Assembly (NCBI RefSeq): GCF_900103535.1
Contig: NZ_FNHQ01000008.1
Span: 1 to 64,000 of the forward strand
Source of the DNA: Megasphaera paucivorans
GTDB taxonomy: Bacteria > Bacillota > Negativicutes > Veillonellales > Megasphaeraceae
Direction: 5' to 3'
DNA: 64,000 nt
The first letter of the stretch is position 1. The number at the start of each line of letters is the position of its first letter. Both the position numbers and the translations under genes were made by a program. The notes under the pieces were generated by a model. It was given only the letters and a program-made list of their open reading frames with translations. It was not told where the DNA came from and ran no database searches. Of the stretch, positions 1-64,000 are shown in pieces.

Positions 1-96
1 GCAATACAAAAGGCAATACAAAAGGCAATACAAAAGGCAATACAAAAGGCAATACAAAAGGCAATACAAAAGGCAATACAAAAGGCAATACAAAAC
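1..96 (+). repeat. 12-bp tandem repeat, eight units
   Basis: Eight head-to-tail copies of GCAATACAAAAG run from the window edge; the last differs only at its final base. The array is probably longer to the left. A period of 12 is a multiple of three, so gain or loss of units would keep a reading frame. There are no spacers, so it is not CRISPR. Confidence 0.95.
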
Positions 97-125
97 CAGT
101 ATCAGATGCATTGGATCTTTATTGA
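1..125 (+). CDS. Possible 3' end of a protein with NTKG repeats (partial)
   Basis: In the third forward frame the tandem array reads as (NTKG)n followed by NTKPVSDALDLY and a TGA stop at 123-125. The start is outside the window. All three forward frames are open across the repeat (the others give AIQK and QYKR repeats), so the frame is not proven. The NTKG frame is preferred because it stops soonest with a plausible non-repetitive tail. Short hydrophilic tetrapeptide repeats occur in surface or linker regions, but no function can be assigned. It could also be non-coding repeat DNA. Confidence 0.35.
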   Translation, partial: NTKGNTKGNTKGNTKGNTKGNTKGNTKGNTKPVSDALDLY

Positions 126-193
126 GAGCATTACCGTACTTTATGTTTTTTTCATTTACTAAAATCAAATATTTGATGTAGTACAATTTTAGT

Positions 194-225
194 TGACACT
201 TCAATCTCAAGGAATGATGTATAAT
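194..225 (+). promoter_or_regulatory. Promoter of the IS3 transposase
   Basis: TTGACA at 194-199 lies inside the left inverted repeat and TATAAT is at 220-225. The 20-bp spacing is longer than ideal. Having the -35 box in the terminal repeat is common in IS3 elements. Confidence 0.45.
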
Positions 226-260
226 CAAAGAAAAAGAGAAGGAGAAAGAGGGAAGATAGA

Positions 261-599
261 ATGGCTAAACAACAAAAGTATGACGTTGAATATAAGATTC
301 AGGCCATAAAACTAGCTAAAGAAGTCGGATCCGTCAAGGCGACTGCTGAATTAGGGATCCCGGTAAATACTCTGTATGGCTGGCAGAGAGCTGTTCGGGA
401 AGGACGGCTGGATATCGGTCAGGGGGCACACACTCCGCAAACAGCCCTAAGCCTTGCCGAGGAACTGACAAATCTGCGTAACCAGGTGAAAGAGCAGGAT
501 AAGGAAATTCGGCGCTTGAAAGAAGAAAATGAGTTTTTGGAAGAAGCCAGCGCTTTTTTCGCCGCCAGCCGTCGGAAGTCTGCAAGAACCAGAGAATAA
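261..599 (+). CDS. IS3 transposase OrfA (helix-turn-helix / coiled coil)
   Basis: A 112-residue protein that binds the IS ends. Residues about 12-45 form a helix-turn-helix typical of IS3 OrfA, and residues about 65-95 (ELTNLRNQVKEQDKEIRRLK) form a leucine-zipper-like coiled coil. An AAGGAGAAAGAGGG Shine-Dalgarno stretch precedes the ATG. Near the end, the run of six T at 554-559 can slip by -1 into the frame of OrfB, which stays open there. The working transposase is therefore expected to be an OrfAB fusion and OrfA alone a regulator. Confidence 0.9.
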   Translation: MAKQQKYDVEYKIQAIKLAKEVGSVKATAELGIPVNTLYGWQRAVREGRLDIGQGAHTPQTALSLAEELTNLRNQVKEQDKEIRRLKEENEFLEEASAFFAASRRKSARTRE

Positions 600-661
600 G
601 GTTCATAGACATAAAGACAGAGGACGGCAACAGTAGCGGGAAACTTTCTTTTTATTGCCGG

Positions 662-1504
662 ATGTTGGACGTAAGCCGTCAGGGGTTCTATAAATACTTG
701 GCCCACAAAAACCGCCCATGGAAATATCAGGGGTTAGCGGATGCCATGCGGGACATTCTGGATGAAGATGAATGCAATGATACCTATGGGCGTATCCGCA
801 TGTATCAGGCACTACTTTTGAAACAACCGGAGGGCATTTCTGTCCCTGGGGAACGTACGGTTTACCGTGTCATGGAGAAAATCGGGATCAACCATCCTCC
901 CAAACACAACCCGAACGGAATTACCCAAGCAGATCGTGAGGCAAGAAAATCCGATGATTTGTTGAACCGGGATTTCACATCGGAGGAGCCGTTAAAAAAG
1001 TGCGTTACGGATATAACGGAGATCAAAGCAAAGGACGGCAAATTATATATTTCAGCAATCTTTGACTGCTTCGATTCTGGGGTACTCGGATTGGCAATGG
1101 GTACCGACAGGAAAGCATCTCTGTGCGAACGAACGCTAACCAATGCCATGATGGAATATCCGGCTATGCGGGGAGCGATTCTCCATTCTGATCGGGGAAC
1201 AGAGTATACAAGTGCAACGTATCGCAAAGCCATTTCCCAATACGGCATCCGTCAGAGTATGAACAGCGCCGGAGGGCGTTGCCACGATAATGCCCGGTGT
1301 GAAAGTATGTGGGCGAGGATGAAAAGCGAACTCCTTTATCAACGATATCATACAAACCGTCTTTCCATCGAAGAACTCAAAACCCTCGTCTGGAGATACT
1401 TCATCAGCTATTGGAATAACCGGAGAATCTGTTCCGCTAACGAGGGTCTCCCGCCCTGGGTGAAGCGCCAGCGATACTATGAATCTCTGGGTGTCGCTGT
1501 ATAG
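662..1504 (+). CDS. IS3 transposase OrfB (DDE integrase core)
   Basis: Catalytic half of the transposase, 280 residues from the first ATG. The frame is open well upstream, overlapping orfA, and is -1 relative to it. The DDE residues are visible: D near 117 (CVTDITEI), D near 177 (LHSDRGTEYTS) and E near 214 (ARCESMWARMKSE). The YWNNRR motif of the rve core lies near the C-terminus. Translation most likely begins by frameshifting from orfA at the T6 run (554-559), so the ATG at 662 is a convenience boundary. No internal stop is present. Confidence 0.9.
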   Translation: MLDVSRQGFYKYLAHKNRPWKYQGLADAMRDILDEDECNDTYGRIRMYQALLLKQPEGISVPGERTVYRVMEKIGINHPPKHNPNGITQADREARKSDDLLNRDFTSEEPLKKCVTDITEIKAKDGKLYISAIFDCFDSGVLGLAMGTDRKASLCERTLTNAMMEYPAMRGAILHSDRGTEYTSATYRKAISQYGIRQSMNSAGGRCHDNARCESMWARMKSELLYQRYHTNRLSIEELKTLVWRYFISYWNNRRICSANEGLPPWVKRQRYYESLGVAV

Positions 1505-1703
1505 ACATTGTTGTCCTTGCGTAATAAGTGTCAACCAATATTGACAATATCAATTTTTGTAAATGTGAGTATGTATTTAATATATGTATTAATTATAAAA
1601 CCTTTTTTATTAACTAGCGTTAATTTTTAACGATTGATAATATGGAATATAAATATAACTTATAGATAATTAAATGTGTATATTCAAAAGGAGGGAGAAT
1701 ATT

Positions 1704-2132
1704 ATGTTGGATTCTAAAATTGTGAAGATTTGCAAAGAACAGATTTTTTTCTTAGGTACTGCGGTGGATCAGGTGGTACATGTCCGGCCGATGAAGTTAT
1801 TTGTTGATGAGGAAGAAAATGTTTGGCTTGTTAGTCATAGAGGAACGGATAAAACGAAAGAGATAGAGCTGAATAATTCCGTTGAGCTTTGTACCGTCGA
1901 TGAGAATACCAATGTGCTTCGCTTACAGGGAAAATTATTACAGCGATCAGATATGTCGATAGAAGAGATGCAGCGAGTACGTCAGCAGCTGTTTGAAGGG
2001 GTGTCGGGGATAAAAGAGTTTTTTAAAACTCCTATGGATCCGGATATGGTGGTATATCAATTAGTCATGGAGCATGTTATCTTTCGCAGCTTAGATACAG
2101 TATTGAAAGAGGAACTTCATTTTAAGAAGTAA
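1704..2132 (+). CDS. Pyridoxamine 5'-phosphate oxidase-like (FMN-binding split barrel) protein
   Basis: A 142-residue cytosolic protein resembling the small flavin-binding split-barrel family. The N-terminal part (KICKEQIFFLGT, then VRPMKLFVDEEENVWLVS) matches the usual beta-strand pattern in which a short protein covers one FMN-binding barrel. Members reduce or bind small flavin, F420 or heme substrates; the substrate here cannot be told. The start at 1704 follows AGGAGGGAG at a good distance; an in-frame ATG at 1674 lacks a site. It sits alone behind the IS element, in an AT-rich stretch. Confidence 0.65.
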   Translation: MLDSKIVKICKEQIFFLGTAVDQVVHVRPMKLFVDEEENVWLVSHRGTDKTKEIELNNSVELCTVDENTNVLRLQGKLLQRSDMSIEEMQRVRQQLFEGVSGIKEFFKTPMDPDMVVYQLVMEHVIFRSLDTVLKEELHFKK

Positions 2133-2242
2133 AACGTATCCGCTGGTATCATTTCCATGTCCTATACGTCCATATAATGTGCTGAGATGTGTTCAGCATA
2201 TGAATGTATTGTTTCATAGTGGTAACCGGGGGCGATGAGTGT

Positions 2243-4396
2243 ATGAAATGTACGACTATTCATTATATTAACTCTGCAGTTAGCAAGAGTGTCAGGGATT
2301 TATTGGAACAGCATATTCCGGAACTTGTTGAATCGTGTAAAACAGCACAGTATTTTGTGCATATACGTATTGAGGAGGATATTGTCTGCCGCACTCAATC
2401 ATCAGGTAGTATTTTTGAACAGGGAGCAATGGAACAGGTATTCCAGCCTGTTTTTCAACAAGTCTATGAAACAAGAAAACCTGTTGTTATTTTTCCCTAT
2501 GCCTTATGGGAGTGTCGTGTATCTGATCCGGATTTTGATCAGATACAGTATATGGCAGTGTTCCCTGTCCAGTATGGCGGGAAATTGGCGGGAAATATAG
2601 GGATTGCTTTTTTTTCGGAAACGATGTGTTTAACGTTGCGTGAAGTCAAGTTGATACAGGAAGTAATCAATATATACGCGCAGCTTATTTTAGAATGCAG
2701 GGAAATTACCTTTTCTATTCCGGAAACAGGCGTATGGATTTGTGATATAGAAACGAGTACGATCGTTATGGGGCCGGAGCTGTGTGATATGTATGGCCTT
2801 ACCAGCGAGTTTGAAAAAGAGATTTCCTTTGAGGCATATGTACAGAAATTTGTTTATCCCGAAGATCAAGACTGGGTCCGACAGATCAGCAGGCAATTAT
2901 TGTCGGATGAAGCGGATAAACTGAAAGAGGTCCGGTATCGTATTGTTCGGGGGGATGGACAGGTACGATATATATTGACGCAGGGCATTTCCATCAACAT
3001 AGTGGAAGGGCATAAGGAGATATATGGTTTTTCTCGTGATATTACAGAGCAAGTCCGGATCGAAGAGGAGAAAAAACAGCATGAACAGCGTATCCAGCAT
3101 ATGGCGTATTATGATCCGCTGACAAAACTTCCCAATCGGAGATATTTGTCAGAATGGCTGCATAAGGAATTAAGGCTGGCTCGGGACGGTAAGTCTGCCG
3201 GTGTAGTATTTTTTATTGATACAGATAATTTGAAAATGGTCAATGATACGTATGGACATCAATACGGGGATAAATTGATCGTGTTGACGGGGATGTGCAT
3301 TGTGAATACCCTGGAATCCCATGCTTTTGTTGCACATATGAGCGGCGATGAATTTTTTGTTGTTTTGCGCGGGACGTATACGCAGGATCAAATACGAAAT
3401 ATTGTAGAACAATTGAATGTTTCATTGCAGGAAAAACATAAAATATTTGGTATTTCCTTTCGCTTGACTGCTAGTATCGGCATTGCAGAATATCCTAAAG
3501 ATGGAACTACGGCCGAAGAAATTATTAAAAATGTAGATAATGCCATGTATGCGGCCAAAGCCGAGGGGAAAGGACACTATCGATTTTATACACCGGAAAT
3601 GCAGCATTCGGCGTTTGAAAAAATCCGTTTGATTGAAAGCTTATATGATGCGCTGGATAATCATGAGTTTTCCTTAGTGTACCAACCGCAGGTTGCCGTA
3701 ATACATGCAGACGTGGTCGGATTTGAGGCGCTTCTGCGGTGGAATAGTGCGGTTCATGGTTTGATTTCTCCTTCACGGTTTATGCCGTTAGTAGAGCAAG
3801 CGGGACTTACCCGTGTTGTGGGGGAATGGGTATTTAAGAGTGCCTGTCAATTTTCCCGCCGACTTTTAGATCACGGATGGAACGGTTGCGTACATGTCAA
3901 TATTTCTCCGATGCAGCTCGCGATGGAAGATTTTGTCGATATGCTGTTTCGTATTATTCGGGAAACGCAGGTGCCTAGTTGCCATATGGGGATTGAAATT
4001 ACAGAAGATGCATGCATGACGAGTTTTATGTCTATGGAACATGTGCTGGATCGGCTGGAACGAGTGACGGCAGCCGGAATTCACTTAGCAATGGATGATT
4101 TTGGCACCGGGTATTCTTCCTTGACGCTGTTGGATCGATTGCCGTTTGACACGATAAAAATAGATAAATCGTTTGTTGATCAGATAGGCACTCATATTAA
4201 TGAAGACAGGCTTATTGCTTCCATTATTCAGATGATACATTCGCTGAATAAAAAAGTAATAGCCGAAGGGGTAGAAACAGAGCGGCAGTTATTGTGTCTC
4301 AAACGAAAGCGATGTGATTATATTCAGGGATATGTGTACAGCAAACCGCTGACAGAGCAAGAAGCAATGGCGTTTTTAGAAGCAAGGCAGGAATAA
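2243..4396 (+). CDS. PAS-GGDEF-EAL cyclic-di-GMP turnover protein
   Basis: About 717 residues with no membrane segment. An N-terminal region of about 150 residues looks like a ligand sensor, followed by a PAS fold ending in GFSRDITEQVR, then GGDEF and EAL domains. The cyclase signature reads SGDEF (residues about 367-371) instead of GGDEF, so synthesis may be weak or absent. The EAL half keeps the expected catalytic set: GFEALLRW near 495, VNISP, EITED, DDFGTGYSS near 618, KIDKSF, AEGVET and QGY. It should therefore hydrolyse c-di-GMP. The ATG at 2243 is chosen over one at 2204 because GGGGGC lies just upstream, though the site is weak. Monocistronic by appearance. Confidence 0.9.
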   Translation: MKCTTIHYINSAVSKSVRDLLEQHIPELVESCKTAQYFVHIRIEEDIVCRTQSSGSIFEQGAMEQVFQPVFQQVYETRKPVVIFPYALWECRVSDPDFDQIQYMAVFPVQYGGKLAGNIGIAFFSETMCLTLREVKLIQEVINIYAQLILECREITFSIPETGVWICDIETSTIVMGPELCDMYGLTSEFEKEISFEAYVQKFVYPEDQDWVRQISRQLLSDEADKLKEVRYRIVRGDGQVRYILTQGISINIVEGHKEIYGFSRDITEQVRIEEEKKQHEQRIQHMAYYDPLTKLPNRRYLSEWLHKELRLARDGKSAGVVFFIDTDNLKMVNDTYGHQYGDKLIVLTGMCIVNTLESHAFVAHMSGDEFFVVLRGTYTQDQIRNIVEQLNVSLQEKHKIFGISFRLTASIGIAEYPKDGTTAEEIIKNVDNAMYAAKAEGKGHYRFYTPEMQHSAFEKIRLIESLYDALDNHEFSLVYQPQVAVIHADVVGFEALLRWNSAVHGLISPSRFMPLVEQAGLTRVVGEWVFKSACQFSRRLLDHGWNGCVHVNISPMQLAMEDFVDMLFRIIRETQVPSCHMGIEITEDACMTSFMSMEHVLDRLERVTAAGIHLAMDDFGTGYSSLTLLDRLPFDTIKIDKSFVDQIGTHINEDRLIASIIQMIHSLNKKVIAEGVETERQLLCLKRKRCDYIQGYVYSKPLTEQEAMAFLEARQE

Positions 4397-4574
4397 AGCA
4401 TCTCGCATAGAGTCGTCGCCGGATTGTTTATTGCCATTACCTATCATTAGGGGGCCTTGTAAAAAACATTAAAAAAATATAAATATTTTGCAGGAAATAT
4501 ATTAGTTTAGTAGAAATTTATATTTATATACTATACTTGTGTTATTTGTTGAAACCGTAAAGGAGATGTGTTGG

Positions 4575-5051
4575 ATGGAAAATTTAGACAGGATTACTAT
4601 TGACAAATATTTCATTGACGACGTGCTTAAAAGCAAGAAGCACACATGGCCTTTTGAAGACGATTTTAGTGATGTGGAGGCTGCATATACGGAGGCTGTC
4701 GGCGGAAGAAACGGTATCCGTAAATATGTGCTGCTGAAAAAGGATTGTTTGATGGTTTTGGAATATGCCGCCATAACAGATGAAGTGACAATTACCAAAA
4801 TTTATGATGAACTCACGATTACCAAAATTGCATTAGACAAAATCATTTCCTGCAGAGAAACTTCTAAATCCGATGGAAACGTCATGGGATTCAAGAATGA
4901 AAGAGTCCATATCGTATTGCAAAGTGGAGCGTATTATGATCTGGTACAGCCCTATTTTCGCGATAAGTTCCAAAAGGATAGTGCGGAACAGACATTTATT
5001 GAAAATAATCTTGTGAATTATAATTATTTGATCAATCAGATTATGAAATAG
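4575..5051 (+). CDS. Hypothetical protein, 158 residues
   Basis: No family is recognised. The protein is soluble and mildly acidic, with WPFEDDFSDVEAAYTEAVGG near residue 25 and an alternating hydrophobic/charged pattern in the middle (TDEVTITKIYDELTITKIA) suggesting beta strands. AGGAGATG precedes the ATG at 4575; an upstream in-frame start at 4539 lacks a site. A strong terminator follows directly, so it is a single-gene unit. The middle resembles a PH-like or YokE-like fold only in a general way. Confidence 0.7.
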   Translation: MENLDRITIDKYFIDDVLKSKKHTWPFEDDFSDVEAAYTEAVGGRNGIRKYVLLKKDCLMVLEYAAITDEVTITKIYDELTITKIALDKIISCRETSKSDGNVMGFKNERVHIVLQSGAYYDLVQPYFRDKFQKDSAEQTFIENNLVNYNYLINQIMK

Positions 5052-5081
5052 GGTTTGGATACGCTGCATAAAGCGCAGCAA

Positions 5082-5118
5082 AACTGGATCGGGTGATATC
5101 CGGGTCCAGTTTTTTTTG
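5082..5118 (+). terminator. Rho-independent terminator
   Basis: AACTGGA (5082-5088) pairs with TCCAGTT (5105-5111), followed by eight T. A small GCTGC/GCAGC hairpin (5063-5079) precedes it. It ends the unknown gene just before the IS200-like element. Confidence 0.85.
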
Positions 5119-5127
5119 TAGTTAGAA

Positions 5128-5815
5128 AACCCCTGGTTAGACCAGGGGTTCCAAAAAGCTTTAGCGATGAGTCTATAAAGGTTTAAAACAAAACACCTTT
5201 AATGTAAGATAAGAATGCGGTCCGTCAACTGCAAACCTATCCACATTAAAGGAGGTCATTCAATGAATGACACACACAGTCTATCACACAGTAAATGGAA
5301 TTGTAAATATCATGTAGTATTTGCGCCGAAGTATCGGCGGCAAGTATTTTATGGGCAAAAGCGATATGAAATAGGGCAAATACTACGAGAATTATGCCAG
5401 TGGAAAGGAGTGACTTTACTAGAAGCAGAAGCATGCCCGGATCATATACAGCTGCTGTTGGAAATTCCCCCCAAGATGAGTATATCGAGTTTCATGGGAT
5501 TTCTCAAAGGAAAAAATAGTCTGATGATTTATGAAAAATGGGGAAATATGAAATATAAGTACCGGAATCGACAATTTTGGTGTCGTGGATACTACGTAGA
5601 TACCGTAGGAAAAAACGAGAAAAAGATAACCACCTATATTCGAGAACAACTTAAAGAAGATGAAATGTCCGAACAGCTTACATTAGATTTAGAAGACCCG
5701 TTTACGGGTAACCGGAAGTAATATGCAAGTAACGGACCGAACATGCGCTGTAAAGCGCCGCTGGTAGACTAGGCCTTATAGGCCGCATAAGAAAAACCAC
5801 CAGCTAAGCTGGTGG
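5128..5815 (+). mobile_element. IS200-like insertion sequence (tnpA only)
   Basis: IS200/IS605 elements end in subterminal hairpins rather than inverted repeats. Here the left hairpin (5128-5150) has a 10-bp stem around the loop tag, and the right hairpin (5797-5815) has an 8-bp stem around taa. A GGCCTTATAGGCC hairpin is at 5772-5784. The single transposase gene lies between; there is no tnpB. The exact cleavage sites, normally a few bases outside the hairpins, cannot be set from one copy. Confidence 0.75.
5263..5721 (+). CDS. tnpA: IS200-family Y1 transposase TnpA with HUQ active site
   Basis: A 152-residue single-strand DNA transposase. Family landmarks are clear: KYHVVFAPKYRRQVF at the start, FMGFLKGKNSL in the middle and FWCRGYYVDTVGKNE near 106-119. 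Catalytic tyrosine is Y125 in TTYIREQ. The metal-binding pair that normally reads His-hydrophobic-His is H61-I-Q63, so the second His is Gln (codon CAG). The ATG at 5263 follows AAAGGAGGT; the frame extends upstream to 5215 without a better site. There is no frameshift. Whether the HUQ form is active cannot be read from the sequence. Confidence 0.88.
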   Translation: MNDTHSLSHSKWNCKYHVVFAPKYRRQVFYGQKRYEIGQILRELCQWKGVTLLEAEACPDHIQLLLEIPPKMSISSFMGFLKGKNSLMIYEKWGNMKYKYRNRQFWCRGYYVDTVGKNEKKITTYIREQLKEDEMSEQLTLDLEDPFTGNRK

Positions 5816-5869
5816 ATCATTATTTGTGTGGGGAATTTATCCGCATATCAAGAAGATAGACATGTATTA

Positions 5870-5908
5870 AAAAAGAACACTGTAATAGTTGATCACAGTG
5901 TTCTTTAG
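5870..5908. terminator. Hairpin with T run, possibly bidirectional
   Basis: AAAGAACACTGT pairs with ACAGTGTTCTTT around a short loop, with A-rich and T-rich flanks. It lies between the IS200-like element and the convergent minus-strand gene at 5960, so it can serve both sides. Confidence 0.7.
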
Positions 5909-5959
5909 GATTCATTTGAAGATTGACGGGAAACAAAATATAGTGGAACGGAGTACCGT

Positions 5960-6157
5960 TTATACTTCTTTGATGCAGTCATGATGGGATACATAAACAG
6001 TTTTGATTTTTTCTAGTAATGCTTCTGTTATCTGGAGCTTTGCAGTCAATCGTAAATTATAATGTTTTCCTTCTTGGAATAGCTCATTTAAGTGCTGATT
6101 ATAATTATTTAAAGCTTCCCGGACAATAGATAACTCTAGTGATGTAAGTTTATTCAT
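5960..6157 (-). CDS. Small hypothetical protein, 65 residues
   Basis: A short, mostly helical soluble protein (MNKLTSLELSIVREALNNYN, later LRLTAKLQITEALLEKIK). It is supported by a near-perfect AGGAGGTGAT ribosome binding site five bases before the ATG on the minus strand. No family is recognised. The helical pattern could suit a small dimeric regulator, but there is no evidence for that. Confidence 0.65.
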   Translation of the reverse strand: MNKLTSLELSIVREALNNYNQHLNELFQEGKHYNLRLTAKLQITEALLEKIKTVYVSHHDCIKEV

Positions 6158-6239
6158 ATGATCACCTCCTCTATTAATAATTATAACACAAAATGGAGGC
6201 AGTTACGTTACTTTATATCATGAATTATGGATTGCGTTT

Positions 6240-6711
6240 TTAATTTTTCAGTGCAAGTAAAATAGCATTCATACTTAAGATATCATCGGCAGTCACCTCA
6301 TCAAAGTGATCTAATTTATGCTGGATATCGTGAATGATTGTTTCTTCATAGGTTTCTTTTTTAAGGTGTCCCTGAAAAATAAAGTAGGAGGAAATATTGC
6401 CGGTCAACGTGCTTAAAAAACCGATGCCGATCAGCATTAAACAGACGGCAACGATACGGCCGCCGATTGAGGAAGGTGCAATATCTCCGTATCCTACGGT
6501 GGTCGTTGTCAAAAAGGACCACCACAAGGCATCTCCTATATTCATATCATCAACATATGAAATGGCGATGGCGCCTATAAATATGGTTGAAAACGTGAAC
6601 CACAATATATATTAAAAATCATTGAATTTAACAAACTTTCCAGCGCGGTAACGAAGCACGCGGGGAGAGAAATACAGTGTCTGTAATTTTGTTTTTACAT
6701 ATTTCTTTATA
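6240..6711 (-). pseudogene. K+ channel pore domain, apparently interrupted
   Basis: The minus strand encodes the pore of a potassium channel: a membrane helix (LWFTFSTIFIGAIAISYVDD), the selectivity filter TTTTVGYGD, a second helix (IVAVCLMLIGIGFLSTLTG) and a cytoplasmic tail. The longest ATG/TTG/GTG frame begins with TTG at 6605, with no ribosome binding site and a TAA stop two codons upstream (6612-6614). Beyond that stop the same frame continues with a basic, channel-like stretch ending FVKFNDF. The simplest reading is a channel broken by a nonsense change. A short two-helix channel starting at the TTG is the alternative. A four-helix protein lies just upstream on the same strand. Confidence 0.6.
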
Positions 6712-7039
6712 ATCCCAATTCTTTTATTTCTTGTTTTCTAAAACGTATCCAATTTTGGAAGGTATCCATTAGGCGTAATACAATGTTCATGCCTAACAGA
6801 ATAGAAAGAAAATGGTGATCATATTTGCGATAGGTATAGAATAAAAGGAACAACGAACTGTTCAGGGTATAGTAAAACCATGTTTTGAAAATGCTTGGCG
6901 GTGTTGTTACTATATAGGCACTTACTACTACGGCAGTCAGAAATATATAGATATCCTGATTGTATTGAATATTTGCCAGTGACATAAAAAAGAATAAAAA
7001 TAAAACGGAATGACTTGCCAATAAAAGTTTTTTCATCAT
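6707..7039 (-). CDS. Small membrane protein, four predicted helices
   Basis: 110 residues with hydrophobic stretches near 4-22, 27-48, 53-69 and 73-95. A GAGG site precedes the double ATG (7039/7036). It ends at the point where the degraded K+ channel frame begins (a few bases overlap). It may be an independent membrane protein, or the S1-S4-like first half of a six-helix channel separated from its pore by a frameshift. It has no arginine-rich voltage-sensor helix. No family is recognised. Confidence 0.5.
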   Translation of the reverse strand: MMKKLLLASHSVLFLFFFMSLANIQYNQDIYIFLTAVVVSAYIVTTPPSIFKTWFYYTLNSSLFLLFYTYRKYDHHFLSILLGMNIVLRLMDTFQNWIRFRKQEIKELGL

Positions 7040-7532
7040 TTTACCTCGTTTTCTTCAATAAAATACATATTTCAAAAGATGTTCATTTTTCAATTCCATA
7101 AAAGGGAACGATGATCCTTGCAGAAAAAATTCTGTTCTACCCGTGTGTTTTTGAAGTTTACGTGCAAAAATCCAGGTATCATATGACAAAGACACCTGTT
7201 CATCTGGTAGTACTTCTACTATGTATATTAAAGTATCTGAAATGGATATACAATACAAATATTAAAAAAAAGAATAAAATATATATATTTCGAAAAAATA
7301 TGAATAAGGAGTACCCTATACATCACGTATCTATGCTGTGGTCACGGTATAAAGCAATATAGACACTACGCGGCAGTACCATGGGCAATGTATTTACTAT
7401 ATATGCTGCTAAATTTTATATTGACAAATTCAGTTATTATTCACTATACTTAACATACATCTTAATACTATAACAACAGATAATGTGGTTGTTGTTCAGC
7501 GGTTTCCTGCGTAGCCGGAAAAGGAGAAAAGT
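7040..7532. other. AT-rich intergenic region
   Basis: No gene can be supported here. Two short open frames (7055-7258 minus, 7111-7362 plus) lack ribosome binding sites and family features. A tract of A and TA repeats at 7262-7295 is the only notable composition. The final 100 bases must hold the promoter for the gene at 7533. Confidence 0.5.
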
Positions 7533-7904
7533 ATGTTTACATTGACATCGGAAGCAGTTCAATATGTAAAAAAACATGGAAATCATATATTGATTACTAT
7601 GAAATTTGAACCATCTTGCGGGTGCCCTTGCAGGGGCGATTTAATTTGGGGAAGTTATATTCCTGAAATTGCGCTGGGAAAGGCGATGGACAAAAGTCAA
7701 TATCTACAAGAAACAATTGACGGCATCACCGTTTGGTATCCCAGTAAACTTATCATTAAACAAGGGTTTGACTCTATTCGTATTTATATTAAGTCTGTTC
7801 TTATCAGCAAATGGCTGGAAATGGATGGAGCTCAGGGCGTTTCTGTAACGCCGGGTACAGGATTTTCTTGCAGCACAGAAAATATTCATAAAGACATTTC
7901 TTGA
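7533..7904 (+). CDS. CC/Se-motif (HesB/IscA-like) protein
   Basis: 123 residues. The layout fits the small HesB-like CC/Se-motif family: an N-terminal helix after TLTSEAVQYVKKHG, a cysteine cluster (SCGCPC, residues about 28-33), a GI.VWY strand and a C-terminal ISKWLEMDG segment. Some relatives carry selenocysteine in the cluster; here all positions are Cys. An extra FSCSTENI tail adds another Cys. HesB/IscA folds bind Fe-S clusters or metals, but the role of this subfamily is not established. AAAGGAGAAAAGT precedes the ATG, and a strong terminator follows the gene. Confidence 0.6.
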   Translation: MFTLTSEAVQYVKKHGNHILITMKFEPSCGCPCRGDLIWGSYIPEIALGKAMDKSQYLQETIDGITVWYPSKLIIKQGFDSIRIYIKSVLISKWLEMDGAQGVSVTPGTGFSCSTENIHKDIS

Positions 7905-8016
7905 GCGATAAGGATAGCGTTAATAAGAAATACATTTACAACGATGCCATTATCAAGTGCTTTTTATATTGAAGTTTTGGTTTTGCATTAAATGAGAGAT
8001 ATACCGTAACACCAAT

Positions 8017-8060
8017 GCAGAGAGTCTTGCTAAAAACAAAGGACTCTCTGCTTTTTTTTA
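8017..8060 (+). terminator. Rho-independent terminator
   Basis: GCAGAGAGTC (8017-8026) pairs perfectly with GACTCTCTGC (8042-8051), followed by eight T. It lies about 110 bases after the CC/Se-motif gene. Confidence 0.9.
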
Positions 8061-8148
8061 TATGCAAAAACTGATTAATAGGTTGATATTGGATTTACAT
8101 GGAATAAGGTATCCTGTAGGAGGCACTGCTATATTTTTTGTAAGAATA

Positions 8149-8157
8149 TGGTATACT
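8149..8157 (+). promoter_or_regulatory. Extended -10 promoter element
   Basis: TGGTATACT, an extended -10 box, sits about 60 bases before the methyltransferase start. No good -35 is visible, as often with extended -10 promoters. Confidence 0.5.
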
Positions 8158-8217
8158 AGATTCCTAATTGGATAATAAAATATATAGTAAAAAGTAATAG
8201 TAAGGATATGAGTTACA

Positions 8218-8871
8218 ATGAAACTTGAAAAAATGGATGAATTTTTTGATAATCGGTTGTATGGATATGAAGAACATCAGCTTAACTGTATTGATTCTGC
8301 AAAAGAATTTTATACAGTTACAGCATTACAATTACCCTCTGCGGCAGGAGCTGTAGTATTGGATTTAGGCTGTGGGACAGGGTTGGAATTAAATGAATAC
8401 TTTCATATCAATCCGCATGCCATCGTGACGGGCATTGATTTGGCCGAGGGAATGCTGCATGTTCTGCAAAATAAGGCATTTGGCAATCAAGTGACACTGA
8501 TCAACGGTTCTTATTTTGATGTGCCCTTTGGTAAAAATATATATGATGCCGCTGTTTCGGTAGAATCCCTGCATCATTTTACGAGGGAACAGAAAGTACC
8601 GCTATATAAAAAGCTGCATCAATCGTTAAAAAAAGATGGGTATTTTATTTTGACGGATTATATGGCAGACAATGATGAAATAGAATGCAGAAATTTTGCA
8701 GACTTTGCTAAATTAAAAGAAGAAGCAGGAATAACTAACCAGGCATTTTATCATTATGATACGCCGTTAACTCTGGAACATGAAAAGGCGGCCTTAACTG
8801 CAGGCGGTTTTTCTAATGTTGAACTTTTACATACGTGGCAATGTACGGCTAGTTTAAAGGCGTATAGGTAA
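8218..8871 (+). CDS. Class I SAM-dependent methyltransferase
   Basis: 217 residues with the Rossmann-type SAM-binding motif VLDLGCGTGLEL near residue 45, an acidic end of strand 2 (TGIDLAEGML) and motif-IV-like YDAAVSVESLHHF. The substrate is not identifiable; members methylate small molecules, lipids or tRNA. AAGGA lies about 12 bases upstream of the ATG, a slightly long spacing. It is monocistronic, with its own extended -10 promoter. Confidence 0.85.
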   Translation: MKLEKMDEFFDNRLYGYEEHQLNCIDSAKEFYTVTALQLPSAAGAVVLDLGCGTGLELNEYFHINPHAIVTGIDLAEGMLHVLQNKAFGNQVTLINGSYFDVPFGKNIYDAAVSVESLHHFTREQKVPLYKKLHQSLKKDGYFILTDYMADNDEIECRNFADFAKLKEEAGITNQAFYHYDTPLTLEHEKAALTAGGFSNVELLHTWQCTASLKAYR

Positions 8872-9230
8872 CGAGAATCAAGACAGTACAGGCAACCGGA
8901 CTGTATGGGGCGGTGTGGTATATTGTTTAGTGCAAGTTCCGAAAAAACATGGCAATAGGTGTATTCACCCACGTTGAAATGGGGACACTGTCTTTCGTAG
9001 ATTGCTCCGGAGAACAGGTTGTTTCCCTTAGTTTACGGGAAGTTAAGTGAGATAGTTCGCGCTAAGGATATACATATTGAAACGGTTCAGCAGAGATTGG
9101 CTGTTGCAATAAAAAATGGGATTTTTAATAAATGGATGTGTATACCCAGAAAAGCTCCTCAACATCGAGGAGCTTTTTTAACATGCAATTATGAGATGGG
9201 GGTAAAGACCGTCAGATATTGTAATCACAG
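8872..9230. other. Intergenic region without a supported gene
   Basis: A frame at 9019-9267 (82 codons, TTG start) has no family features and runs through a terminator hairpin and the tRNA-Leu terminator, so it is not called. The region contains the hairpin at 9151-9179 and otherwise nothing recognisable. Confidence 0.5.
9151..9179 (+). terminator. Rho-independent terminator
   Basis: AAAGCTCCTC pairs with GAGGAGCTTT around aacatc, followed by T. It ends plus-strand transcription before the minus-strand tRNA-Leu. Confidence 0.85.
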
Positions 9231-9261
9231 AAAAATAAAACCGCCTACAAATGTAGACGGT
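9231..9261 (-). terminator. Terminator of tRNA-Leu
   Basis: On the minus strand CCGTCTAC/GTAGGCGG forms a stem followed by TTTTATTTTT. It lies about 10 bases past the CCA end of the tRNA. Confidence 0.8.
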
Positions 9262-9269
9262 GCCTAGTC

Positions 9270-9354
9270 TGGTGCGAGTGAAGGGACTTGAACCCCCATG
9301 GTGTAAACCGCCAGATCCTAAGTCTGGTGCGTCTGCCAATTCCGCCACACTCGC
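9270..9354 (-). tRNA. tRNA-Leu (anticodon UAG)
   Basis: The minus strand folds as a type II tRNA. The 7-bp acceptor GCGAGTG pairs with CACTCGC, and the anticodon loop CTTAGGA gives UAG, reading CUA and other CUN codons. It has a long variable arm and a TTCAAGT-type T loop. The CCA tail is encoded. The length of about 85 suits leucine. Confidence 0.95.
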
Positions 9355-9403
9355 TTAAATTACTGCAAAGGTATTGTAACATACGAAGGGCGCTGCGTCA
9401 ATG

Positions 9404-10156
9404 TTATTTCAGCAGCAGTCCTACCGGGCAATGGTCACTGCCGGTGATGTCAGTGTAGATGAGGGCGTCTTCGATCGTGTCGTTGAGTGCTTTTGAAGTA
9501 ATAAAATAATCAATGCGCCATCCCGCATTTTTTTCGCGGGCTTTGAAACGATAGCTCCACCAGGAATAGATACCGGTCGTATCCGGATACAGGTAGCGGA
9601 AAGTATCGGTAAAGCCTGCTTGCAGCAGTTCTGTCATTTTGGCTCGTTCTTCATCGGAAAAACCAGCATTTTTACGGTTTGTTTTTGGGTTTTTCAGATC
9701 AATTTCCTCGTGGGCTACGTTGAGGTCGCCGCAGAGAATAATTGGTTTTTTCTTGTCGAGCAGCTGGATATATTTGCGGAAATCATCTTCCCATTGCATA
9801 CGGTAAGGGAGACGGACTAATTCATTTTGGCTGTTGGGGGTATAGCAGGTGATACAATAAAAGTTTTCGTATTCTAAGGTAATGACGCGGCCTTCGTGGT
9901 CATGGCCCTCTATGCCGATTCCATAGGTGACGGAAAGAGGCGTTTTTTTTGTAAAAACAGCGGTACCGCTATATCCTTTTTTTTCGGCATAGTTCCAATA
10001 TTGTTCGTATCCGGGCAGATTCAGCTCGATTTGTCCTTGTTGAAGCTTGGTTTCCTGGAGGCAGAAGATATCGGCATCCAAGTTGTGAAAAATATCCATA
10101 AAACCTTTATTTACAGCGGCTCTGAGACCATTGACATTCCAAGAAATAAATTTCAT
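9404..10156 (-). CDS. xth: Exodeoxyribonuclease III (AP endonuclease)
   Basis: 250 residues acting in base-excision repair. It starts MKFISWNVNGLRAAVNKGF, the ExoIII signature with the N that helps bind metal. The catalytic set follows: LQETKLQ (Glu), CYTPNSQNE (Tyr), CGDLNVAHEEIDL (Asp/Asn), WRIDYF and the C-terminal SDHCPV with the catalytic His. The ATG at 10156 has TAAAGGAGAAAAG before it; a longer frame to 10201 has no site. It is transcribed away from pgm, with which it shares a short divergent promoter region. Confidence 0.96.
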   Translation of the reverse strand: MKFISWNVNGLRAAVNKGFMDIFHNLDADIFCLQETKLQQGQIELNLPGYEQYWNYAEKKGYSGTAVFTKKTPLSVTYGIGIEGHDHEGRVITLEYENFYCITCYTPNSQNELVRLPYRMQWEDDFRKYIQLLDKKKPIILCGDLNVAHEEIDLKNPKTNRKNAGFSDEERAKMTELLQAGFTDTFRYLYPDTTGIYSWWSYRFKAREKNAGWRIDYFITSKALNDTIEDALIYTDITGSDHCPVGLLLK

Positions 10157-10205
10157 TCTTTTCTCCTTTAAAATAATACATAGACTGTATAAATGATACA
10201 AATTT

Positions 10206-10214
10206 TGTTATAAT
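10206..10214 (+). promoter_or_regulatory. Extended -10 element before pgm
   Basis: TGTTATAAT sits 128 bases before the chosen pgm start, between the divergent xth and pgm genes. The -35 region is poor. Confidence 0.45.
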
Positions 10215-10341
10215 AAATTACATCAATACTACTGTTTATGAATAATATATAGCGATATGCCTTCTGTTTGTTTTTTGAAGGCATCTTCATTGTATGAAAA
10301 AATTATATGTTTGTCAAAACTCAGAAAGACAGGTGATCAGT

Positions 10342-11979
10342 ATGGGGGTCCACTATTTAGCGGGAACGAAGGTTCGCAAGGAAGATTATATTGATTTGCA
10401 GGCCATAAAAAATGATTATATTACTATTCATCCGGATTCCAGCAACCCGCATCAGCAGGTCCGATTTGGCACATCGGGACATCGCGGACAGGCCGGTAAT
10501 GGAAGTTTTACAGAAGACCATGTAGCGGCGGTGACCCAGGCAATCTGCACGCTGCGCAGCCGATTTGGGGCGGTGGGGCCTTTGTTTGTCGGGCAGGATA
10601 CGCATTATCTTTCTGAACTGGCGTTCCATACGGTTCTCGCCGTACTTGTCGCTAACGGGGTTACGGTCTATGTGGATAGTGAACATGATTTTGTCCCTAC
10701 GCCGTCGATATCCCGTGCTATTTTGCGGTATAATGGGTGCCGTTCAGAAAAGCAAGCGGATGGCATTATTATTACGCCTTCTCACAATCCGCCGGAACAT
10801 GGCGGAATTAAATATAATCCTGTTACTGGCGGTCCGGCAGAATCAGATATTACAAAAGCAATTGAAAAAGAGGCTAACCGCATATTAGCCGGGCATTGCC
10901 GTGAAGTGAAACGGGCAGAGGATGCCGTTGTGCAAACCAGCCGTCTGGTTATTCCATATGATTATAAAGGATTGTATGTGGCAGAACTGGATTCGGTCAT
11001 CGACATGGATGCGATTCGGAATGCAAAGCTGCGTATCATGGTGAATGCCCTGGGTGGTTCAGGAATGCAGTATTGGCATGCGATTTCGGAAATGTACGAT
11101 ATTCCCATGGATTTTGTCAATGATACGTATGATCCGCTGTTTTCCTTTATGAATTATGATCACGACGGCATGGTGCGCATGGATTGTTCTTCTAAATATG
11201 TGATGAGTTCGGCAGCGGCGAATGGGGCATCTTATAATTTGATCTTTGCCAATGATCCTGATTATGACCGTTTCGGTATTATTTGCGGCATACTGGGAAT
11301 GATTGGTGCCAATGCGTATTTATCGGCGGCGGCGCATTATCTGCTGACGCATCGTAATTTTGAAGGCCGCGGTATAGCCGAAACGGTAGTAACGACGCAG
11401 CTCTTGGCACGGATCGCGGGAGAACTGCAGGTGCCTATATATGAAGTTCCTGTGGGATTCAAATATTTTGGACCGCTGTTTACGTCCCAGCAGGTTGCCT
11501 TTGCCGGGGAAGAAAGTGCCGGAGGATCCTTTATCGCAAAAGACGGGAGCGTCTGGACGACGGATAAAGACGGCATTATCATGTGTTTACTGGCAGCCGA
11601 GATGAAGGCGGTAACCGGAAAATCACCGATGCAGTATTATGCAGCTATTTGCGATCGACTGGGTACTCCCTATGCCATGCGCAGTGATGCTCCGGCCAGT
11701 CTGGAGGAAAAGGAAAAAATCGGGAATTTGACGGAGGCCGATGTCACGGATACTCGGTTATGCGGCAGTTCTATTACAGCTGTTTTTTCTCAATCACCTT
11801 ATGGCAACATGCCTATTGGCGGGGTTAAGATTTGTACCAAGGACGGCTGGGTAGCCGCTCGTCCGTCAGGTACGGAGGATATGTATAAATTATACAGTGA
11901 AAGTTTTGTTTCCTCCGATCAAGCAAATCTGTTTCTTGATGAAGGAAAAGAATTAATAACAAAAGCACTGCAGAAATAA
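10342..11979 (+). CDS. pgm: Phosphoglucomutase (alpha-D-glucose phosphate-specific)
   Basis: 545 residues interconverting glucose-1-phosphate and glucose-6-phosphate for glycogen and envelope sugars. RFGTSGHRG marks the N-terminal domain. The phosphoserine loop TPSHNPPEHGG contains S147, and the Mg site DPDYDRFG is in domain 2. EESAGGSF lies in domain 3 and PSGTEDMYKLYSES is the phosphate-binding C-terminal loop. The start at 10342 (MGVHYLAG) follows AGGTGATC; an in-frame ATG at 10294 has no site. Length is normal for the Pgm (not PgcA) type. Confidence 0.95.
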   Translation: MGVHYLAGTKVRKEDYIDLQAIKNDYITIHPDSSNPHQQVRFGTSGHRGQAGNGSFTEDHVAAVTQAICTLRSRFGAVGPLFVGQDTHYLSELAFHTVLAVLVANGVTVYVDSEHDFVPTPSISRAILRYNGCRSEKQADGIIITPSHNPPEHGGIKYNPVTGGPAESDITKAIEKEANRILAGHCREVKRAEDAVVQTSRLVIPYDYKGLYVAELDSVIDMDAIRNAKLRIMVNALGGSGMQYWHAISEMYDIPMDFVNDTYDPLFSFMNYDHDGMVRMDCSSKYVMSSAAANGASYNLIFANDPDYDRFGIICGILGMIGANAYLSAAAHYLLTHRNFEGRGIAETVVTTQLLARIAGELQVPIYEVPVGFKYFGPLFTSQQVAFAGEESAGGSFIAKDGSVWTTDKDGIIMCLLAAEMKAVTGKSPMQYYAAICDRLGTPYAMRSDAPASLEEKEKIGNLTEADVTDTRLCGSSITAVFSQSPYGNMPIGGVKICTKDGWVAARPSGTEDMYKLYSESFVSSDQANLFLDEGKELITKALQK

Positions 11980-12024
11980 AGCCGCCGTTGTCTTGGTTTA
12001 AAAATTTCCGTGTTGATTTATTCG

Positions 12025-12054
12025 TGTACATTTGTATACTAGATATGCTATAAT
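12025..12054 (+). promoter_or_regulatory. Promoter of the ACT/UPF0210 operon
   Basis: TGTACA at 12025-12030, 18 bp spacing, then TATAAT at 12049-12054 with an upstream TG giving the extended -10 TGCTATAAT. It is 36 bases before the first start. Confidence 0.75.
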
Positions 12055-12089
12055 AGAAAAGCGTGGAATCTTAATACAAAGGAGTTGGC

Positions 12090-12368
12090 ATGTCCATGAA
12101 AGTTGTAATCACCGTAGTGGGTTTAGACCGCACAGGTATCATTGCTACAGTAAGCAATGTAATGGCAGAATATGGTATTAACATTGAAACAATTAATCAG
12201 GTAATTTTAGATGGGTTATTTAATATGGTTATGATTGTTGATATGGAAAAAGCTGCTATAGATTTAGAGGAGTTGCAGAATGTATTAAAGGAAAAGGGCG
12301 ATGTCCTCGGCGTCGAAATCAGAGCCCAGCATGCAGACATCTTCTATGCAATGCATCGTGTGGGATAA
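12090..12368 (+). CDS. ACT-domain protein
   Basis: 92 residues consisting of one ACT domain (KVVITVVGLDRTGIIATVSN at the start, with the beta-alpha-beta-beta-alpha-beta pattern). ACT domains bind amino acids and usually regulate partner proteins. It is immediately upstream of the UPF0210 gene, with 12 bases between them; this pairing is widely conserved and implies joint function. AAAGGAG lies 5 bases before the ATG. Confidence 0.9.
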   Translation: MSMKVVITVVGLDRTGIIATVSNVMAEYGINIETINQVILDGLFNMVMIVDMEKAAIDLEELQNVLKEKGDVLGVEIRAQHADIFYAMHRVG

Positions 12369-12380
12369 GGAGAATATAGA

Positions 12381-13739
12381 ATGCTGACGATTCAAGATGT
12401 ATTAGAAACGAACCAAATGATTCAGAAGAACAATCTGGATGTCCGGACGATAACAATGGGCATTAGCTTGCTGGATTGTTGTTCTGCCGACGGCAAGACG
12501 TTGTGTAAAAATATTTATGATAAAGTTACAAAATACGGAGAACATCTCGTAAAAACCGGAGAAGACATCTCGGCTGAATACGGAGTTCCTATTATAAACA
12601 AACGCGTTGCGGTTACCCCGATTGCGATGGTGGCAGGTTGCAGCGATCTTAAGGATTATGTTGCAGTTGCCCGGGCGTTGGATAAAGCTCGCGAAACGAT
12701 AGGTATTGATTTTATCGGTGGATTTTCGGCATTGGTGGAACGCGGATATACGGAAGGCGACCGCCGGCTTATTGCTTCGATTCCGGAAGCGCTGGCTACG
12801 ACGGAACTGGTCTGCAGTTCTGTCGGCATTGGTTCTACGAAAGCCGGCATCAACATGGATGCTGTTGCCGAAATGGGCCGCGTTTTCAAAACGCTGGGAG
12901 AATTGACAAAAGAACAGGATGCGCTGGGATGTGCCAAGTTGGTCGTATTCTCCAATCCTGTTGAAGATAATCCGTTCATGGCCGGTGCTTTTCACGGTGT
13001 GACGCAGGGAGATGCCTGCGTGAGTGTGGGTGTCAGCGGACCGGGTGTTGTAAAACGTGCACTGGAAAACGTAAAAGGCGAGCCGTTTGATGTGGTTGCG
13101 GAAACAATCAAAAAAACAGCGTTCAAGATTACCCGCGTAGGGCAGCTGGTAGCGATGGAAGCAGCTAAACGCCTTCAAGTGCCTTTCGGTATCATTGATT
13201 TGTCTTTGGCACCGACACCGGCAGTGGGCGACAGCGTTGCTGCAATTTTGGAAGAAATGGGCCTGGAAAGCTGTGGTGCCTGTGGTACAACCGCGGCATT
13301 GGCGCTTTTGAATGATGCAGTGAAAAAAGGCGGTCTCATGGCTTCTTCCCGTGTCGGCGGCTTGTCCGGGGCCTTTATCCCCGTCAGTGAAGACAAAGGT
13401 ATGCTGGAAGCGGTAGGAAGAGGCAGCCTTTCTTTGGAAAAATTGGAAGCGATGACTTGTGTTTGTTCCGTTGGCCTTGATATGATCGCGATCCCCGGTG
13501 ATACATCTGCTGCAACGATAGCAGCTATTATTGCCGATGAAGCAGCTATCGGCATGATCAACAACAAGACTACTGCGGTACGTGTGATCCCTGTTCCCGG
13601 CAAAGGAGTAGGGGATACCGTTGAATTTGGCGGTTTATTGGGATATTGCCCTATCATTAATGTTAATAAATATAAATCTGATGCATTTATTGCCCGCGGC
13701 GGCCGTATTCCGGCACCGATGCGCAGTTTGACAAACTAA
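12381..13739 (+). CDS. UPF0210 / DUF711 (PFL-like) protein
   Basis: 452 residues of the UPF0210 family, which is distantly related to glycyl-radical enzymes in fold but has no known reaction. Characteristic stretches are [12 protein letters not shown] near the N-terminus, [24 protein letters not shown] and [19 protein letters not shown]. The C-terminal glycine-radical motif is not evident. It is coupled to the upstream ACT-domain gene, which probably senses an amino acid for it. AAGGAGAATATAGA precedes the ATG. Confidence 0.9.
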
Positions 13740-13786
13740 TCAGTATGGCCGCAGGGCTAAACATTTTTAGAAAGTAGGCGTGTGTC

Positions 13787-14821
13787 GTGCTCGAATATTT
13801 TGTACCGTTTTTTATTGCATTGATCGTAACATATGCTTTGACGCCAAGCGTCAAAAGGCTTGCGATTAAAATCGGAGCTATCGATCGACCGAATGCGAGA
13901 AAGGTACACACCCGCATAATTCCTCGATTGGGTGGACTGGCTATTTACATTGGCTTTATGGCCGCGGTGATTGCCCGTGTGAGTTTATCTTATGAAGTGA
14001 TAGGCTTGCTTAGCGGTTGTACGGCGATTGTATTGCTTGGTATTTGGGATGATGTGTGTCAGATTCCGGCTAAGGTAAAATTGGTCGGGCAGATTATCTG
14101 TGCTTTTATTCCCGTATTTTTCGGTATTCAGATTGAATGGCTTACGAACCCGTTTGGCGATTTGATTGTCCTGCCGGAAATCGTTGCTGTTCCTGTTACC
14201 ATTTTTTGGATTATAGGCTTTACGAATACGGTTAATCTTATTGATGGCTTAGATGGGTTAGCTGCCGGAGTTTCTGTGATTGCGTCGGTATCTATGTTTT
14301 TGATTGCTGTCAGCATGCATCAGCATTTGCCGGCTATCATTATTGTCGCTATGGCAGGAGCGGCATTGGGATTTTTGCAGTATAATTTTAACCCGGCTAA
14401 AATTTTTATGGGGGATACGGGAAGTATGCTTTTAGGGTATACGATGGCGGTAGTCGCTATTCTTGGATTGGTAAAGACGGCAGCTACCGTAGCATTGGTG
14501 GTTCCCATTATTGCGTTGGGGCTGCCTATTCTGGATACGTTGTTTGCCATTGTTCGCCGTAAGATGAGTGGGGTTCCTATTTTTCAGCCAGATAAGGGGC
14601 ATCTGCATCATCGTCTTTTGGCACTGGGGTTGTCACAAAAGCAGGCAGTCCTTACGATGTATTGTGTCAGTATTGTGCTTGGCTTTGTGGCCCTTTTTGT
14701 GGCCAATGTCAATTATAAAATCGGTTTGTTGACCGTGGTTATTGTACTGGCGGTTATAATCTATTCAGCAAAGCGGATTGGTATATTGCATAAGACAACA
14801 AATTCTACCCGCAAAGGCTAA
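13787..14821 (+). CDS. wecA: Undecaprenyl-phosphate GlcNAc-1-phosphate transferase (WecA/TagO type)
   Basis: 344 residues with about ten membrane helices. It begins envelope polymer synthesis by moving GlcNAc-1-P from UDP-GlcNAc to undecaprenyl phosphate on the inner face of the membrane. Family motifs are present: LGIWDDVCQIPAKVKL (Asp pair), NLIDGLDGLAAG, FMGDTGSMLLGY and the HLHHRL loop. The GTG start is weakly supported by AGTAGGCG. The UDP-GlcNAc 2-epimerase gene follows 34 bases after its stop. A perfect inverted repeat spans the stop codon. Confidence 0.92.
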   Translation: MLEYFVPFFIALIVTYALTPSVKRLAIKIGAIDRPNARKVHTRIIPRLGGLAIYIGFMAAVIARVSLSYEVIGLLSGCTAIVLLGIWDDVCQIPAKVKLVGQIICAFIPVFFGIQIEWLTNPFGDLIVLPEIVAVPVTIFWIIGFTNTVNLIDGLDGLAAGVSVIASVSMFLIAVSMHQHLPAIIIVAMAGAALGFLQYNFNPAKIFMGDTGSMLLGYTMAVVAILGLVKTAATVALVVPIIALGLPILDTLFAIVRRKMSGVPIFQPDKGHLHHRLLALGLSQKQAVLTMYCVSIVLGFVALFVANVNYKIGLLTVVIVLAVIIYSAKRIGILHKTTNSTRKG

Positions 14822-14834
14822 GGGTAGAATTTGT
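14798..14834 (+). promoter_or_regulatory. Perfect 13-bp inverted repeat across the wecA stop
   Basis: ACAAATTCTACCC (14798-14810) and its exact complement (14822-14834) enclose 11 bases that include the wecA TAA. There is no T run after it, so it is not a typical terminator. It ends about 7 bases before the next ribosome binding site and could affect mRNA processing or translation of the epimerase. Confidence 0.6.
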
Positions 14835-14855
14835 GACTTTAAGGAGGCTTTTTAT

Positions 14856-16001
14856 ATGCTCAAGGTGATGACTGTCTTTGGTACAAGACCGGAGGCAATC
14901 AAAATGGCACCCGTTGTGTTAGAACTCAAAAAACATGCCGATCAAATTCAGACTATTGTGGCCGTAACGGCACAACATCGTCAGATGCTTGATCAGGTAT
15001 TGCGTTTGTTTGATATACAGCCGGATTATGATTTAGATATTATGTCACGGGGGCAGACCCTCTACGATATTACGACGAAATCGCTGAATGGACTCCGACA
15101 GGTTTTAGAAAAGGAAAAACCGGATATAGTTCTCGTTCATGGGGATACGACAACAACGTTTGCCGGCGCTTTGGCCGCGTATTATCAGCAAATTCCTGTA
15201 GGACATGTGGAAGCCGGTCTTCGTACAGGGGATATTTATTCGCCGTTTCCGGAAGAAATGAACCGTAAACTTACCGGGGCTATTGCAGCCATGCACTTTG
15301 CACCGACATCGACGGCCCGGCAGAATCTTTTGAAGGAAAATGTCGATGTGCATTCTATCTATGTCACGGGAAATACGGTAATTGATGCATTGATGAATAC
15401 AGTGCGTGATAATTATGAGTTTGACGACCCGGCATTACAGCGTATTGACTTTACGAATCATCGTGTTATTTTGCTTACGACGCATCGCCGCGAAAATTTG
15501 GGCGAACCAATGCGGCATATATATAAAGCACTGCGCCGTATTATTGAAGAGTTTCCCGATACAGAAATTGTATTCCCCGTCCATCGCAATCCACTGGTGC
15601 GCAAGGTCGTAGAAGAAGAGCTGGATGGAGTCGAACGTATCCATCTGATCGACCCGCTGGAATATGAACCTTTTGCGAACGTCATGGGACGTTCGGCCAT
15701 TGTGCTGACGGATTCCGGCGGTATTCAGGAAGAAGCTCCTTCTTTAGGAAAACCGGTTCTGGTATTGCGTAATACCACGGAGCGGCCGGAAGCGGTACAA
15801 GCAGGAACCGTTAAATTGATCGGGACAGATAAACAGATTGTGTATGATGAGACTAAGCGTCTTTTAGAGGACTTTGATGAATACAGCCGTATGAGCAATG
15901 CTGTGAATCCGTATGGTGACGGTAAGGCAGCGGCACGAATCGTGGCATATATTCTCCATCGTATGGGAAGTGATATTGATATACCGGAAGCTTTTCAATA
16001 A
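14856..16001 (+). CDS. wecB: UDP-N-acetylglucosamine 2-epimerase (non-hydrolysing)
   Basis: 381 residues converting UDP-GlcNAc to UDP-ManNAc for envelope polysaccharides. It shows MTVFGTRPEAIKMAPVV at the N-terminus, VHGDTTTTFAGALAA, GHVEAGLRTGD and FPEEMNR, the catalytic HRRENLG loop, and TDSGGIQEEAPSLGKPVL for nucleotide binding. The ATG at 14856 follows AAGGAGGC; the frame is open further upstream inside wecA. It is co-transcribed with the transferase, whose product pathway uses the same sugar nucleotide. Confidence 0.95.
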   Translation: MLKVMTVFGTRPEAIKMAPVVLELKKHADQIQTIVAVTAQHRQMLDQVLRLFDIQPDYDLDIMSRGQTLYDITTKSLNGLRQVLEKEKPDIVLVHGDTTTTFAGALAAYYQQIPVGHVEAGLRTGDIYSPFPEEMNRKLTGAIAAMHFAPTSTARQNLLKENVDVHSIYVTGNTVIDALMNTVRDNYEFDDPALQRIDFTNHRVILLTTHRRENLGEPMRHIYKALRRIIEEFPDTEIVFPVHRNPLVRKVVEEELDGVERIHLIDPLEYEPFANVMGRSAIVLTDSGGIQEEAPSLGKPVLVLRNTTERPEAVQAGTVKLIGTDKQIVYDETKRLLEDFDEYSRMSNAVNPYGDGKAAARIVAYILHRMGSDIDIPEAFQ

Positions 16002-16067
16002 GCTGGATTGATACATTTTTCGTTATTAATTATAAACAAAATTTTTTAGTTTAGCTAAATTTATTTG

Positions 16068-16096
16068 TTGATTTTGCCTCTTTGACATGCTAGAAT
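16068..16096 (+). promoter_or_regulatory. Candidate promoter of the ATP synthase operon
   Basis: TTGATT at 16068-16073, a 17-bp gap, then TAGAAT at 16091-16096 with upstream TGC (extended -10). The first gene starts at 16275, leaving a leader of about 170 bases. A TTGACA at 16082-16087 lacks a matching -10. Confidence 0.5.
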
Positions 16097-16274
16097 AATC
16101 TCAAGACGGTCAAATGGTTGTCACATTTTCATATGCTTTGCAGGTATTGATGCGCTAACACCCTTCCACTTGCAGCCTTGCGATTATACTAGTTGTTTTA
16201 TCCTTATAGGGGATTATATGCTATTTTCGCGTGCTGTGAATGGAAGGGATTTTTGTCGTCTGGGGGAGCGCCAT

Positions 16275-16574
16275 ATGGTTCATAAAACAGGACCCTCTAA
16301 AGAAAAGAACTCATTTTCCCTTTTGGCCATTGTGACGGAGGCCGGGACACTCGGTCTTACGCTGGCGATATGCTTGATTGCCGGCGTATATATTGGAAGG
16401 TATATCGACAGCATAATGGAAACATCGCCATGGGGGTTGATTTGTTGTTCCTTTTTGGGAGCAGTGACGGGTTTTTGGTCATTGTATAAAAAGGCGTTGC
16501 GTTATATGAAAGAGGATAACCAGAATCGGCATGGATCCCATACGAATCAAAAGGATACAGGTGGACCTGATTGA
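16275..16574 (+). CDS. atpZ: AtpZ/AtpI family protein, first gene of ATP synthase operon
   Basis: 99 residues with two membrane helices (about 21-43 and 53-73) joined by a short loop carrying YIGRYIDSIMETSPWG, the pattern of AtpZ. Such proteins help assemble the rotor ring or import Mg. The ATG at 16275 follows GGGGGAG; an upstream in-frame ATG at 16170 has no site and adds a non-homologous extension. Its TGA overlaps the TTG start of the next gene, so the two are translationally coupled. Confidence 0.85.
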   Translation: MVHKTGPSKEKNSFSLLAIVTEAGTLGLTLAICLIAGVYIGRYIDSIMETSPWGLICCSFLGAVTGFWSLYKKALRYMKEDNQNRHGSHTNQKDTGGPD

Positions 16575-16954
16575 ACTACTTCATTGACTATATAAAGGGA
16601 ACTTTAAAAAAATTAATAGTATTTACCTGTACGATAACGGCACTGCTGGCTTTGTGCGGGTATACGAACCTGATCTTGGGATGGCTTATCGGCTGTTCTT
16701 TGAACATCGTATACTTTCTCATGCTCAGCAGCCGGTCTTCGCGGGCGATGAAAATGCATCCTGTTCAAGCTGTGGCTTTTATCAAGGGCGGAGCTTTTCT
16801 TCGGCTGATTACTATTATTCTTTCCCTTATAGTGGTATTACATTTTCCTGTTATACATTTTGGGGCGGCAGTTGCCGGCGTATTGTCTTTTAAAGTATAT
16901 ACGTATCTTGAAGTAACGGCAAAATTTGTCTATACCCGATTAGAAAGGAGGTGA
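16571..16954 (+). CDS. atpI: ATP synthase subunit I
   Basis: 127 residues with four hydrophobic helices, matching the small AtpI membrane protein that guides c-ring assembly. Translation starts at TTG 16571, overlapping the previous TGA by four bases (TTGA) with AGGTGGA upstream. Position between atpZ and atpB supports the call. The sequence itself is poorly conserved. Confidence 0.82.
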   Translation: MNYFIDYIKGTLKKLIVFTCTITALLALCGYTNLILGWLIGCSLNIVYFLMLSSRSSRAMKMHPVQAVAFIKGGAFLRLITIILSLIVVLHFPVIHFGAAVAGVLSFKVYTYLEVTAKFVYTRLERR

Positions 16955-16958
16955 AGGT

Positions 16959-17630
16959 ATGGAACTGCATACGGGACACCATTTAATTGCTCAGCTTTTT
17001 GGAATGAACGTTAACATGGATACCCTCTATATGACCTGGTTGACAGCAGCCATTGTAATTGTTGTTACGATAGCGGCTACTCGCAGTCGGTCTCTAGTTC
17101 CCTCGGGAATACAGAATGTTGTAGAAATCATTGTCGAATCATTACTCGCCCAGTTTAAGGAAACGTTAGGGCCGAAATGGGGACAGGTGGTATCGGTGCT
17201 GCTGACTATGTTCTTGTTTATTCTCGTAGGCAATGAACTTGGTCTTTTGCCCAGTCCGCATATTTTGACATCGCCGACCAATGATTTGAATACTACATTG
17301 GGATTGGCGTTAGTTTCATCGTTTATGGTACACTTTGTTGCGTTACGGAACCAAGGGGTGAAAAAACATTTCAAGCATTATTTTGAACCGTTTATCCCTT
17401 TTGTTGTGATTAACCTGATGGAAGAATTCACCAAGCCGCTGACATTGGCTTTTCGACTGTTTGGCAATATTTTGGCTGGTGAAATACTGATGGAAGTATT
17501 ATATCTATTGGTTCCTGTCGGAGTACCGATTGTATGGCTTATTTTCAGCCTGGTCATAGGTTTGATTCAAGCCTTTATTTTCACGATACTGACGACGTCG
17601 TATCTTGCAGATTCATTGAAGGAAGATTGA
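16959..17630 (+). CDS. atpB: ATP synthase F0 subunit a
   Basis: 223 residues, about six membrane helices, forming the stator channel beside the c ring. The essential arginine is in LTLAFRLFGNILAGEI, and the C-terminal helix has LIQAFIFTILTTSYLADSL. AGAAAGGAGGTG precedes the ATG. It is shorter at the N-terminus than the enterobacterial subunit, as usual in Firmicutes. Confidence 0.95.
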   Translation: MELHTGHHLIAQLFGMNVNMDTLYMTWLTAAIVIVVTIAATRSRSLVPSGIQNVVEIIVESLLAQFKETLGPKWGQVVSVLLTMFLFILVGNELGLLPSPHILTSPTNDLNTTLGLALVSSFMVHFVALRNQGVKKHFKHYFEPFIPFVVINLMEEFTKPLTLAFRLFGNILAGEILMEVLYLLVPVGVPIVWLIFSLVIGLIQAFIFTILTTSYLADSLKED

Positions 17631-17682
17631 ATGATCGACGATACACTGCATATCATCAAAAAGTTATTGGGAGGTTTATATT

Positions 17683-17940
17683 ATGGAAAAAGCAATCGTA
17701 TTAGCATTATGTGGTATGGGAGCAAGTATTGGTATTGGTTTGGCAGCATTGGGCGCTGCTATCGGTGATGGTCATGCCGCCGGTAAAATGCTCGAAGGGT
17801 TGGCACGTCAGCCGGAAATGGGCGGCAAGCTTCTTGTCAATATGCTTATTTCTATCGGCTTAATTGAATCTATGCCTATTATCGCTGCCGTTATTGCTAT
17901 CGTTTTGGTATTTGCCAATCCGTTTACCAGCATGCTTTAA
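17683..17940 (+). CDS. atpE: ATP synthase F0 subunit c
   Basis: 85-residue hairpin of two membrane helices that forms the rotor ring. The polar loop is ARQPE and the ion-binding carboxylate is E62 in GLIESMPII. Helix 1 carries D29 in GAAIGDGH, at the place where sodium-type subunits have Gln. Following Ser63 resembles sodium-binding rings, but the next residue is Met, not Thr. Coupling ion is therefore uncertain. TTGGGAGG lies before the ATG. Confidence 0.96.
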   Translation: MEKAIVLALCGMGASIGIGLAALGAAIGDGHAAGKMLEGLARQPEMGGKLLVNMLISIGLIESMPIIAAVIAIVLVFANPFTSML

Positions 17941-17989
17941 TATGCAGCATGCATATTACTACGTATGTAGGTAAAAGGAGGGAATCGAA

Positions 17990-18487
17990 TTGATAGATAT
18001 TAACGGAACGTTACTTATCCAATTCCTCAACTTCTTTGTCCTTGTCGCTATTTTAGCGAAGTTTGCTTATAAGCCGATTTTAAAGACGTTGGAAGACCGC
18101 AGAAATAAAATTGCATCTGATTTGAATAATGCACAGGCAGCCCGGGATGCGGCCGAAAAAATGAAGGCCGATTATCAGGAACAAATCAAAAATGCACATG
18201 CGGAAGCCCAAGTTATCATCGATAAGGCTGTCAAGCAGGCGGATAAAGAAGCCCAGACGCAGTTGGCTTCTGTCCGGGCGCAGATTACGCGTGAAAAAGA
18301 AGTAGCCCAGGCGGAAATCATTAATGAACGGGAAGCTGCTATTCGTGAAATGCGTAATGAGGTAGTGACGCTGTCCATGGCTGTGGCAGAAAAGCTACTG
18401 AAGAAGAATATGGATACAGATATGAATGCGAAATTAATTGCCGACTGTATCGAAAAAATAGATGCCCAAAAGGCAGCAGGTAGATAA
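17990..18487 (+). CDS. atpF: ATP synthase F0 subunit b
   Basis: 165 residues: one N-terminal membrane helix (LLIQFLNFFVLVAILAKF), then a long charged coiled coil that dimerises as the peripheral stalk. It starts at TTG 17990 after AAAAGGAGGG. The C-terminal end contacts the delta subunit encoded two bases downstream. Confidence 0.95.
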   Translation: MIDINGTLLIQFLNFFVLVAILAKFAYKPILKTLEDRRNKIASDLNNAQAARDAAEKMKADYQEQIKNAHAEAQVIIDKAVKQADKEAQTQLASVRAQITREKEVAQAEIINEREAAIREMRNEVVTLSMAVAEKLLKKNMDTDMNAKLIADCIEKIDAQKAAGR

Positions 18488-18489
18488 GT

Positions 18490-19059
18490 ATGGTACCTGA
18501 AATTGTATACAGCAAATACAGCCAGGCAATGTTTGATATTGCCAATGAACAACATAAAATTGAAGAATATGGTAATGAATTGAAAACCATTCGGGATACA
18601 TTGCAAATGAATCCGGACTTATGGAGTTTTTTGCTGCACCCTTTGGTACCGGATCGTTCTAAAAAAGATACGATCCGACAAATTTTTGCCGATGATGTGT
18701 CACCAATCGTGCTGCAATTTATGTATGTTATGGTTGATCGGCGCCGGGAAGCGGTATTGACAGCTGCTATAGACGGGTTTATCGAGTTGTCCCGTGCGGC
18801 GCAAAACATAGAAGTGGCAAGGATTCATGTAATTAAGCCATTATCAGCAAAAGAAGAAGCAGAGCTCGTTGCCGGACTGGAAAAAATGACGGGGAAGAAA
18901 ATTGACCCCTTGTATTATGTCGACCCGTCTATTATAGGCGGTGTCGTCATCCGAATCGGTGACAGACTAATAGACGGAAGCTTGCTCAGGCAGCTCCAGG
19001 ACATGGAACATGCCCTGCTGCAGGCTGATGTGACGAATGAGGTGACGGACGCGAAATGA
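18490..19059 (+). CDS. atpH: ATP synthase F1 subunit delta
   Basis: 189 residues linking the b stalk to the F1 head. [16 protein letters not shown] near the N-terminus and the C-terminal [20 protein letters not shown] signature of the OSCP/delta family are clear. Its TGA overlaps the atpA ATG by four bases. Confidence 0.95.
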
Positions 19060-20591
19060 ATATGAAGCCAGAAGAAATCACGGCTATAATTAAAAAACAA
19101 ATCGAAAACTACGACGTAGAGATGAATGTCGACGACGTAGGCACTGTCCTGGAAGTTGGGGACGGAATTGCCCATATATACGGTTTGGATAAGGCTATGT
19201 CCGGGGAACTCTTGGAATTGCCTCATGACGTATATGGGATGGCGTTGAATCTGGAAGAAGATAATGTAGGTGCTGTTTTGCTCGGGAATGATTCGCTTAT
19301 CAGGGAAGGCGATACTGTCCGCCGTACTGGCCGTGTTATACGTGTACCGGTAGGCGACAGCATGATTGGCCGCGTTGTTAGTCCGCTGGGAGTAGCAATC
19401 GACGGCAAAGGAAAAATTGAAACCGCGGAAACACGGCTGATCGAATTTCCGGCACCGGGCATTGCCGACCGCCAGCCGGTAAAGAAACCGTTGCAGACAG
19501 GCTTAAAAGCTATCGATTCGATGGTTCCTATCGGACGTGGACAGCGTGAGCTGATCATCGGTGACCGTGGAACCGGAAAAACGGCAATTGCCATCGATAC
19601 GATTATTAATCAAAAGGACAGCGGTGTTATCTGTATTTATGTTGCTATCGGTCAGAAAGCATCTACCGTTGCTCGTGTCGTACGTACATTGGAAGCCCAT
19701 GGTGCGATGGCATATACCATCGTTGTAGCGGCTACGGCCTCTGACGGAGCACCGTTGCAATATCTGGCACCGTATGCCGGGGTAGCAATGGGTGAATATT
19801 TCATGTATCAGGGAAAAGATGTTCTCTGTATCTATGATGATCTTTCCAAGCATGCCCAGGCATATCGGGCAATGAGTTTGCTGCTCCGCCGTCCGCCAGG
19901 ACGTGAAGCGTACCCTGGGGATGTTTTTTATTTACATTCCCGTTTATTGGAACGTGCGGCCAAGCTGTCAGATGATTTGGGGGGCGGTTCCATTACTGCG
20001 CTGCCGATTATTGAAACGCTGGCCGGAGATTTGTCGGCATATATTCCGACAAATGTTATTTCTATTACAGATGGACAGATATTCCTGGAAACAGAATTAT
20101 TCAATTCCGGTGTACGGCCGGCTATCAATGTCGGGTTATCCGTATCCCGTGTCGGCGGTTCCGCACAGATCAAGGCAATGAAGAAAATTGCCGGTACACT
20201 GCGTCTGGATTTGGCTCAGTACCGTGAATTGGCGGCGTTTGCTCAATTCGGATCGGATTTGGATAAGAATACGAAGGCACAGATCGATCGCGGAGAACGG
20301 ACGATGCAGATGCTGATTCAGCCGCAGTATGAACCTATGGCGGTTGAAGACCAGGTCATGGAAATATATCTGGCGGTCAAAGGCTATTTGATGCCGGTAG
20401 AAGTCCATGAAGTTACCGTGTTTGAAACGGAATTTATTAAATTCATGCATACCAATTATCCACAGATCGGGCAGGATATCAAAGCCAAGAAGGAAATGAC
20501 ATCTGAAACGGAGGCAGCTCTTATTAAGGCTGTAGAAGAATTCACCAAGGAATACGGTGCATCCCATCAACTGATCAAAGAGGAGGAATAG
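19056..20591 (+). CDS. atpA: ATP synthase F1 subunit alpha
   Basis: 511 residues, the non-catalytic nucleotide-binding subunit. It has an N-terminal beta barrel, P-loop GDRGTGKTA near 170-178, [20 protein letters not shown] and the signature [25 protein letters not shown] upstream supports the ATG at 19056. Length is standard. Confidence 0.97.
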
Positions 20592-20594
20592 CGT

Positions 20595-21455
20595 ATGCCG
20601 AGTGCACGTGAGATAAACCGACGGATTAAGTCCGTGACGAACACCCAGCAGATTACCAAGGCCATGAAAATGGTATCCTCCGTACGTCTGCGCCGTGCAC
20701 AGGAACGCGCTTTGGCAACCGCGCCATTTACAGAAAAGATAGAAGGCATGCTGCGGCGTTTGTCGGCGGCCTTGCCAGGTGACGACAGTCCTTTCTTTAA
20801 GAAAAGAGAGGTCCATCGTACCTGTTATATCGTTATTGGAGCAGATAAAGGGCTGGCCGGAGCCTATAGCTCCAATGTAAATAAAGCGCTTGTGTCTGTT
20901 CTTAAAGACAGGCGCCGTGACGGGATATATCTGATGGTAACGGGACGAAAACCTGTAGAATATTTGAAGCATCTGCGCGTTACGCCGGAATTCAAATGGA
21001 CAGGATTTTCTGATAAACCGCAATTCAGCCACGCACAAAAATTGGCAGCGCAAGTGACCAAGCAGTTCCTTGACGGAGATTTTGATGAAGTGTATCTTAT
21101 TTATACACAGTTTAAGTCCGCTTTATCTCAAGAGGTCCAAATGACCAAGCTGCTTCCGATTTCACAGGAAGCGGTAGCAGAGAAGAAGGGACCAGAGGAA
21201 GAATATCTGTTTGCGCCGGATGCGCAGCAGGTATTGTCGACCTTATTACCGCAGTACCTCAACATGGTGGTCTACAACGGACTGCTTCAATCGGCAGCCA
21301 GTGAGCTGGGGGCCCGCATGACGGCAATGACGTCGGCAACGGATAATGCTGGAGAATTGATCGATAAACTGACTGTACATTATAATAAAGTACGGCAGGC
21401 CGGCATAACCAATGAATTGACGGAAATCGTAAGCGGCGCGAACGCGTTGCAGTAA
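20595..21455 (+). CDS. atpG: ATP synthase F1 subunit gamma
   Basis: 286 residues forming the rotating shaft: N-terminal helix SAREINRRIKSVTNTQQITKA and C-terminal ARMTAMTSATDNAGELI, both conserved contact regions with the alpha/beta hexamer. AGAGGAGGAA precedes the ATG, three bases after atpA stops. Confidence 0.96.
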   Translation: MPSAREINRRIKSVTNTQQITKAMKMVSSVRLRRAQERALATAPFTEKIEGMLRRLSAALPGDDSPFFKKREVHRTCYIVIGADKGLAGAYSSNVNKALVSVLKDRRRDGIYLMVTGRKPVEYLKHLRVTPEFKWTGFSDKPQFSHAQKLAAQVTKQFLDGDFDEVYLIYTQFKSALSQEVQMTKLLPISQEAVAEKKGPEEEYLFAPDAQQVLSTLLPQYLNMVVYNGLLQSAASELGARMTAMTSATDNAGELIDKLTVHYNKVRQAGITNELTEIVSGANALQ

Positions 21456-21461
21456 CGGTGA

Positions 21462-22910
<1,449 letters not shown>

Positions 22911-22914
22911 GGCG

Positions 22915-23343
22915 ATGGCAGATACAAAGAAGACGATCCAGCTGGAAATCATTACGCCGGACGCATCTGTGTTCAAAGGCGAAGTTGACTTTGTTCTGGT
23001 TCGTGCCTTGGACGGGGACTTGGGCATTATGCCCAGTCATGCTCCGCTGTTAGCTTCTTTGCAAATTTGGCCGTTGATGTATGAAAAGGATCACGACCGG
23101 AATGGTATTTTTGTGGTAGGCGGTTTTCTGGAAGTAAAAAATAATACAGTGACTGTTATTACTCCGAATGCAGAATTATCCGGCAGTATTGATCGTAAAC
23201 GGGCAGAGGAAGCAAAAAGACGTGCAGAAAAGCGTTTGAATGCTAAAACGCAGGATATTGATGTGGAAAGAGCTCAATTAGCTTTGCACAGGGCTATCGG
23301 CCGTATTGTGACAGTTACGCAATATGGGAAAAAAATTAAATAA
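22915..23343 (+). CDS. atpC: ATP synthase F1 subunit epsilon
   Basis: 142 residues: N-terminal beta sandwich (LEIITPDASVFKGEVDFV, LGIMPSHAPLLASL) and a C-terminal helical hairpin that inhibits ATP hydrolysis. It is the last gene of the operon, followed immediately by a terminator. Confidence 0.95.
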   Translation: MADTKKTIQLEIITPDASVFKGEVDFVLVRALDGDLGIMPSHAPLLASLQIWPLMYEKDHDRNGIFVVGGFLEVKNNTVTVITPNAELSGSIDRKRAEEAKRRAEKRLNAKTQDIDVERAQLALHRAIGRIVTVTQYGKKIK

Positions 23344-23355
23344 TTAATTTGGCAG

Positions 23356-23383
23356 GGCAGTTCAAATGAACTGCCTTGTTTTT
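23356..23383 (+). terminator. Terminator of the ATP synthase operon
   Basis: GGCAGTTCA pairs with TGAACTGCC with minimal loop, followed by TTGTTTTT, 12 bases past the atpC stop. Confidence 0.88.
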
Positions 23384-23502
23384 CTATATTATAGTATTAT
23401 AGAGTTGAACGGATTGACATAATAGTGTAAGATGTATTTGCATGTTTGTTTTTACTTGCATCGCATGTTTTATTGTTAGTCTTGAGATAAAGGATGGGTT
23501 TC

Positions 23503-25791
23503 ATGGAATTTCCAATTAAGCGGACTATTATTATTGACGATACGAAAAAGAAAAAAGGCAAAAAAACGGCAGCCAAGGATGCCAAGAAGGGAAAAGCTAC
23601 CATTATTAAAGGTACTGTGCATGTGCCGGAAAAGGTGAAGCTTACTAAAATGGATCCTTTGCCGAAGAATGCTAAAAATCTGGTTATTGTGGAATCACCG
23701 GCTAAGGCTAAAACGATTGAACGATTTTTAGGCAATTCCTATAAGGTATTGGCCAGCCGCGGTCATTTGCGTGATTTGCCTCGCAATCAATTCGGAGTCA
23801 ATATTGAAGATAATTTCACACCGACATATACTAATATGTTTGATAAGAAAAAATTGATTGAAGAGCTTCAAAATGAGTTTGTCCGGTCTAAGAAAGTGTA
23901 CCTGGCAACTGACCCTGACCGTGAAGGAGAAGCTATATCCTGGCATTTAGCACATTTGCTGGATATGGATACTCATGAAACGTGCCGCGTAATGTTTCAC
24001 GAAATTACGAAAAAGGGAATTATAGAGGGCATGGAACATCCGCAGTGCATAGATTTGCAAAAAGTAGATGCACAGCAGGCACGCCGTGTTTTGGATAGAA
24101 TCGTGGGGTACAAGCTCAGCCCTCTGCTTTGGAAAAAGGTTTGCAAGGGATTGAGTGCCGGACGTGTACAATCTGTTGCGGTACGCCTTATTTGCGAACG
24201 TGAGGAAGAAATAAAGGCTTTTGTGCCACAGGAATATTGGACTGTCAATGGCGTCTATAAGACCGAAGATGGAATCGTACTGCAGACGGAATTGACTAAA
24301 ATAGAGGGCAAAAAAGCAGAGATTGAAGATGGCGGGACGGCCAACCGCATCGCAGCAGAATTGCAGTGGGAACAGCAGGGAAGCGCTGCAACGGCAGGAC
24401 ATCAGCCGGATATGGTTACTAAGGTGGAACGGCGTAAGCGTAAACGGCAGCCGCAGCCGCCGTTTACTACTTCGACGATGCAGCAGGAATGTGTCAGCAA
24501 ATTGAATTTTGGTGCCAAAAAGACAATGATGCTGGCACAGCAGTTATATGAAGGTCTGGATATCGGGGAACAGGGACATGTAGGGTTGATTACCTATATG
24601 AGAACTGACTCGGTCCGTATTAATGAAGATATGATTCAAGATGTACGTACGTTTATTGCAGATACATATGGATCTGCCTATGTTCCTGCCAAAGCGCATG
24701 TCTATAAAACAAAACAGACCAGTCAGGATGCCCATGAAGCGATTCGGCCGACATCGCTGGAATTAACGCCGGCGATAGTTGCCAATTATGTATCTCGTGA
24801 CCAGCTGCGGTTATATACACTGATTTGGAACCGTTTTGTGGCAAGTCAGATGACGGCGGTTGAAACAGAACATTTAGCGGTGACTGTCGTAAGCGGCATG
24901 TATGAGTTAAAAGCTTCCGGATATAAAGTTGTTTTCAAAGGGTTTACAGAGTTATATGAGGATGCAAAAAAAGATAAAAATGTGGCAGAGTTGCCGGATA
25001 TTGCAGCCGATACGATTGTTCATAATGAAGGAACAGAGGCTTTGCAGCATTTTACACAGCCGCCGGCCCGATACACGGAAGCCAGCCTTATTAAGACATT
25101 GGAAGAAAAAGGTATTGGACGGCCTAGTACCTATGCTCCTATTATGGATACGATCCAAAAGCGGAATTATGTGGAAAAGAAAGAAAAACAGTTCATACCG
25201 ACTGAATTGGGTGTAGTGATTGTCGATTTATTGAAAAAATATTTCGAACGTATTATCAATGTCAGTTTTACAGCGGAACTAGAAGAAGAGCTGGATGGCA
25301 TTGAACAGGGGAAGAATACATATACGCATGTATTGAGCGATTTTTACAAGGTATTTGAACCCGAAATGGAAAATGCAGAAAGTAAGATGGAAAAGGTGAC
25401 GGTTGCCGGACAGGAATCTGGAGAGATGTGTGAACTTTGCGGATCTCCTATGGTTTATAAATTTGGCCGTTTCGGCAAGTTCCTGGCCTGTTCCAATTTT
25501 CCTGAATGTCATAATACAAAAGCTATTGTAGAAGATCTCGGTATTACCTGTCCTAAATGCGGCAAGGGCAGCATGATCAAACGTAAATCAAAACGCGGCC
25601 GTGTGTTTTATGGCTGCAGTGAATATCCAAATTGTGATTTTGTGCTTTGGAATCAGCCTGTAGATAAAAAGTGTCCGGTGTGTGGCAGTATTATGATCGT
25701 TAAGCATTATAAGACCGGTCCTGATAAAATTTTCTGCAGTAATGCAGCGTGTGAAAATTATAAAAAGGGTGAAACAGTCAATGAAGAATAA
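23503..25791 (+). CDS. topA: DNA topoisomerase I
   Basis: 762 residues relaxing negatively supercoiled DNA. An unusual lysine-rich extension of about 60 residues precedes the Toprim domain ([31 protein letters not shown]). The active-site tyrosine is Y365 in ITYMRTDS. The C-terminus has three Cys4 zinc ribbons (CELCGSPM..., CPKCGKGSM..., CPVCGSIM...). AAAGGA is 10 bases before ATG 23503; the ATG at 23494 is too close. The last 11 bases overlap trmFO. Confidence 0.96.
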
Positions 25792-27094
25792 TGTCTTAGT
25801 TATCGGAGCCGGTCTTGCCGGATCGGAAGCCGCTTGGCAGCTTGTATGCCGCGGTATTCCCGTGGAATTGGTAGAAATGCGCCCTGTCAAGTCATCGCCG
25901 GCTCATCATACGGAATTTTTTGCTGAATTAGTGTGCAGTAATTCACTGCGGGCAGCGAATGTTGAAAACGCCGTAGGACTTTTAAAAGAAGAGATGCGGC
26001 GCCTCGGCTCCCTTATTATGGAGGCGGCTGATGCCACTCGTGTTCCGGCGGGAGGCGCACTGGCAGTGGACCGTGTTCCTTTCAGCCAGATGGTTACGGA
26101 ACGGCTGAAAAATCATCCGCTGGTTACCGTACGGCATGAGGAGATAACCAAAATTCCCGAGGATCAGGTGTGTATCATTGCGACAGGACCGCTTACTAGC
26201 GAGAGGATGGCTGAAACGATCCGTACGATGACGGGTGCCGATTATTTTCATTTTCATGATGCGGCGGCTCCGATTGTTTCGGTTGATTCTTTGGATATGA
26301 CGAAGGTATACCGGGCAGCTCGCTATGGAAAAGGCGGAGCTGATTACCTCAACTGTCCGTTTACGGAAGAAGAATATAAAGAATTTTGGCAGGCTCTGAC
26401 TACTGCCGAATGCACGGAACTTAAAGAATTCGAAAAAAACGATGCCGTATTTGAAGGGTGTATGCCGGTAGAAATCATGGCTTCCCGCGGTATTGATACG
26501 CTGCGTTTTGGACCTATGAAACCCGTAGGACTCGAACTCCCCGGTACGGATACCATTCCCTATGCGGTGGTACAGCTTCGACAGGATAACGGCAGTGCTA
26601 CCTTATATAACATGGTCGGGTTTCAGACGCATCTGAAATGGGGAGAACAAAAAAGAGTATTTTCCATGATACCGGGGCTGGAACATGCTGAATTCATCCG
26701 TTATGGCGTTATGCACCGCAATTCCTATATCAATTCACCTGAATTATTGCATGCAACGCTGCAGTACCGCCATAATCCAAAACTTTTTTTTGCAGGACAG
26801 TTAACGGGAGTGGAAGGATATCTGGAATCGGCGGCGATGGGATTGCTGGCAGGGATCAACGCCGCGCGTTTTTTGGCAGATAAAGAGAACATTGTTTTTT
26901 CAAAGCGTACGGCTATTGGCGGATTAAGCCAATATATTTCTACCGGCCCTAATGACCATTTTCAACCGATGAATATCAACTTTGGAATTATGGAACCCCT
27001 AGGTATAAAAAAGCGTATGAAGAAAAAAGAAAAAAATGCGCTTTTGGCACAACGGGCACTGGAAGAAATAGATGCTGTAAAGGAGAAGATATAG
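25781..27094 (+). CDS. trmFO: tRNA (uracil-54-C5)-methyltransferase, folate/FAD-dependent
   Basis: 437 residues making ribothymidine at tRNA position 54 using methylenetetrahydrofolate and FADH2. The N-terminal FAD loop reads [15 protein letters not shown], followed by [27 protein letters not shown] and the C-terminal [18 protein letters not shown]. The ATG at 25781 lies inside topA; a frame extension to 25742 is topA shadow. GGGTGAAA lies upstream. Its TAG directly abuts the hslV ATG. Confidence 0.96.
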
Positions 27095-27634
27095 ATGGAT
27101 ACAGAATTTCATGCTACGACTATCGTAGCAGTACAGAAGGACGGTAAGACCGCGATTGCCGGCGATGGACAGGTTACCATGGGAAATTCGGTTATTATGA
27201 AGCAGACGGCACAGAAGGTACGGCGTCTCTATCATGGTAAAATCGTCAGCGGGTTTGCTGGTTCTGTTGCTGATGCGTTTACATTATTTGATCATTTTGA
27301 AGAAAAACTGAATGAACATAATGGAAATCTTGTACGCAGTGCTGTGGAACTGGCTAAAGATTGGCGTTCAGACAAAATTCTGCATAAGCTGGAGGCATTA
27401 TTGCTGGTAGCAGATAACCAGCGTATTTTGCTTATATCCGGCAATGGAGAAGTTATCGAACCGGATGATGGGATTCTGGCTATTGGTTCCGGCGGCAATT
27501 ATGCATTGGCTTCAGCGCGGGCCCTCATGCAGAATACCGATTTAGCAGCGCGGGAAATTGCTGAAAAATCATTGCATATTGCAGCGGATATCTGTGTATA
27601 TACGAATCATCATGTTATTGTAGAAGAAATTTAA
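27095..27634 (+). CDS. hslV: ATP-dependent protease subunit HslV
   Basis: 179 residues, the proteolytic ring of the HslUV protease. The Ntn-hydrolase start reads [14 protein letters not shown] with [10 protein letters not shown] following. The catalytic Thr is likely T8, exposed after removal of seven residues (MDTEFHA), longer than the single Met removed in the enterobacterial enzyme. [15 protein letters not shown] near 130 is conserved. No spacer separates it from trmFO. Confidence 0.95.
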
Positions 27635-27651
27635 GAAAAGAGGAACAGTAT

Positions 27652-29067
27652 ATGTACGACATGGAATTAACACCAAAACAAATTGTTGCGGAACTCGATA
27701 AATATATTGTTGGTCAAGGGGAAGCAAAAAAATCTGTAGCGATTGCATTGCGTAATCGCTGGCGCCGCAAGCATTTGAGCGAAAATATGCAGGAGGAAAT
27801 TATTCCTAAAAATATTCTTCTCATCGGGCCGACTGGCGTAGGCAAGACAGAAATCGCCAGACGGCTGGCACGTCTTGTAGGGGCTCCGTTTATTAAGGTG
27901 GAAGCAACGAAGTATACAGAAGTAGGCTATGTGGGACGTGATGTGGAGCAGATTATTCGTGACTTGGTGGCCAATGCTATCCGCATGGTGGAAGAACAAG
28001 AAAGCCAGACATATAAAGCGAAGGCAGAGGCAGAAGCGAATAAACGGATTCTGCAGGTGTTTTGGCCGAAAAAAACAACAGAAGAAAAACTGCGCAATCC
28101 CATGGACATTATTTTTGGAAATGAGGAAGAAAAAAAGAACGAAGAAAAGAAAAGTGAAGAAGCACCCAAACAGCTAGAAAGTGTATCGCCTGATCGTCGG
28201 CAGAAAATGTATGAAGAAATTTGTGCGCATAAAATGGATGACCGGGAAATTGAAATAGAAGTCGCAGAACAAGATAAAGCAATTCAAGGCATTTTGACAG
28301 GAAATTCCACGGAAGAACTGACGAATAATTTTCAGGAAATGCTTGGCAGTATTATGCCTAAGAAGAAAAAGAAAAAGAAAATGACAGTCAGCAAAGCACG
28401 TGAAATTTTCAGGGAAGAAGAGTTGGAAAAGTGCTTGGATATGGATGTCATTGTTGATAAGGCGATTGAAGCTACGGAGCAGGCAGGGATTGTTTTTATT
28501 GATGAATTTGATAAAATTGCCGAAAAAGGACGCAGCAACGGACCCGATGTATCTCGAGAAGGGGTGCAGAGAGATATCCTGCCGATCGTGGAAGGCGCAA
28601 CGGTCAATACCAAATATGGTCCGGTTAAGACCGATCACATCCTGTTTATAGCAGCCGGTGCATTTCATGTGTCGAAACCATCTGATTTGATTCCGGAATT
28701 ACAAGGACGGTTCCCTATCCGGGTTGAACTGCAGTCACTTACTATAGAAGATTTTCGGAAAATTCTTACGGAACCGGATCAATCGTTGGTAAAACAGTAT
28801 ATCGCATTGCTTTCGACAGAAGGAATTGAGTTGGAATTTACGGAGGATGGTATCGATACAATTGCCGAATTTGCCTATAAGGTTAATTTGGAAACAGAGA
28901 ATATCGGAGCCCGCCGTCTTCATACGATTTTAGAAAAAATTTTGGAGGATGTAGCATATGAAGCTCCTGATGTCGATGATACACATATCGTAGTCAATAG
29001 TGCTTTTGTTACAAATAAATTGAATGATGTAGTACAAAATGTTGATTTGAGTCATTACATTTTGTAA
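27652..29067 (+). CDS. hslU: HslU ATPase subunit of the HslUV protease
   Basis: 471 residues, AAA+ unfoldase. MELTPKQIVAELDKYIVGQ starts the protein; Walker A is GPTGVGKTEIAR near 60-71 and Walker B is GIVFIDEFDKIA. A charged, lysine-rich I-domain occupies about 140-245, with KKKKKKK near 240. ELQGRFPIRVEL and the C-terminal ENIGARRLHTILEKILED are typical. AAGAGGAACAG precedes the ATG. Confidence 0.96.
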   Translation: MYDMELTPKQIVAELDKYIVGQGEAKKSVAIALRNRWRRKHLSENMQEEIIPKNILLIGPTGVGKTEIARRLARLVGAPFIKVEATKYTEVGYVGRDVEQIIRDLVANAIRMVEEQESQTYKAKAEAEANKRILQVFWPKKTTEEKLRNPMDIIFGNEEEKKNEEKKSEEAPKQLESVSPDRRQKMYEEICAHKMDDREIEIEVAEQDKAIQGILTGNSTEELTNNFQEMLGSIMPKKKKKKKMTVSKAREIFREEELEKCLDMDVIVDKAIEATEQAGIVFIDEFDKIAEKGRSNGPDVSREGVQRDILPIVEGATVNTKYGPVKTDHILFIAAGAFHVSKPSDLIPELQGRFPIRVELQSLTIEDFRKILTEPDQSLVKQYIALLSTEGIELEFTEDGIDTIAEFAYKVNLETENIGARRLHTILEKILEDVAYEAPDVDDTHIVVNSAFVTNKLNDVVQNVDLSHYIL

Positions 29068-29105
29068 GGCATATATCCGGTCTCCAGGCCGGTTAAGGGA
29101 GAATT

Positions 29106-30329
29106 ATGAGAAGTTATGCAAAATTGTATTTGACCCGTAAAGGAGAAAAGGCTGCAAGAGGCGGCCACCCTTGGGTTTATGGGGAAGAAGTTACCCATGT
29201 GGAAGGGGCGTACAAAACAGGAGATATTGTTGATGTTTTCAGTGAAAAAGATCGTTATCTGGGGACGGGGTTTGCTAATGATATTTCTAAAATTCGTGTA
29301 CGGATTCTGTCGACAAATGCCAATGACCGCTTTGATGAAGCATTTTGGCAGCGGCGCGTGCAATATGCACTGGAGTATCGGCAGGCTGTCATGGGTACAA
29401 CTGATTTTTCCTGCTGCCGTCTTATTTTCGGGGATGCCGATCAAATGCCGGGACTGACGGTAGATCGGTATAATGATATATTAGTCGTACAGACGTTATG
29501 TTATGGCATGGATCAGATAAAACCCGTTATATTCAAAGCCTTGCTGGAAGGTCTGGCAGCAATGGGAGAAACCATACGGGGAATTTACGAACGGAACGAT
29601 CTAAAGGTTCGGGAACTGGATGGGATGGAACAGTATAAAGGCTGGTATGTGTTCCCCTCGATATCTGCATCAGGAATGCCGATTACGACAATCAATGAAA
29701 ACGGAATTTTGTATGAAGTGGATGTGGAAAATGGTCAGAAGACAGGATTTTTTCTTGATCAGAAATATAATCGCAAGGCTGTTGGAAAACTTGCTGCCGG
29801 TCGTCATGTACTGGATTGTTTTACCCATACGGGTGCCTTTGCTTTAAATGCAGCCCGCGGAGGTGCAGCCTCTGTTACTGCTGTTGATGTATCAGAAGAC
29901 GCGGTTCGCATGACGGAAGAAAATGTCCGAAGAAATGGTATGGAAACTGTTGTTACGGTACAGCAGGCAAATGTCTTTGATCTTTTGACAAAGCTGGTAG
30001 AAGAAAAGAATCATCTTTACGATTTTATTATCCTGGATCCACCGGCGTTTACAAAATCGGGACATACCGTGCATAATGCGATGCGCGGTTATAAAGAAAT
30101 CAATTTAAAAGCGATGCGCTTGCTGCCGAGAGGCGGATATTTGGCCACGTGTTCTTGTTCTCATTTTATGAGAGAAGATTTATTTCGGCGCATGCTGCAT
30201 GAAGCCGCTGCCGATGCCGGGGTATCACTGCGGCAGATCGAAGCGCGGCAGCAATCTCCCGATCATCCCATTCTTTGGAATGTACCGGAAACAAATTATC
30301 TGAAATTCTATTTATTTCAAGTGATTTAA
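29106..30329 (+). CDS. RlmI/RlmK-like 23S rRNA (cytosine-C5) methyltransferase
   Basis: 407 residues. N-terminal PUA domain (RKGEKAARGGHPWVYGEEV), a middle domain with LTVDRYNDILVVQ, then a SAM-dependent Rossmann core with VLDCFTHTGAFALNAA and DFIILDPPAFTKSG, and the catalytic-loop Cys in LATCSCSHFM. This architecture matches RlmI, which methylates large-subunit rRNA; the target base here is inferred. It follows hslU closely and ends at a strong terminator. Confidence 0.9.
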   Translation: MRSYAKLYLTRKGEKAARGGHPWVYGEEVTHVEGAYKTGDIVDVFSEKDRYLGTGFANDISKIRVRILSTNANDRFDEAFWQRRVQYALEYRQAVMGTTDFSCCRLIFGDADQMPGLTVDRYNDILVVQTLCYGMDQIKPVIFKALLEGLAAMGETIRGIYERNDLKVRELDGMEQYKGWYVFPSISASGMPITTINENGILYEVDVENGQKTGFFLDQKYNRKAVGKLAAGRHVLDCFTHTGAFALNAARGGAASVTAVDVSEDAVRMTEENVRRNGMETVVTVQQANVFDLLTKLVEEKNHLYDFIILDPPAFTKSGHTVHNAMRGYKEINLKAMRLLPRGGYLATCSCSHFMREDLFRRMLHEAAADAGVSLRQIEARQQSPDHPILWNVPETNYLKFYLFQVI

Positions 30330-30333
30330 TACG

Positions 30334-30375
30334 AAAAGAACGTTACTGAATTATAGGTAACGTTCTTTTTTTTTT
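30334..30375 (+). terminator. Rho-independent terminator
   Basis: AAAAGAACGTTAC pairs with GTAACGTTCTTTT, then nine further T. It closes the topA-rlm transcription unit. Confidence 0.92.
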
Positions 30376-30442
30376 GCATTTTTACATTTTAAAAATTAAT
30401 TTCATAAATTTTGTTAAACGTAATGATTTTAATAAATAAATA

Positions 30443-30451
30443 TGCTATAAT
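30443..30451 (+). promoter_or_regulatory. Extended -10 element before the permease
   Basis: TGCTATAAT, 63 bases before the permease start, with a poor -35. Confidence 0.5.
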
Positions 30452-30514
30452 ATGGAGCATTACAAGCTTCTTCGATAGGATATGCAAATAATTAATTATA
30501 CGGAGGTGGTTTTT

Positions 30515-31873
30515 ATGGAAGAGAAGGGGCTGCAGAAAAAATACGGTCTGGCTACAGCTGTTGCGATGGTTATCGGTATTGTTATAGGCAGCGGTGTGTT
30601 TTTTAAGGCAGAAAAAATCCTGCAGGCGACGGGCGGGGATCTAGGACAAGGGATTCTTTCTTGGATTATCGGCGGTATTATTATGGTTGTCTGTGCCTAT
30701 GTGTTTGCGACCTTGGCGACGCGTCATGAAAAAGTAAATGGTGTAGTTGATTATGCCGAAGATATGGTCGGTACGAAGTATGGGTATTTTATCGGTTGGT
30801 TTTTCGCAGTTATTTATTTTCCTACCTTAACTTCTGTATTGGCGTGGGTATCGGCACGGTATTTTGGTGTTCTCATGGGATGGGATATTGTTGGCGGAGA
30901 AACGATGACACTGGCGGCGTTTTTCCTGATTGCTGTATTCTGCATGAACACGTTATCTCCTAAGATTGCTGGTAAATTTCAAGTTTCGACGACAGTGATC
31001 AAGCTTATCCCGCTGTTTTTGATGGCTGTACTGGGAACGATTGCGGGTATTCACAGCGGTGTTCTTGTGGAAAATTTTTCACAGGCTGCAGTGACGACGA
31101 CTAGTTCGCAGCATCCTTTATTTACGGCTGTTGTGGCTACCTCTTTTGCATATGAAGGATGGATTATTGCAACCAGCATCAATTCTGAATTGAAAGATGC
31201 CAAGAAAAATCTGCCTAAGGCACTGACCTTCGGCACCTTATTTATCGTATTAACGTATGTATTGTATTATATAGGTCTTGCAGGAACTGTGGAAAATGCC
31301 GTTATGATGAAAAATGGGGAACAAGGGGCGAAAATCGCTTTTATGTCCGTTTTTTCCAATATCGGTGGCACTGTTTTGTTTGTTTTTGTCGTTATTTCCT
31401 GTCTGGGTACCTTGAATGGGCTTATGATGGGATGTGTTCGCGGTCTGTATGCATTGGCAGCGCGGAATATGGGGCCTAACCCGGCGACGTTCAAGCAAGT
31501 CGATACTCGTACCGATATGCCGGTAAATGCTTGTGTTATGGGATTAGGACTGGCAGCGTTATGGCTTTTATATTTTTACGGAGCCAATTTAGTGAAAGTT
31601 CCCTGGTTCGGCTGGTTCAGTTTTGATAGCAGTGAACTTCCGATTGTCACTATTTATGCGATGTATATTCCTATCTTTGTTCAGATGATGCGCAAAGAAA
31701 CGGATTTAGGCAGTATACGCCGTTACGTTATGCCGTTTTTCGCTATTTGCTGTTGTCTGTTTATGGTCGTTGCGGCTTTTTATGCTCACAGCAAATCCAT
31801 GGCTGGATATTTAATTATCTTTGCAGTGATTATGATTTGCGGTGTAGTTTTTAACAGAGCTGGCAAACATTAG
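30515..31873 (+). CDS. APC-family amino-acid permease
   Basis: 452 residues with about twelve membrane helices. The first helix has VIGIVIGSGVFFKAEKIL, the APC substrate-binding G-S/G-G region; EGWIIATSINSELKD and ARNMGPNPATF are also family-like. It likely imports or exchanges an amino acid by ion symport; specificity is unknown. The ATG at 30515 follows CGGAGGTGG. It is flanked by terminators on both sides, so it is monocistronic. Confidence 0.9.
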   Translation: MEEKGLQKKYGLATAVAMVIGIVIGSGVFFKAEKILQATGGDLGQGILSWIIGGIIMVVCAYVFATLATRHEKVNGVVDYAEDMVGTKYGYFIGWFFAVIYFPTLTSVLAWVSARYFGVLMGWDIVGGETMTLAAFFLIAVFCMNTLSPKIAGKFQVSTTVIKLIPLFLMAVLGTIAGIHSGVLVENFSQAAVTTTSSQHPLFTAVVATSFAYEGWIIATSINSELKDAKKNLPKALTFGTLFIVLTYVLYYIGLAGTVENAVMMKNGEQGAKIAFMSVFSNIGGTVLFVFVVISCLGTLNGLMMGCVRGLYALAARNMGPNPATFKQVDTRTDMPVNACVMGLGLAALWLLYFYGANLVKVPWFGWFSFDSSELPIVTIYAMYIPIFVQMMRKETDLGSIRRYVMPFFAICCCLFMVVAAFYAHSKSMAGYLIIFAVIMICGVVFNRAGKH

Positions 31874-31907
31874 TATTTACAAGATGGCGGCAAGATAGAG
31901 TTATATT

Positions 31908-31935
31908 GGCAGATTCTTCGGAATCTGCCTTTTTT
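31908..31935 (+). terminator. Rho-independent terminator
   Basis: GGCAGATTC-TTCG-GAATCTGCC, a stable tetraloop hairpin, followed by TTTTTT. Confidence 0.93.
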
Positions 31936-32008
31936 GTGCAGCAGAGATTATTTTGATATACAGCTATATTTATGATGAAGATAATAGGAATTTATAGTGA
32001 TAAGTATG

Positions 32009-32036
32009 TTGCCATTTCTCCTGTATTTGTTATAAT
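32009..32036 (+). promoter_or_regulatory. Promoter of thrC
   Basis: TTGCCA at 32009-32014, 16 bp, then TGTTATAAT (extended -10; TATAAT 32031-32036), 52 bases before the start. Confidence 0.7.
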
Positions 32037-32088
32037 AAAATGTACACGTATTCTAAACTATGTGTAAACAAAGGAGGATTTTATTACT

Positions 32089-33591
32089 ATGGATTTTAGG
32101 AGCACACGTTCATCTGAAAAGGTTTCTCCGTCGTACGCATTATTACACGGCTTGGCACAGGATGGCGGGTTATATGTACCGTCAGTATTTCCCGAAGGAG
32201 TCTTGTCGTATACCGATTTGAAGAATAAGAAGTATCAAGAAATTGCTGAAGTCGTGTTATCTTATTTCTTTACTAATTTTACCGATGAAGAACGTAAGAC
32301 GATGATAGAGAATGCTTATAATGATGTGAATTTTGCAGATAGCCGCATCGTACCGCTCCATTCTATAGATACAGCATTAAGTATTACCGAATTGTTCCAT
32401 GGTCGGACGCTGGCATTTAAAGATATGGCATTATCGCTATTTCCTTATTTACTTACAGCGGCTAAAAAACAAGAAAAAGAAGATCGGGAAATCTTAATAC
32501 TTACAGCAACCAGTGGGGATACCGGAAAAGCAGCGCTGGAAGGATTCAAAGATGTTGAAGGAACCAATATCATGGTCTTTTATCCCAGCATGGGTGTGAG
32601 TCCGATGCAGAAACAGCAAATGCAGAAACAGGAAGGAAACAATGTAAACGTATCGGCTATTCATGGTAATTTTGATGACGCACAAAGTTTTCTGAAACGT
32701 GTGTTTACTAATGAAGAAGTCAATGCATATGCTAATAAAAAGGGAATTCTTTTCTCTAGTGCTAATTCTATTAATGTGGGACGTCTTCTGCCGCAGATTG
32801 TTTATTATGTGTCAACTTATGTGTCGTTGGTTGATTCTGGCTGCATTGAAGAAGGAGAAGCGTTTGATGTTGTTGTGCCAACGGGAAATTTTGGTAATAT
32901 TCTGGCAGGATATTTTGCTAAAAAGATGGGAATACCTATTGCGCAGTTTATTTGTGCATCCAATGAAAATAAAGTGCTGGCCGATTTCTTTGAAACCGGT
33001 GTGTATGATATGAAGCGCGAATTTTTTACAACGGCCAGTCCGTCTATGGATATTTTGCTTTCCAGTAATTTTGAACGTTTCCTTTTTTATGTTGCCGGTG
33101 CGGATAGCGCTAAGGTGGCGGCTTGGGAAAAAGATTTGCAGGAAACTGGTAAGATGGCTGTCAGTGCCGAAGAATTAAAGTCTTTACGTGAAGAATTTTC
33201 CGGCGGCTGGATCGATGATGATGAAACCCGGGCGGTAATCAACCATGTCTATAATGATTTTGGGTATCTCCTTGATCCGCATACGGCAGTTGCTTACGGT
33301 GTTTACCTGAATCGTCGGAAACAAGGCTTGGCACAGCGGCATACGGTTATTATGGCGACAGCTCATCCGTATAAATTTCCACCGGTCATTTGTGATGCAC
33401 TGGCGTTGGGACAGAAGGACAATCCTTTTGATATGTTGGAAACTATTGCGTCGTGTACCGGCATATATCTGCCCAAGGCACTGGCTGAATTAGAAATGAA
33501 GCCTGTTCGTTTTGCCAATACGATGGAAAAGGAAGAAATGAAACAGGCTGTGTTGTCTTTTGTAGATGCCATACATGCCGAACACATGTAG
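32089..33591 (+). CDS. thrC: Threonine synthase
   Basis: 500 residues; PLP enzyme converting O-phosphohomoserine to threonine. It is the long form with the Thr_synth_N domain (FRSTRSSEKVSPSYALLHGL). The PLP lysine is K111 in GRTLAFKDMAL, followed by ATSGDTGKAALEGFKD and PTGNFGNILAGYFAKKMG for cofactor phosphate. The ATG has AAAGGAGGA upstream. It is followed by two membrane-protein genes in the same orientation with short gaps. Confidence 0.96.
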   Translation: MDFRSTRSSEKVSPSYALLHGLAQDGGLYVPSVFPEGVLSYTDLKNKKYQEIAEVVLSYFFTNFTDEERKTMIENAYNDVNFADSRIVPLHSIDTALSITELFHGRTLAFKDMALSLFPYLLTAAKKQEKEDREILILTATSGDTGKAALEGFKDVEGTNIMVFYPSMGVSPMQKQQMQKQEGNNVNVSAIHGNFDDAQSFLKRVFTNEEVNAYANKKGILFSSANSINVGRLLPQIVYYVSTYVSLVDSGCIEEGEAFDVVVPTGNFGNILAGYFAKKMGIPIAQFICASNENKVLADFFETGVYDMKREFFTTASPSMDILLSSNFERFLFYVAGADSAKVAAWEKDLQETGKMAVSAEELKSLREEFSGGWIDDDETRAVINHVYNDFGYLLDPHTAVAYGVYLNRRKQGLAQRHTVIMATAHPYKFPPVICDALALGQKDNPFDMLETIASCTGIYLPKALAELEMKPVRFANTMEKEEMKQAVLSFVDAIHAEHM

Positions 33592-33620
33592 AGCAGGTAT
33601 AAAAATAAAGAGGGGATTAT

Positions 33621-34496
33621 ATGAATAAAGGGGTCATTATGGCGCTTATATCGGCGTTGGCCTTCAGTATTTTAAACGTTTTCGTCAAGGAATTGAGTTT
33701 TACGCTGCCTATTGGAGAAATAGCTTTTTTTCGTGGATTGATCAGTTCTATTATTATTGTGGGATTAATGCGTTATCAGCATGTACATTTATCACACCGG
33801 GATGTACCGACGCTTATTATGCGCGGTGTTTTAGGTGGGATGGGCATGATTTGCCTGTTTTATGCGTTGTCGGGAATGTCGCTGGGGGATGTATCCATTT
33901 TGTCGCAGCTGTCTGCGTTTTTTGTCGTTATTTTTGCCGCTGTTTTTCTGAAAGATATTTTACCTAAAAAAGCGATGATTCCGATGGCTATGATTGTTAT
34001 GGGTGCCAGCCTGATCCTGCATCCCTGGAATTACAGTACGTTTAATTCATACGCGCTTTTTGCATTGGCACAGGCCGTATTGTCGGCAGCGGTGTATACG
34101 ACAATCAGCAAATTGACGAATGGCGGCGGTCATCATCAATATGAAGTTGTCTTTTATTTTTTGATTTGTGCCACTATTTCCGGTGCGATCCTGATGGGAA
34201 ATGATTATATAGGTCCCCAGGGCATCGAATGGCTGTATATTTTGGCCATGGGAGTCATATCTGTATTGGCTCAAATTTGGATGACGAATGCCTATGCCTG
34301 GACAGATCCGATTGTGGTAAGCTTTATTCAGTATACCGGTGTATTTTTCAATGCTGTATGGGGATTTTTTGTTTTTGGTGAAATCATGACGATTTTATCT
34401 GTAGCCGGTGGTGTGTGTATTATTAGCGGATCTATGTATTTATCTAAGATTAAACGCGATCGCGTGATGGATATGCGGGAAACTAAAGTACGATAG
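33621..34496 (+). CDS. DMT-superfamily (EamA) transporter
   Basis: 291 residues with ten membrane helices in two EamA repeats (ISALAFSILNVFVKELSF and the second half after AQAVLSAAVYTTISKL). Members export amino acids or metabolites. Position 29 bases after threonine synthase suggests, but does not prove, a link to threonine or related amino acids. AGAGGGG precedes the ATG. Confidence 0.88.
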   Translation: MNKGVIMALISALAFSILNVFVKELSFTLPIGEIAFFRGLISSIIIVGLMRYQHVHLSHRDVPTLIMRGVLGGMGMICLFYALSGMSLGDVSILSQLSAFFVVIFAAVFLKDILPKKAMIPMAMIVMGASLILHPWNYSTFNSYALFALAQAVLSAAVYTTISKLTNGGGHHQYEVVFYFLICATISGAILMGNDYIGPQGIEWLYILAMGVISVLAQIWMTNAYAWTDPIVVSFIQYTGVFFNAVWGFFVFGEIMTILSVAGGVCIISGSMYLSKIKRDRVMDMRETKVR

Positions 34497-34526
34497 CATA
34501 TATGACTCATGAAAGTGAGATATGTC

Positions 34527-35276
34527 ATGTCAACTCATAAAAGGAAGCTCAACGAAAACCATATCAAAGCAATTTTCTTTATAGGGTTATTGCTGGTGTT
34601 TGCCGGTATATATGCAGCGATTCCCGATTTTTACAGTACCGTATGGGAATTGTCTGTCAGTGGCAATATGCATGGGACCATAGAGTATCTTCGATCTTTT
34701 GGCATGTGGGCGATACTGGTCAGCATGATCATTGATATTGTGATTAACATTGTAGGATTTTTGCCTTCTATTTTTATTTCGACAGCAAATGGCGTGTTGT
34801 TTGGCATTTATGTTGGTACGCTGGTGTCTTGGCTGGGAGAAACGATTGGTGTTATTATCAGCTTTTTCTTTATGCGGACTCTGTTTCGTAAAAGCGCGGA
34901 AACACTTATCAAAAAGAGTAAAATGCTCAGTAAACTTGATCATTACAGTACCTTAAAGGCGATGATCGCTGCCCGGGCGGTACCGTATGCTCCTAACGGT
35001 CTGGTAACGGCATTAGGGGCACTGAGCAGTATTAGCTATCGGGATTATGCTATCGGCTGCTTGATCGGGAAACTGCCTTCTGTGGCAATAGAAGTTATTT
35101 TGGGACATGATGTTGTTAATTATGAAGAACATGCTATGCGGCTTACGATAGTGACAGTTGCTGTAGTCATTGTGTACGGCGGGCTATGGTATTGGAATCG
35201 CCGTCGTAAGACAACCGCATTGGCAAAGGCTGTAGAGTCTAGAATGAATCAAAATCGTAAAAATCATGATGTATAA
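34527..35276 (+). CDS. TVP38/TMEM64 (DedA-superfamily) membrane protein
   Basis: About 249 residues, five or six membrane helices, with the SNARE-associated (VTT) domain: VGFLPSIFISTANGVLFG, then a basic loop and ARAVPYAPNGLVTALGALSSISYRDY. This family is linked to lipid or undecaprenyl phosphate handling across membranes. The ATG at 34527 is preferred to the in-frame ATG at 34509 because GTGAG precedes it. Confidence 0.82.
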   Translation: MSTHKRKLNENHIKAIFFIGLLLVFAGIYAAIPDFYSTVWELSVSGNMHGTIEYLRSFGMWAILVSMIIDIVINIVGFLPSIFISTANGVLFGIYVGTLVSWLGETIGVIISFFFMRTLFRKSAETLIKKSKMLSKLDHYSTLKAMIAARAVPYAPNGLVTALGALSSISYRDYAIGCLIGKLPSVAIEVILGHDVVNYEEHAMRLTIVTVAVVIVYGGLWYWNRRRKTTALAKAVESRMNQNRKNHDV

Positions 35277-35277
35277 A

Positions 35278-35316
35278 CAATTCCCCTTTTCCTGATTGGC
35301 AGGAAAAGGGGAATTG
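35278..35316. terminator. Bidirectional terminator between convergent genes
   Basis: CAATTCCCCTTTTCC pairs exactly with GGAAAAGGGGAATTG over 15 bp around a 9-base loop. It lies between the plus-strand VTT gene and minus-strand prfC. T runs are short, so efficiency is unclear. Confidence 0.7.
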
Positions 35317-35332
35317 TGTATAAAGAAGACGA

Positions 35333-36940
35333 TTATTCTTCGGCTTCACGTTTTAAATTATCAGGGGTGGTACAGAAGGTAAATCCGGGGTTTCGTTCAA
35401 TGATCCAGTTCGTCTGCCATTCATTGGAAATGAGGAGAACCAGACGCTGCTTATTATCTTTAACAATCATAGCACTGTCAATGTTTTTCATTTCTTTGTA
35501 ATCGTGGCCGTTGTCTTGAATCCAGCGGGCAATAGAGAAAGGAAGACGATTCATTTCCAAATCTACGCCATATTCATGTTTGAGCCGATATTCCAGTACT
35601 TCAAACTGCAGCTCGCCGACAGCGCCGACAATGTAACTTTCCATAGAACCTAAATTTTCAAAAATCTGCACAGCACCTTCTTGGGCCAGCTGTGTCATCC
35701 CTTTCAAGAATTGTTTGCGCTTCATTGTATCTTTCGCACGAATGCGGGCAAATAATTCCGGTGGGAATACGGGAAAGTCGGCAAAAGTAACTTTCTTTTT
35801 TCCGGTGTACAACGTATCCCCGACACCCATGGTACCATTGTCGAAGACTCCGATAATATCACCCGGATAGGCATCATCTATAATGGTGCGTTCTGTGGCT
35901 AAAAATTGCTGAGGCTGCATAAGACGTATGGTTTTTCCACTTTGACGATGATTAACAGTCATGCCCTTTTCAAATTTTCCTGAACAGATGCGCATGAATA
36001 CGATACGATCATGATGCTGCGGATTCATGTTGGCCTGGATTTTGAAAACAAATGATGTGAATTCTTCAGAAGCAGGATCAATTATAGTTTCTAATGTTTT
36101 ACGCGGCTGCGGCTGCGGGGCCATTTTTAAAAACTTTTCCAAAAATGGCTTGACTCCGAAGTTAGTCATGGCGGAACCGAAGAACATAGGGGTAAGCTGC
36201 CCGTTTTTTACTTTTTCGAAATCAAACGTATCGCCGGCTTCGTCGAGAAGAGATATATCATCGATCAGCGATTGGTGGACGTCTTCTTCAAGGAGTTCAC
36301 GGAAAACAGGATCGTCAGCAGAGCCCTTTGTGGAGGCTAATTTGTGCTGTCCGTGGGAGGTATCTTTTTCAAATAATTCGATAGTGGCTGTTTCGCGGTC
36401 GTAAATTCCTTGATAACTGCCATTGAGTCCGATTGGCCAATTCATGGGGTAGGCGTGAATGCCAAGCAGATTTTCTATCTCATCCATCAGGTCAAACGGA
36501 TTGCGGCCAAAGTGGTCGATTTTATTGACAAAAGTAAAAATAGGAATGCCCCGTTCTTTACAAACACGAAACAGTTTTTTTGTTTGTGCTTCTACGCCTT
36601 TTGCCACGTCAATAAGCATGACGGCGCTATCGGCGGCCATCAGCGTGCGGTAGGTATCTTCGCTGAAGTCCTGATGACCCGGGGTATCTAAAATATTGAT
36701 ATGATGCCCTTCATAATCAAATTGCAAGACTGAGCTGGTAACCGAGATTCCACGTTGCTTTTCGATTTCCATCCAGTCAGATACGGCGTGTTTTGTTGTT
36801 TTTCTTGCTTTGACGGAACCGGCCAGATGAATGGCACCGCCGTAGAGCAGCAGTTTTTCAGTTAAAGTCGTTTTGCCGGCATCTGGGTGAGAGATGATAG
36901 CAAAGGTGCGACGTTTATTAATTTCTTCTATTAAGGACAT
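35333..36940 (-). CDS. prfC: Peptide chain release factor 3
   Basis: 535-residue GTPase that recycles RF1/RF2 from the ribosome. G1 is SHPDAGKTTLTEKLLLYGG, G3 is LDTPGHQDFSED and G4 is NKIDH; domain 2 and the C-terminal domain with VGAVGELQFEVLEYRLKHEYG follow. The ATG at 36940 has GAGGTG just upstream on the minus strand; a GTG at 36952 overlaps that site. It is transcribed against its neighbours. Confidence 0.96.
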   Translation of the reverse strand: MSLIEEINKRRTFAIISHPDAGKTTLTEKLLLYGGAIHLAGSVKARKTTKHAVSDWMEIEKQRGISVTSSVLQFDYEGHHINILDTPGHQDFSEDTYRTLMAADSAVMLIDVAKGVEAQTKKLFRVCKERGIPIFTFVNKIDHFGRNPFDLMDEIENLLGIHAYPMNWPIGLNGSYQGIYDRETATIELFEKDTSHGQHKLASTKGSADDPVFRELLEEDVHQSLIDDISLLDEAGDTFDFEKVKNGQLTPMFFGSAMTNFGVKPFLEKFLKMAPQPQPRKTLETIIDPASEEFTSFVFKIQANMNPQHHDRIVFMRICSGKFEKGMTVNHRQSGKTIRLMQPQQFLATERTIIDDAYPGDIIGVFDNGTMGVGDTLYTGKKKVTFADFPVFPPELFARIRAKDTMKRKQFLKGMTQLAQEGAVQIFENLGSMESYIVGAVGELQFEVLEYRLKHEYGVDLEMNRLPFSIARWIQDNGHDYKEMKNIDSAMIVKDNKQRLVLLISNEWQTNWIIERNPGFTFCTTPDNLKREAEE

Positions 36941-37047
36941 AATACACCTCACTCAGTTTATCAAACATTATTAATTATAAAAGTTTTTTCTATTATATGC
37001 AATTCATTTTGGAAAATATCTTTCTATTAGCGTTACCGTGTGATGTG

Positions 37048-37127
37048 TGTTATAATGATACAACAAATAAAAAATGACTGCCGGCTGACCGGCAGTGGAG
37101 GGCTTTAGCGTATCTAAAGCCCCCTTT
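37048..37127 (+). promoter_or_regulatory. mfd promoter and two-hairpin leader
   Basis: Extended -10 TGTTATAAT (37048-37056) is followed by two leader hairpins: CTGCCGG/CCGGCAG (37078-37095) and GGGCTTTAG/CTAAAGCCC (37100-37122), the latter followed only by CCTTT. The leader ends 24 bases before the mfd start. An attenuator-like role is possible. Confidence 0.6.
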
Positions 37128-37146
37128 GCTGTGAGGTAATTTGAAT

Positions 37147-40100
37147 ATGAATGATATGTTATATCGAAGAATGTGTGAGGATACAAATCTGACTTCTTCG
37201 CGTAAACTTTTTACTATTACCGGGTGCCATAGCATATATGGTCTCGGAGGTTCTGCAAAGGTCGCTTTTACCGGCATGACATTGGCTATGTCCGGAAAAA
37301 AGGCCGTTATTGTTGTGCCGACGAAAGAACAGCAGGCTTCCTGGATTTCTGATTTGCAGTTTTTTGCACCCGCTTTGAAAACCCTTGATTTTCCACTTGT
37401 GGATAGAGCTGTTTTTTCAACGACGGCTAAAAGTATGGAACGGGCTGCCAGGCAGATGGAGGTACTGAGCGGCTTGCGCCAGCAGCATCCGGATGTTGTG
37501 GTTGCTACAGCAGAAGAAGCAGCGCAGTATGTTGTAACTCCGCAGGTCATTGATGATGCAGCCATTGAACTGCGGGTACAAACGGAATGCAACCGCGATG
37601 AATTACTTCAACATCTTGTAAACGGTGGTTACGAGCGAGTGGATATGGTGGATCGCCGCGGTCATTTTTCGGTCCGTGGGGATATTTTGGACATTTATGC
37701 TATAAATCAAAAATCAGCTGTACGTATCGAATTTTTTGGAGACGAGATTGATAGTCTTCGTTTTTTTGATGCCAATACGCAGAAATCCGTCCGTCAGGTT
37801 GCAGAAATCCGAATATTGCCGGTATCGTTGGGAACGGAAGCGGGTATATTTAAATCGACGATTCTGGATTATATGGATAATGGCATTATTATATGGGATG
37901 AACCGAATCGGACCCGCGAAACATTGAAAAAAGTCGTAAAGGAATCGGATGATTACAAAAAATGGCTTTGCCCCTGGAAAAAGTTTGCTGGCGAGACTAG
38001 AGACTGCGTACAGGTTATCTTGTCTCTTTTAGCACAGTCTGTGCCGGATATGTTTATTGATGAGTCGGCCAGTTTTACGGCAAAGACAATGGCGAGTTTT
38101 CAAAAACAATTTGTTTTATTAAAAGATGAATTAGATCATTGGCGAAAAAATAAGAATTCTGTTATTTTTGTGATCAGCAGTAAACAGCGCAGTGATTCAT
38201 TATCCAGCTGGCTCCGGCAGAACGATATAGAACCCGTGTTTTATGAGGGGGGGCAGGAGTTGATCCCGGCAGCTGTTTATATTGCCGATGGTGAGATACG
38301 CAACGGATTTGAATTACCTTATTCTAAATTGGTTATGCTTTCCGAACGCGATATATACGGCATGCAGAAACATCGGCTGCGCCATCACGTGCAAAAGGGT
38401 GAAGAAATCAATTATTTTACGGATCTCAAAGTCGGAGATTATGTCGTGCACGAAGTACACGGCATTGGTAAGTATGTGGGAATCAAAACCATTGAAATTG
38501 ATGATGTTCACAAAGATTATTTGGAAATTCACTATGCTGGAAAAGATACACTATATGTTCCGACCGATCAAATCAACTTATTGCAGCGGTATATAGGCAA
38601 TGAAGGGGAAGCCCCAAAGCTTCATACGATGGGGGGCAATGACTGGCAAAAGACTCGCAGTAAGGCTCAAAAATCAATTACTGATTTAGCAGAAAAACTG
38701 GTAGCTATTTATGCACAGCGGGAAATTGTTGCGGGATTTGCATATCCGCCGGATTCACCATGGCAAAAGGAATTTGAAGAGGCATTTCCGTATGAGGAAA
38801 CCGAAGATCAGCTCAAAGCAGTTGCAGAGATTAAAAAAAGCATGGAACAACCGTATCCGATGGATTGCCTGGTATGTGGAGATGTCGGCTTTGGTAAAAC
38901 AGAAGTGGCGATGCGGGCTGTATTTAAAGCCGTGATGGGCGGCAAGCAGGTGGCGGTGCTTGTACCTACGACAGTATTGGCACAGCAGCATTTTCAAACT
39001 TTTACAGAACGATTTCGTAATTTCGGGGCACGTTGTGAAGTGTTAAACCGATTCCGTTCGGCTAAAGAAAAAAAGGATATTTTAGCGAATGTGTGGACTG
39101 GGGAAATTGATGTATTGATTGGTACACATAGTTTGTTGAACAAAAAGGTCCGTTTTAAAAATCTGGGGCTTCTTGTTGTCGATGAAGAGCAGCGATTTGG
39201 TGTGGCGCAAAAAGAAAAATGGAAATCATGGGCAGCTCATATTGATGTATTGACGTTGAGCGCAACGCCTATTCCGCGAACCTTACATATGTCTTTGGTC
39301 GGCGTACGCCAAATGTGTGTTATTGAGACACCGCCGACAGATCGTTTTCCTGTGCAAACTTATGTTGTTGAATATGATGCCCGCCTTGTTCATGATGCGG
39401 TAATGAGAGAAAAAAGACGAGGCGGACAAGTGTTTTTTGTCTATAATCGAGTGGCGACTATTGAACGCATGAAGGATGAACTTCAAGCATTGCTGCCGGA
39501 TATTACAATTGGAATTGCGCATGGGCAAATGAGCGGTACCATGCTTGAGCAAGTTATGTTTGATTTTTATGAAGGAAAGTATGATGTGCTGTTGTGTTCC
39601 AGTCTGGTTGAAAATGGTCTTGATGTGGCGAATGCCAATACCATTATTATTTATGATGCGGATCATTTCGGGTTATCCCAGTTATATCAGATGCGCGGTC
39701 GTGTAGGACGCAGTCATCGCATGGCCTATTCCTATTTCTTGTACCGCAGGGATAAAATTCTTTCGGAAGTGGCTGAAAAACGATTGCAGGCTATCAAAGA
39801 GTTTACAGAACTGGGATCCGGATTTAAAATAGCTATGCGGGATCTAGAAATCCGCGGGGCCGGAAATTTATTAGGACGGGAACAGCATGGAAATATAGCA
39901 AGCGTAGGGTTTGCCATGTACTGTCATATGTTGGAGGAGGCCATTGCCAAAACCCAGAACGAGAATGGACAGAGTGGAGAAATTCCGCAGCCTAAAACAA
40001 TTATGGATATTCATGTGGATGCCTTTATCGATGATGCTTACATTGAAAACGGCGGTCAGAAAGTTGAAATGTATCAGCGGATGGCGATGCTTCGGACTCA

Positions 40101-40446
40101 GAAGGAATTTATTGATTTGCGTCAGGAAATTATTGACCGGTATGGAAAACCTACTCTGCCAGTGGAAACATTACTGCGGGCGACACAAATTCGATTAACG
40201 GGAAAAGAAATCGGACTTGTACTTATTGCAGAGAAAAAAGATTGGCTAGAGTTAAAATGGCGGAGTATTGCGGAAATGCCGCCGTTGGCACGATTAGAAG
40301 ATGGATTGCGGAAACGGTTCCGGGTAGTTCCGGATTCATCCGTTACCTTGCGTATTTCTACGCAGGGAATCACAGAAATATTGTCTTTTCTCGAATATTT
40401 ATTTCAGTCGATTGTTATACTAAGAAAGGGGAATCCGCTTGACTAA
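37147..40446 (+). CDS. mfd: Transcription-repair coupling factor
   Basis: About 1099 residues. It removes stalled RNA polymerase and recruits UvrA. The order is a UvrB-like N-terminal module, the RNA-polymerase-interacting domain (VGDYVVHEVHGIGKYVG, about 435-450), and the helicase with Walker A GDVGFGKTEVAMRA near 578, DEEQRFGV, and TLSATPIPRTLHMS. MRGRVGRSHRMAYSYFLY is motif VI, and a C-terminal D7 domain follows. GAGG lies 4 bases before TTG 37141 and 10 before ATG 37147; the ATG is preferred. The end overlaps the next gene by 8 bases. Confidence 0.96.
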   Translation: MNDMLYRRMCEDTNLTSSRKLFTITGCHSIYGLGGSAKVAFTGMTLAMSGKKAVIVVPTKEQQASWISDLQFFAPALKTLDFPLVDRAVFSTTAKSMERAARQMEVLSGLRQQHPDVVVATAEEAAQYVVTPQVIDDAAIELRVQTECNRDELLQHLVNGGYERVDMVDRRGHFSVRGDILDIYAINQKSAVRIEFFGDEIDSLRFFDANTQKSVRQVAEIRILPVSLGTEAGIFKSTILDYMDNGIIIWDEPNRTRETLKKVVKESDDYKKWLCPWKKFAGETRDCVQVILSLLAQSVPDMFIDESASFTAKTMASFQKQFVLLKDELDHWRKNKNSVIFVISSKQRSDSLSSWLRQNDIEPVFYEGGQELIPAAVYIADGEIRNGFELPYSKLVMLSERDIYGMQKHRLRHHVQKGEEINYFTDLKVGDYVVHEVHGIGKYVGIKTIEIDDVHKDYLEIHYAGKDTLYVPTDQINLLQRYIGNEGEAPKLHTMGGNDWQKTRSKAQKSITDLAEKLVAIYAQREIVAGFAYPPDSPWQKEFEEAFPYEETEDQLKAVAEIKKSMEQPYPMDCLVCGDVGFGKTEVAMRAVFKAVMGGKQVAVLVPTTVLAQQHFQTFTERFRNFGARCEVLNRFRSAKEKKDILANVWTGEIDVLIGTHSLLNKKVRFKNLGLLVVDEEQRFGVAQKEKWKSWAAHIDVLTLSATPIPRTLHMSLVGVRQMCVIETPPTDRFPVQTYVVEYDARLVHDAVMREKRRGGQVFFVYNRVATIERMKDELQALLPDITIGIAHGQMSGTMLEQVMFDFYEGKYDVLLCSSLVENGLDVANANTIIIYDADHFGLSQLYQMRGRVGRSHRMAYSYFLYRRDKILSEVAEKRLQAIKEFTELGSGFKIAMRDLEIRGAGNLLGREQHGNIASVGFAMYCHMLEEAIAKTQNENGQSGEIPQPKTIMDIHVDAFIDDAYIENGGQKVEMYQRMAMLRTQKEFIDLRQEIIDRYGKPTLPVETLLRATQIRLTGKEIGLVLIAEKKDWLELKWRSIAEMPPLARLEDGLRKRFRVVPDSSVTLRISTQGITEILSFLEYLFQSIVILRKGNPLD

Positions 40447-42022
40447 GAGCTCATTTTTACGCGGAGCCATGATACTGACTTTTGCCGGTATTGTGGTTAA
40501 AATATTAGGCGGCGTCAATCGTATCCTTCTTTCCCGACTTTTGGGCGGGGAAGGGATAGGTCTTTACCAAATGGCGTATCCTATATACATATTGCTGCTT
40601 AGTATTGCTGGAGCTGGGATTCCGATCGCTGTTTCCATTATGATTGCCGAACAGGCGGCAAGGGGAAATTACAGTGGTACCAAGCGGGTGTTTCATATTA
40701 CCTTGGTTTTTACGCTGATCATTGCGGTCCTATGCGGTTTGGGATTAGCCTTGGGCGCTGGATTCCTTATAACCTGCGGCCTGGTGCGGGATGAACGGGC
40801 CTATTTGCCGCTTTTTGTGTTGGCGCCGGCGCTTACGGTGTCTATTATAACGTGTTGTTTTCGTGGTTATTTTCAAGGTTTGCAGCTCATGACTCCGACC
40901 GCTATTTCTCAAATGCTCGATCAGTTTGTGCGCGTGTGTGCGATGCTGGCGCTGGCAAGTTTCTTTCTGCCTTACGGACTTGAAAAAGCAGCAGCCGGAG
41001 CGGCTTTTGGCGCTGTCCCAGGCGCGATAGCCGGTTTGACAGCTATCGCTTGGATTTATTATCGGTATACAAAAAAGCAGCAGCCTTGTGATACGGGAGA
41101 GTTTACGCAGAGTTCTCCCGGAGCGGTCATCAAACGTCTTATTGTTCTTGCCGTGCCGGTTGCGGCAGCTAATATGCTGCTGCCTGCTGTAGCCAGTATT
41201 GATTTATTTATTGTGCCGCAGCGCTTGGAGGCGGCCGGGTACACTGTGCATCAGGCAACGGCACTTTTTGGATATTTGACGGGGATGGCTAACGGCATTG
41301 TGCAGCTTCCGGCTATTTTGACGATGGCATTAGCAACGAGTCTTGTTCCTGCCGTATCAGCGGCATATGCCGGCAGGCGTATGGATATCGTACTGCAGCG
41401 CACGAATACGGCGATGCGTATTGCCAATCTTATTACGATGCCGGCAACGTTTGGCATGGCGGTGCTGGCTGTACCTATTTCTCAAATGCTCTATGCAACG
41501 CCGCTGGCAGGGCCGGCGATTTGTGTATTATCCTTGTCTGTCCTGCTTGTCGGGGTACAGCAAGTTACCAGCGGACTTTTACAGGGAATGGGACATACGG
41601 CGATTCCTCTATATAATATGGTGGCAGCAGCGTTGCTGAAAATTGTTTTGAGCTGGCATTTGACTGCGATTCCCTGGCTTGGCGAAGTCGGGGCGGCATG
41701 GGCAACTAATGCGGATTTGGCAATGGCGACGGTATTGAACCTTTATTTTGCATATCGATACGCTCACTATGTCATACAATGGAAATACATGGGAAAATTG
41801 CTTGCAGCCTCGGCATTGACAGGTGTTACGGCGTGGGTTGTATATCATGCACTGGTGTTCCTGTTAGGTAATACAGTGGCAACTACGGCAGCCATATTAA
41901 TGGCAATTATCGTATATTTTGCAGGTTTGCTGTTATTACATGCAGTGGCTCCAGACGATGTGCAGAAAATACCAATTGCAGGAAAAAAATTGAATCAAAT
42001 GATGAAGAAACTGCATCATTAA
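40439..42022 (+). CDS. MOP/SpoVB-like polysaccharide flippase
   Basis: 527 residues with about fourteen membrane helices. It belongs to the MATE/MOP exporter group that contains SpoVB and MurJ-like flippases (SSFLRGAMILTFAGIVVKIL and FRGYFQGLQLMTPTAISQ near 140). Start is TTG at 40439 after AAAGGGG, inside the mfd end. The mfd-flippase-mazG order resembles the mfd-spoVT-spoVB-yabN run of Bacillus, without spoVT. A lipid-linked envelope precursor is the likely cargo. Confidence 0.88.
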   Translation: MTKSSFLRGAMILTFAGIVVKILGGVNRILLSRLLGGEGIGLYQMAYPIYILLLSIAGAGIPIAVSIMIAEQAARGNYSGTKRVFHITLVFTLIIAVLCGLGLALGAGFLITCGLVRDERAYLPLFVLAPALTVSIITCCFRGYFQGLQLMTPTAISQMLDQFVRVCAMLALASFFLPYGLEKAAAGAAFGAVPGAIAGLTAIAWIYYRYTKKQQPCDTGEFTQSSPGAVIKRLIVLAVPVAAANMLLPAVASIDLFIVPQRLEAAGYTVHQATALFGYLTGMANGIVQLPAILTMALATSLVPAVSAAYAGRRMDIVLQRTNTAMRIANLITMPATFGMAVLAVPISQMLYATPLAGPAICVLSLSVLLVGVQQVTSGLLQGMGHTAIPLYNMVAAALLKIVLSWHLTAIPWLGEVGAAWATNADLAMATVLNLYFAYRYAHYVIQWKYMGKLLAASALTGVTAWVVYHALVFLLGNTVATTAAILMAIIVYFAGLLLLHAVAPDDVQKIPIAGKKLNQMMKKLHH

Positions 42023-42044
42023 CAGATCGTTTTCGGAGGATACA

Positions 42045-43208
42045 ATGAGAAATATTCGACTTATATCAGTGGGGATGGTACCTGATGAGTCCATTAGCCT
42101 TTCGGTGTACCGGCAGATGCAGCATGCAGAGGTCGTATTTGTGAGCAGCTATCATCGCCATATTGTAGATTTTCTGGAAAAAGAAAATATTACATATAAA
42201 AAATTACCATGTGGGAGGGCGATTGCCGGACAGGAAACTACCTGTAAGGAAGCTGTTTCCTTGTTGCTGCAGTGGGCACAGCAGCAAGAGGTGTTATATA
42301 TTACTGTCGATGCGGCGGCCGATCCTGTAGCAAAACAACTGGATGAACAGGTTTGGCAGATGAAGCCGGGGATGGCTATATCTATCGAAACAGGAGCTCC
42401 GATTGAAGCAGGTTTACCGTTTGATTTGCAGCCCCTGCTCGATGTTATGGCGGAACTGCGGAGTGATGATCATGGCTGTCCGTGGGACAGAGCACAAACA
42501 CATCGTACGCTGCGTCGCTACTTGCTGGAGGAAGTGTACGAAATGCTGGATGCGGTGGATATGGACGATATGGCGGGGATTCGGGAAGAAATGGGCGATA
42601 TACTGTATCAGATCGCGTTTCATTGCCGATTAGCCGAAGAAAAAGGCCTTTTTAATGCGCAGGATGTTGTGAAAGATGTTACCGATAAGATGATTAGGCG
42701 ACATCCGCATGTTTTCAATAAGAAAAAGCTTGAAAACATGGGTAAGAGTATGGTAAACTGGGATAGATTAAAGCAAGGAGAACAACGACAGCAGCATCAA
42801 TATCTTCTTGACGGTGTGGTAAAAGGAATGCCTTCTTTACTTGAAACATATAAACTTCAAGAGAAATCTGCCAAGGTAGGTTTTGAGTGGGAAGTAACTG
42901 ACCAGGTTTGGGATAAAGTACAAGAAGAATGGCAGGAGCTGAAAGAGGCTCTGCAGGAGAAGAATCCGGTCCATATCGAAGAAGAAGCAGGCGATGTCTT
43001 GTTTGTGTTGGTCAATTTATTTCGGTGGTATAGTATAGAGCCGGAATGTGCGTTACATCGTGCTAACAGCAAATTCCGTCGTAGATTTTCTTACGTGGAA
43101 GATAAAGTTAAGGAAAGCGGTAAATCCTGGCAGATGGTTACCCTGCAGGAATTGAGTGATTTCTGGAAAGAAGCGAAGGAAATCGAAGGGCGTAGTTCCA
43201 CCGTATAG
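42045..43208 (+). CDS. mazG: MazG nucleotide pyrophosphohydrolase with eroded methylase-like N-terminus
   Basis: 387 residues. Residues about 135-375 are a complete tandem MazG unit: CPWDRAQTHRTLRRYLLEEVYE, EEMGDILYQIAFHCRLAEE, HPHVF, NWDRLKQ and the second EEEAGDVLFVLVN. The first 130 residues resemble the start of the tetrapyrrole-methylase domain of YabN (IRLISVGMVPDES in place of the GxGPGD loop, then HAEVVFVSS), but much of that domain is missing. The product probably removes non-canonical NTPs. It follows the flippase by 22 bases. Confidence 0.9.
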   Translation: MRNIRLISVGMVPDESISLSVYRQMQHAEVVFVSSYHRHIVDFLEKENITYKKLPCGRAIAGQETTCKEAVSLLLQWAQQQEVLYITVDAAADPVAKQLDEQVWQMKPGMAISIETGAPIEAGLPFDLQPLLDVMAELRSDDHGCPWDRAQTHRTLRRYLLEEVYEMLDAVDMDDMAGIREEMGDILYQIAFHCRLAEEKGLFNAQDVVKDVTDKMIRRHPHVFNKKKLENMGKSMVNWDRLKQGEQRQQHQYLLDGVVKGMPSLLETYKLQEKSAKVGFEWEVTDQVWDKVQEEWQELKEALQEKNPVHIEEEAGDVLFVLVNLFRWYSIEPECALHRANSKFRRRFSYVEDKVKESGKSWQMVTLQELSDFWKEAKEIEGRSSTV

Positions 43209-43266
43209 GGACGGAATTCATTTAGCAGCGAATTTATAGATGTAACAGAAAAAAGGAGGATTTGTT

Positions 43267-43545
43267 ATGAACAAAACAGAATTGATTGCTAGTGTTGCAC
43301 AAAAGTCCGATTTGACAAAGAAAGACGCTGAAAAAGCTGTAAAGGCTGTATTTGCTTCCATCAGCGAAACTTTGAACAAAGGTGACAAAGTACAAATTAT
43401 CGGCTTTGGTACTTTCGAAGTACGCCAGCGTAAAGCTCGTGAAGGTCGCAATCCCCAGAACAACAAACCAATCAAAATCAAAGCTTCCAAGACTCCGGCA
43501 TTTAAAGCTGGTAAACAGTTGAAAGATATGGTTAATAAAAAATAA
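43267..43545 (+). CDS. hup: HU family DNA-binding protein
   Basis: 92 residues, nucleoid protein. [40 protein letters not shown] and the arm region are typical of HU, and the last part, [12 protein letters not shown], is standard. AAAAGGAGGA lies before the ATG. A terminator follows. Confidence 0.97.
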
Positions 43546-43560
43546 GTTTTGTAATGTACT

Positions 43561-43594
43561 AAGGGCCGCATCTTAATACGGCCCTTTTCTTTTC
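43561..43594 (+). terminator. Terminator after the HU gene
   Basis: AAGGGCCG pairs with CGGCCCTT, followed by TTCTTTTCTT. Confidence 0.85.
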
Positions 43595-43662
43595 TTGGAT
43601 TTTGTCGTAACATAGTAATATATCCAATTGTTTCATAAGTATTGTCAAAAGAGGGAAACAGG

Positions 43663-44826
43663 ATGAAAAAGAAAAAGGTGCTTATTCTGTCGGCATCGAT
43701 TGGTACGGGACATACGCAGGCAGCACGAGCTATAGAAGAATATTTGAGACAGGTTCCCGGACAATGTGAAGTAGAACATGTGGACTTTTTATCCAATGAT
43801 TTTCTTTCCATTGATAATTTAGTCAAGGAAACGTACATAAAAATCTTGGATGTATTTCCTATGTTGTACGATTTGATGTATTACTCTTCGCAAGGATACA
43901 AAAAGGGAATGATGGTAAAGACCATGGTAGCATGGGGCTTGAAACGACGTATGATGCGTGTTATCACTGAAAGAAAACCGGACATTATTGTATTTACGCA
44001 TCCGTTTCCGGCTGCTGCTGCGGCTCTTTTAAAACGGCAGCATCGTATTGCTATTCCGCTTGTAGCGGTCATTACAGATTTTGCTATCCATCAGTTTTGG
44101 ATATATCAGCAGATGGACTTATATTGTGTGGCGGCATCACAGATTAAAGATTTGCTTATTCGCCAGCATATTGACTGGCAGAAAATTATCGTATCAGGAA
44201 TCCCAATTCGTAATACGTTTCAGCAGGAACGGTGGCAATTGGAAACAGGTTGTAGGCGGGAACGCAATATACTGATCATGGGCGGCGGCCTCGGCATGGG
44301 ATCCATTAAACAATCGCTGGCGCTTCTTGATCAGCTTGACAACGTAGATAGCTTTACTGTCGTTGCCGGATATAATGCGGACTTGTACGATCAAGTGTCC
44401 CAAATGCGCAGCGAATTACGGCATACTGTATATGTATATGGCTACACAAACCGGATTTCTTCATTGATGGTTCATGCAACGCTGCTTGTTACTAAACCGG
44501 GTGCACTTACTTGTACTGAAGCGGCGACTGTTCAGGTTCCGATGGTCTTATACAGCCCGATTCCGGGTCAGGAAGAGGCGAATGCTACGTATATGCAGAA
44601 AAAAGGATGTGCCCGCTGGGTGAAACATTCGGAAGAATTGGTTTCAACCGTATCTGAACTTATGACGAATCCAGAGGAACTGCGGCATATGTCTCAAGCT
44701 AGTGTAGCTTGTCATCGCTATGGGGCGCAAATTGTCGGGAAACAAATTTTACAGATGCTGCAGCTTGAAGAAGCAGCGGATATTGCCAATATGGGCTTTG
44801 CGGAATGTTCCGATACCCGGGCATAA
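43663..44826 (+). CDS. MGDG-synthase/UgtP-like glycosyltransferase
   Basis: 387 residues. The N-terminal domain has LILSASIGTGHTQAARAIEEYL, the glycine/His loop of diacylglycerol glucosyltransferases and MurG relatives. The C-terminal half has a UDP-sugar site (ILIMGGGLGMG, TKPGALTCTEAATVQVPMV). It likely transfers a sugar to diacylglycerol for glycolipids; sugar and acceptor are inferred. ATG 43663 follows GAGGGAAACAG. Confidence 0.88.
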   Translation: MKKKKVLILSASIGTGHTQAARAIEEYLRQVPGQCEVEHVDFLSNDFLSIDNLVKETYIKILDVFPMLYDLMYYSSQGYKKGMMVKTMVAWGLKRRMMRVITERKPDIIVFTHPFPAAAAALLKRQHRIAIPLVAVITDFAIHQFWIYQQMDLYCVAASQIKDLLIRQHIDWQKIIVSGIPIRNTFQQERWQLETGCRRERNILIMGGGLGMGSIKQSLALLDQLDNVDSFTVVAGYNADLYDQVSQMRSELRHTVYVYGYTNRISSLMVHATLLVTKPGALTCTEAATVQVPMVLYSPIPGQEEANATYMQKKGCARWVKHSEELVSTVSELMTNPEELRHMSQASVACHRYGAQIVGKQILQMLQLEEAADIANMGFAECSDTRA

Positions 44827-44840
44827 TATATGAGTTTACG

Positions 44841-44886
44841 ACCGGAGTACTGAATAGCAGGCAGTTATTCGTAACTCCGGTTTTGT
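44841..44886 (+). terminator. Rho-independent terminator
   Basis: ACCGGAGT (44841-44848) pairs with ACTCCGGT (44874-44881), followed by TTTGTT. Moderate strength. Confidence 0.65.
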
Positions 44887-44902
44887 TATAAAGGAGTAAC
44901 TT

Positions 44903-46255
44903 ATGGAACGAAAATCCAGACGTCAACCCAAAAAGCGTATTTCTTCAAACGTTGTGCGCAGAAAAGGAACTCTCATAAAACCATTGTCTATCTTGTTTCT
45001 TATGATAGCATTGTGTGTGGGCGCATATTGGAATATAAACGATACCAGTTCTTCGAAACAGGTGGCTGATGAAAAGATGACACAGATCGAAGGAGGCAAG
45101 GCTTCTGGGAAAAATATGGATTATACGGATGCGTCCAAAGACCTCCAAGAGGCAGTAGATACATGGCTGAAGTCACAGGGAGCTGCTATTACCGTTGTGG
45201 ATACGGCTAAGCGTGAAGAGGAGCGCCGGGCGACACATGGTAAAATTTTTTGGACGACAAACCGCGTGCAGGTAATACCGAAAGAAACATTTTCCCGCAG
45301 TTCTTTAGAAAAAGAATTAGCTATGAGCGGTGATAAGGCTGTTTTATATAATGTGGGGAAAACAACCCTCAACGGCACAGAAGTTACGGAATATGATATT
45401 GCTCTTTTCGATATGCTGGATAAGGAACAATTATATCTTGTTGTTGAAAAATTATATGTAACGGCGCCGGGGACCTCAGCAGGGATTATAGATAAAATTA
45501 AAGCAGTTATTGCCGGATCGAAGTCAGAAATTGTGAAAAAAAATTCAGAGGATAAAACGGATAACGGCAACAGTCCGCAGACGCATCCGAATAACATTAA
45601 AGGCCGATTGGCTATTGTTATTGATGATTGCGGTTCACGAACCGATGTTATACATACATTGAATGCTCTTTCCATTCCTCTTACCTATGCCGTGATGCCG
45701 TATAAGCCATATACTACACTGAGTGCGAATCTGGGATATGCGGCGGGAAGGCAGATTTTTGTCCATATGCCGATGCAGCCATTGAATGTTCCTTCTTCAG
45801 AAACTGTATATATCGGTACCAATATGAGCGACACTAAAATTAAAACGACAGTAAATGAACTTTTGGATCAGGTGCCTCATGCAATCGGCATGAATAACCA
45901 TCAGGGATCAGGAGCGACGGCAGACAGCCGCGTTATGAAGGATGTAATGGGGGTTATGAAGCAACGAGGACTCATATACCTTGACAGTCGTACAAACAGT
46001 GCTTCCATAGGGGCGCAGACGGCAGCGTCGATGGGAGTAGCGACTGGACGCAATTCTTTATTCCTTGATAATGATGCCGATGTGGAATCTGTAAAAAAAC
46101 GCATTCGTCAGGCCGGACATATTGCTGTGAATAATGGCAGTTGTATTGTTATCGGACATTGTCGGCCGAATACGGCAGAGGCGATAGCGGAAATGATTGA
46201 TGAATTACATGGCGAAGGGGTAGATATCGTCTTCGCTTCAGAATTAATGCAATAA
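44903..46255 (+). CDS. Divergent polysaccharide deacetylase family protein
   Basis: 450 residues. A basic N-terminus and one membrane helix (about 28-45) anchor it, followed by a low-conservation stalk to about residue 230. The NodB-like divergent deacetylase domain then has RLAIVIDDCG, PLTYAVMPYKPYT, GRQIFVHMPMQPL and GMNNHQGSGAT, with the metal Asp/His positions kept. An envelope or periplasmic location is expected. Neighbouring lipid glycosyltransferase fits an envelope role. The substrate is unknown for this subfamily. Confidence 0.9.
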   Translation: MERKSRRQPKKRISSNVVRRKGTLIKPLSILFLMIALCVGAYWNINDTSSSKQVADEKMTQIEGGKASGKNMDYTDASKDLQEAVDTWLKSQGAAITVVDTAKREEERRATHGKIFWTTNRVQVIPKETFSRSSLEKELAMSGDKAVLYNVGKTTLNGTEVTEYDIALFDMLDKEQLYLVVEKLYVTAPGTSAGIIDKIKAVIAGSKSEIVKKNSEDKTDNGNSPQTHPNNIKGRLAIVIDDCGSRTDVIHTLNALSIPLTYAVMPYKPYTTLSANLGYAAGRQIFVHMPMQPLNVPSSETVYIGTNMSDTKIKTTVNELLDQVPHAIGMNNHQGSGATADSRVMKDVMGVMKQRGLIYLDSRTNSASIGAQTAASMGVATGRNSLFLDNDADVESVKKRIRQAGHIAVNNGSCIVIGHCRPNTAEAIAEMIDELHGEGVDIVFASELMQ

Positions 46256-46267
46256 GGGGGATGTTTT

Positions 46268-47050
46268 GTGGAAGTATTTGGTGGAGATTTTTCTTTGGGT
46301 ACGCTGGTATTTGTTATGTGCGGAGGATTTTTGTCAGGATTTATAGATTCCATTGCCGGTGGTGGCGGCCTTATCTCCCTGCCGGTTCTTTTAACCGCAG
46401 GATTGCCGCCTCATTATGCACTGGGGACAAATAAATTTTCTGCGACGTTTGGTATTTTAATGAGCTCGTATCAGTTTTGGCGGGCTGGTAAAGTGGATAT
46501 GCATTTTGTTAAAAAATTACTTCCGTTTACTTTTATTGGTGCGGGTATCGGATCGGTATGTATGCTTCATTTATCAGCGGAAATTCTTAAGCCAATCATC
46601 ATTTGTGCGCTTGTTGCCACGGCTATATTTGTTATGACTAAACGTGATTGGGGGAGTATAAGTACCTATCAGGGAGAGACAAGAAAAAAAATCTTGCGGT
46701 GGTGTCTGATCGCATTTGCTATTGGTATTTATGATGGGTTTATCGGTCCGGGAACCGGCACGTTTCTTATTGTTGGCTTTGTTATGACAGGTTTTGATTT
46801 TGTCGTTGCAGCGGGAAATGCAAAGATGCTCAACATGATGAGCAATGTTACTTCATTTGTACTTTTCGTTTTTTGGGATAAAGTATTGTATGGGTACGGT
46901 ATTGCCATGGCGGTTTCCTTGTTTTTGGGTGCCTATTTCGGAGCACGGCTGGCAATTACTAAAGGATCGTCTTTTATCCGTGTAGTTATGCTGGTTGTTA
47001 CAAGTGTACTTATTGGCAAATTAGCTTTGAATTATTTAGAAGTTATGTAA
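46268..47050 (+). CDS. TSUP family (TauE/SafE) transporter
   Basis: 260 residues with about eight membrane helices. The paired motifs FIDSIAGGGGLISLPVLLTAG and FIGPGTGTFLIVGF are characteristic. The family moves sulfite, sulfonates or other small anions; the substrate cannot be told. GTG start after AAGGGGGATG. Confidence 0.88.
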   Translation: MEVFGGDFSLGTLVFVMCGGFLSGFIDSIAGGGGLISLPVLLTAGLPPHYALGTNKFSATFGILMSSYQFWRAGKVDMHFVKKLLPFTFIGAGIGSVCMLHLSAEILKPIIICALVATAIFVMTKRDWGSISTYQGETRKKILRWCLIAFAIGIYDGFIGPGTGTFLIVGFVMTGFDFVVAAGNAKMLNMMSNVTSFVLFVFWDKVLYGYGIAMAVSLFLGAYFGARLAITKGSSFIRVVMLVVTSVLIGKLALNYLEVM

Positions 47051-47063
47051 TAAGGAGGCTCAT

Positions 47064-47810
47064 ATGGAGGAAAAGGTCGCTCTTATTAGTGGCGGTACAT
47101 CAGGTATTGGTCTGGCGTGTGCAGCAGAGCTGCTTAAGTGCGGCTGGCGTGTAGCAATAAACGGACGCAGTAAGACACAAGGGGAAAAAGCTCTGCATAT
47201 ACTGTCAGTGCTGCCAAGCCGGGCGGTATATATACAAGGCGATGTTATGCATGATGAGGAATGCTGTGCTATGGTAGATAAAACCATCGCTTGCTTTGGC
47301 CGTATGGACGGATTGATTACTTCGGCAGGCGTTTATGAAGAACAGCTGCTGGAGGAAACAGTGCCGGAGGATGTGCTTCGTTTATTTACGACTAATGTAT
47401 TTGGTACGATTTCGTTGTGCAGGTATGCATTGCCGCATTTAAAAAAAAATAAAGGAAGTATTGTTACGTTGGGTTCTGATGCAGGTTTGCAGGGAAATGT
47501 AGGATGCGCAGTTTATTGCGCTACCAAAGGAGCTGTCGTGGCGTTTACAAAATCCTTGGCACTGGAAGCTGCACCGCATGGAGTGCGGGTTAATTGTGTA
47601 TGTCCCGGAGATGTGGCAACGCCGATGCTGGATCGACAATTGCAGAAAAATCCAGAATTATCGATCGCATCGATGAAAGCGCTATATCCGTTGTATCGTA
47701 TTGCGGAACCGGAGGAAATTGCCAAAGCTGCTGTGTTTTTGCTGGGAGAGAATGCTTCGTTTATCACTGCTGTTGCTCTTCCCGTCGACGGGGGATTGAC
47801 GAGTTGGTAA
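47064..47810 (+). CDS. Short-chain dehydrogenase/reductase
   Basis: 248 residues. NAD(P)-binding SGGTSGIGLACAAELL at the start, GLITSAGVYEE replacing the usual NNAG, catalytic Ser in TLGSDAG and YCATKGAV (Tyr, Lys near 153-157), then VCPGDVATPM and PVDGGLTSW at the end. It resembles FabG-like enzymes but the substrate is open. AAGGAGGCTC precedes the ATG. Confidence 0.9.
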   Translation: MEEKVALISGGTSGIGLACAAELLKCGWRVAINGRSKTQGEKALHILSVLPSRAVYIQGDVMHDEECCAMVDKTIACFGRMDGLITSAGVYEEQLLEETVPEDVLRLFTTNVFGTISLCRYALPHLKKNKGSIVTLGSDAGLQGNVGCAVYCATKGAVVAFTKSLALEAAPHGVRVNCVCPGDVATPMLDRQLQKNPELSIASMKALYPLYRIAEPEEIAKAAVFLLGENASFITAVALPVDGGLTSW

Positions 47811-47831
47811 TACATAAGAAAAATTGAAGAA

Positions 47832-47856
47832 AAAAGAGGATATTTATCCTTTTTGG
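47832..47856 (+). terminator. Weak terminator
   Basis: AAAGAGGAT-attt-ATCC-TTTTT, a short stem with T run after the SDR gene. Confidence 0.45.
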
Positions 47857-47921
47857 GAGAATATATTTATATAGTTAGTTTTTATTATTATGTTATATAC
47901 AATTAACCGAATGAGGTGGTA

Positions 47922-48782
47922 ATGATGACAGAAGAAGCCATTGCGAAAATGGAACAGATGCAGAAGGAGATAGATAAGCTTCGCGAAGAATTGGCGCAGA
48001 TGAAACTGTCGGCTGAAAAACAGGAAAATGTATTGAGTGATGAAACGATGCCGGCAGATTCACTTGAAGTCATTCGCACCATGGACGAAACAACAAGTGA
48101 TGACGACTTAAAGGTGGAAACCCTATGTCGCTGGGCAGCAGCCCGTGCAGGTGTTATCGTAGTAGCCCCGCTTTTGGGAACTGCTGCTCTTATGGCTAAT
48201 GAAGTATATCTTGTAAGCAGAATTGCCCGGGTATACGGGATTAAGTTATCAGAACGTGCTGTTATCGCTTTTATTGGGGCAACTTGCAGTCGGATGGCCG
48301 GAAATTTCTTGACAACGCTTATTCCTATCAGTGCTATTCAAATTCCCATTGCGGTCGGGATCACATACAGTTTGGGACGTGTAACGCAGCGTTGGCTTAA
48401 AGACGGGATGCCAAGTGATATGGGACCGTATATTGCCATGATGGGGGACTGGAAAGAAAAAGCTAAGGATCAAGTGGATAAGCTTCGAGATAATCCCTTG
48501 CAAAACATTCCACTTGGGGATGAAACTGTAGACTTCATGAAAAAATGGGGAAACACAGCAAAAGATATTTTTATGGATATGAAGGAAAAAGGGCAAGAAG
48601 CATTGAATAATGTATGCCATCGCAGTACTCTTGTCGATGAAATAGTGGAAGAACAGGAATCGAAGGTGGCGGCTGTTAAAAATGATGCAGCCCAAGAAGC
48701 GGCAGAAGCTCCGAAAACAACAGAAGAGCAAGTGAAGGAAGCTGTTGAAAAAGCAAAAACGCCGATTATTAATGGACACTGA
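47922..48782 (+). CDS. DUF697 (YcjF-like) protein
   Basis: About 286 residues. A coiled-coil start (EAIAKMEQMQKEIDKLREEL) is followed by a DUF697 region at about 65-165: two hydrophobic helices (AGVIVVAPLLGTAALMA; FLTTLIPISAIQIPIAVGIT) with the RIARVYGIKLSERAV signature. A charged tail rich in E, K and A follows. DUF697 often accompanies GTPases in membranes; none is adjacent. GAGGTGG precedes the double ATG (47922/47925). A DUF1232 gene follows 8 bases on. Confidence 0.78.
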   Translation: MMTEEAIAKMEQMQKEIDKLREELAQMKLSAEKQENVLSDETMPADSLEVIRTMDETTSDDDLKVETLCRWAAARAGVIVVAPLLGTAALMANEVYLVSRIARVYGIKLSERAVIAFIGATCSRMAGNFLTTLIPISAIQIPIAVGITYSLGRVTQRWLKDGMPSDMGPYIAMMGDWKEKAKDQVDKLRDNPLQNIPLGDETVDFMKKWGNTAKDIFMDMKEKGQEALNNVCHRSTLVDEIVEEQESKVAAVKNDAAQEAAEAPKTTEEQVKEAVEKAKTPIINGH

Positions 48783-48790
48783 GAAGGCGA

Positions 48791-49141
48791 ATGCCCATGA
48801 TTAAATTATTGTCTTTTTTCGCTCGTTTTTATACGCCGGGAAAGTTTATCTTATTTTTAAAAACAACCGGTAAGAAGGTGCATTTCCTGCCTAAACTGCT
48901 TACTATTTTTTATTGTATGCAGGATCAGGATACACCAAAATTCATGAAGCTGATTCTTATGGGTGCTATCGGATATGTTATTCTTCCTTTCGATTTTGTT
49001 CCGGATGTAATTGCTGGAGTCGGCTGGCTCGATGATGCAGCTGTTTTGGCTGCTGCTATGCATTTTGCCGGTGCATATATTAAGCCTGAACATTGGGAAA
49101 AAACAAATCGTATTCTGCCTTTCTGCAGGAGAAGTTCATGA
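48791..49141 (+). CDS. DUF1232 (YkvA-like) membrane protein
   Basis: 116 residues with the DUF1232 core ILMGAIGYVILPFDFVPDVI followed by GWLDDAAVLAAAM, one to two membrane helices. Function unknown. AGAAGG lies upstream of two in-frame ATG codons (48791, 48797); either could be used. It is probably co-transcribed with the DUF697 gene and ends at a strong terminator. Confidence 0.85.
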   Translation: MPMIKLLSFFARFYTPGKFILFLKTTGKKVHFLPKLLTIFYCMQDQDTPKFMKLILMGAIGYVILPFDFVPDVIAGVGWLDDAAVLAAAMHFAGAYIKPEHWEKTNRILPFCRRSS

Positions 49142-49147
49142 AAACGA

Positions 49148-49190
49148 GACATTTCCAACAGCTGGGCTGTTGGAAATGTCCTTCTTTTTT
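49148..49190 (+). terminator. Strong rho-independent terminator
   Basis: A 15-bp perfect stem (GACATTTCCAACAGC with its complement) around tgg, followed by CTTCTTTTTT. Confidence 0.93.
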
Positions 49191-49201
49191 GTGCGTTTTT
49201 T

Positions 49202-49230
49202 TTGACAAACTTCGTACCACATCGTACAAT
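49202..49230 (+). promoter_or_regulatory. Near-consensus promoter
   Basis: TTGACA (49202-49207), 17 bp, TACAAT (49225-49230). It is 40 bases before the thioesterase start and drives the thioesterase-murI unit. Confidence 0.85.
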
Positions 49231-49269
49231 AAAGATAGTGTGGATTTTTGTAAATAGGAGTCTAAGATC

Positions 49270-49695
49270 ATGGTTACAGTTTTGGAAAAAGTACGTTATT
49301 ATGAAACCGATATGATGGGAATTGCACATCATTCTAATCACATCCGCTGGTTTGAGTGCGGACGAGTCGAATATATGCGTAAAGCAGGCATTGACTTATT
49401 AGAGTTATTGGAAGAAGGGATATCCTATCCTATTAAAAATGTTTCTTGTGAATACATCAGTCCCATTTATTTTGATGATGTTATTGCTATTGAAACAAGT
49501 CTCATCAAATTATCTCGGGCGCAGATGGTATATTCGTATCGTATTCGCCGCGAAAAAGATGGAGAACTTTTAGCGGTAGGGACATCGCAGAATGTGTTTG
49601 CCTATAAAGACACCGGTAAAGTTGCCCGCCTTGACATGAAACGGCTGGCGGGATTACAGGCTTTATTTGAAGAAGATAAAAAAAGAGCCCAATAA
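49270..49695 (+). CDS. Acyl-CoA thioesterase (hot-dog fold, YbgC-like)
   Basis: 141 residues. VRYYETDMMGIAHHSNHIRWFE is the 4-hydroxybenzoyl-CoA/YbgC-type active-site region with its conserved Asp and His, followed by ISYPIKNVSCEYISPIYFDD. It hydrolyses an acyl-CoA; chain length cannot be predicted. AGGAG lies upstream. Confidence 0.9.
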   Translation: MVTVLEKVRYYETDMMGIAHHSNHIRWFECGRVEYMRKAGIDLLELLEEGISYPIKNVSCEYISPIYFDDVIAIETSLIKLSRAQMVYSYRIRREKDGELLAVGTSQNVFAYKDTGKVARLDMKRLAGLQALFEEDKKRAQ

Positions 49696-49708
49696 TGGAG
49701 GAAAAGTA

Positions 49709-50512
49709 ATGGATAAGACTACATTACCTATCGGCGTGTTTGATTCCGGCGTAGGTGGTTTGACGGTCGTCAATAAATTGCGTATGTTATTGCCGCATGA
49801 AAATATCGTTTATCTCGGTGATACTAAGCGCAATCCGTATGGAGAACGAACGAAAGCAGAAATTTTTCAATTTACGAGAGATTTATTGGGCTTTATGACA
49901 CAGGTCAATGTGAAATTGGTTGCTATTGGCTGTGGTACAATTACAGCGACTTCCTATGATACGGTAAAGCATGAAGTGAATTATCCGGTGATTGGCATGA
50001 GCCGCGGACTGCATACGGCGATGGCAACCAGCAACAAGAAAAAAATAGCTGTTTTTGCAACTCCGCTGACGATTGCTAATCACAGTCATAAAAAAATGGC
50101 AGCGCAAATAGATCCGGAAATAGAGATTGTTGAACAGGCTTGCCCGGCATTAGCTAATTTGGTAGAACGTGGCGTCCTCTTCGGTGAAGAAGTAATGAAA
50201 CCGCTGCGTCAGTATACTGAACCGATTATTGCTTCCGGCGTCGATACGGCTATTCTCGGCTGTACGCATTATCCTTTTGTGCAGCCGCTGTTCGAGCAAC
50301 TGTGCGGTGAACATATGGTGTTTGTTGATCCTGCTCATGAGATGGCATTAGAGACATTAGATGTTTTAAAAAAAGCACATCTTCTTAATGAAAGTCCGGA
50401 ACAAGGGTATCTGCGTTTATGTTTTACTGCAGAGGAAGAACGGGGAGCGGCTCTTGCGCAGCATCTTATCCCGGCACATGAATTTACGGTGGAAAAAGTT
50501 TCTCTAACCTAA
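49709..50512 (+). CDS. murI: Glutamate racemase (variant active-site loop)
   Basis: 267 residues, producing D-glutamate for peptidoglycan. GVFDSGVGGLTVV is the first catalytic region. The two catalytic cysteines are C75 (AIGCGTITA) and C185 (LGCTHYPF). The first loop usually reads CNT; here it is CGT, losing the conserved Asn. LGDTKRNPYGERT is typical. ATG 49709 follows TGGAGGAAAAGT; upstream frame is extension into the previous gene's end. The aspartate/glutamate racemase superfamily is sure, the exact substrate slightly less so. Confidence 0.88.
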   Translation: MDKTTLPIGVFDSGVGGLTVVNKLRMLLPHENIVYLGDTKRNPYGERTKAEIFQFTRDLLGFMTQVNVKLVAIGCGTITATSYDTVKHEVNYPVIGMSRGLHTAMATSNKKKIAVFATPLTIANHSHKKMAAQIDPEIEIVEQACPALANLVERGVLFGEEVMKPLRQYTEPIIASGVDTAILGCTHYPFVQPLFEQLCGEHMVFVDPAHEMALETLDVLKKAHLLNESPEQGYLRLCFTAEEERGAALAQHLIPAHEFTVEKVSLT

Positions 50513-50543
50513 TATAAAATATAATTAAAAGGAGTCCTGTATT

Positions 50544-51086
50544 GTGTTATTTTATGTATTGATTAACATTATCGTTGCACTTATCGGTATCTGCGCAGTT
50601 TTCTATTTGCTCTTCAGGTTGTTTGCCTGGAGACAAGGAGATGCTCATTTTGTTATTGAATCACGGAAGCGTAAACCGTTTGTTCTTAAGGAAATTTCGA
50701 CGGATGCGGCCGTATTTGAAACAGAAGTTCCTTTCAGAAATACTGGCAAGCAGGGGGGAACTATTATGGATTTCTATCCGCGCCATCTTTTGCCCTATGA
50801 ACAATATGATAAGTGCATTGTTCATTCTCAGCTGGCTAATATAGCAGCCGAACGTGACGACGGTTATTGGGAATCAGTCATTATCCTTCCTGGTAAGGGG
50901 GGGCATATTCGTGTGACAGTAGAACTTGTCAGCAAAAATGGAAATATAAAACAAGATTTACAAACCTTCCCCGATATGTCTATTGACTTAGTCTATCAGG
51001 TAGTAGCGCGCAGTGAATGGTATATTCATAAAGCTCGTATTACCTTGAAGGCTTCAGAAGTTCAACATGCGTTAAAAAGCATATAG
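50544..51086 (+). CDS. Hypothetical membrane-anchored protein, 180 residues
   Basis: One N-terminal membrane helix (about 2-28, FYVLINIIVALIGICAVFYL) followed by a soluble domain with strand-rich character and several conserved-looking aromatic residues (MDFYPRHLLPYEQYDKC). No family is recognised. GTG start at 50544 with AAAAGGAG ten bases upstream. It sits between murI and a CofE-like gene, with only 15 bases to the latter. Confidence 0.75.
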   Translation: MLFYVLINIIVALIGICAVFYLLFRLFAWRQGDAHFVIESRKRKPFVLKEISTDAAVFETEVPFRNTGKQGGTIMDFYPRHLLPYEQYDKCIVHSQLANIAAERDDGYWESVIILPGKGGHIRVTVELVSKNGNIKQDLQTFPDMSIDLVYQVVARSEWYIHKARITLKASEVQHALKSI

Positions 51087-51101
51087 GAGGAAAAATAGAT
51101 T

Positions 51102-51803
51102 ATGGCAGAATTAGAACTAGTTCCGGTTAAAACAAGAATCCTTACGGATAAGGATGATATTGTAGATATCATTGCTGAATATGCATCTGAACTTGTGGGT
51201 CCCGATGATATTATTTGTTCAGCTGAAAGTGTAGTGGCCATTACACAGCGGCGTTATACGCGCCCGGAGGAACTTACGCCTTCGTGGCAGGCTCGTATTA
51301 TGCGGCGTTTTGTACCGGCTGAGGGAAGTATGGCTAGCTTGTATGGCATGCAGGCTGCGATGGAGCTGGAGGGTGAATGGAAAACGTTATTTTGTTTTAT
51401 CCTTGGCTTTTTTGCTAAACTTATTGGCAAGAATGGTGTATTTTATAAATTGTGCCGGCAAGCTTCCTTAACAGATGATGTGACAGGTACGATGCCGCCT
51501 TTCGATAAGTGTATTGTTTACGGCCCGGAAGATCCGGATGGGGTGGCTGAAAAAATAAAAAAACGGATGAATTGCTATGGCGCCTGCATCGCAGATGTTA
51601 ATGATTTGAAACGTTCCGCCGTTCTTGGACATTCACGGGGACTGAATCCGAAAGAAATAGCTAAAATATTAATTGACAATCCTTTTGGAAATGCATCGCA
51701 AAAAACACCGATTGTAATTATTAAAAATTACGCACAAGTAGTTAAAGAAAATAAAGAACGGATGAAAGCAAAAAAGACAGAAGTTCCGGCTGATGCAGAG
51801 TAA
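51102..51803 (+). CDS. F420-0:gamma-glutamyl ligase (CofE)-like protein
   Basis: 233 residues of the F420_ligase domain family: VPVKTRILTDKDDIVDIIAEYA, DIICSAESVVAITQRR, CYGACIADVNDLKRSAVLGHS and NPFGNASQKTPIVIIK. True CofE adds L-glutamates to coenzyme F420, which this kind of organism is not known to make. It probably ligates glutamate to something else, or has another role. AGGAGGAAAAATAG precedes the ATG. Confidence 0.85.
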   Translation: MAELELVPVKTRILTDKDDIVDIIAEYASELVGPDDIICSAESVVAITQRRYTRPEELTPSWQARIMRRFVPAEGSMASLYGMQAAMELEGEWKTLFCFILGFFAKLIGKNGVFYKLCRQASLTDDVTGTMPPFDKCIVYGPEDPDGVAEKIKKRMNCYGACIADVNDLKRSAVLGHSRGLNPKEIAKILIDNPFGNASQKTPIVIIKNYAQVVKENKERMKAKKTEVPADAE

Positions 51804-51815
51804 GGTAAGAATGAA

Positions 51816-52406
51816 ATGACTAAAACAATTATACTTGCGACACATAATAAAGGTAAAATTCGCGAATTTCGCGAAATGCTGATACCTCTGGGCTATGCGG
51901 TACAGTCTGTCTATGAAGTGATTCCCGATATTGCAGAGCCGAAAGAAACAGGACACTCTTTTGAAGAAAACGCCTATCTAAAAGCGGTTTATTATATGAA
52001 ACAGACGGGACAGCCTTGTTTGGCAGATGACTCTGGCATTATTGCAGATGCATTGCAGAATCGTCCGGGTATTTTTTCGGCACGATATGCCGGAGATGAT
52101 TGTGACGATGAAAAAAATAATCAAAAATTAATTCGTGAACTGGCTCGATTTCCTGCTGAAAAACGTACAGGCCGCTATGTTTGCGTATTGGTGCTTGTTT
52201 GGCCTGATGGTCATTATATTACCGCTAAGGGAACTTGTGAAGGAGTTTTGCGTGATTTTTACAGTGGTACCGGTGGGTTTGGCTATGACCCGCTTTTTTA
52301 TCTTCCTGAAAAGGGAAAAAGCATGGCAGAATTGACGGGAGAGGAAAAGAATACAATAAGTCACCGCGGCAAAGCGCTGCGAAAACTCGTGGAGTATTTA
52401 CGATGA
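51816..52406 (+). CDS. rdgB: XTP/dITP diphosphatase (Ham1/RdgB)
   Basis: 196 residues that clear hypoxanthine and xanthine nucleotides. ILATHNKGKIREFREML, LADDSGIIADAL, PGIFSARYAGDD and GFGYDPLFYLPEKGKSMAEL are all present. The end overlaps the phosphodiesterase start by four bases (ATGA). Confidence 0.96.
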   Translation: MTKTIILATHNKGKIREFREMLIPLGYAVQSVYEVIPDIAEPKETGHSFEENAYLKAVYYMKQTGQPCLADDSGIIADALQNRPGIFSARYAGDDCDDEKNNQKLIRELARFPAEKRTGRYVCVLVLVWPDGHYITAKGTCEGVLRDFYSGTGGFGYDPLFYLPEKGKSMAELTGEEKNTISHRGKALRKLVEYLR

Positions 52407-52888
52407 GTCAGCGGCAGATAGGAATTGTCAGTGACAGTCATGGCCGTATAGATACTATTGAACGTATGGTAAAGCAGGCCCCGGAAGTTGTTTGCTGGAT
52501 ACATGCCGGAGATTATTGTGAGGACGCAGAGGTATTAGCGGCGTATGCAGGAGTTCCGGTTTACGCGGTACGAGGAAATAATGATTTGTATACGTATCAG
52601 GAACCGGATTGCCGGGATGTTGTTGTTGACGGGGTTATTATTACCGTCATACATGGGCATCAATGGTATGATAACCGAATGGAAAAACTAGCTGAATTAG
52701 GGAAAAAACATCAAGCTTCTTTGGTTGTATTTGGACATACACATTGCCAGTTGTTGGAAAAAAAAGGAAAAATAATAATTGTTAATCCGGGGAGTCTTTC
52801 TCTGCCGCGTGATGGCAAAACAGGAACATATGCTGTTGGTACTATTGATAATAGTACTCTTGCAGGTGTACAATTATGTAAGTTATAA
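52403..52888 (+). CDS. YfcE/MJ0936-type metallophosphoesterase
   Basis: 161 residues. IGIVSDSHGRIDT, HAGDYCED, VRGNNDLY, VIHGHQWYD and VFGHTHCQLLEKKG supply the two-metal site. It acts on phosphodiester substrates in vitro; its biological role is open. Coupled to rdgB. Confidence 0.92.
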   Translation: MSQRQIGIVSDSHGRIDTIERMVKQAPEVVCWIHAGDYCEDAEVLAAYAGVPVYAVRGNNDLYTYQEPDCRDVVVDGVIITVIHGHQWYDNRMEKLAELGKKHQASLVVFGHTHCQLLEKKGKIIIVNPGSLSLPRDGKTGTYAVGTIDNSTLAGVQLCKL

Positions 52889-52947
52889 TTACACAAGGTA
52901 ACGATGCAGGTCTCTGCTAAAATCTATTGACGAGGTATAAATACATT

Positions 52948-53727
52948 ATGACTGTTAAGAAAAATAAACTTAAATTATATGGATTCAATAATTTGACAAA
53001 AACGTTGAGCTTTAATATTTACGATATTTGTTACGCAAATACGGAAGAAGCGCAACGCCAGTATATCGAATATATCGATGATGCGTATAATGCAGATAGA
53101 TTGACAGAGATACTGAAAAAGGTTGCATCTATTATTGGTGCCAATATTTTAAATGTTGCCAGTCAAGATTATGATCCCCAAGGGGCCAGTGTTACTATTC
53201 TTATTTCTGAGGAACCTATTGAAGGCAAAGATGCTGATGTGGTTTGTCATCTTGATAAGAGTCATTTGACGGTGCATACATATCCTGAAAGTCATCCATA
53301 TCGTGGAATCAGTACTTTCCGTGCCGATATTGATGTATCAACGTGCGGGAAAATTTCACCGTTGAATGCACTGAATTATTTGTTGGATAGTTTTGATTCT
53401 GACATTGTAACATTAGATTATCGTGTCCGCGGTTTCACAAGAGATATTAACGGTAAAAAACTTTTTATTGATCATCGTATTAATTCTATCCAAAATTATA
53501 TTGCCCCCCGGACGCGGATGTTATATGATATGGTTGATGTAAATGTATATCAGGAAAACATTTTTCATACGAAGATGCTTCTTAAAGAATTTGATCTTGA
53601 TAATTATTTGTTTAATGTTACAGAGGACAAATTAAATCCGAAAGAAAAGAAACGAATCAGACAATTGGTGCGCCAGGAAATGTTAGAAGTATTTAATGGA
53701 AGAAATATGCCAACAATTCGCGAATAA
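52948..53727 (+). CDS. speD: S-adenosylmethionine decarboxylase proenzyme
   Basis: 259 residues, the long E. coli-type SpeD. Autocleavage at S105 ([16 protein letters not shown]) gives the pyruvoyl group. It supplies the aminopropyl donor for spermidine; no speE is nearby. ATG 52948 follows GAGGTATAA; a TTG at 52927 overlaps that site. Confidence 0.92.
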
Positions 53728-53741
53728 TTGCAGATAAATGA

Positions 53742-53770
53742 TTGACAAAGATTCATCGAACTGATATAAT
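53742..53770 (+). promoter_or_regulatory. Consensus promoter of the tRNA cluster
   Basis: TTGACA (53742-53747), 17 bp, TATAAT (53765-53770), 12 bases before the first tRNA. Confidence 0.93.
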
Positions 53771-53782
53771 ATTATTTGTTCG

Positions 53783-53859
53783 CGGGGCATAGCGCAGTTT
53801 GGTAGCGCACCTGGCTTGGGACCAGGGGGTCGCAGGTTCAAGTCCTGCTGCTCCGACCA
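53783..53859 (+). tRNA. tRNA-Pro (anticodon UGG)
   Basis: Acceptor CGGGGCA/TGCTCCG, anticodon loop CTTGGGA giving UGG, T loop TTCAAGT, encoded CCA. First of three tRNAs. Confidence 0.96.
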
Positions 53860-53865
53860 AACAAT

Positions 53866-53939
53866 GCGGGTGTAGCTCAGTGGTAGAGCGCCAGCCTTCC
53901 AAGCTGGTTATGTGGGTTCGATTCCCATCACCCGCTCCA
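53866..53939 (+). tRNA. tRNA-Gly (anticodon UCC)
   Basis: Acceptor GCGGGTG/CACCCGC, anticodon loop CTTCCAA giving UCC, T loop TTCGATT, encoded CCA. Six bases after tRNA-Pro. Confidence 0.96.
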
Positions 53940-53949
53940 TTTTTTATCT

Positions 53950-54026
53950 GACTCAGTAGCTCAGCTGGATAGAGCAACAGCCTTCTAAGCTGTGGGTCTA
54001 GGGTTCGAATCCCTACTGGGTCACCA
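53950..54026 (+). tRNA. tRNA-Arg (anticodon UCU)
   Basis: Acceptor GACTCAG/CTGGGTC (one T-G pair), anticodon loop CTTCTAA giving UCU, T loop TTCGAAT, encoded CCA. Confidence 0.95.
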
Positions 54027-54191
54027 AGTAGATATGCGGGCTCTCATTTTTTGGGAATCCGTTTTTTGGCATTTTGAGGCCTTAGTCGGCTTAATTTGTG
54101 CTTAAAATGATTTTTTATATATTATGTCTTGCATCGGGGCATACACGGAACAAATCATAAAATTAATGATAAATTGAAAATATACTTTTTT

Positions 54192-54218
54192 TCCCATGTC
54201 ATATGACATGGGATTTTT
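54192..54218. terminator. 22-bp perfect palindrome with T runs
   Basis: TCCCATGTCATATGACATGGGA is self-complementary, flanked by T7 on the left and T5 on the right. It may act as a bidirectional terminator. Confidence 0.6.
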
Positions 54219-54225
54219 ATGGTTT

Positions 54226-54297
54226 TATAATGAATGTTGGGGTAAGACTGACAATCCATTGTCTGCCTTACCCCAACATTCATTATAGAACCTTTTT
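54226..54297. repeat. Long inverted repeat, 21-bp arms
   Basis: TATAATGAATGTTGGGGTAAG (54226-54246) is exactly repeated in reverse complement at 54267-54287; the 20-base spacer adds GACA/TGTC pairing, and six T follow at 54292-54297. It is longer than usual for a terminator and could be a small non-autonomous element or a strong terminator. The 54027-54537 gap otherwise holds only the lctP promoter. Confidence 0.75.
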
Positions 54298-54461
54298 TAT
54301 TTGATATTATTTTGTAAGATATATGGAAAGCATAAATGTATAAAAATAAAATAGATGTTTTTTTATTTGATAGGAACATCACGAAAAATTTATCATTTGC
54401 AATTAGTATTGATGGGGGTTGATGAAGTGAGCTTCTATATTATTTATGTAAAAAATAGAAA

Positions 54462-54490
54462 TTGAAAAACATTTTTATACATGCTATAGT
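54462..54490 (+). promoter_or_regulatory. Promoter of the lactate permease gene
   Basis: TTGAAA (54462-54467), 17 bp, TATAGT (54485-54490) with upstream TGC (extended -10), 48 bases before the start. Confidence 0.75.
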
Positions 54491-54537
54491 TTATTTATAA
54501 TAAAAAGTGGAAAGTATTATAAGGAGGTGGATGTTTT

Positions 54538-56283
54538 ATGTATACGCAAGTGTTTGATCCAATGGGTAACATGGCGTTATCCGCGTTAATTGCATTTATT
54601 CCGATCGTTTTTTTCTTTTTAGTGCTAGTGATTCTCAAAGTAAAGGGCTATTGGGCGGGTTTAATGACCGCCGGCTTGGCAATTGCCTTGGCAGTGCTGT
54701 TTTTCCAAATGCCGCTGAACTTAGCTGTTGTGTCAGCAGTTCACGGCTTCGTCTATGGTTTTTTTCCTATTGGCTGGATTGTACTTGCAGCGACGTTTTT
54801 ATATAATTTAACTGTGGAGACCGGACAGTTTGAAATTATAAAAAAATCGATATCTTCTATTACCGATGATCGTCGTCTGCAAGTATTATTAATTTGTTTT
54901 TGTTTTGGCGCTTTTCTTGAAGGGGCTGCCGGTTTTGGTACTCCCGTTGCGATTACCGCAGCAATGCTTGTCGGTCTTGGGTTTAGAGCGAGATATGCCG
55001 CTTGTCTGGCGTTATTAGCTAATACAGCTCCTGTAGCCTTTGGCGGACTAGGGATTCCTGTTTTGGTTGCGGCACAAGTAACAGGGCTGGATAGTGCTAA
55101 TATTTCGCGCCTATTAGCTTGGATTTTACCTTTAATCGGTATTATTATTCCTTTTTATATTGTTATTGTTATGTCCGGAATCAAAGGGGTATGGGAGTTG
55201 TTTCCTGCTATCGTGGTTTGTTCCGGTTCGTTTGCGATCGTATTAGGTTTGACTTCTTATTTTTTAGGACCCGTTTTGCCCGATATTACGGCATCCATTG
55301 CGTGTTTGGTTTGTATGACGCTGTTCTTGAAAATTTGGAAACCGGCTACTATTTTCAGGTTTGAAAATGATGTGCCTATTGAGGAAAATAAAGAAAAACT
55401 TCACATGAAAGATGTTATTCGTGCATGGAGCCCGTTTATTATCCTGATTATTATGATTGCCGACTGGGGTATTAAATCGGTGTTAGCCTTGTTGAATACA
55501 GTAACGATCGCGTTCCCGGTGCCAATAATAAATAATGCTATTATCAGTGGAACTACGCATAAAGCGCTGCCCATGATATTTAGTTTAAATTGGTTGTCTG
55601 CTGCCGGTACGGCAATTGTATTAGCCGCTTTAGTATCGTGTATTGTGCTTCGGGTTTCTCCGATTCGAGCCATAAAAATTTTTATTAGTTCATGTAAACA
55701 ATTGAGGTGGACATTTGTGGTGATTGGCTCTGTTCTTGGATATGCATACGTGGGCAATAATTCGGGAATGATTACTACTATGGGATATTTTGTAGCAGGC
55801 AGCGGCGCTTTATTTCCTTTATTTGCATCAATCATTGGTTGGATTGGTACTTTTGTAACCGGTTCTGATACATCTGCGAATGCATTGTTTGCCAAACTGC
55901 AAACGACGGCGTTTGAAGCAATCGGCTCATCTGGTTTTTTGGGAGTAGGCGCTAATTTAGCCGGCGGAGGATTGGGGAAAATGATTTCTCCGCAATCTAT
56001 TGCTATCGCGGCTGCTGTTACCAATATTGTAGGGGAAGAAGGCGAATTATATAAATTTTCCATGAAGCATTCTATTATTTTGCTGACGATCGTCAGTATA
56101 TATATTTATATGATAGCCGGACCACTGAATTTCTTGATCCCCGTTGTTAAAGGAGAGGCTTTAGCTGCAAGTGCTGTTGACCCGTCTTTGTTGTATCAAG
56201 CGGGTGCGATGTTCCTTGCTGGTACCGTTGTACTATTTGCCATATTTGCTGTTGTATTTAAACCTATTAAAAATAAAATTTGA
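54538..56283 (+). CDS. lctP: L-lactate permease
   Basis: 581 residues with about fourteen membrane helices, LctP/LldP family. GFVYGFFPIGWIVLAATFLYNL, FGAFLEGAAGFGTPVAITAA and TGSDTSANALFAKLQ are characteristic. It imports lactate with a proton. The lactate racemase gene follows 112 bases later, so the pair supplies both isomers to metabolism. AAGGAGGTGG precedes the ATG. Confidence 0.95.
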   Translation: MYTQVFDPMGNMALSALIAFIPIVFFFLVLVILKVKGYWAGLMTAGLAIALAVLFFQMPLNLAVVSAVHGFVYGFFPIGWIVLAATFLYNLTVETGQFEIIKKSISSITDDRRLQVLLICFCFGAFLEGAAGFGTPVAITAAMLVGLGFRARYAACLALLANTAPVAFGGLGIPVLVAAQVTGLDSANISRLLAWILPLIGIIIPFYIVIVMSGIKGVWELFPAIVVCSGSFAIVLGLTSYFLGPVLPDITASIACLVCMTLFLKIWKPATIFRFENDVPIEENKEKLHMKDVIRAWSPFIILIIMIADWGIKSVLALLNTVTIAFPVPIINNAIISGTTHKALPMIFSLNWLSAAGTAIVLAALVSCIVLRVSPIRAIKIFISSCKQLRWTFVVIGSVLGYAYVGNNSGMITTMGYFVAGSGALFPLFASIIGWIGTFVTGSDTSANALFAKLQTTAFEAIGSSGFLGVGANLAGGGLGKMISPQSIAIAAAVTNIVGEEGELYKFSMKHSIILLTIVSIYIYMIAGPLNFLIPVVKGEALAASAVDPSLLYQAGAMFLAGTVVLFAIFAVVFKPIKNKI

Positions 56284-56395
56284 TATGTTACTGTTACGTT
56301 GGTGAAATAGTTTTCCGGGTCATAGAAATACAAAGAAAATATGAAACAGCAGATTAAAAAATAAATGTATATCTAAAAGGAGAATTCATTTAATT

Positions 56396-57679
56396 ATGAA
56401 AAAAATTACCTTACCGTTTGGACAGGAGACACTAGAGATTTCCCTGCCTGATGAAAGAGTGGCAGGCATATTAGTTTCTCATGCACACGAATATAAAGCG
56501 GCTAAAACGGAAACAGAACTTGTTTCGGAAGCCTTAGCTAATCCAATTGGCAGTCCGAGATTAAGTGAACTGGCTAAAGGAAAGTCAACGTGTGTTATCA
56601 TTTCCAGTGATCATACGCGTCCGGTTCCCAGCCATATTATTATGCCGCAGTTATTAAAGGAATTACGCGCGGCTAATCCGGATATTGTTATCAGTATATT
56701 GGTGGCTACAGGTATGCACCGTCCACCGACAAAAGATGAATTAATTCAAAAATATGGGGCTGAAATAGCAAATAAGGAATCATTTATTATTCATGTGAGT
56801 CGAAATGATGACGATATGGTCAGTGTGGGAACATTGCCTTCTGGTGGAGACTGCCGCATTAATAAAGCGGCTGCCAATGCAGATTTACTTATATCTGAAG
56901 GATTTATAGAACCTCATTTCTTTGCAGGCATGTCGGGCGGAAGAAAGTCTGTTCTTCCGGGAATTGCCAGTCAGGTGACCGTCCTAGCGAATCATTGTTC
57001 TGAATTCATTGATAATCCCAATGCACGTACAGGAATTCTTAAGGGAAATCCGATTCATGAGGATATGTTGTATGCAGCGAAAGCTGCTAAATTGGCGTTT
57101 ATCTGTAATGTTGTCATCAATGCTGATAAAAAAATTATTGCTGCATTTGCCGGAGACTGTGAGAAAGCACATTATCAAGGGGTTGAGTTTGAAATGGCTC
57201 TTGCGGGTGTTCGGCCGGTGCCTGCCGACATTGTAGTATCTACCAATGGCGGATATCCCTTAGATCAAAATTTGTATCAGTCAGTAAAAGGGATGACGGC
57301 AGCAGAAGCAACTTGCAAAGAGGGAGGCGTTATTATTATGTGCTCTGCTTGCAGTGACGGACATGGCGGAATTGATTTTTACAATACCTTAAAAGAGTCA
57401 TCGGATATTCAGCAAGCGATGAATATCATAATAAGTCGCAGTCGAAATGAAACTGTATTTGATCAGTGGGAATCACAAATCCTATTGCGGCTGCTGCTTC
57501 ATTTTACGATTATTATGGTAACGCGGGCTCCCAAACAGCTTGTGGAAGATATGCATTTAAGATATGCAGAAACCTTTGAAGATGCTTTGCAGCAAGCGGA
57601 TGATATATTGTGGCATAAGGGAATACAAAATCCTAAAATTACGATTATTCCGGATGGAGTATCTGTTATTGTCAAGTAG
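56396..57679 (+). CDS. larA: Nickel-dependent lactate racemase
   Basis: 427 residues interconverting D- and L-lactate by hydride transfer on a nickel pincer cofactor. All four residues known from the Lactobacillus plantarum enzyme fall at the same numbers: H108 (MHRP), H174 (EPHFF), K184 (GGRKSVLPG, cofactor attachment) and H200 (ANHC). HTRPVPSH at 73-80 is conserved. The cofactor genes larB, larC and larE are not in this window. It is placed next to lactate permease, which supports the call. Confidence 0.95.
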   Translation: MKKITLPFGQETLEISLPDERVAGILVSHAHEYKAAKTETELVSEALANPIGSPRLSELAKGKSTCVIISSDHTRPVPSHIIMPQLLKELRAANPDIVISILVATGMHRPPTKDELIQKYGAEIANKESFIIHVSRNDDDMVSVGTLPSGGDCRINKAAANADLLISEGFIEPHFFAGMSGGRKSVLPGIASQVTVLANHCSEFIDNPNARTGILKGNPIHEDMLYAAKAAKLAFICNVVINADKKIIAAFAGDCEKAHYQGVEFEMALAGVRPVPADIVVSTNGGYPLDQNLYQSVKGMTAAEATCKEGGVIIMCSACSDGHGGIDFYNTLKESSDIQQAMNIIISRSRNETVFDQWESQILLRLLLHFTIIMVTRAPKQLVEDMHLRYAETFEDALQQADDILWHKGIQNPKITIIPDGVSVIVK

Positions 57680-57785
57680 ATAGAAACTGGGAAGGCTTCC
57701 AAGGTGAAGTGTTTCTCATCGGTGCATGAAGATTTTTAATATATTTGTAGTTAATTTTTAAAATATTTGGCTGTACAATATAAGG

Positions 57786-57838
57786 ACACGGATAAGTGTA
57801 TGAAGTATTTCTTCTTAGATTTGTCCGTGTTTTTTTGT
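57786..57838 (+). terminator. Terminator after larA
   Basis: ACACGGA (57786-57792) pairs with TCCGTGT (57824-57830), with partial pairing inside, followed by seven T. Confidence 0.8.
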
Positions 57839-57911
57839 ATAGCGGGAATGTCGAATAGTTAATTTATAATCTGTCAAAAAGATAAAATACTTACAGTAAG
57901 AAGGTGTTTTT

Positions 57912-59276
57912 ATGGATTTTTTTTCTATTTTTAAAGGTATTATCCAAGCAGGCCCTACGGTTTTATTGCCAATTATTATTTTCTTTCTTGCCGTAGTATT
58001 TCGTGTATCCTTGGATAAGGCTTTACATAGTGCATTAACAGTGGGGGCGGGTTTTATTGGCTTGAAAGTTATTATTCAGTTTATGGCGAATGATCTGGGG
58101 CCTGCGACTAAGGCCATGGTTGCTCATATGGGAGTAAACCTTAATGTCATAGATATGGGATTTGGGACAGTGGCAGCAATTGGCTGGAGTACTCCGATTG
58201 TTCCCATAATTGTACTCCTTATTATGGTAATGAATATGGTATTACTTGTTTTAAATAAGACCAATACACTCAGTGTTGATATTTGGAATTATCACCATTC
58301 TCTGTCAATGGGTGCGTTTGTATATTTTACTACAAACAATATTTTTATCGCAGTAACAGCAGCCGCTTTTACTGCGTTAGTGATGTTTAAAATGTCTGAT
58401 TGGGCATCTCCTTTAATTAGCAATTATTATAAAATTCCGGGAGTTACTATTCCTGCTTTGCATGCGTTAATGAATTTACCTATTGTTATGCCGCTTAATC
58501 TTTTATTTGACCATATCCCCGGCGTAAAAGATGTGAATATTAATATGGATACATTGCGCAAATATATGGGGCCATTTGGACAACCGCTTGTCATAGGATT
58601 GATTTTAGGATTGGGTATCGGGGTGTGTGCTGGGTATGATATTTATAAAGCATTTGGTTTAGGAGTAAACATGGCAGCAGTCATGTTGCTTTTACCTAAA
58701 ATGACGGGATTGTTTGTTACTGGATTGAAACCGATTTCTGCACGGGCAAAAGAAATTACGGATGCCAAATTAAAAGGACGATCTATTTTTATTGGGTTAG
58801 ATCCTGCCATTTTATTTGGGGATCCGGCAGTTATTACTACAGCGTTACTGATGGTGCCTATTCTTATTATTATGACTATTATTTTACCGGGCAATAATTT
58901 TCTTCCTTTTGCGGATTTAGGGGCATTGCCTTATAAAGTAGCCATGTGCGTTGCTGTGACAAATGGAAATATTTTTCGCAGTATATTTTTTTGTACAATC
59001 GCATTTATTCCCTATTTTTATTGTGCTACATGGACCGCTGCCATGGTTACAAATACTGCTAAAGCAGTAGGATTAGGGAGCAGTATCCCGAGTGGAATGC
59101 TGATTAGTTCATTTACAGGTACGACGATGCCTCTTACGTTTTTAATATACAAAGCATGCATTGGTAATCTTTGGATTACATTACCACTGCTTTTGATATC
59201 GTTTGTGATTGGTTGGTTTGTGATCGATAAAAAAGTTTTACCAAAATTAAAGATTATTAAAGCGTATCAAAAATAA
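57912..59276 (+). CDS. Orphan galactitol-type PTS EIIC-like permease
   Basis: 454 residues, about eleven membrane helices, closest by pattern to the galactitol IIC (SgcC/GatC) family: GFGTVAAIGWSTPIVP, GLDPAILFGDPAVITTALLM, CVAVTNGNIFRS. No EIIA, EIIB, HPr or sugar-phosphate enzyme lies nearby. Either it uses PTS parts from elsewhere or works as a non-PTS carrier, perhaps for a carboxylate given its neighbours. It is bounded by terminators and so is monocistronic. Confidence 0.82.
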   Translation: MDFFSIFKGIIQAGPTVLLPIIIFFLAVVFRVSLDKALHSALTVGAGFIGLKVIIQFMANDLGPATKAMVAHMGVNLNVIDMGFGTVAAIGWSTPIVPIIVLLIMVMNMVLLVLNKTNTLSVDIWNYHHSLSMGAFVYFTTNNIFIAVTAAAFTALVMFKMSDWASPLISNYYKIPGVTIPALHALMNLPIVMPLNLLFDHIPGVKDVNINMDTLRKYMGPFGQPLVIGLILGLGIGVCAGYDIYKAFGLGVNMAAVMLLLPKMTGLFVTGLKPISARAKEITDAKLKGRSIFIGLDPAILFGDPAVITTALLMVPILIIMTIILPGNNFLPFADLGALPYKVAMCVAVTNGNIFRSIFFCTIAFIPYFYCATWTAAMVTNTAKAVGLGSSIPSGMLISSFTGTTMPLTFLIYKACIGNLWITLPLLLISFVIGWFVIDKKVLPKLKIIKAYQK

Positions 59277-59332
59277 AAATGAGGGATACTATGTAGTTAT
59301 CTTAATCATTTTGACTTGGATACAGTATCCGT

Positions 59333-59383
59333 ATGCAGATACATGGGAGAAATATATTTTCTTATATGTATCTGCATTTTTTG
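59333..59383 (+). terminator. Rho-independent terminator
   Basis: ATGCAGATACAT (59333-59344) pairs with ATGTATCTGCAT (59366-59377), followed by TTTTTT. Confidence 0.9.
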
Positions 59384-59492
59384 ATGGTGCAATAATGAGA
59401 TAGGTATATTCATAATAATCTCTATGCGAAGATGTAATTTTATCATAAATAAACATATCTGTATAACAAATTAGCATAATAGTTATTATAAA

Positions 59493-59528
59493 TTTTTATG
59501 GACGGGTATCAACATTCCATATTTTACA
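59493..59528 (+). promoter_or_regulatory. Conserved element upstream of the 2HCT transporter
   Basis: 36 bp aligned without gaps to 62221-62256 before pckA with 27 identities, including TTTTTATGGA, GTATC and TATTTTACA. It lies 145 bases before the transporter start. It is a likely operator for the nearby LysR regulator. Confidence 0.65.
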
Positions 59529-59637
59529 AAATAGTCATAATACAGTACTATAAACTCATAAAGCATATCGTCTAAAGCTATGGATAAAAGTAAATATTAA
59601 TTAGCAGGGAAGAATTCATTTATTAGGAGGCTGGATT

Positions 59638-60984
59638 ATGTTAAATTTAGAGACACAGAATGGGGCATTGGAGCGGTCGACATTTCAATCGAAGCTTTTT
59701 GGAATTAAAATCAATATCGTTCCCTTGGGCATCTATTTATTTATGCTTGTTTGTATGTTTTTAGCAGTAAACAGAGGTCTTATGCCGTCGGGACTTATCG
59801 GAGGCATGACGTTGCTGGCACTTTATGGATATGCTTGCGCGGAATTGGGCGGACGCATCCCGCTTTTAAAATATGTTGGCGGCACGGTTATTATGGCTAC
59901 TTTTCTTCCTTCCTATTTGGTATATGTCGATTTGATTCCGAAACTGGCTGTAACATCTATTGTAACCTTTATGAAGACTACTAATTTCTTATATGTATAT
60001 ATTGCTTGTTTAGTAGTAGGCAGTATCTGCAGCATGAATCGATATGTATTAGTAAAAGCATTTCTTAAGATGTTTGTACCTTTAGTTATCGGTACTATTG
60101 TGGCTATGGCAGTAGGTACTTTAGCAGGTGTGCTTCTTGGTATTGGCTGGTATCATACATTTTTCTTTATTGTCATCCCTATACTTGCCGGCGGCGTGGG
60201 AGAAGGTGCCCTTCCGCTTTCAATGGGGTATTCTTCTATCATGGGAACGGAACAAGATGCCATTTTTGCCTCTGTTCTTCCTTGTGTTATGTTGGGGAGT
60301 CTTCTGGCTATTATTATTTCCGGTGGATTAAACATGTTAGGACAAAAGCATCCTGAGTATACGGGAAATGGAAACTTATTAAAAACTGGCGATGATGAAG
60401 TATTAAAAGCAGCAGCGATTGCTGAAGAAGAAAAAAAGAAAATACCTATTGATAATACGAAAATGCTTAACGTTGCTTTATTTGCGTTTTCCTTGTTTAT
60501 TGGCGGGACTTGGGTGGATTCTGTCATTGGTTTACCAGCGCCTATTGTTATGCTGGTGACCGCAGTTTGCTTGAAGGCTGCCGGACTTGTACCCGATTAT
60601 GTGGATCAAGGCGCACATGCTTTGTTTCGCTTTATAGTTCTTTTCACTCCCCCGTTATTGCTGGGTGTAGGCGTTGCTATGACACCTTGGAAAAATGTTG
60701 TCGCTGTATTTACCAATCCTGCATATCTTGTTATTATTTTCATAACAGTGGCCTCTCTTATTGCAACTGCATGGTTTATCAGTCAGAAATTGAATATGAA
60801 TCCAGTGGAAGCAGCTATGGTAGTCGCTTGTCACAGCGGACAGGGCGGAACGGGTGATGTTGCGATTCTAACTGCCGGTAAACGATTGGAATTGATGCCG
60901 TTTGCTCAAGTATCTACACGCCTTGGCGGTGTTGCCAACGTGACGATGGCAATTGCGCTAATGCGTATTTTGGCAGGAAATTAA
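59638..60984 (+). CDS. 2-hydroxycarboxylate transporter (CitS/MleP family)
   Basis: 448 residues, about eleven helices. The two inverted halves each carry a glycine-rich re-entrant loop: GGVGEGALPLS (about residue 185) and HSGQGGTGDVAIL (about 400). The family carries citrate, malate or lactate by symport or exchange. The neighbouring pckA and LysR genes suggest malate or citrate use; this is inference. AGGAGGCTGG precedes the ATG. Confidence 0.92.
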   Translation: MLNLETQNGALERSTFQSKLFGIKINIVPLGIYLFMLVCMFLAVNRGLMPSGLIGGMTLLALYGYACAELGGRIPLLKYVGGTVIMATFLPSYLVYVDLIPKLAVTSIVTFMKTTNFLYVYIACLVVGSICSMNRYVLVKAFLKMFVPLVIGTIVAMAVGTLAGVLLGIGWYHTFFFIVIPILAGGVGEGALPLSMGYSSIMGTEQDAIFASVLPCVMLGSLLAIIISGGLNMLGQKHPEYTGNGNLLKTGDDEVLKAAAIAEEEKKKIPIDNTKMLNVALFAFSLFIGGTWVDSVIGLPAPIVMLVTAVCLKAAGLVPDYVDQGAHALFRFIVLFTPPLLLGVGVAMTPWKNVVAVFTNPAYLVIIFITVASLIATAWFISQKLNMNPVEAAMVVACHSGQGGTGDVAILTAGKRLELMPFAQVSTRLGGVANVTMAIALMRILAGN

Positions 60985-60992
60985 TCTGTTGG

Positions 60993-61041
60993 GAAAACAG
61001 TAAGAATTGAGACTGAAATTATCAATTCTTACTGTTTTCTT
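60993..61041 (+). terminator. Terminator after the 2HCT transporter
   Basis: GAAAACAGTAAGAATTGA (60993-61010) pairs with its full complement at 61022-61039, an 18-bp stem, but only short T runs follow. Confidence 0.85.
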
Positions 61042-61289
61042 GTGTGTGAAACAACGTGTTAGTATAAATCCGGCTATGTGTATTAAGGAAATGGATGTTT
61101 TTATGGACAGTCACCCTGATTACCTTTAAGACGATACATACGATACGGCAGACATAGTTCTAACTGCTACACGAACCTTTGTACGAATGGGGTGTAGCAG
61201 TTTTTTTGTGAATACGATGTATTTAATTTACAGTTGTATCGTTTAATAGTATTATTAAAGCATACAAAACAGAAAAGGAGGGATATCTA
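61042..61289 (+). other. Intergenic region with second terminator and LysR promoter region
   Basis: Holds a second terminator hairpin (61162-61208), then a stretch with TTTACAGTTGTATCGT (61227-61242) that partly resembles the element before pckA and is bracketed by ACGAT/ATCGT. No coding frame is convincing. The 120 bases between the two terminators could be a small RNA, but no good promoter is seen. Confidence 0.45.
61162..61208 (+). terminator. Rho-independent terminator of unknown transcript
   Basis: AACTGCTACAC (61162-61172) pairs with GTGTAGCAGTT (61192-61202), followed by T. Confidence 0.85.
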
Positions 61290-62150
61290 TTGGATGATCG
61301 AGATTGGCAGATATTATATATTCTTTATAAAGAAAAGAATATTACGAAAACAGCGCAGCTTTTGTATATTTCTCAGCCCGCTTTGACAGCACGGCTAAAG
61401 CATATTGAACAATGTTTCAATGTGACGGTAGTGAATCGAGGACATAAGGGAGTTACGTTTACAACAGAAGGAGAGTATCTGGCACGTGTTGCAGAGAGTA
61501 TGATGCAGCAAATGCGCCATATTCGTGAAGAAGTGTCAAATTTGGATACCAGTATGCGCGGGGTATTATTTATCGGGGCATCCAGTTATTTTACTATGTT
61601 TACTATGCCCAAAGTATTAAAGAAATTTAAAGAACTATATCCTAATATTGATTTTAATGTTACTACGACCTGGAGTCAGGATGTTAGCAAATTATTAGAC
61701 AATCAGCAAATTCATATTGGATTTGTTAGTGCCGATTACGGGGCATGTTCTACACGGGAAGTGCTATATGAAGAACCGATATGCATCGCATCTAGCCAGG
61801 CATTTCAATTAGAAGATATCCCTTTTCTGCCACGTATTGATTATGATACCGACGGTATGATAAAATTGCGTATTGATAAATGGTGGCGGCAGCATTTTAA
61901 TAATCCGCCTTTAATCAATATGAAAGTAGACCGGCTGGCAACTTGCCGGGAAATGATCAAAGCGGGATTAGGGTATGGCATTGTTCCCTCACGGATTATT
62001 CGGGGGCTGGATGATATATATACGTATAAACTTCAAGATGAACAGGGACAGGATCTTATTCGAAAGACATGGCTGCTATATCATCCGGAAGTTGTGAATT
62101 TGCGAATTGCAAAAGTATTTATTGATTTTGTTAAAAACTTTGAATTTTAA
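61290..62150 (+). CDS. LysR-family transcriptional regulator
   Basis: 286 residues. N-terminal winged helix-turn-helix (WQILYILYKEKNITKTAQLL, then ISQPALTARLKHIEQ), and a C-terminal substrate-binding domain with VLFIGASSYFTMFTMPKVL. Start is TTG 61290 after AAAAGGAGGGAT. It lies between the 2HCT transporter and pckA, which share an upstream 36-bp element, so these are likely targets. The inducer is probably a carboxylate. Confidence 0.93.
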   Translation: MDDRDWQILYILYKEKNITKTAQLLYISQPALTARLKHIEQCFNVTVVNRGHKGVTFTTEGEYLARVAESMMQQMRHIREEVSNLDTSMRGVLFIGASSYFTMFTMPKVLKKFKELYPNIDFNVTTTWSQDVSKLLDNQQIHIGFVSADYGACSTREVLYEEPICIASSQAFQLEDIPFLPRIDYDTDGMIKLRIDKWWRQHFNNPPLINMKVDRLATCREMIKAGLGYGIVPSRIIRGLDDIYTYKLQDEQGQDLIRKTWLLYHPEVVNLRIAKVFIDFVKNFEF

Positions 62151-62160
62151 TAGAAAGAAA

Positions 62161-62197
62161 AGATCTGAAGGATTTAGTGTCCATCAGGTCTTTTTGT
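62161..62197 (+). terminator. Terminator after the LysR gene
   Basis: AGATCTGA pairs with TCAGGTCT (one G-T pair), followed by TTTTGTTTTT. Confidence 0.7.
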
Positions 62198-62220
62198 TTT
62201 TCTAAAACAGCTATCAAATT

Positions 62221-62256
62221 TTTTTATGGATAAGTATCGAAACCCAGTATTTTACA
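62221..62256 (+). promoter_or_regulatory. Conserved element upstream of pckA
   Basis: Matches 59493-59528 at 27 of 36 positions without gaps, 136 bases before the pckA start. In addition AGTATCGA occurs twice (62233-62240 and 62256-62263), about two helical turns apart, a layout fitting a regulator dimer pair. Confidence 0.65.
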
Positions 62257-62356
62257 GTATCGACAGCATGCGATATCCTACAGATAGGAAGAATAATAAC
62301 TCAATTGATGTATAACTGTAGATTATAGGAAAATCAGTTATGAAGGAGGAACAGCG

Positions 62357-63994
62357 ATGGAGACATTTGGTTTAGAAAAACTGGGAATGCATAATCTGAA
62401 ATCTGTACACCGTAATTTACCCCCTGCGGTTTTGACAGAAGAAGCTGTTAAAAGGGGGGAGGGAATTATAAGCGAAACAGGTGCATTATTTGTCAATACC
62501 GGTAAATTTACAGGCCGAGCTTCAAAGGATAAATTTATTGTCGATACACCTGCTGTTCATGACAAAATTTGCTGGGGCAATGTTAACAGGCCTATTAGTA
62601 AACAAAAATTTGATGTGTTAAAGGAAAAATTGACTGCTTATCTGCAAAATACAGATATATTTATATTTGATGGATTTGCCGGTGCCGATCCGGCAAGCAC
62701 AAAAAAGTTTCGTATTGTAAATGAGTATGCAAGTCAAAATTTATTTATGCATGATCTGTTGATACGCCCTACAGAATCGCAATTAGAGAAGTTCGGAGAG
62801 CCGGATTTTACTATTATTGCCGCCCCCAGCTTTATGTGTGATCCCTTGACAGATGGGGTTCATTCAGAAGCAGCTATTATTATTGATTATGAAGCTAAAA
62901 TGGTGCTTATTGCCGGAACACAGTATTCTGGAGAAATAAAAAAAGCTGTCTTCGCTATTATGAATTATCTTATGCCGCAGGAAGATATCCTGCCGATGCA
63001 TTGCTCTGCCAATATGGATCCCAAAACAAAAGAAACGGCTATCTTTTTCGGTCTTTCCGGTACAGGTAAGACTACACTTTCTGCAGATCCTGAACGTATA
63101 TTGATTGGGGATGATGAACATGGCTGGTCTGATACAGGCGTGTTTAATTTTGAAGGCGGGTGTTATGCAAAGTGCATTCATTTGAATCCTGAAAATGAAC
63201 CGGAAATTTATCATGCGATCCGTTTTGGCAGTCTTGTGGAAAATGTTGTTATTGATCCGATTACGCGTAAGCCGGATTATGATGATAACAGCTTATCCGA
63301 AAATACACGTGTGGGATATCCGATAGAATTTATCCCTAATGTAGCGATTCCTGGGATCGGGGGTATTCCCAAAGTTATTATTTTTTTGGCTGCAGATAGT
63401 TTTGGTGTTCTGCCTCCTATTTCCCGGCTTGATAAAAATGCGGCAATGTACCATTTTGTGACGGGCTTTACCTCCAAGGTAGCCGGTACGGAGCAGGGAA
63501 TTACAGAACCGGTGCCAACTTTTTCTACACTTTTTGGGGAGCCTTTTATGCCGCTGCATCCCGATGTATATGCCCATATGCTGGGAGAGAAAATTGAAAA
63601 ATACAATACGAAAGTATATTTGGTAAATACCGGATGGACCGGTGGCTCCTATGGAACGGGAAACCGTATGAAGCTTTCTTATACACGCGCTATGATAACC
63701 GCTGCACTCAATGGTGAATTGGATACTGCTGCATACAAGCACGACGCAGTGTTTAATTTAGATGTACCGCAGCATTGTTCCCATGTGCCTGAGCGTATCA
63801 TGAATCCCAGAGATACATGGAAAGATAAAAATGCTTATGACAGAACCGCCAAAAAATTAGCAAAGATGTTTTATGAAAATTTTATGGAAAAATATCCTAC
63901 TATGCCAAAGGAAATAATTAATGCCGGTCCCGGCGGCGAATTGACGGTAAAGGAAGATACATATTTTAATGAGAATTGTGCGAGGGCAATGTGA
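62357..63994 (+). CDS. pckA: Phosphoenolpyruvate carboxykinase (ATP)
   Basis: 545 residues interconverting oxaloacetate and PEP. The kinase loop GLSGTGKTTLSADP, the metal site LIGDDEHGWSD, FNFEGGCYAKCIHL and NTGWTGGSYGTGNRMKL are all present. With the malate/citrate-type carrier it can feed C4 acids to PEP, or fix CO2 in reverse. GAAGGAGGAAC precedes the ATG. An AGGAGG at the very end of the window (63995-64000) shows another gene follows. Confidence 0.97.
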   Translation: METFGLEKLGMHNLKSVHRNLPPAVLTEEAVKRGEGIISETGALFVNTGKFTGRASKDKFIVDTPAVHDKICWGNVNRPISKQKFDVLKEKLTAYLQNTDIFIFDGFAGADPASTKKFRIVNEYASQNLFMHDLLIRPTESQLEKFGEPDFTIIAAPSFMCDPLTDGVHSEAAIIIDYEAKMVLIAGTQYSGEIKKAVFAIMNYLMPQEDILPMHCSANMDPKTKETAIFFGLSGTGKTTLSADPERILIGDDEHGWSDTGVFNFEGGCYAKCIHLNPENEPEIYHAIRFGSLVENVVIDPITRKPDYDDNSLSENTRVGYPIEFIPNVAIPGIGGIPKVIIFLAADSFGVLPPISRLDKNAAMYHFVTGFTSKVAGTEQGITEPVPTFSTLFGEPFMPLHPDVYAHMLGEKIEKYNTKVYLVNTGWTGGSYGTGNRMKLSYTRAMITAALNGELDTAAYKHDAVFNLDVPQHCSHVPERIMNPRDTWKDKNAYDRTAKKLAKMFYENFMEKYPTMPKEIINAGPGGELTVKEDTYFNENCARAM

Positions 63995-64000
63995 AGGAGG

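Follow-up and report, generated by a model that had tools for sequence, protein, structure and literature searches.

Two similar short elements lie on either side of a LysR-type regulator gene in the 64,000-nucleotide stretch of Megasphaera paucivorans DNA analysed here (the window), one preceding a 2-hydroxycarboxylate transporter gene and the other preceding pckA, and the question raised by this locus is whether they place both genes under a single regulator. One regulator over the transporter and pckA had been proposed from the letters of the window, and this proposal was strongly supported by our comparison across genomes, which suggested that both elements very probably serve as operator-promoters through which the LysR protein whose gene they flank controls a single citrate regulon.

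Two elements and three probable transcription units

Re-alignment of 59493-59528 with 62221-62256 agreed with the ungapped identity of 27 of 36 positions given before, including the blocks that had been described as identical, and the distances to the two start codons, 145 and 136 bases, were likewise correct when each element was counted from its first base. A Markov model was used to simulate 400 pairs of the two intergenic regions; none of them contained a 36-mer match above 26, and no other 36-mer of the window was identical to either copy at more than 23 of 36 positions. Throughout the 2.9 Mb genome, the shared 27-letter pattern, allowing up to three mismatches, occurred at these two places only (reversed control, 0), while a looser 16-letter pattern gave two perfect matches and nine others with two mismatches each (reversed control, 5). 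A pattern whose spacing was off by one base, which acts as a spacing control, had no matches. The element had been expected to recur at many unrelated places if it were a dispersed repeat, and since the genome search returned two copies only, a dispersed repeat or a phase-variable element was rejected. A genome-wide profile search with a sequence-only model scored 150 candidates out of 2550 from the first look; the matches listed did not include the known sites.

The genes themselves, all on the plus strand, were examined by family profiles. The transporter gene (59638-60984) encodes a member of the 2-hydroxycarboxylate transporter (2HCT) family, likely a citrate carrier, with 446 bits to PF03390 and 421 to TIGR00783, the latter below the cut-off of 549; its score against the CitS equivalog (224.8 versus a cut-off of 600) leaves it outside that equivalog, though within the wider 2HCT family by PF03390. 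A terminator-like 20-bp hairpin (60991-61041, z -6.9) stands 3' of this gene. The regulator gene (61290-62150, TTG start) encodes a CcpC-like LysR-type protein of 286 aa, in which PF00126 and PF03466 were both detected above the Pfam cut-offs, and is followed by a terminator-like hairpin with a T-run (62151-62204, z -6.3). The pckA gene (62357-63994), for an ATP-type PEP carboxykinase, heads the series pckA-citD-citE-citF: the start of citD, at contig position 64010, is 10 bp past the window edge and separated from pckA by a gap of 15 bp, and citE and citF come after it. CitD (66.8; cut-off 63.5) and CitF (706.8; cut-off 501) scored above their equivalog cut-offs, and CitE (339) fell within its family, below its own cut-off of 443. 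The terminator-like hairpins that follow the first two genes, together with separate -35/-10 pairs before all three genes, point to three units, namely carrier, lysR and pckA-citDEF. Because the last of these includes citDEF, its theme would be citrate fermentation; the earlier theme of acid uptake together with pckA was supported as to co-control but too generic as to function. No oxaloacetate decarboxylase gene lies within the pckA-citDEF unit. A gene for an OadA-like protein, scoring below the oadA cut-off, is present elsewhere in the genome (contig C61), and PckA thus need not be the sole exit for oxaloacetate.

Operator architecture and its conservation

For motif discovery, Gibbs sampling was applied to the regions upstream of citDEF and carrier genes in other genera of the Negativicutes, with the window sequence excluded, and converged on one motif; removal of four sites with poor placement left n = 27. 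The extended columns of this motif read AT-N11-AT-N8-AT-N11-AT, symmetric about one centre, followed by the -35 box and, 17-18 bp further on, by the -10 box, whose columns were also conserved across species. Each AT-N11-AT constitutes a T-N11-A LysR box, giving two boxes per operator, and all four AT pairs were in place in 26 of the 27 independent sites as well as at both window elements. When both strands of the window were searched, AT-N11-AT-N8-AT-N11-ATTTTAC was found at 59485 and 62213 only. This layout indicated that the 36-bp element described earlier takes in only the right-hand half of box I, together with box II and the -35 box. Both window sites also have the left-hand half of this box, which lies outside that element, and the predicted operator, about 38 bp with two T-N11-A boxes plus the -35 box, begins 8 bp further upstream.

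At the transporter gene, box I (ATTATAAATTTTTAT, 59485-59499), an AT-N11-AT sequence centred near -66, and box II (ATCAACATTCCATAT, 59508-59522), a motif match centred near -43, precede a promoter (59523-59551) composed of TTTACA (59523-59528), a 17-bp spacer and TACTAT (59546-59551). At pckA-citDEF, the motif matches ATCAAATTTTTTTAT (box I, 62213-62227) and ATCGAAACCCAGTAT (box II, 62236-62250) are likewise centred near -66 and -43, and the promoter (62251-62279) comprises TTTACA (62251-62256), a 17-bp spacer and TATCCT (62274-62279); all of these centres assume that transcription starts 7 bp past the -10 box. With T-N11-A boxes upstream of the targets and the first of them near -65, the two sites belong to the LysR operator class. 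An opposite-strand promoter, TTGATA-16-TATAAT (11/12 consensus), was also seen inside the transporter operator (59485-59512, minus strand).

Over about 128,000 window positions, the full 69-column matrix ranked the transporter site first (29.8 bits) and the pckA site second (14.8), and the next position reached 13.9; with a shorter 34-column matrix the pckA site had been fifth, and it became second after the addition of box I and the -10 region, both found afterwards from conservation. The training sites scored from 15.6 to 55.4 when held out. A score of 14.8 bits was not reached in 3 Mb of random sequence of window composition, a null that is lenient because a real, unrelated place of the window reaches 13.9. 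Given how close its score is to this best unrelated one, the pckA site owes its assignment in part to its location and its resemblance to the transporter site. Upstream of the lactate permease gene, at 54432-54500 on the minus strand, there is a weak operator-like match of 13.9 bits, which scores 11.1 in the sister genome.

This sister genome, of the same genus (Megasphaera sp. UW_MP_MEG2_1), encodes a regulator 97% identical to that of the window and carries the same three genes, carrier, lysR and pckA, in one locus (L008). The element proved to be conserved at these genes: around the carrier element, 75 consecutive bp ending at 59536 are unchanged in the sister, and around the pckA element 50 bp ending at 62260, while the genes themselves agree at only 78-82% of third codon positions and identity upstream of the carrier element drops to 60-85%. 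A second sister cluster (L009 571-5815) has a tandemly duplicated lysR in the order lysR-lysR-2HCT-citD-citE-citF, without pckA, and the operator before its 2HCT gene scored 27.3 bits. The sister comparison also bore on two smaller features. The octamer AGTATCGA does occur twice near pckA (62233 and 62256), as had been pointed out, but its second copy reads AGTATAGG in the sister genome, so that the repeat is not conserved and was rejected as a functional one. The sequence TTTACAGTTGTATCG before lysR, taken earlier for a partial operator copy, is present and conserved, but it turned out to be the -35 hexamer with the bases that follow it, in similar flanks. Autoregulation of lysR through the same site was not supported, the lysR promoter (TTTACA-N17-TATTAT, 61227-61255, conserved in L008) having -35 and -10 boxes without paired LysR boxes and giving no operator match by the matrix.

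Differences in gene content were noted as well. Between the carrier gene and lysR the sister locus has an alpha/beta-hydrolase-like gene (L008 6363-7406), of which the corresponding window stretch, 60985-61289, keeps only a short remnant of the start, and this gene was thus apparently lost. After lctP, the window carries genes for a nickel-dependent lactate racemase and for a lone permease of the EIIC-GAT type (56396-59276); in the sister genome this stretch has shrunk to fragments of EIIC, and larA had no match there.

A search of the class identified relatives of the regulator in 39 of 380 genomes. Twenty loci were read out (44-55% identity), and in most of these the regulator gene adjoins citDEF and/or a citrate-type transporter gene, the carriers often being of the CitMHS or Na_sulph_symp type; pckA was absent from all 20, and an OadA-like gene lies beyond citDEF in three of them (L078, L085 and L086, the last domain-checked). 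These surroundings suggested that the element marks a CcpC-like citrate-fermentation regulon. Outside the class, a Brevibacillus ortholog has a 19.0-bit site just downstream of the regulator gene. By contrast, the 2HCT homologs without this LysR nearby (L044, L045 and L047) had no site, with best scores of -4.8, -10.0 and 4.8. The operator architecture, its conservation, the promoter position, the gene content and the co-occurrence across genera are shown by the sequences themselves.

Could such a pattern have arisen without a shared regulator? Had a whole promoter region been duplicated, or were the elements a dispersed repeat, the long identical blocks that the two copies share, -35 box included, would be accounted for; however, the similarity ends at the operator borders, the genome holds just the two copies, and sites from many genera repeat the four AT positions while differing in their other letters, so that this explanation is largely refuted and must be regarded as very improbable. 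Binding by another LysR protein of the same branch, or by several paralogs with overlapping sites, deserves somewhat more weight, as T-N11-A boxes are general to LysR proteins and a paralogous CcpC-like LysR (29% identity) is associated with an operator-like site of the same architecture (32.9 bits; contig C43, about 88470-88550, or L037 8470-8550), which indicated that the motif is in part shared more generally within this LysR branch. Nevertheless, apart from the regulator's own locus (L026) and that on C43, every LysR locus of the genome scored below 13 bits, and fourteen stayed below 9; the loci that carry the site in other genera have an ortholog of the local LysR as their neighbouring regulator, and the site was missing at the 2HCT genes lacking this LysR; we therefore consider assignment to a paralog improbable. 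The C43 site possibly represents a second regulon with the same site design, and the paralog is divergent from a permease gene that, by eye, reads like the TauE/SafE family.

Relationship to CcpC and the likely mode of control

The closest PDB match to the regulator was CcpC (5z72, E 6e-44), the citrate-responsive LysR protein of citB and citZ in Bacillus and Listeria, and the recognition helices are similar (SQPALT/SQPALS). CcpE of Staphylococcus aureus, likewise LysR-type and citrate-responsive (PMC8514465), is more distant (family member 5z7h, E 4e-30). In Bacillus, CcpC is anchored at an ATAA-N7-TTAT dyad near -66 and makes a second contact near -27, which is weakened by citrate so that the -35 region opens (PMC8514465; PMC13288900). 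Box I at both window sites agrees with this dyad in seven of eight letters and has the same position as site I of CcpC, near -66. In contrast, the second site of CcpC is a half-dyad near -27, whereas a full T-N11-A box stands near -43 here, and CcpC targets aconitase and citrate synthase, whereas the genes here serve citrate uptake and citrate lyase. The regulator scored 211 bits against the CcpC equivalog NF058504 (cut-off 400), which leaves it outside that equivalog. Among the citrate contacts of CcpC, Ser129 and Arg260 are kept, while four of six are changed, namely Ile100 to Tyr (a backbone contact), Arg147 to Ser, Ser189 to Thr and Ser191 to Gly, the Arg147 change being common to nearly all orthologs. 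On account of these differences, the ligand may bind differently or may not be citrate. Oxaloacetate, the substrate of PckA, is a product of citrate lyase and not of citramalate lyase. This relation and the gene context make citrate the likely ligand.

A regulator acting mainly as a repressor relieved by its ligand, as CcpC does at citB, and/or responding to another acid such as malate or oxaloacetate, would be compatible with the strong -35 boxes (TTTACA) adjoining box II and with the partial conservation of the citrate-contact residues. The centre of box II, however, falls near -43 and precedes the -35 box, whereas CcpC lies over that box at -27 to -33, and the gene context is mostly citrate lyase; such a regulator thus seems unlikely, though considerably less so than control by a paralog. 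Activation by ligand is the mode that we prefer, since a full box II near -43 would be better placed for touching RNA polymerase than for obstructing the -35 box.

A proposed citrate regulon in Megasphaera

Control of both units by the LysR protein encoded between them is favoured because the motif built without the window ranks the two elements first and second, and because the AT pairs of the independent sites, the identity runs in the sister genome and the gene context of the orthologs converge on it. The 2HCT homologs lacking both this LysR and the site, the operator of the second sister cluster, the position of citDEF after pckA, and the citrate response of CcpC, the closest solved relative, argue for the same assignment. 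Binding by this particular LysR protein, citrate as its ligand, activation rather than derepression only, and flux through PckA are what we infer for its operation. A tetramer of the regulator would occupy box I (anchor, near -66) and box II (near -43, touching the -35 box) before the 2HCT carrier gene and pckA-citDEF; on sensing citrate or a close relative, its contact at box II would change, and RNA polymerase would transcribe both units. Imported citrate would be cleaved by citrate lyase into acetate and oxaloacetate, and the latter could be converted by PckA to PEP.

The Enterococcus faecalis citrate cluster with oxaloacetate decarboxylase (PMC6193673) also brings transporter, citrate lyase and regulator together; unlike clusters of that type, here pckA heads the citDEF unit and the regulator is LysR-type. 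A literature search found no described LysR regulator for the citrate-fermentation regulon of the Negativicutes, and an operator rule that holds across genera, together with the apparent capture of pckA, seems to be somewhat new. We tentatively suggest, with rather less than even confidence, that the regulator represents a distinct CcpC-like branch common in the Negativicutes, which would sense citrate through a changed pocket and serve anaerobic citrate fermentation, and that its regulon has captured pckA in this Megasphaera lineage, which would steer citrate carbon to PEP.

The operator defined here is precise and testable, and the citrate-fermentation regulon to which it is assigned recurs across many genera of the Negativicutes; the AT-N11-AT-N8-AT-N11-AT rule may be used to annotate such regulons elsewhere. 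Placing PEP carboxykinase and citrate breakdown under one control would bear on how PEP is made in lactate- and acid-using anaerobes.
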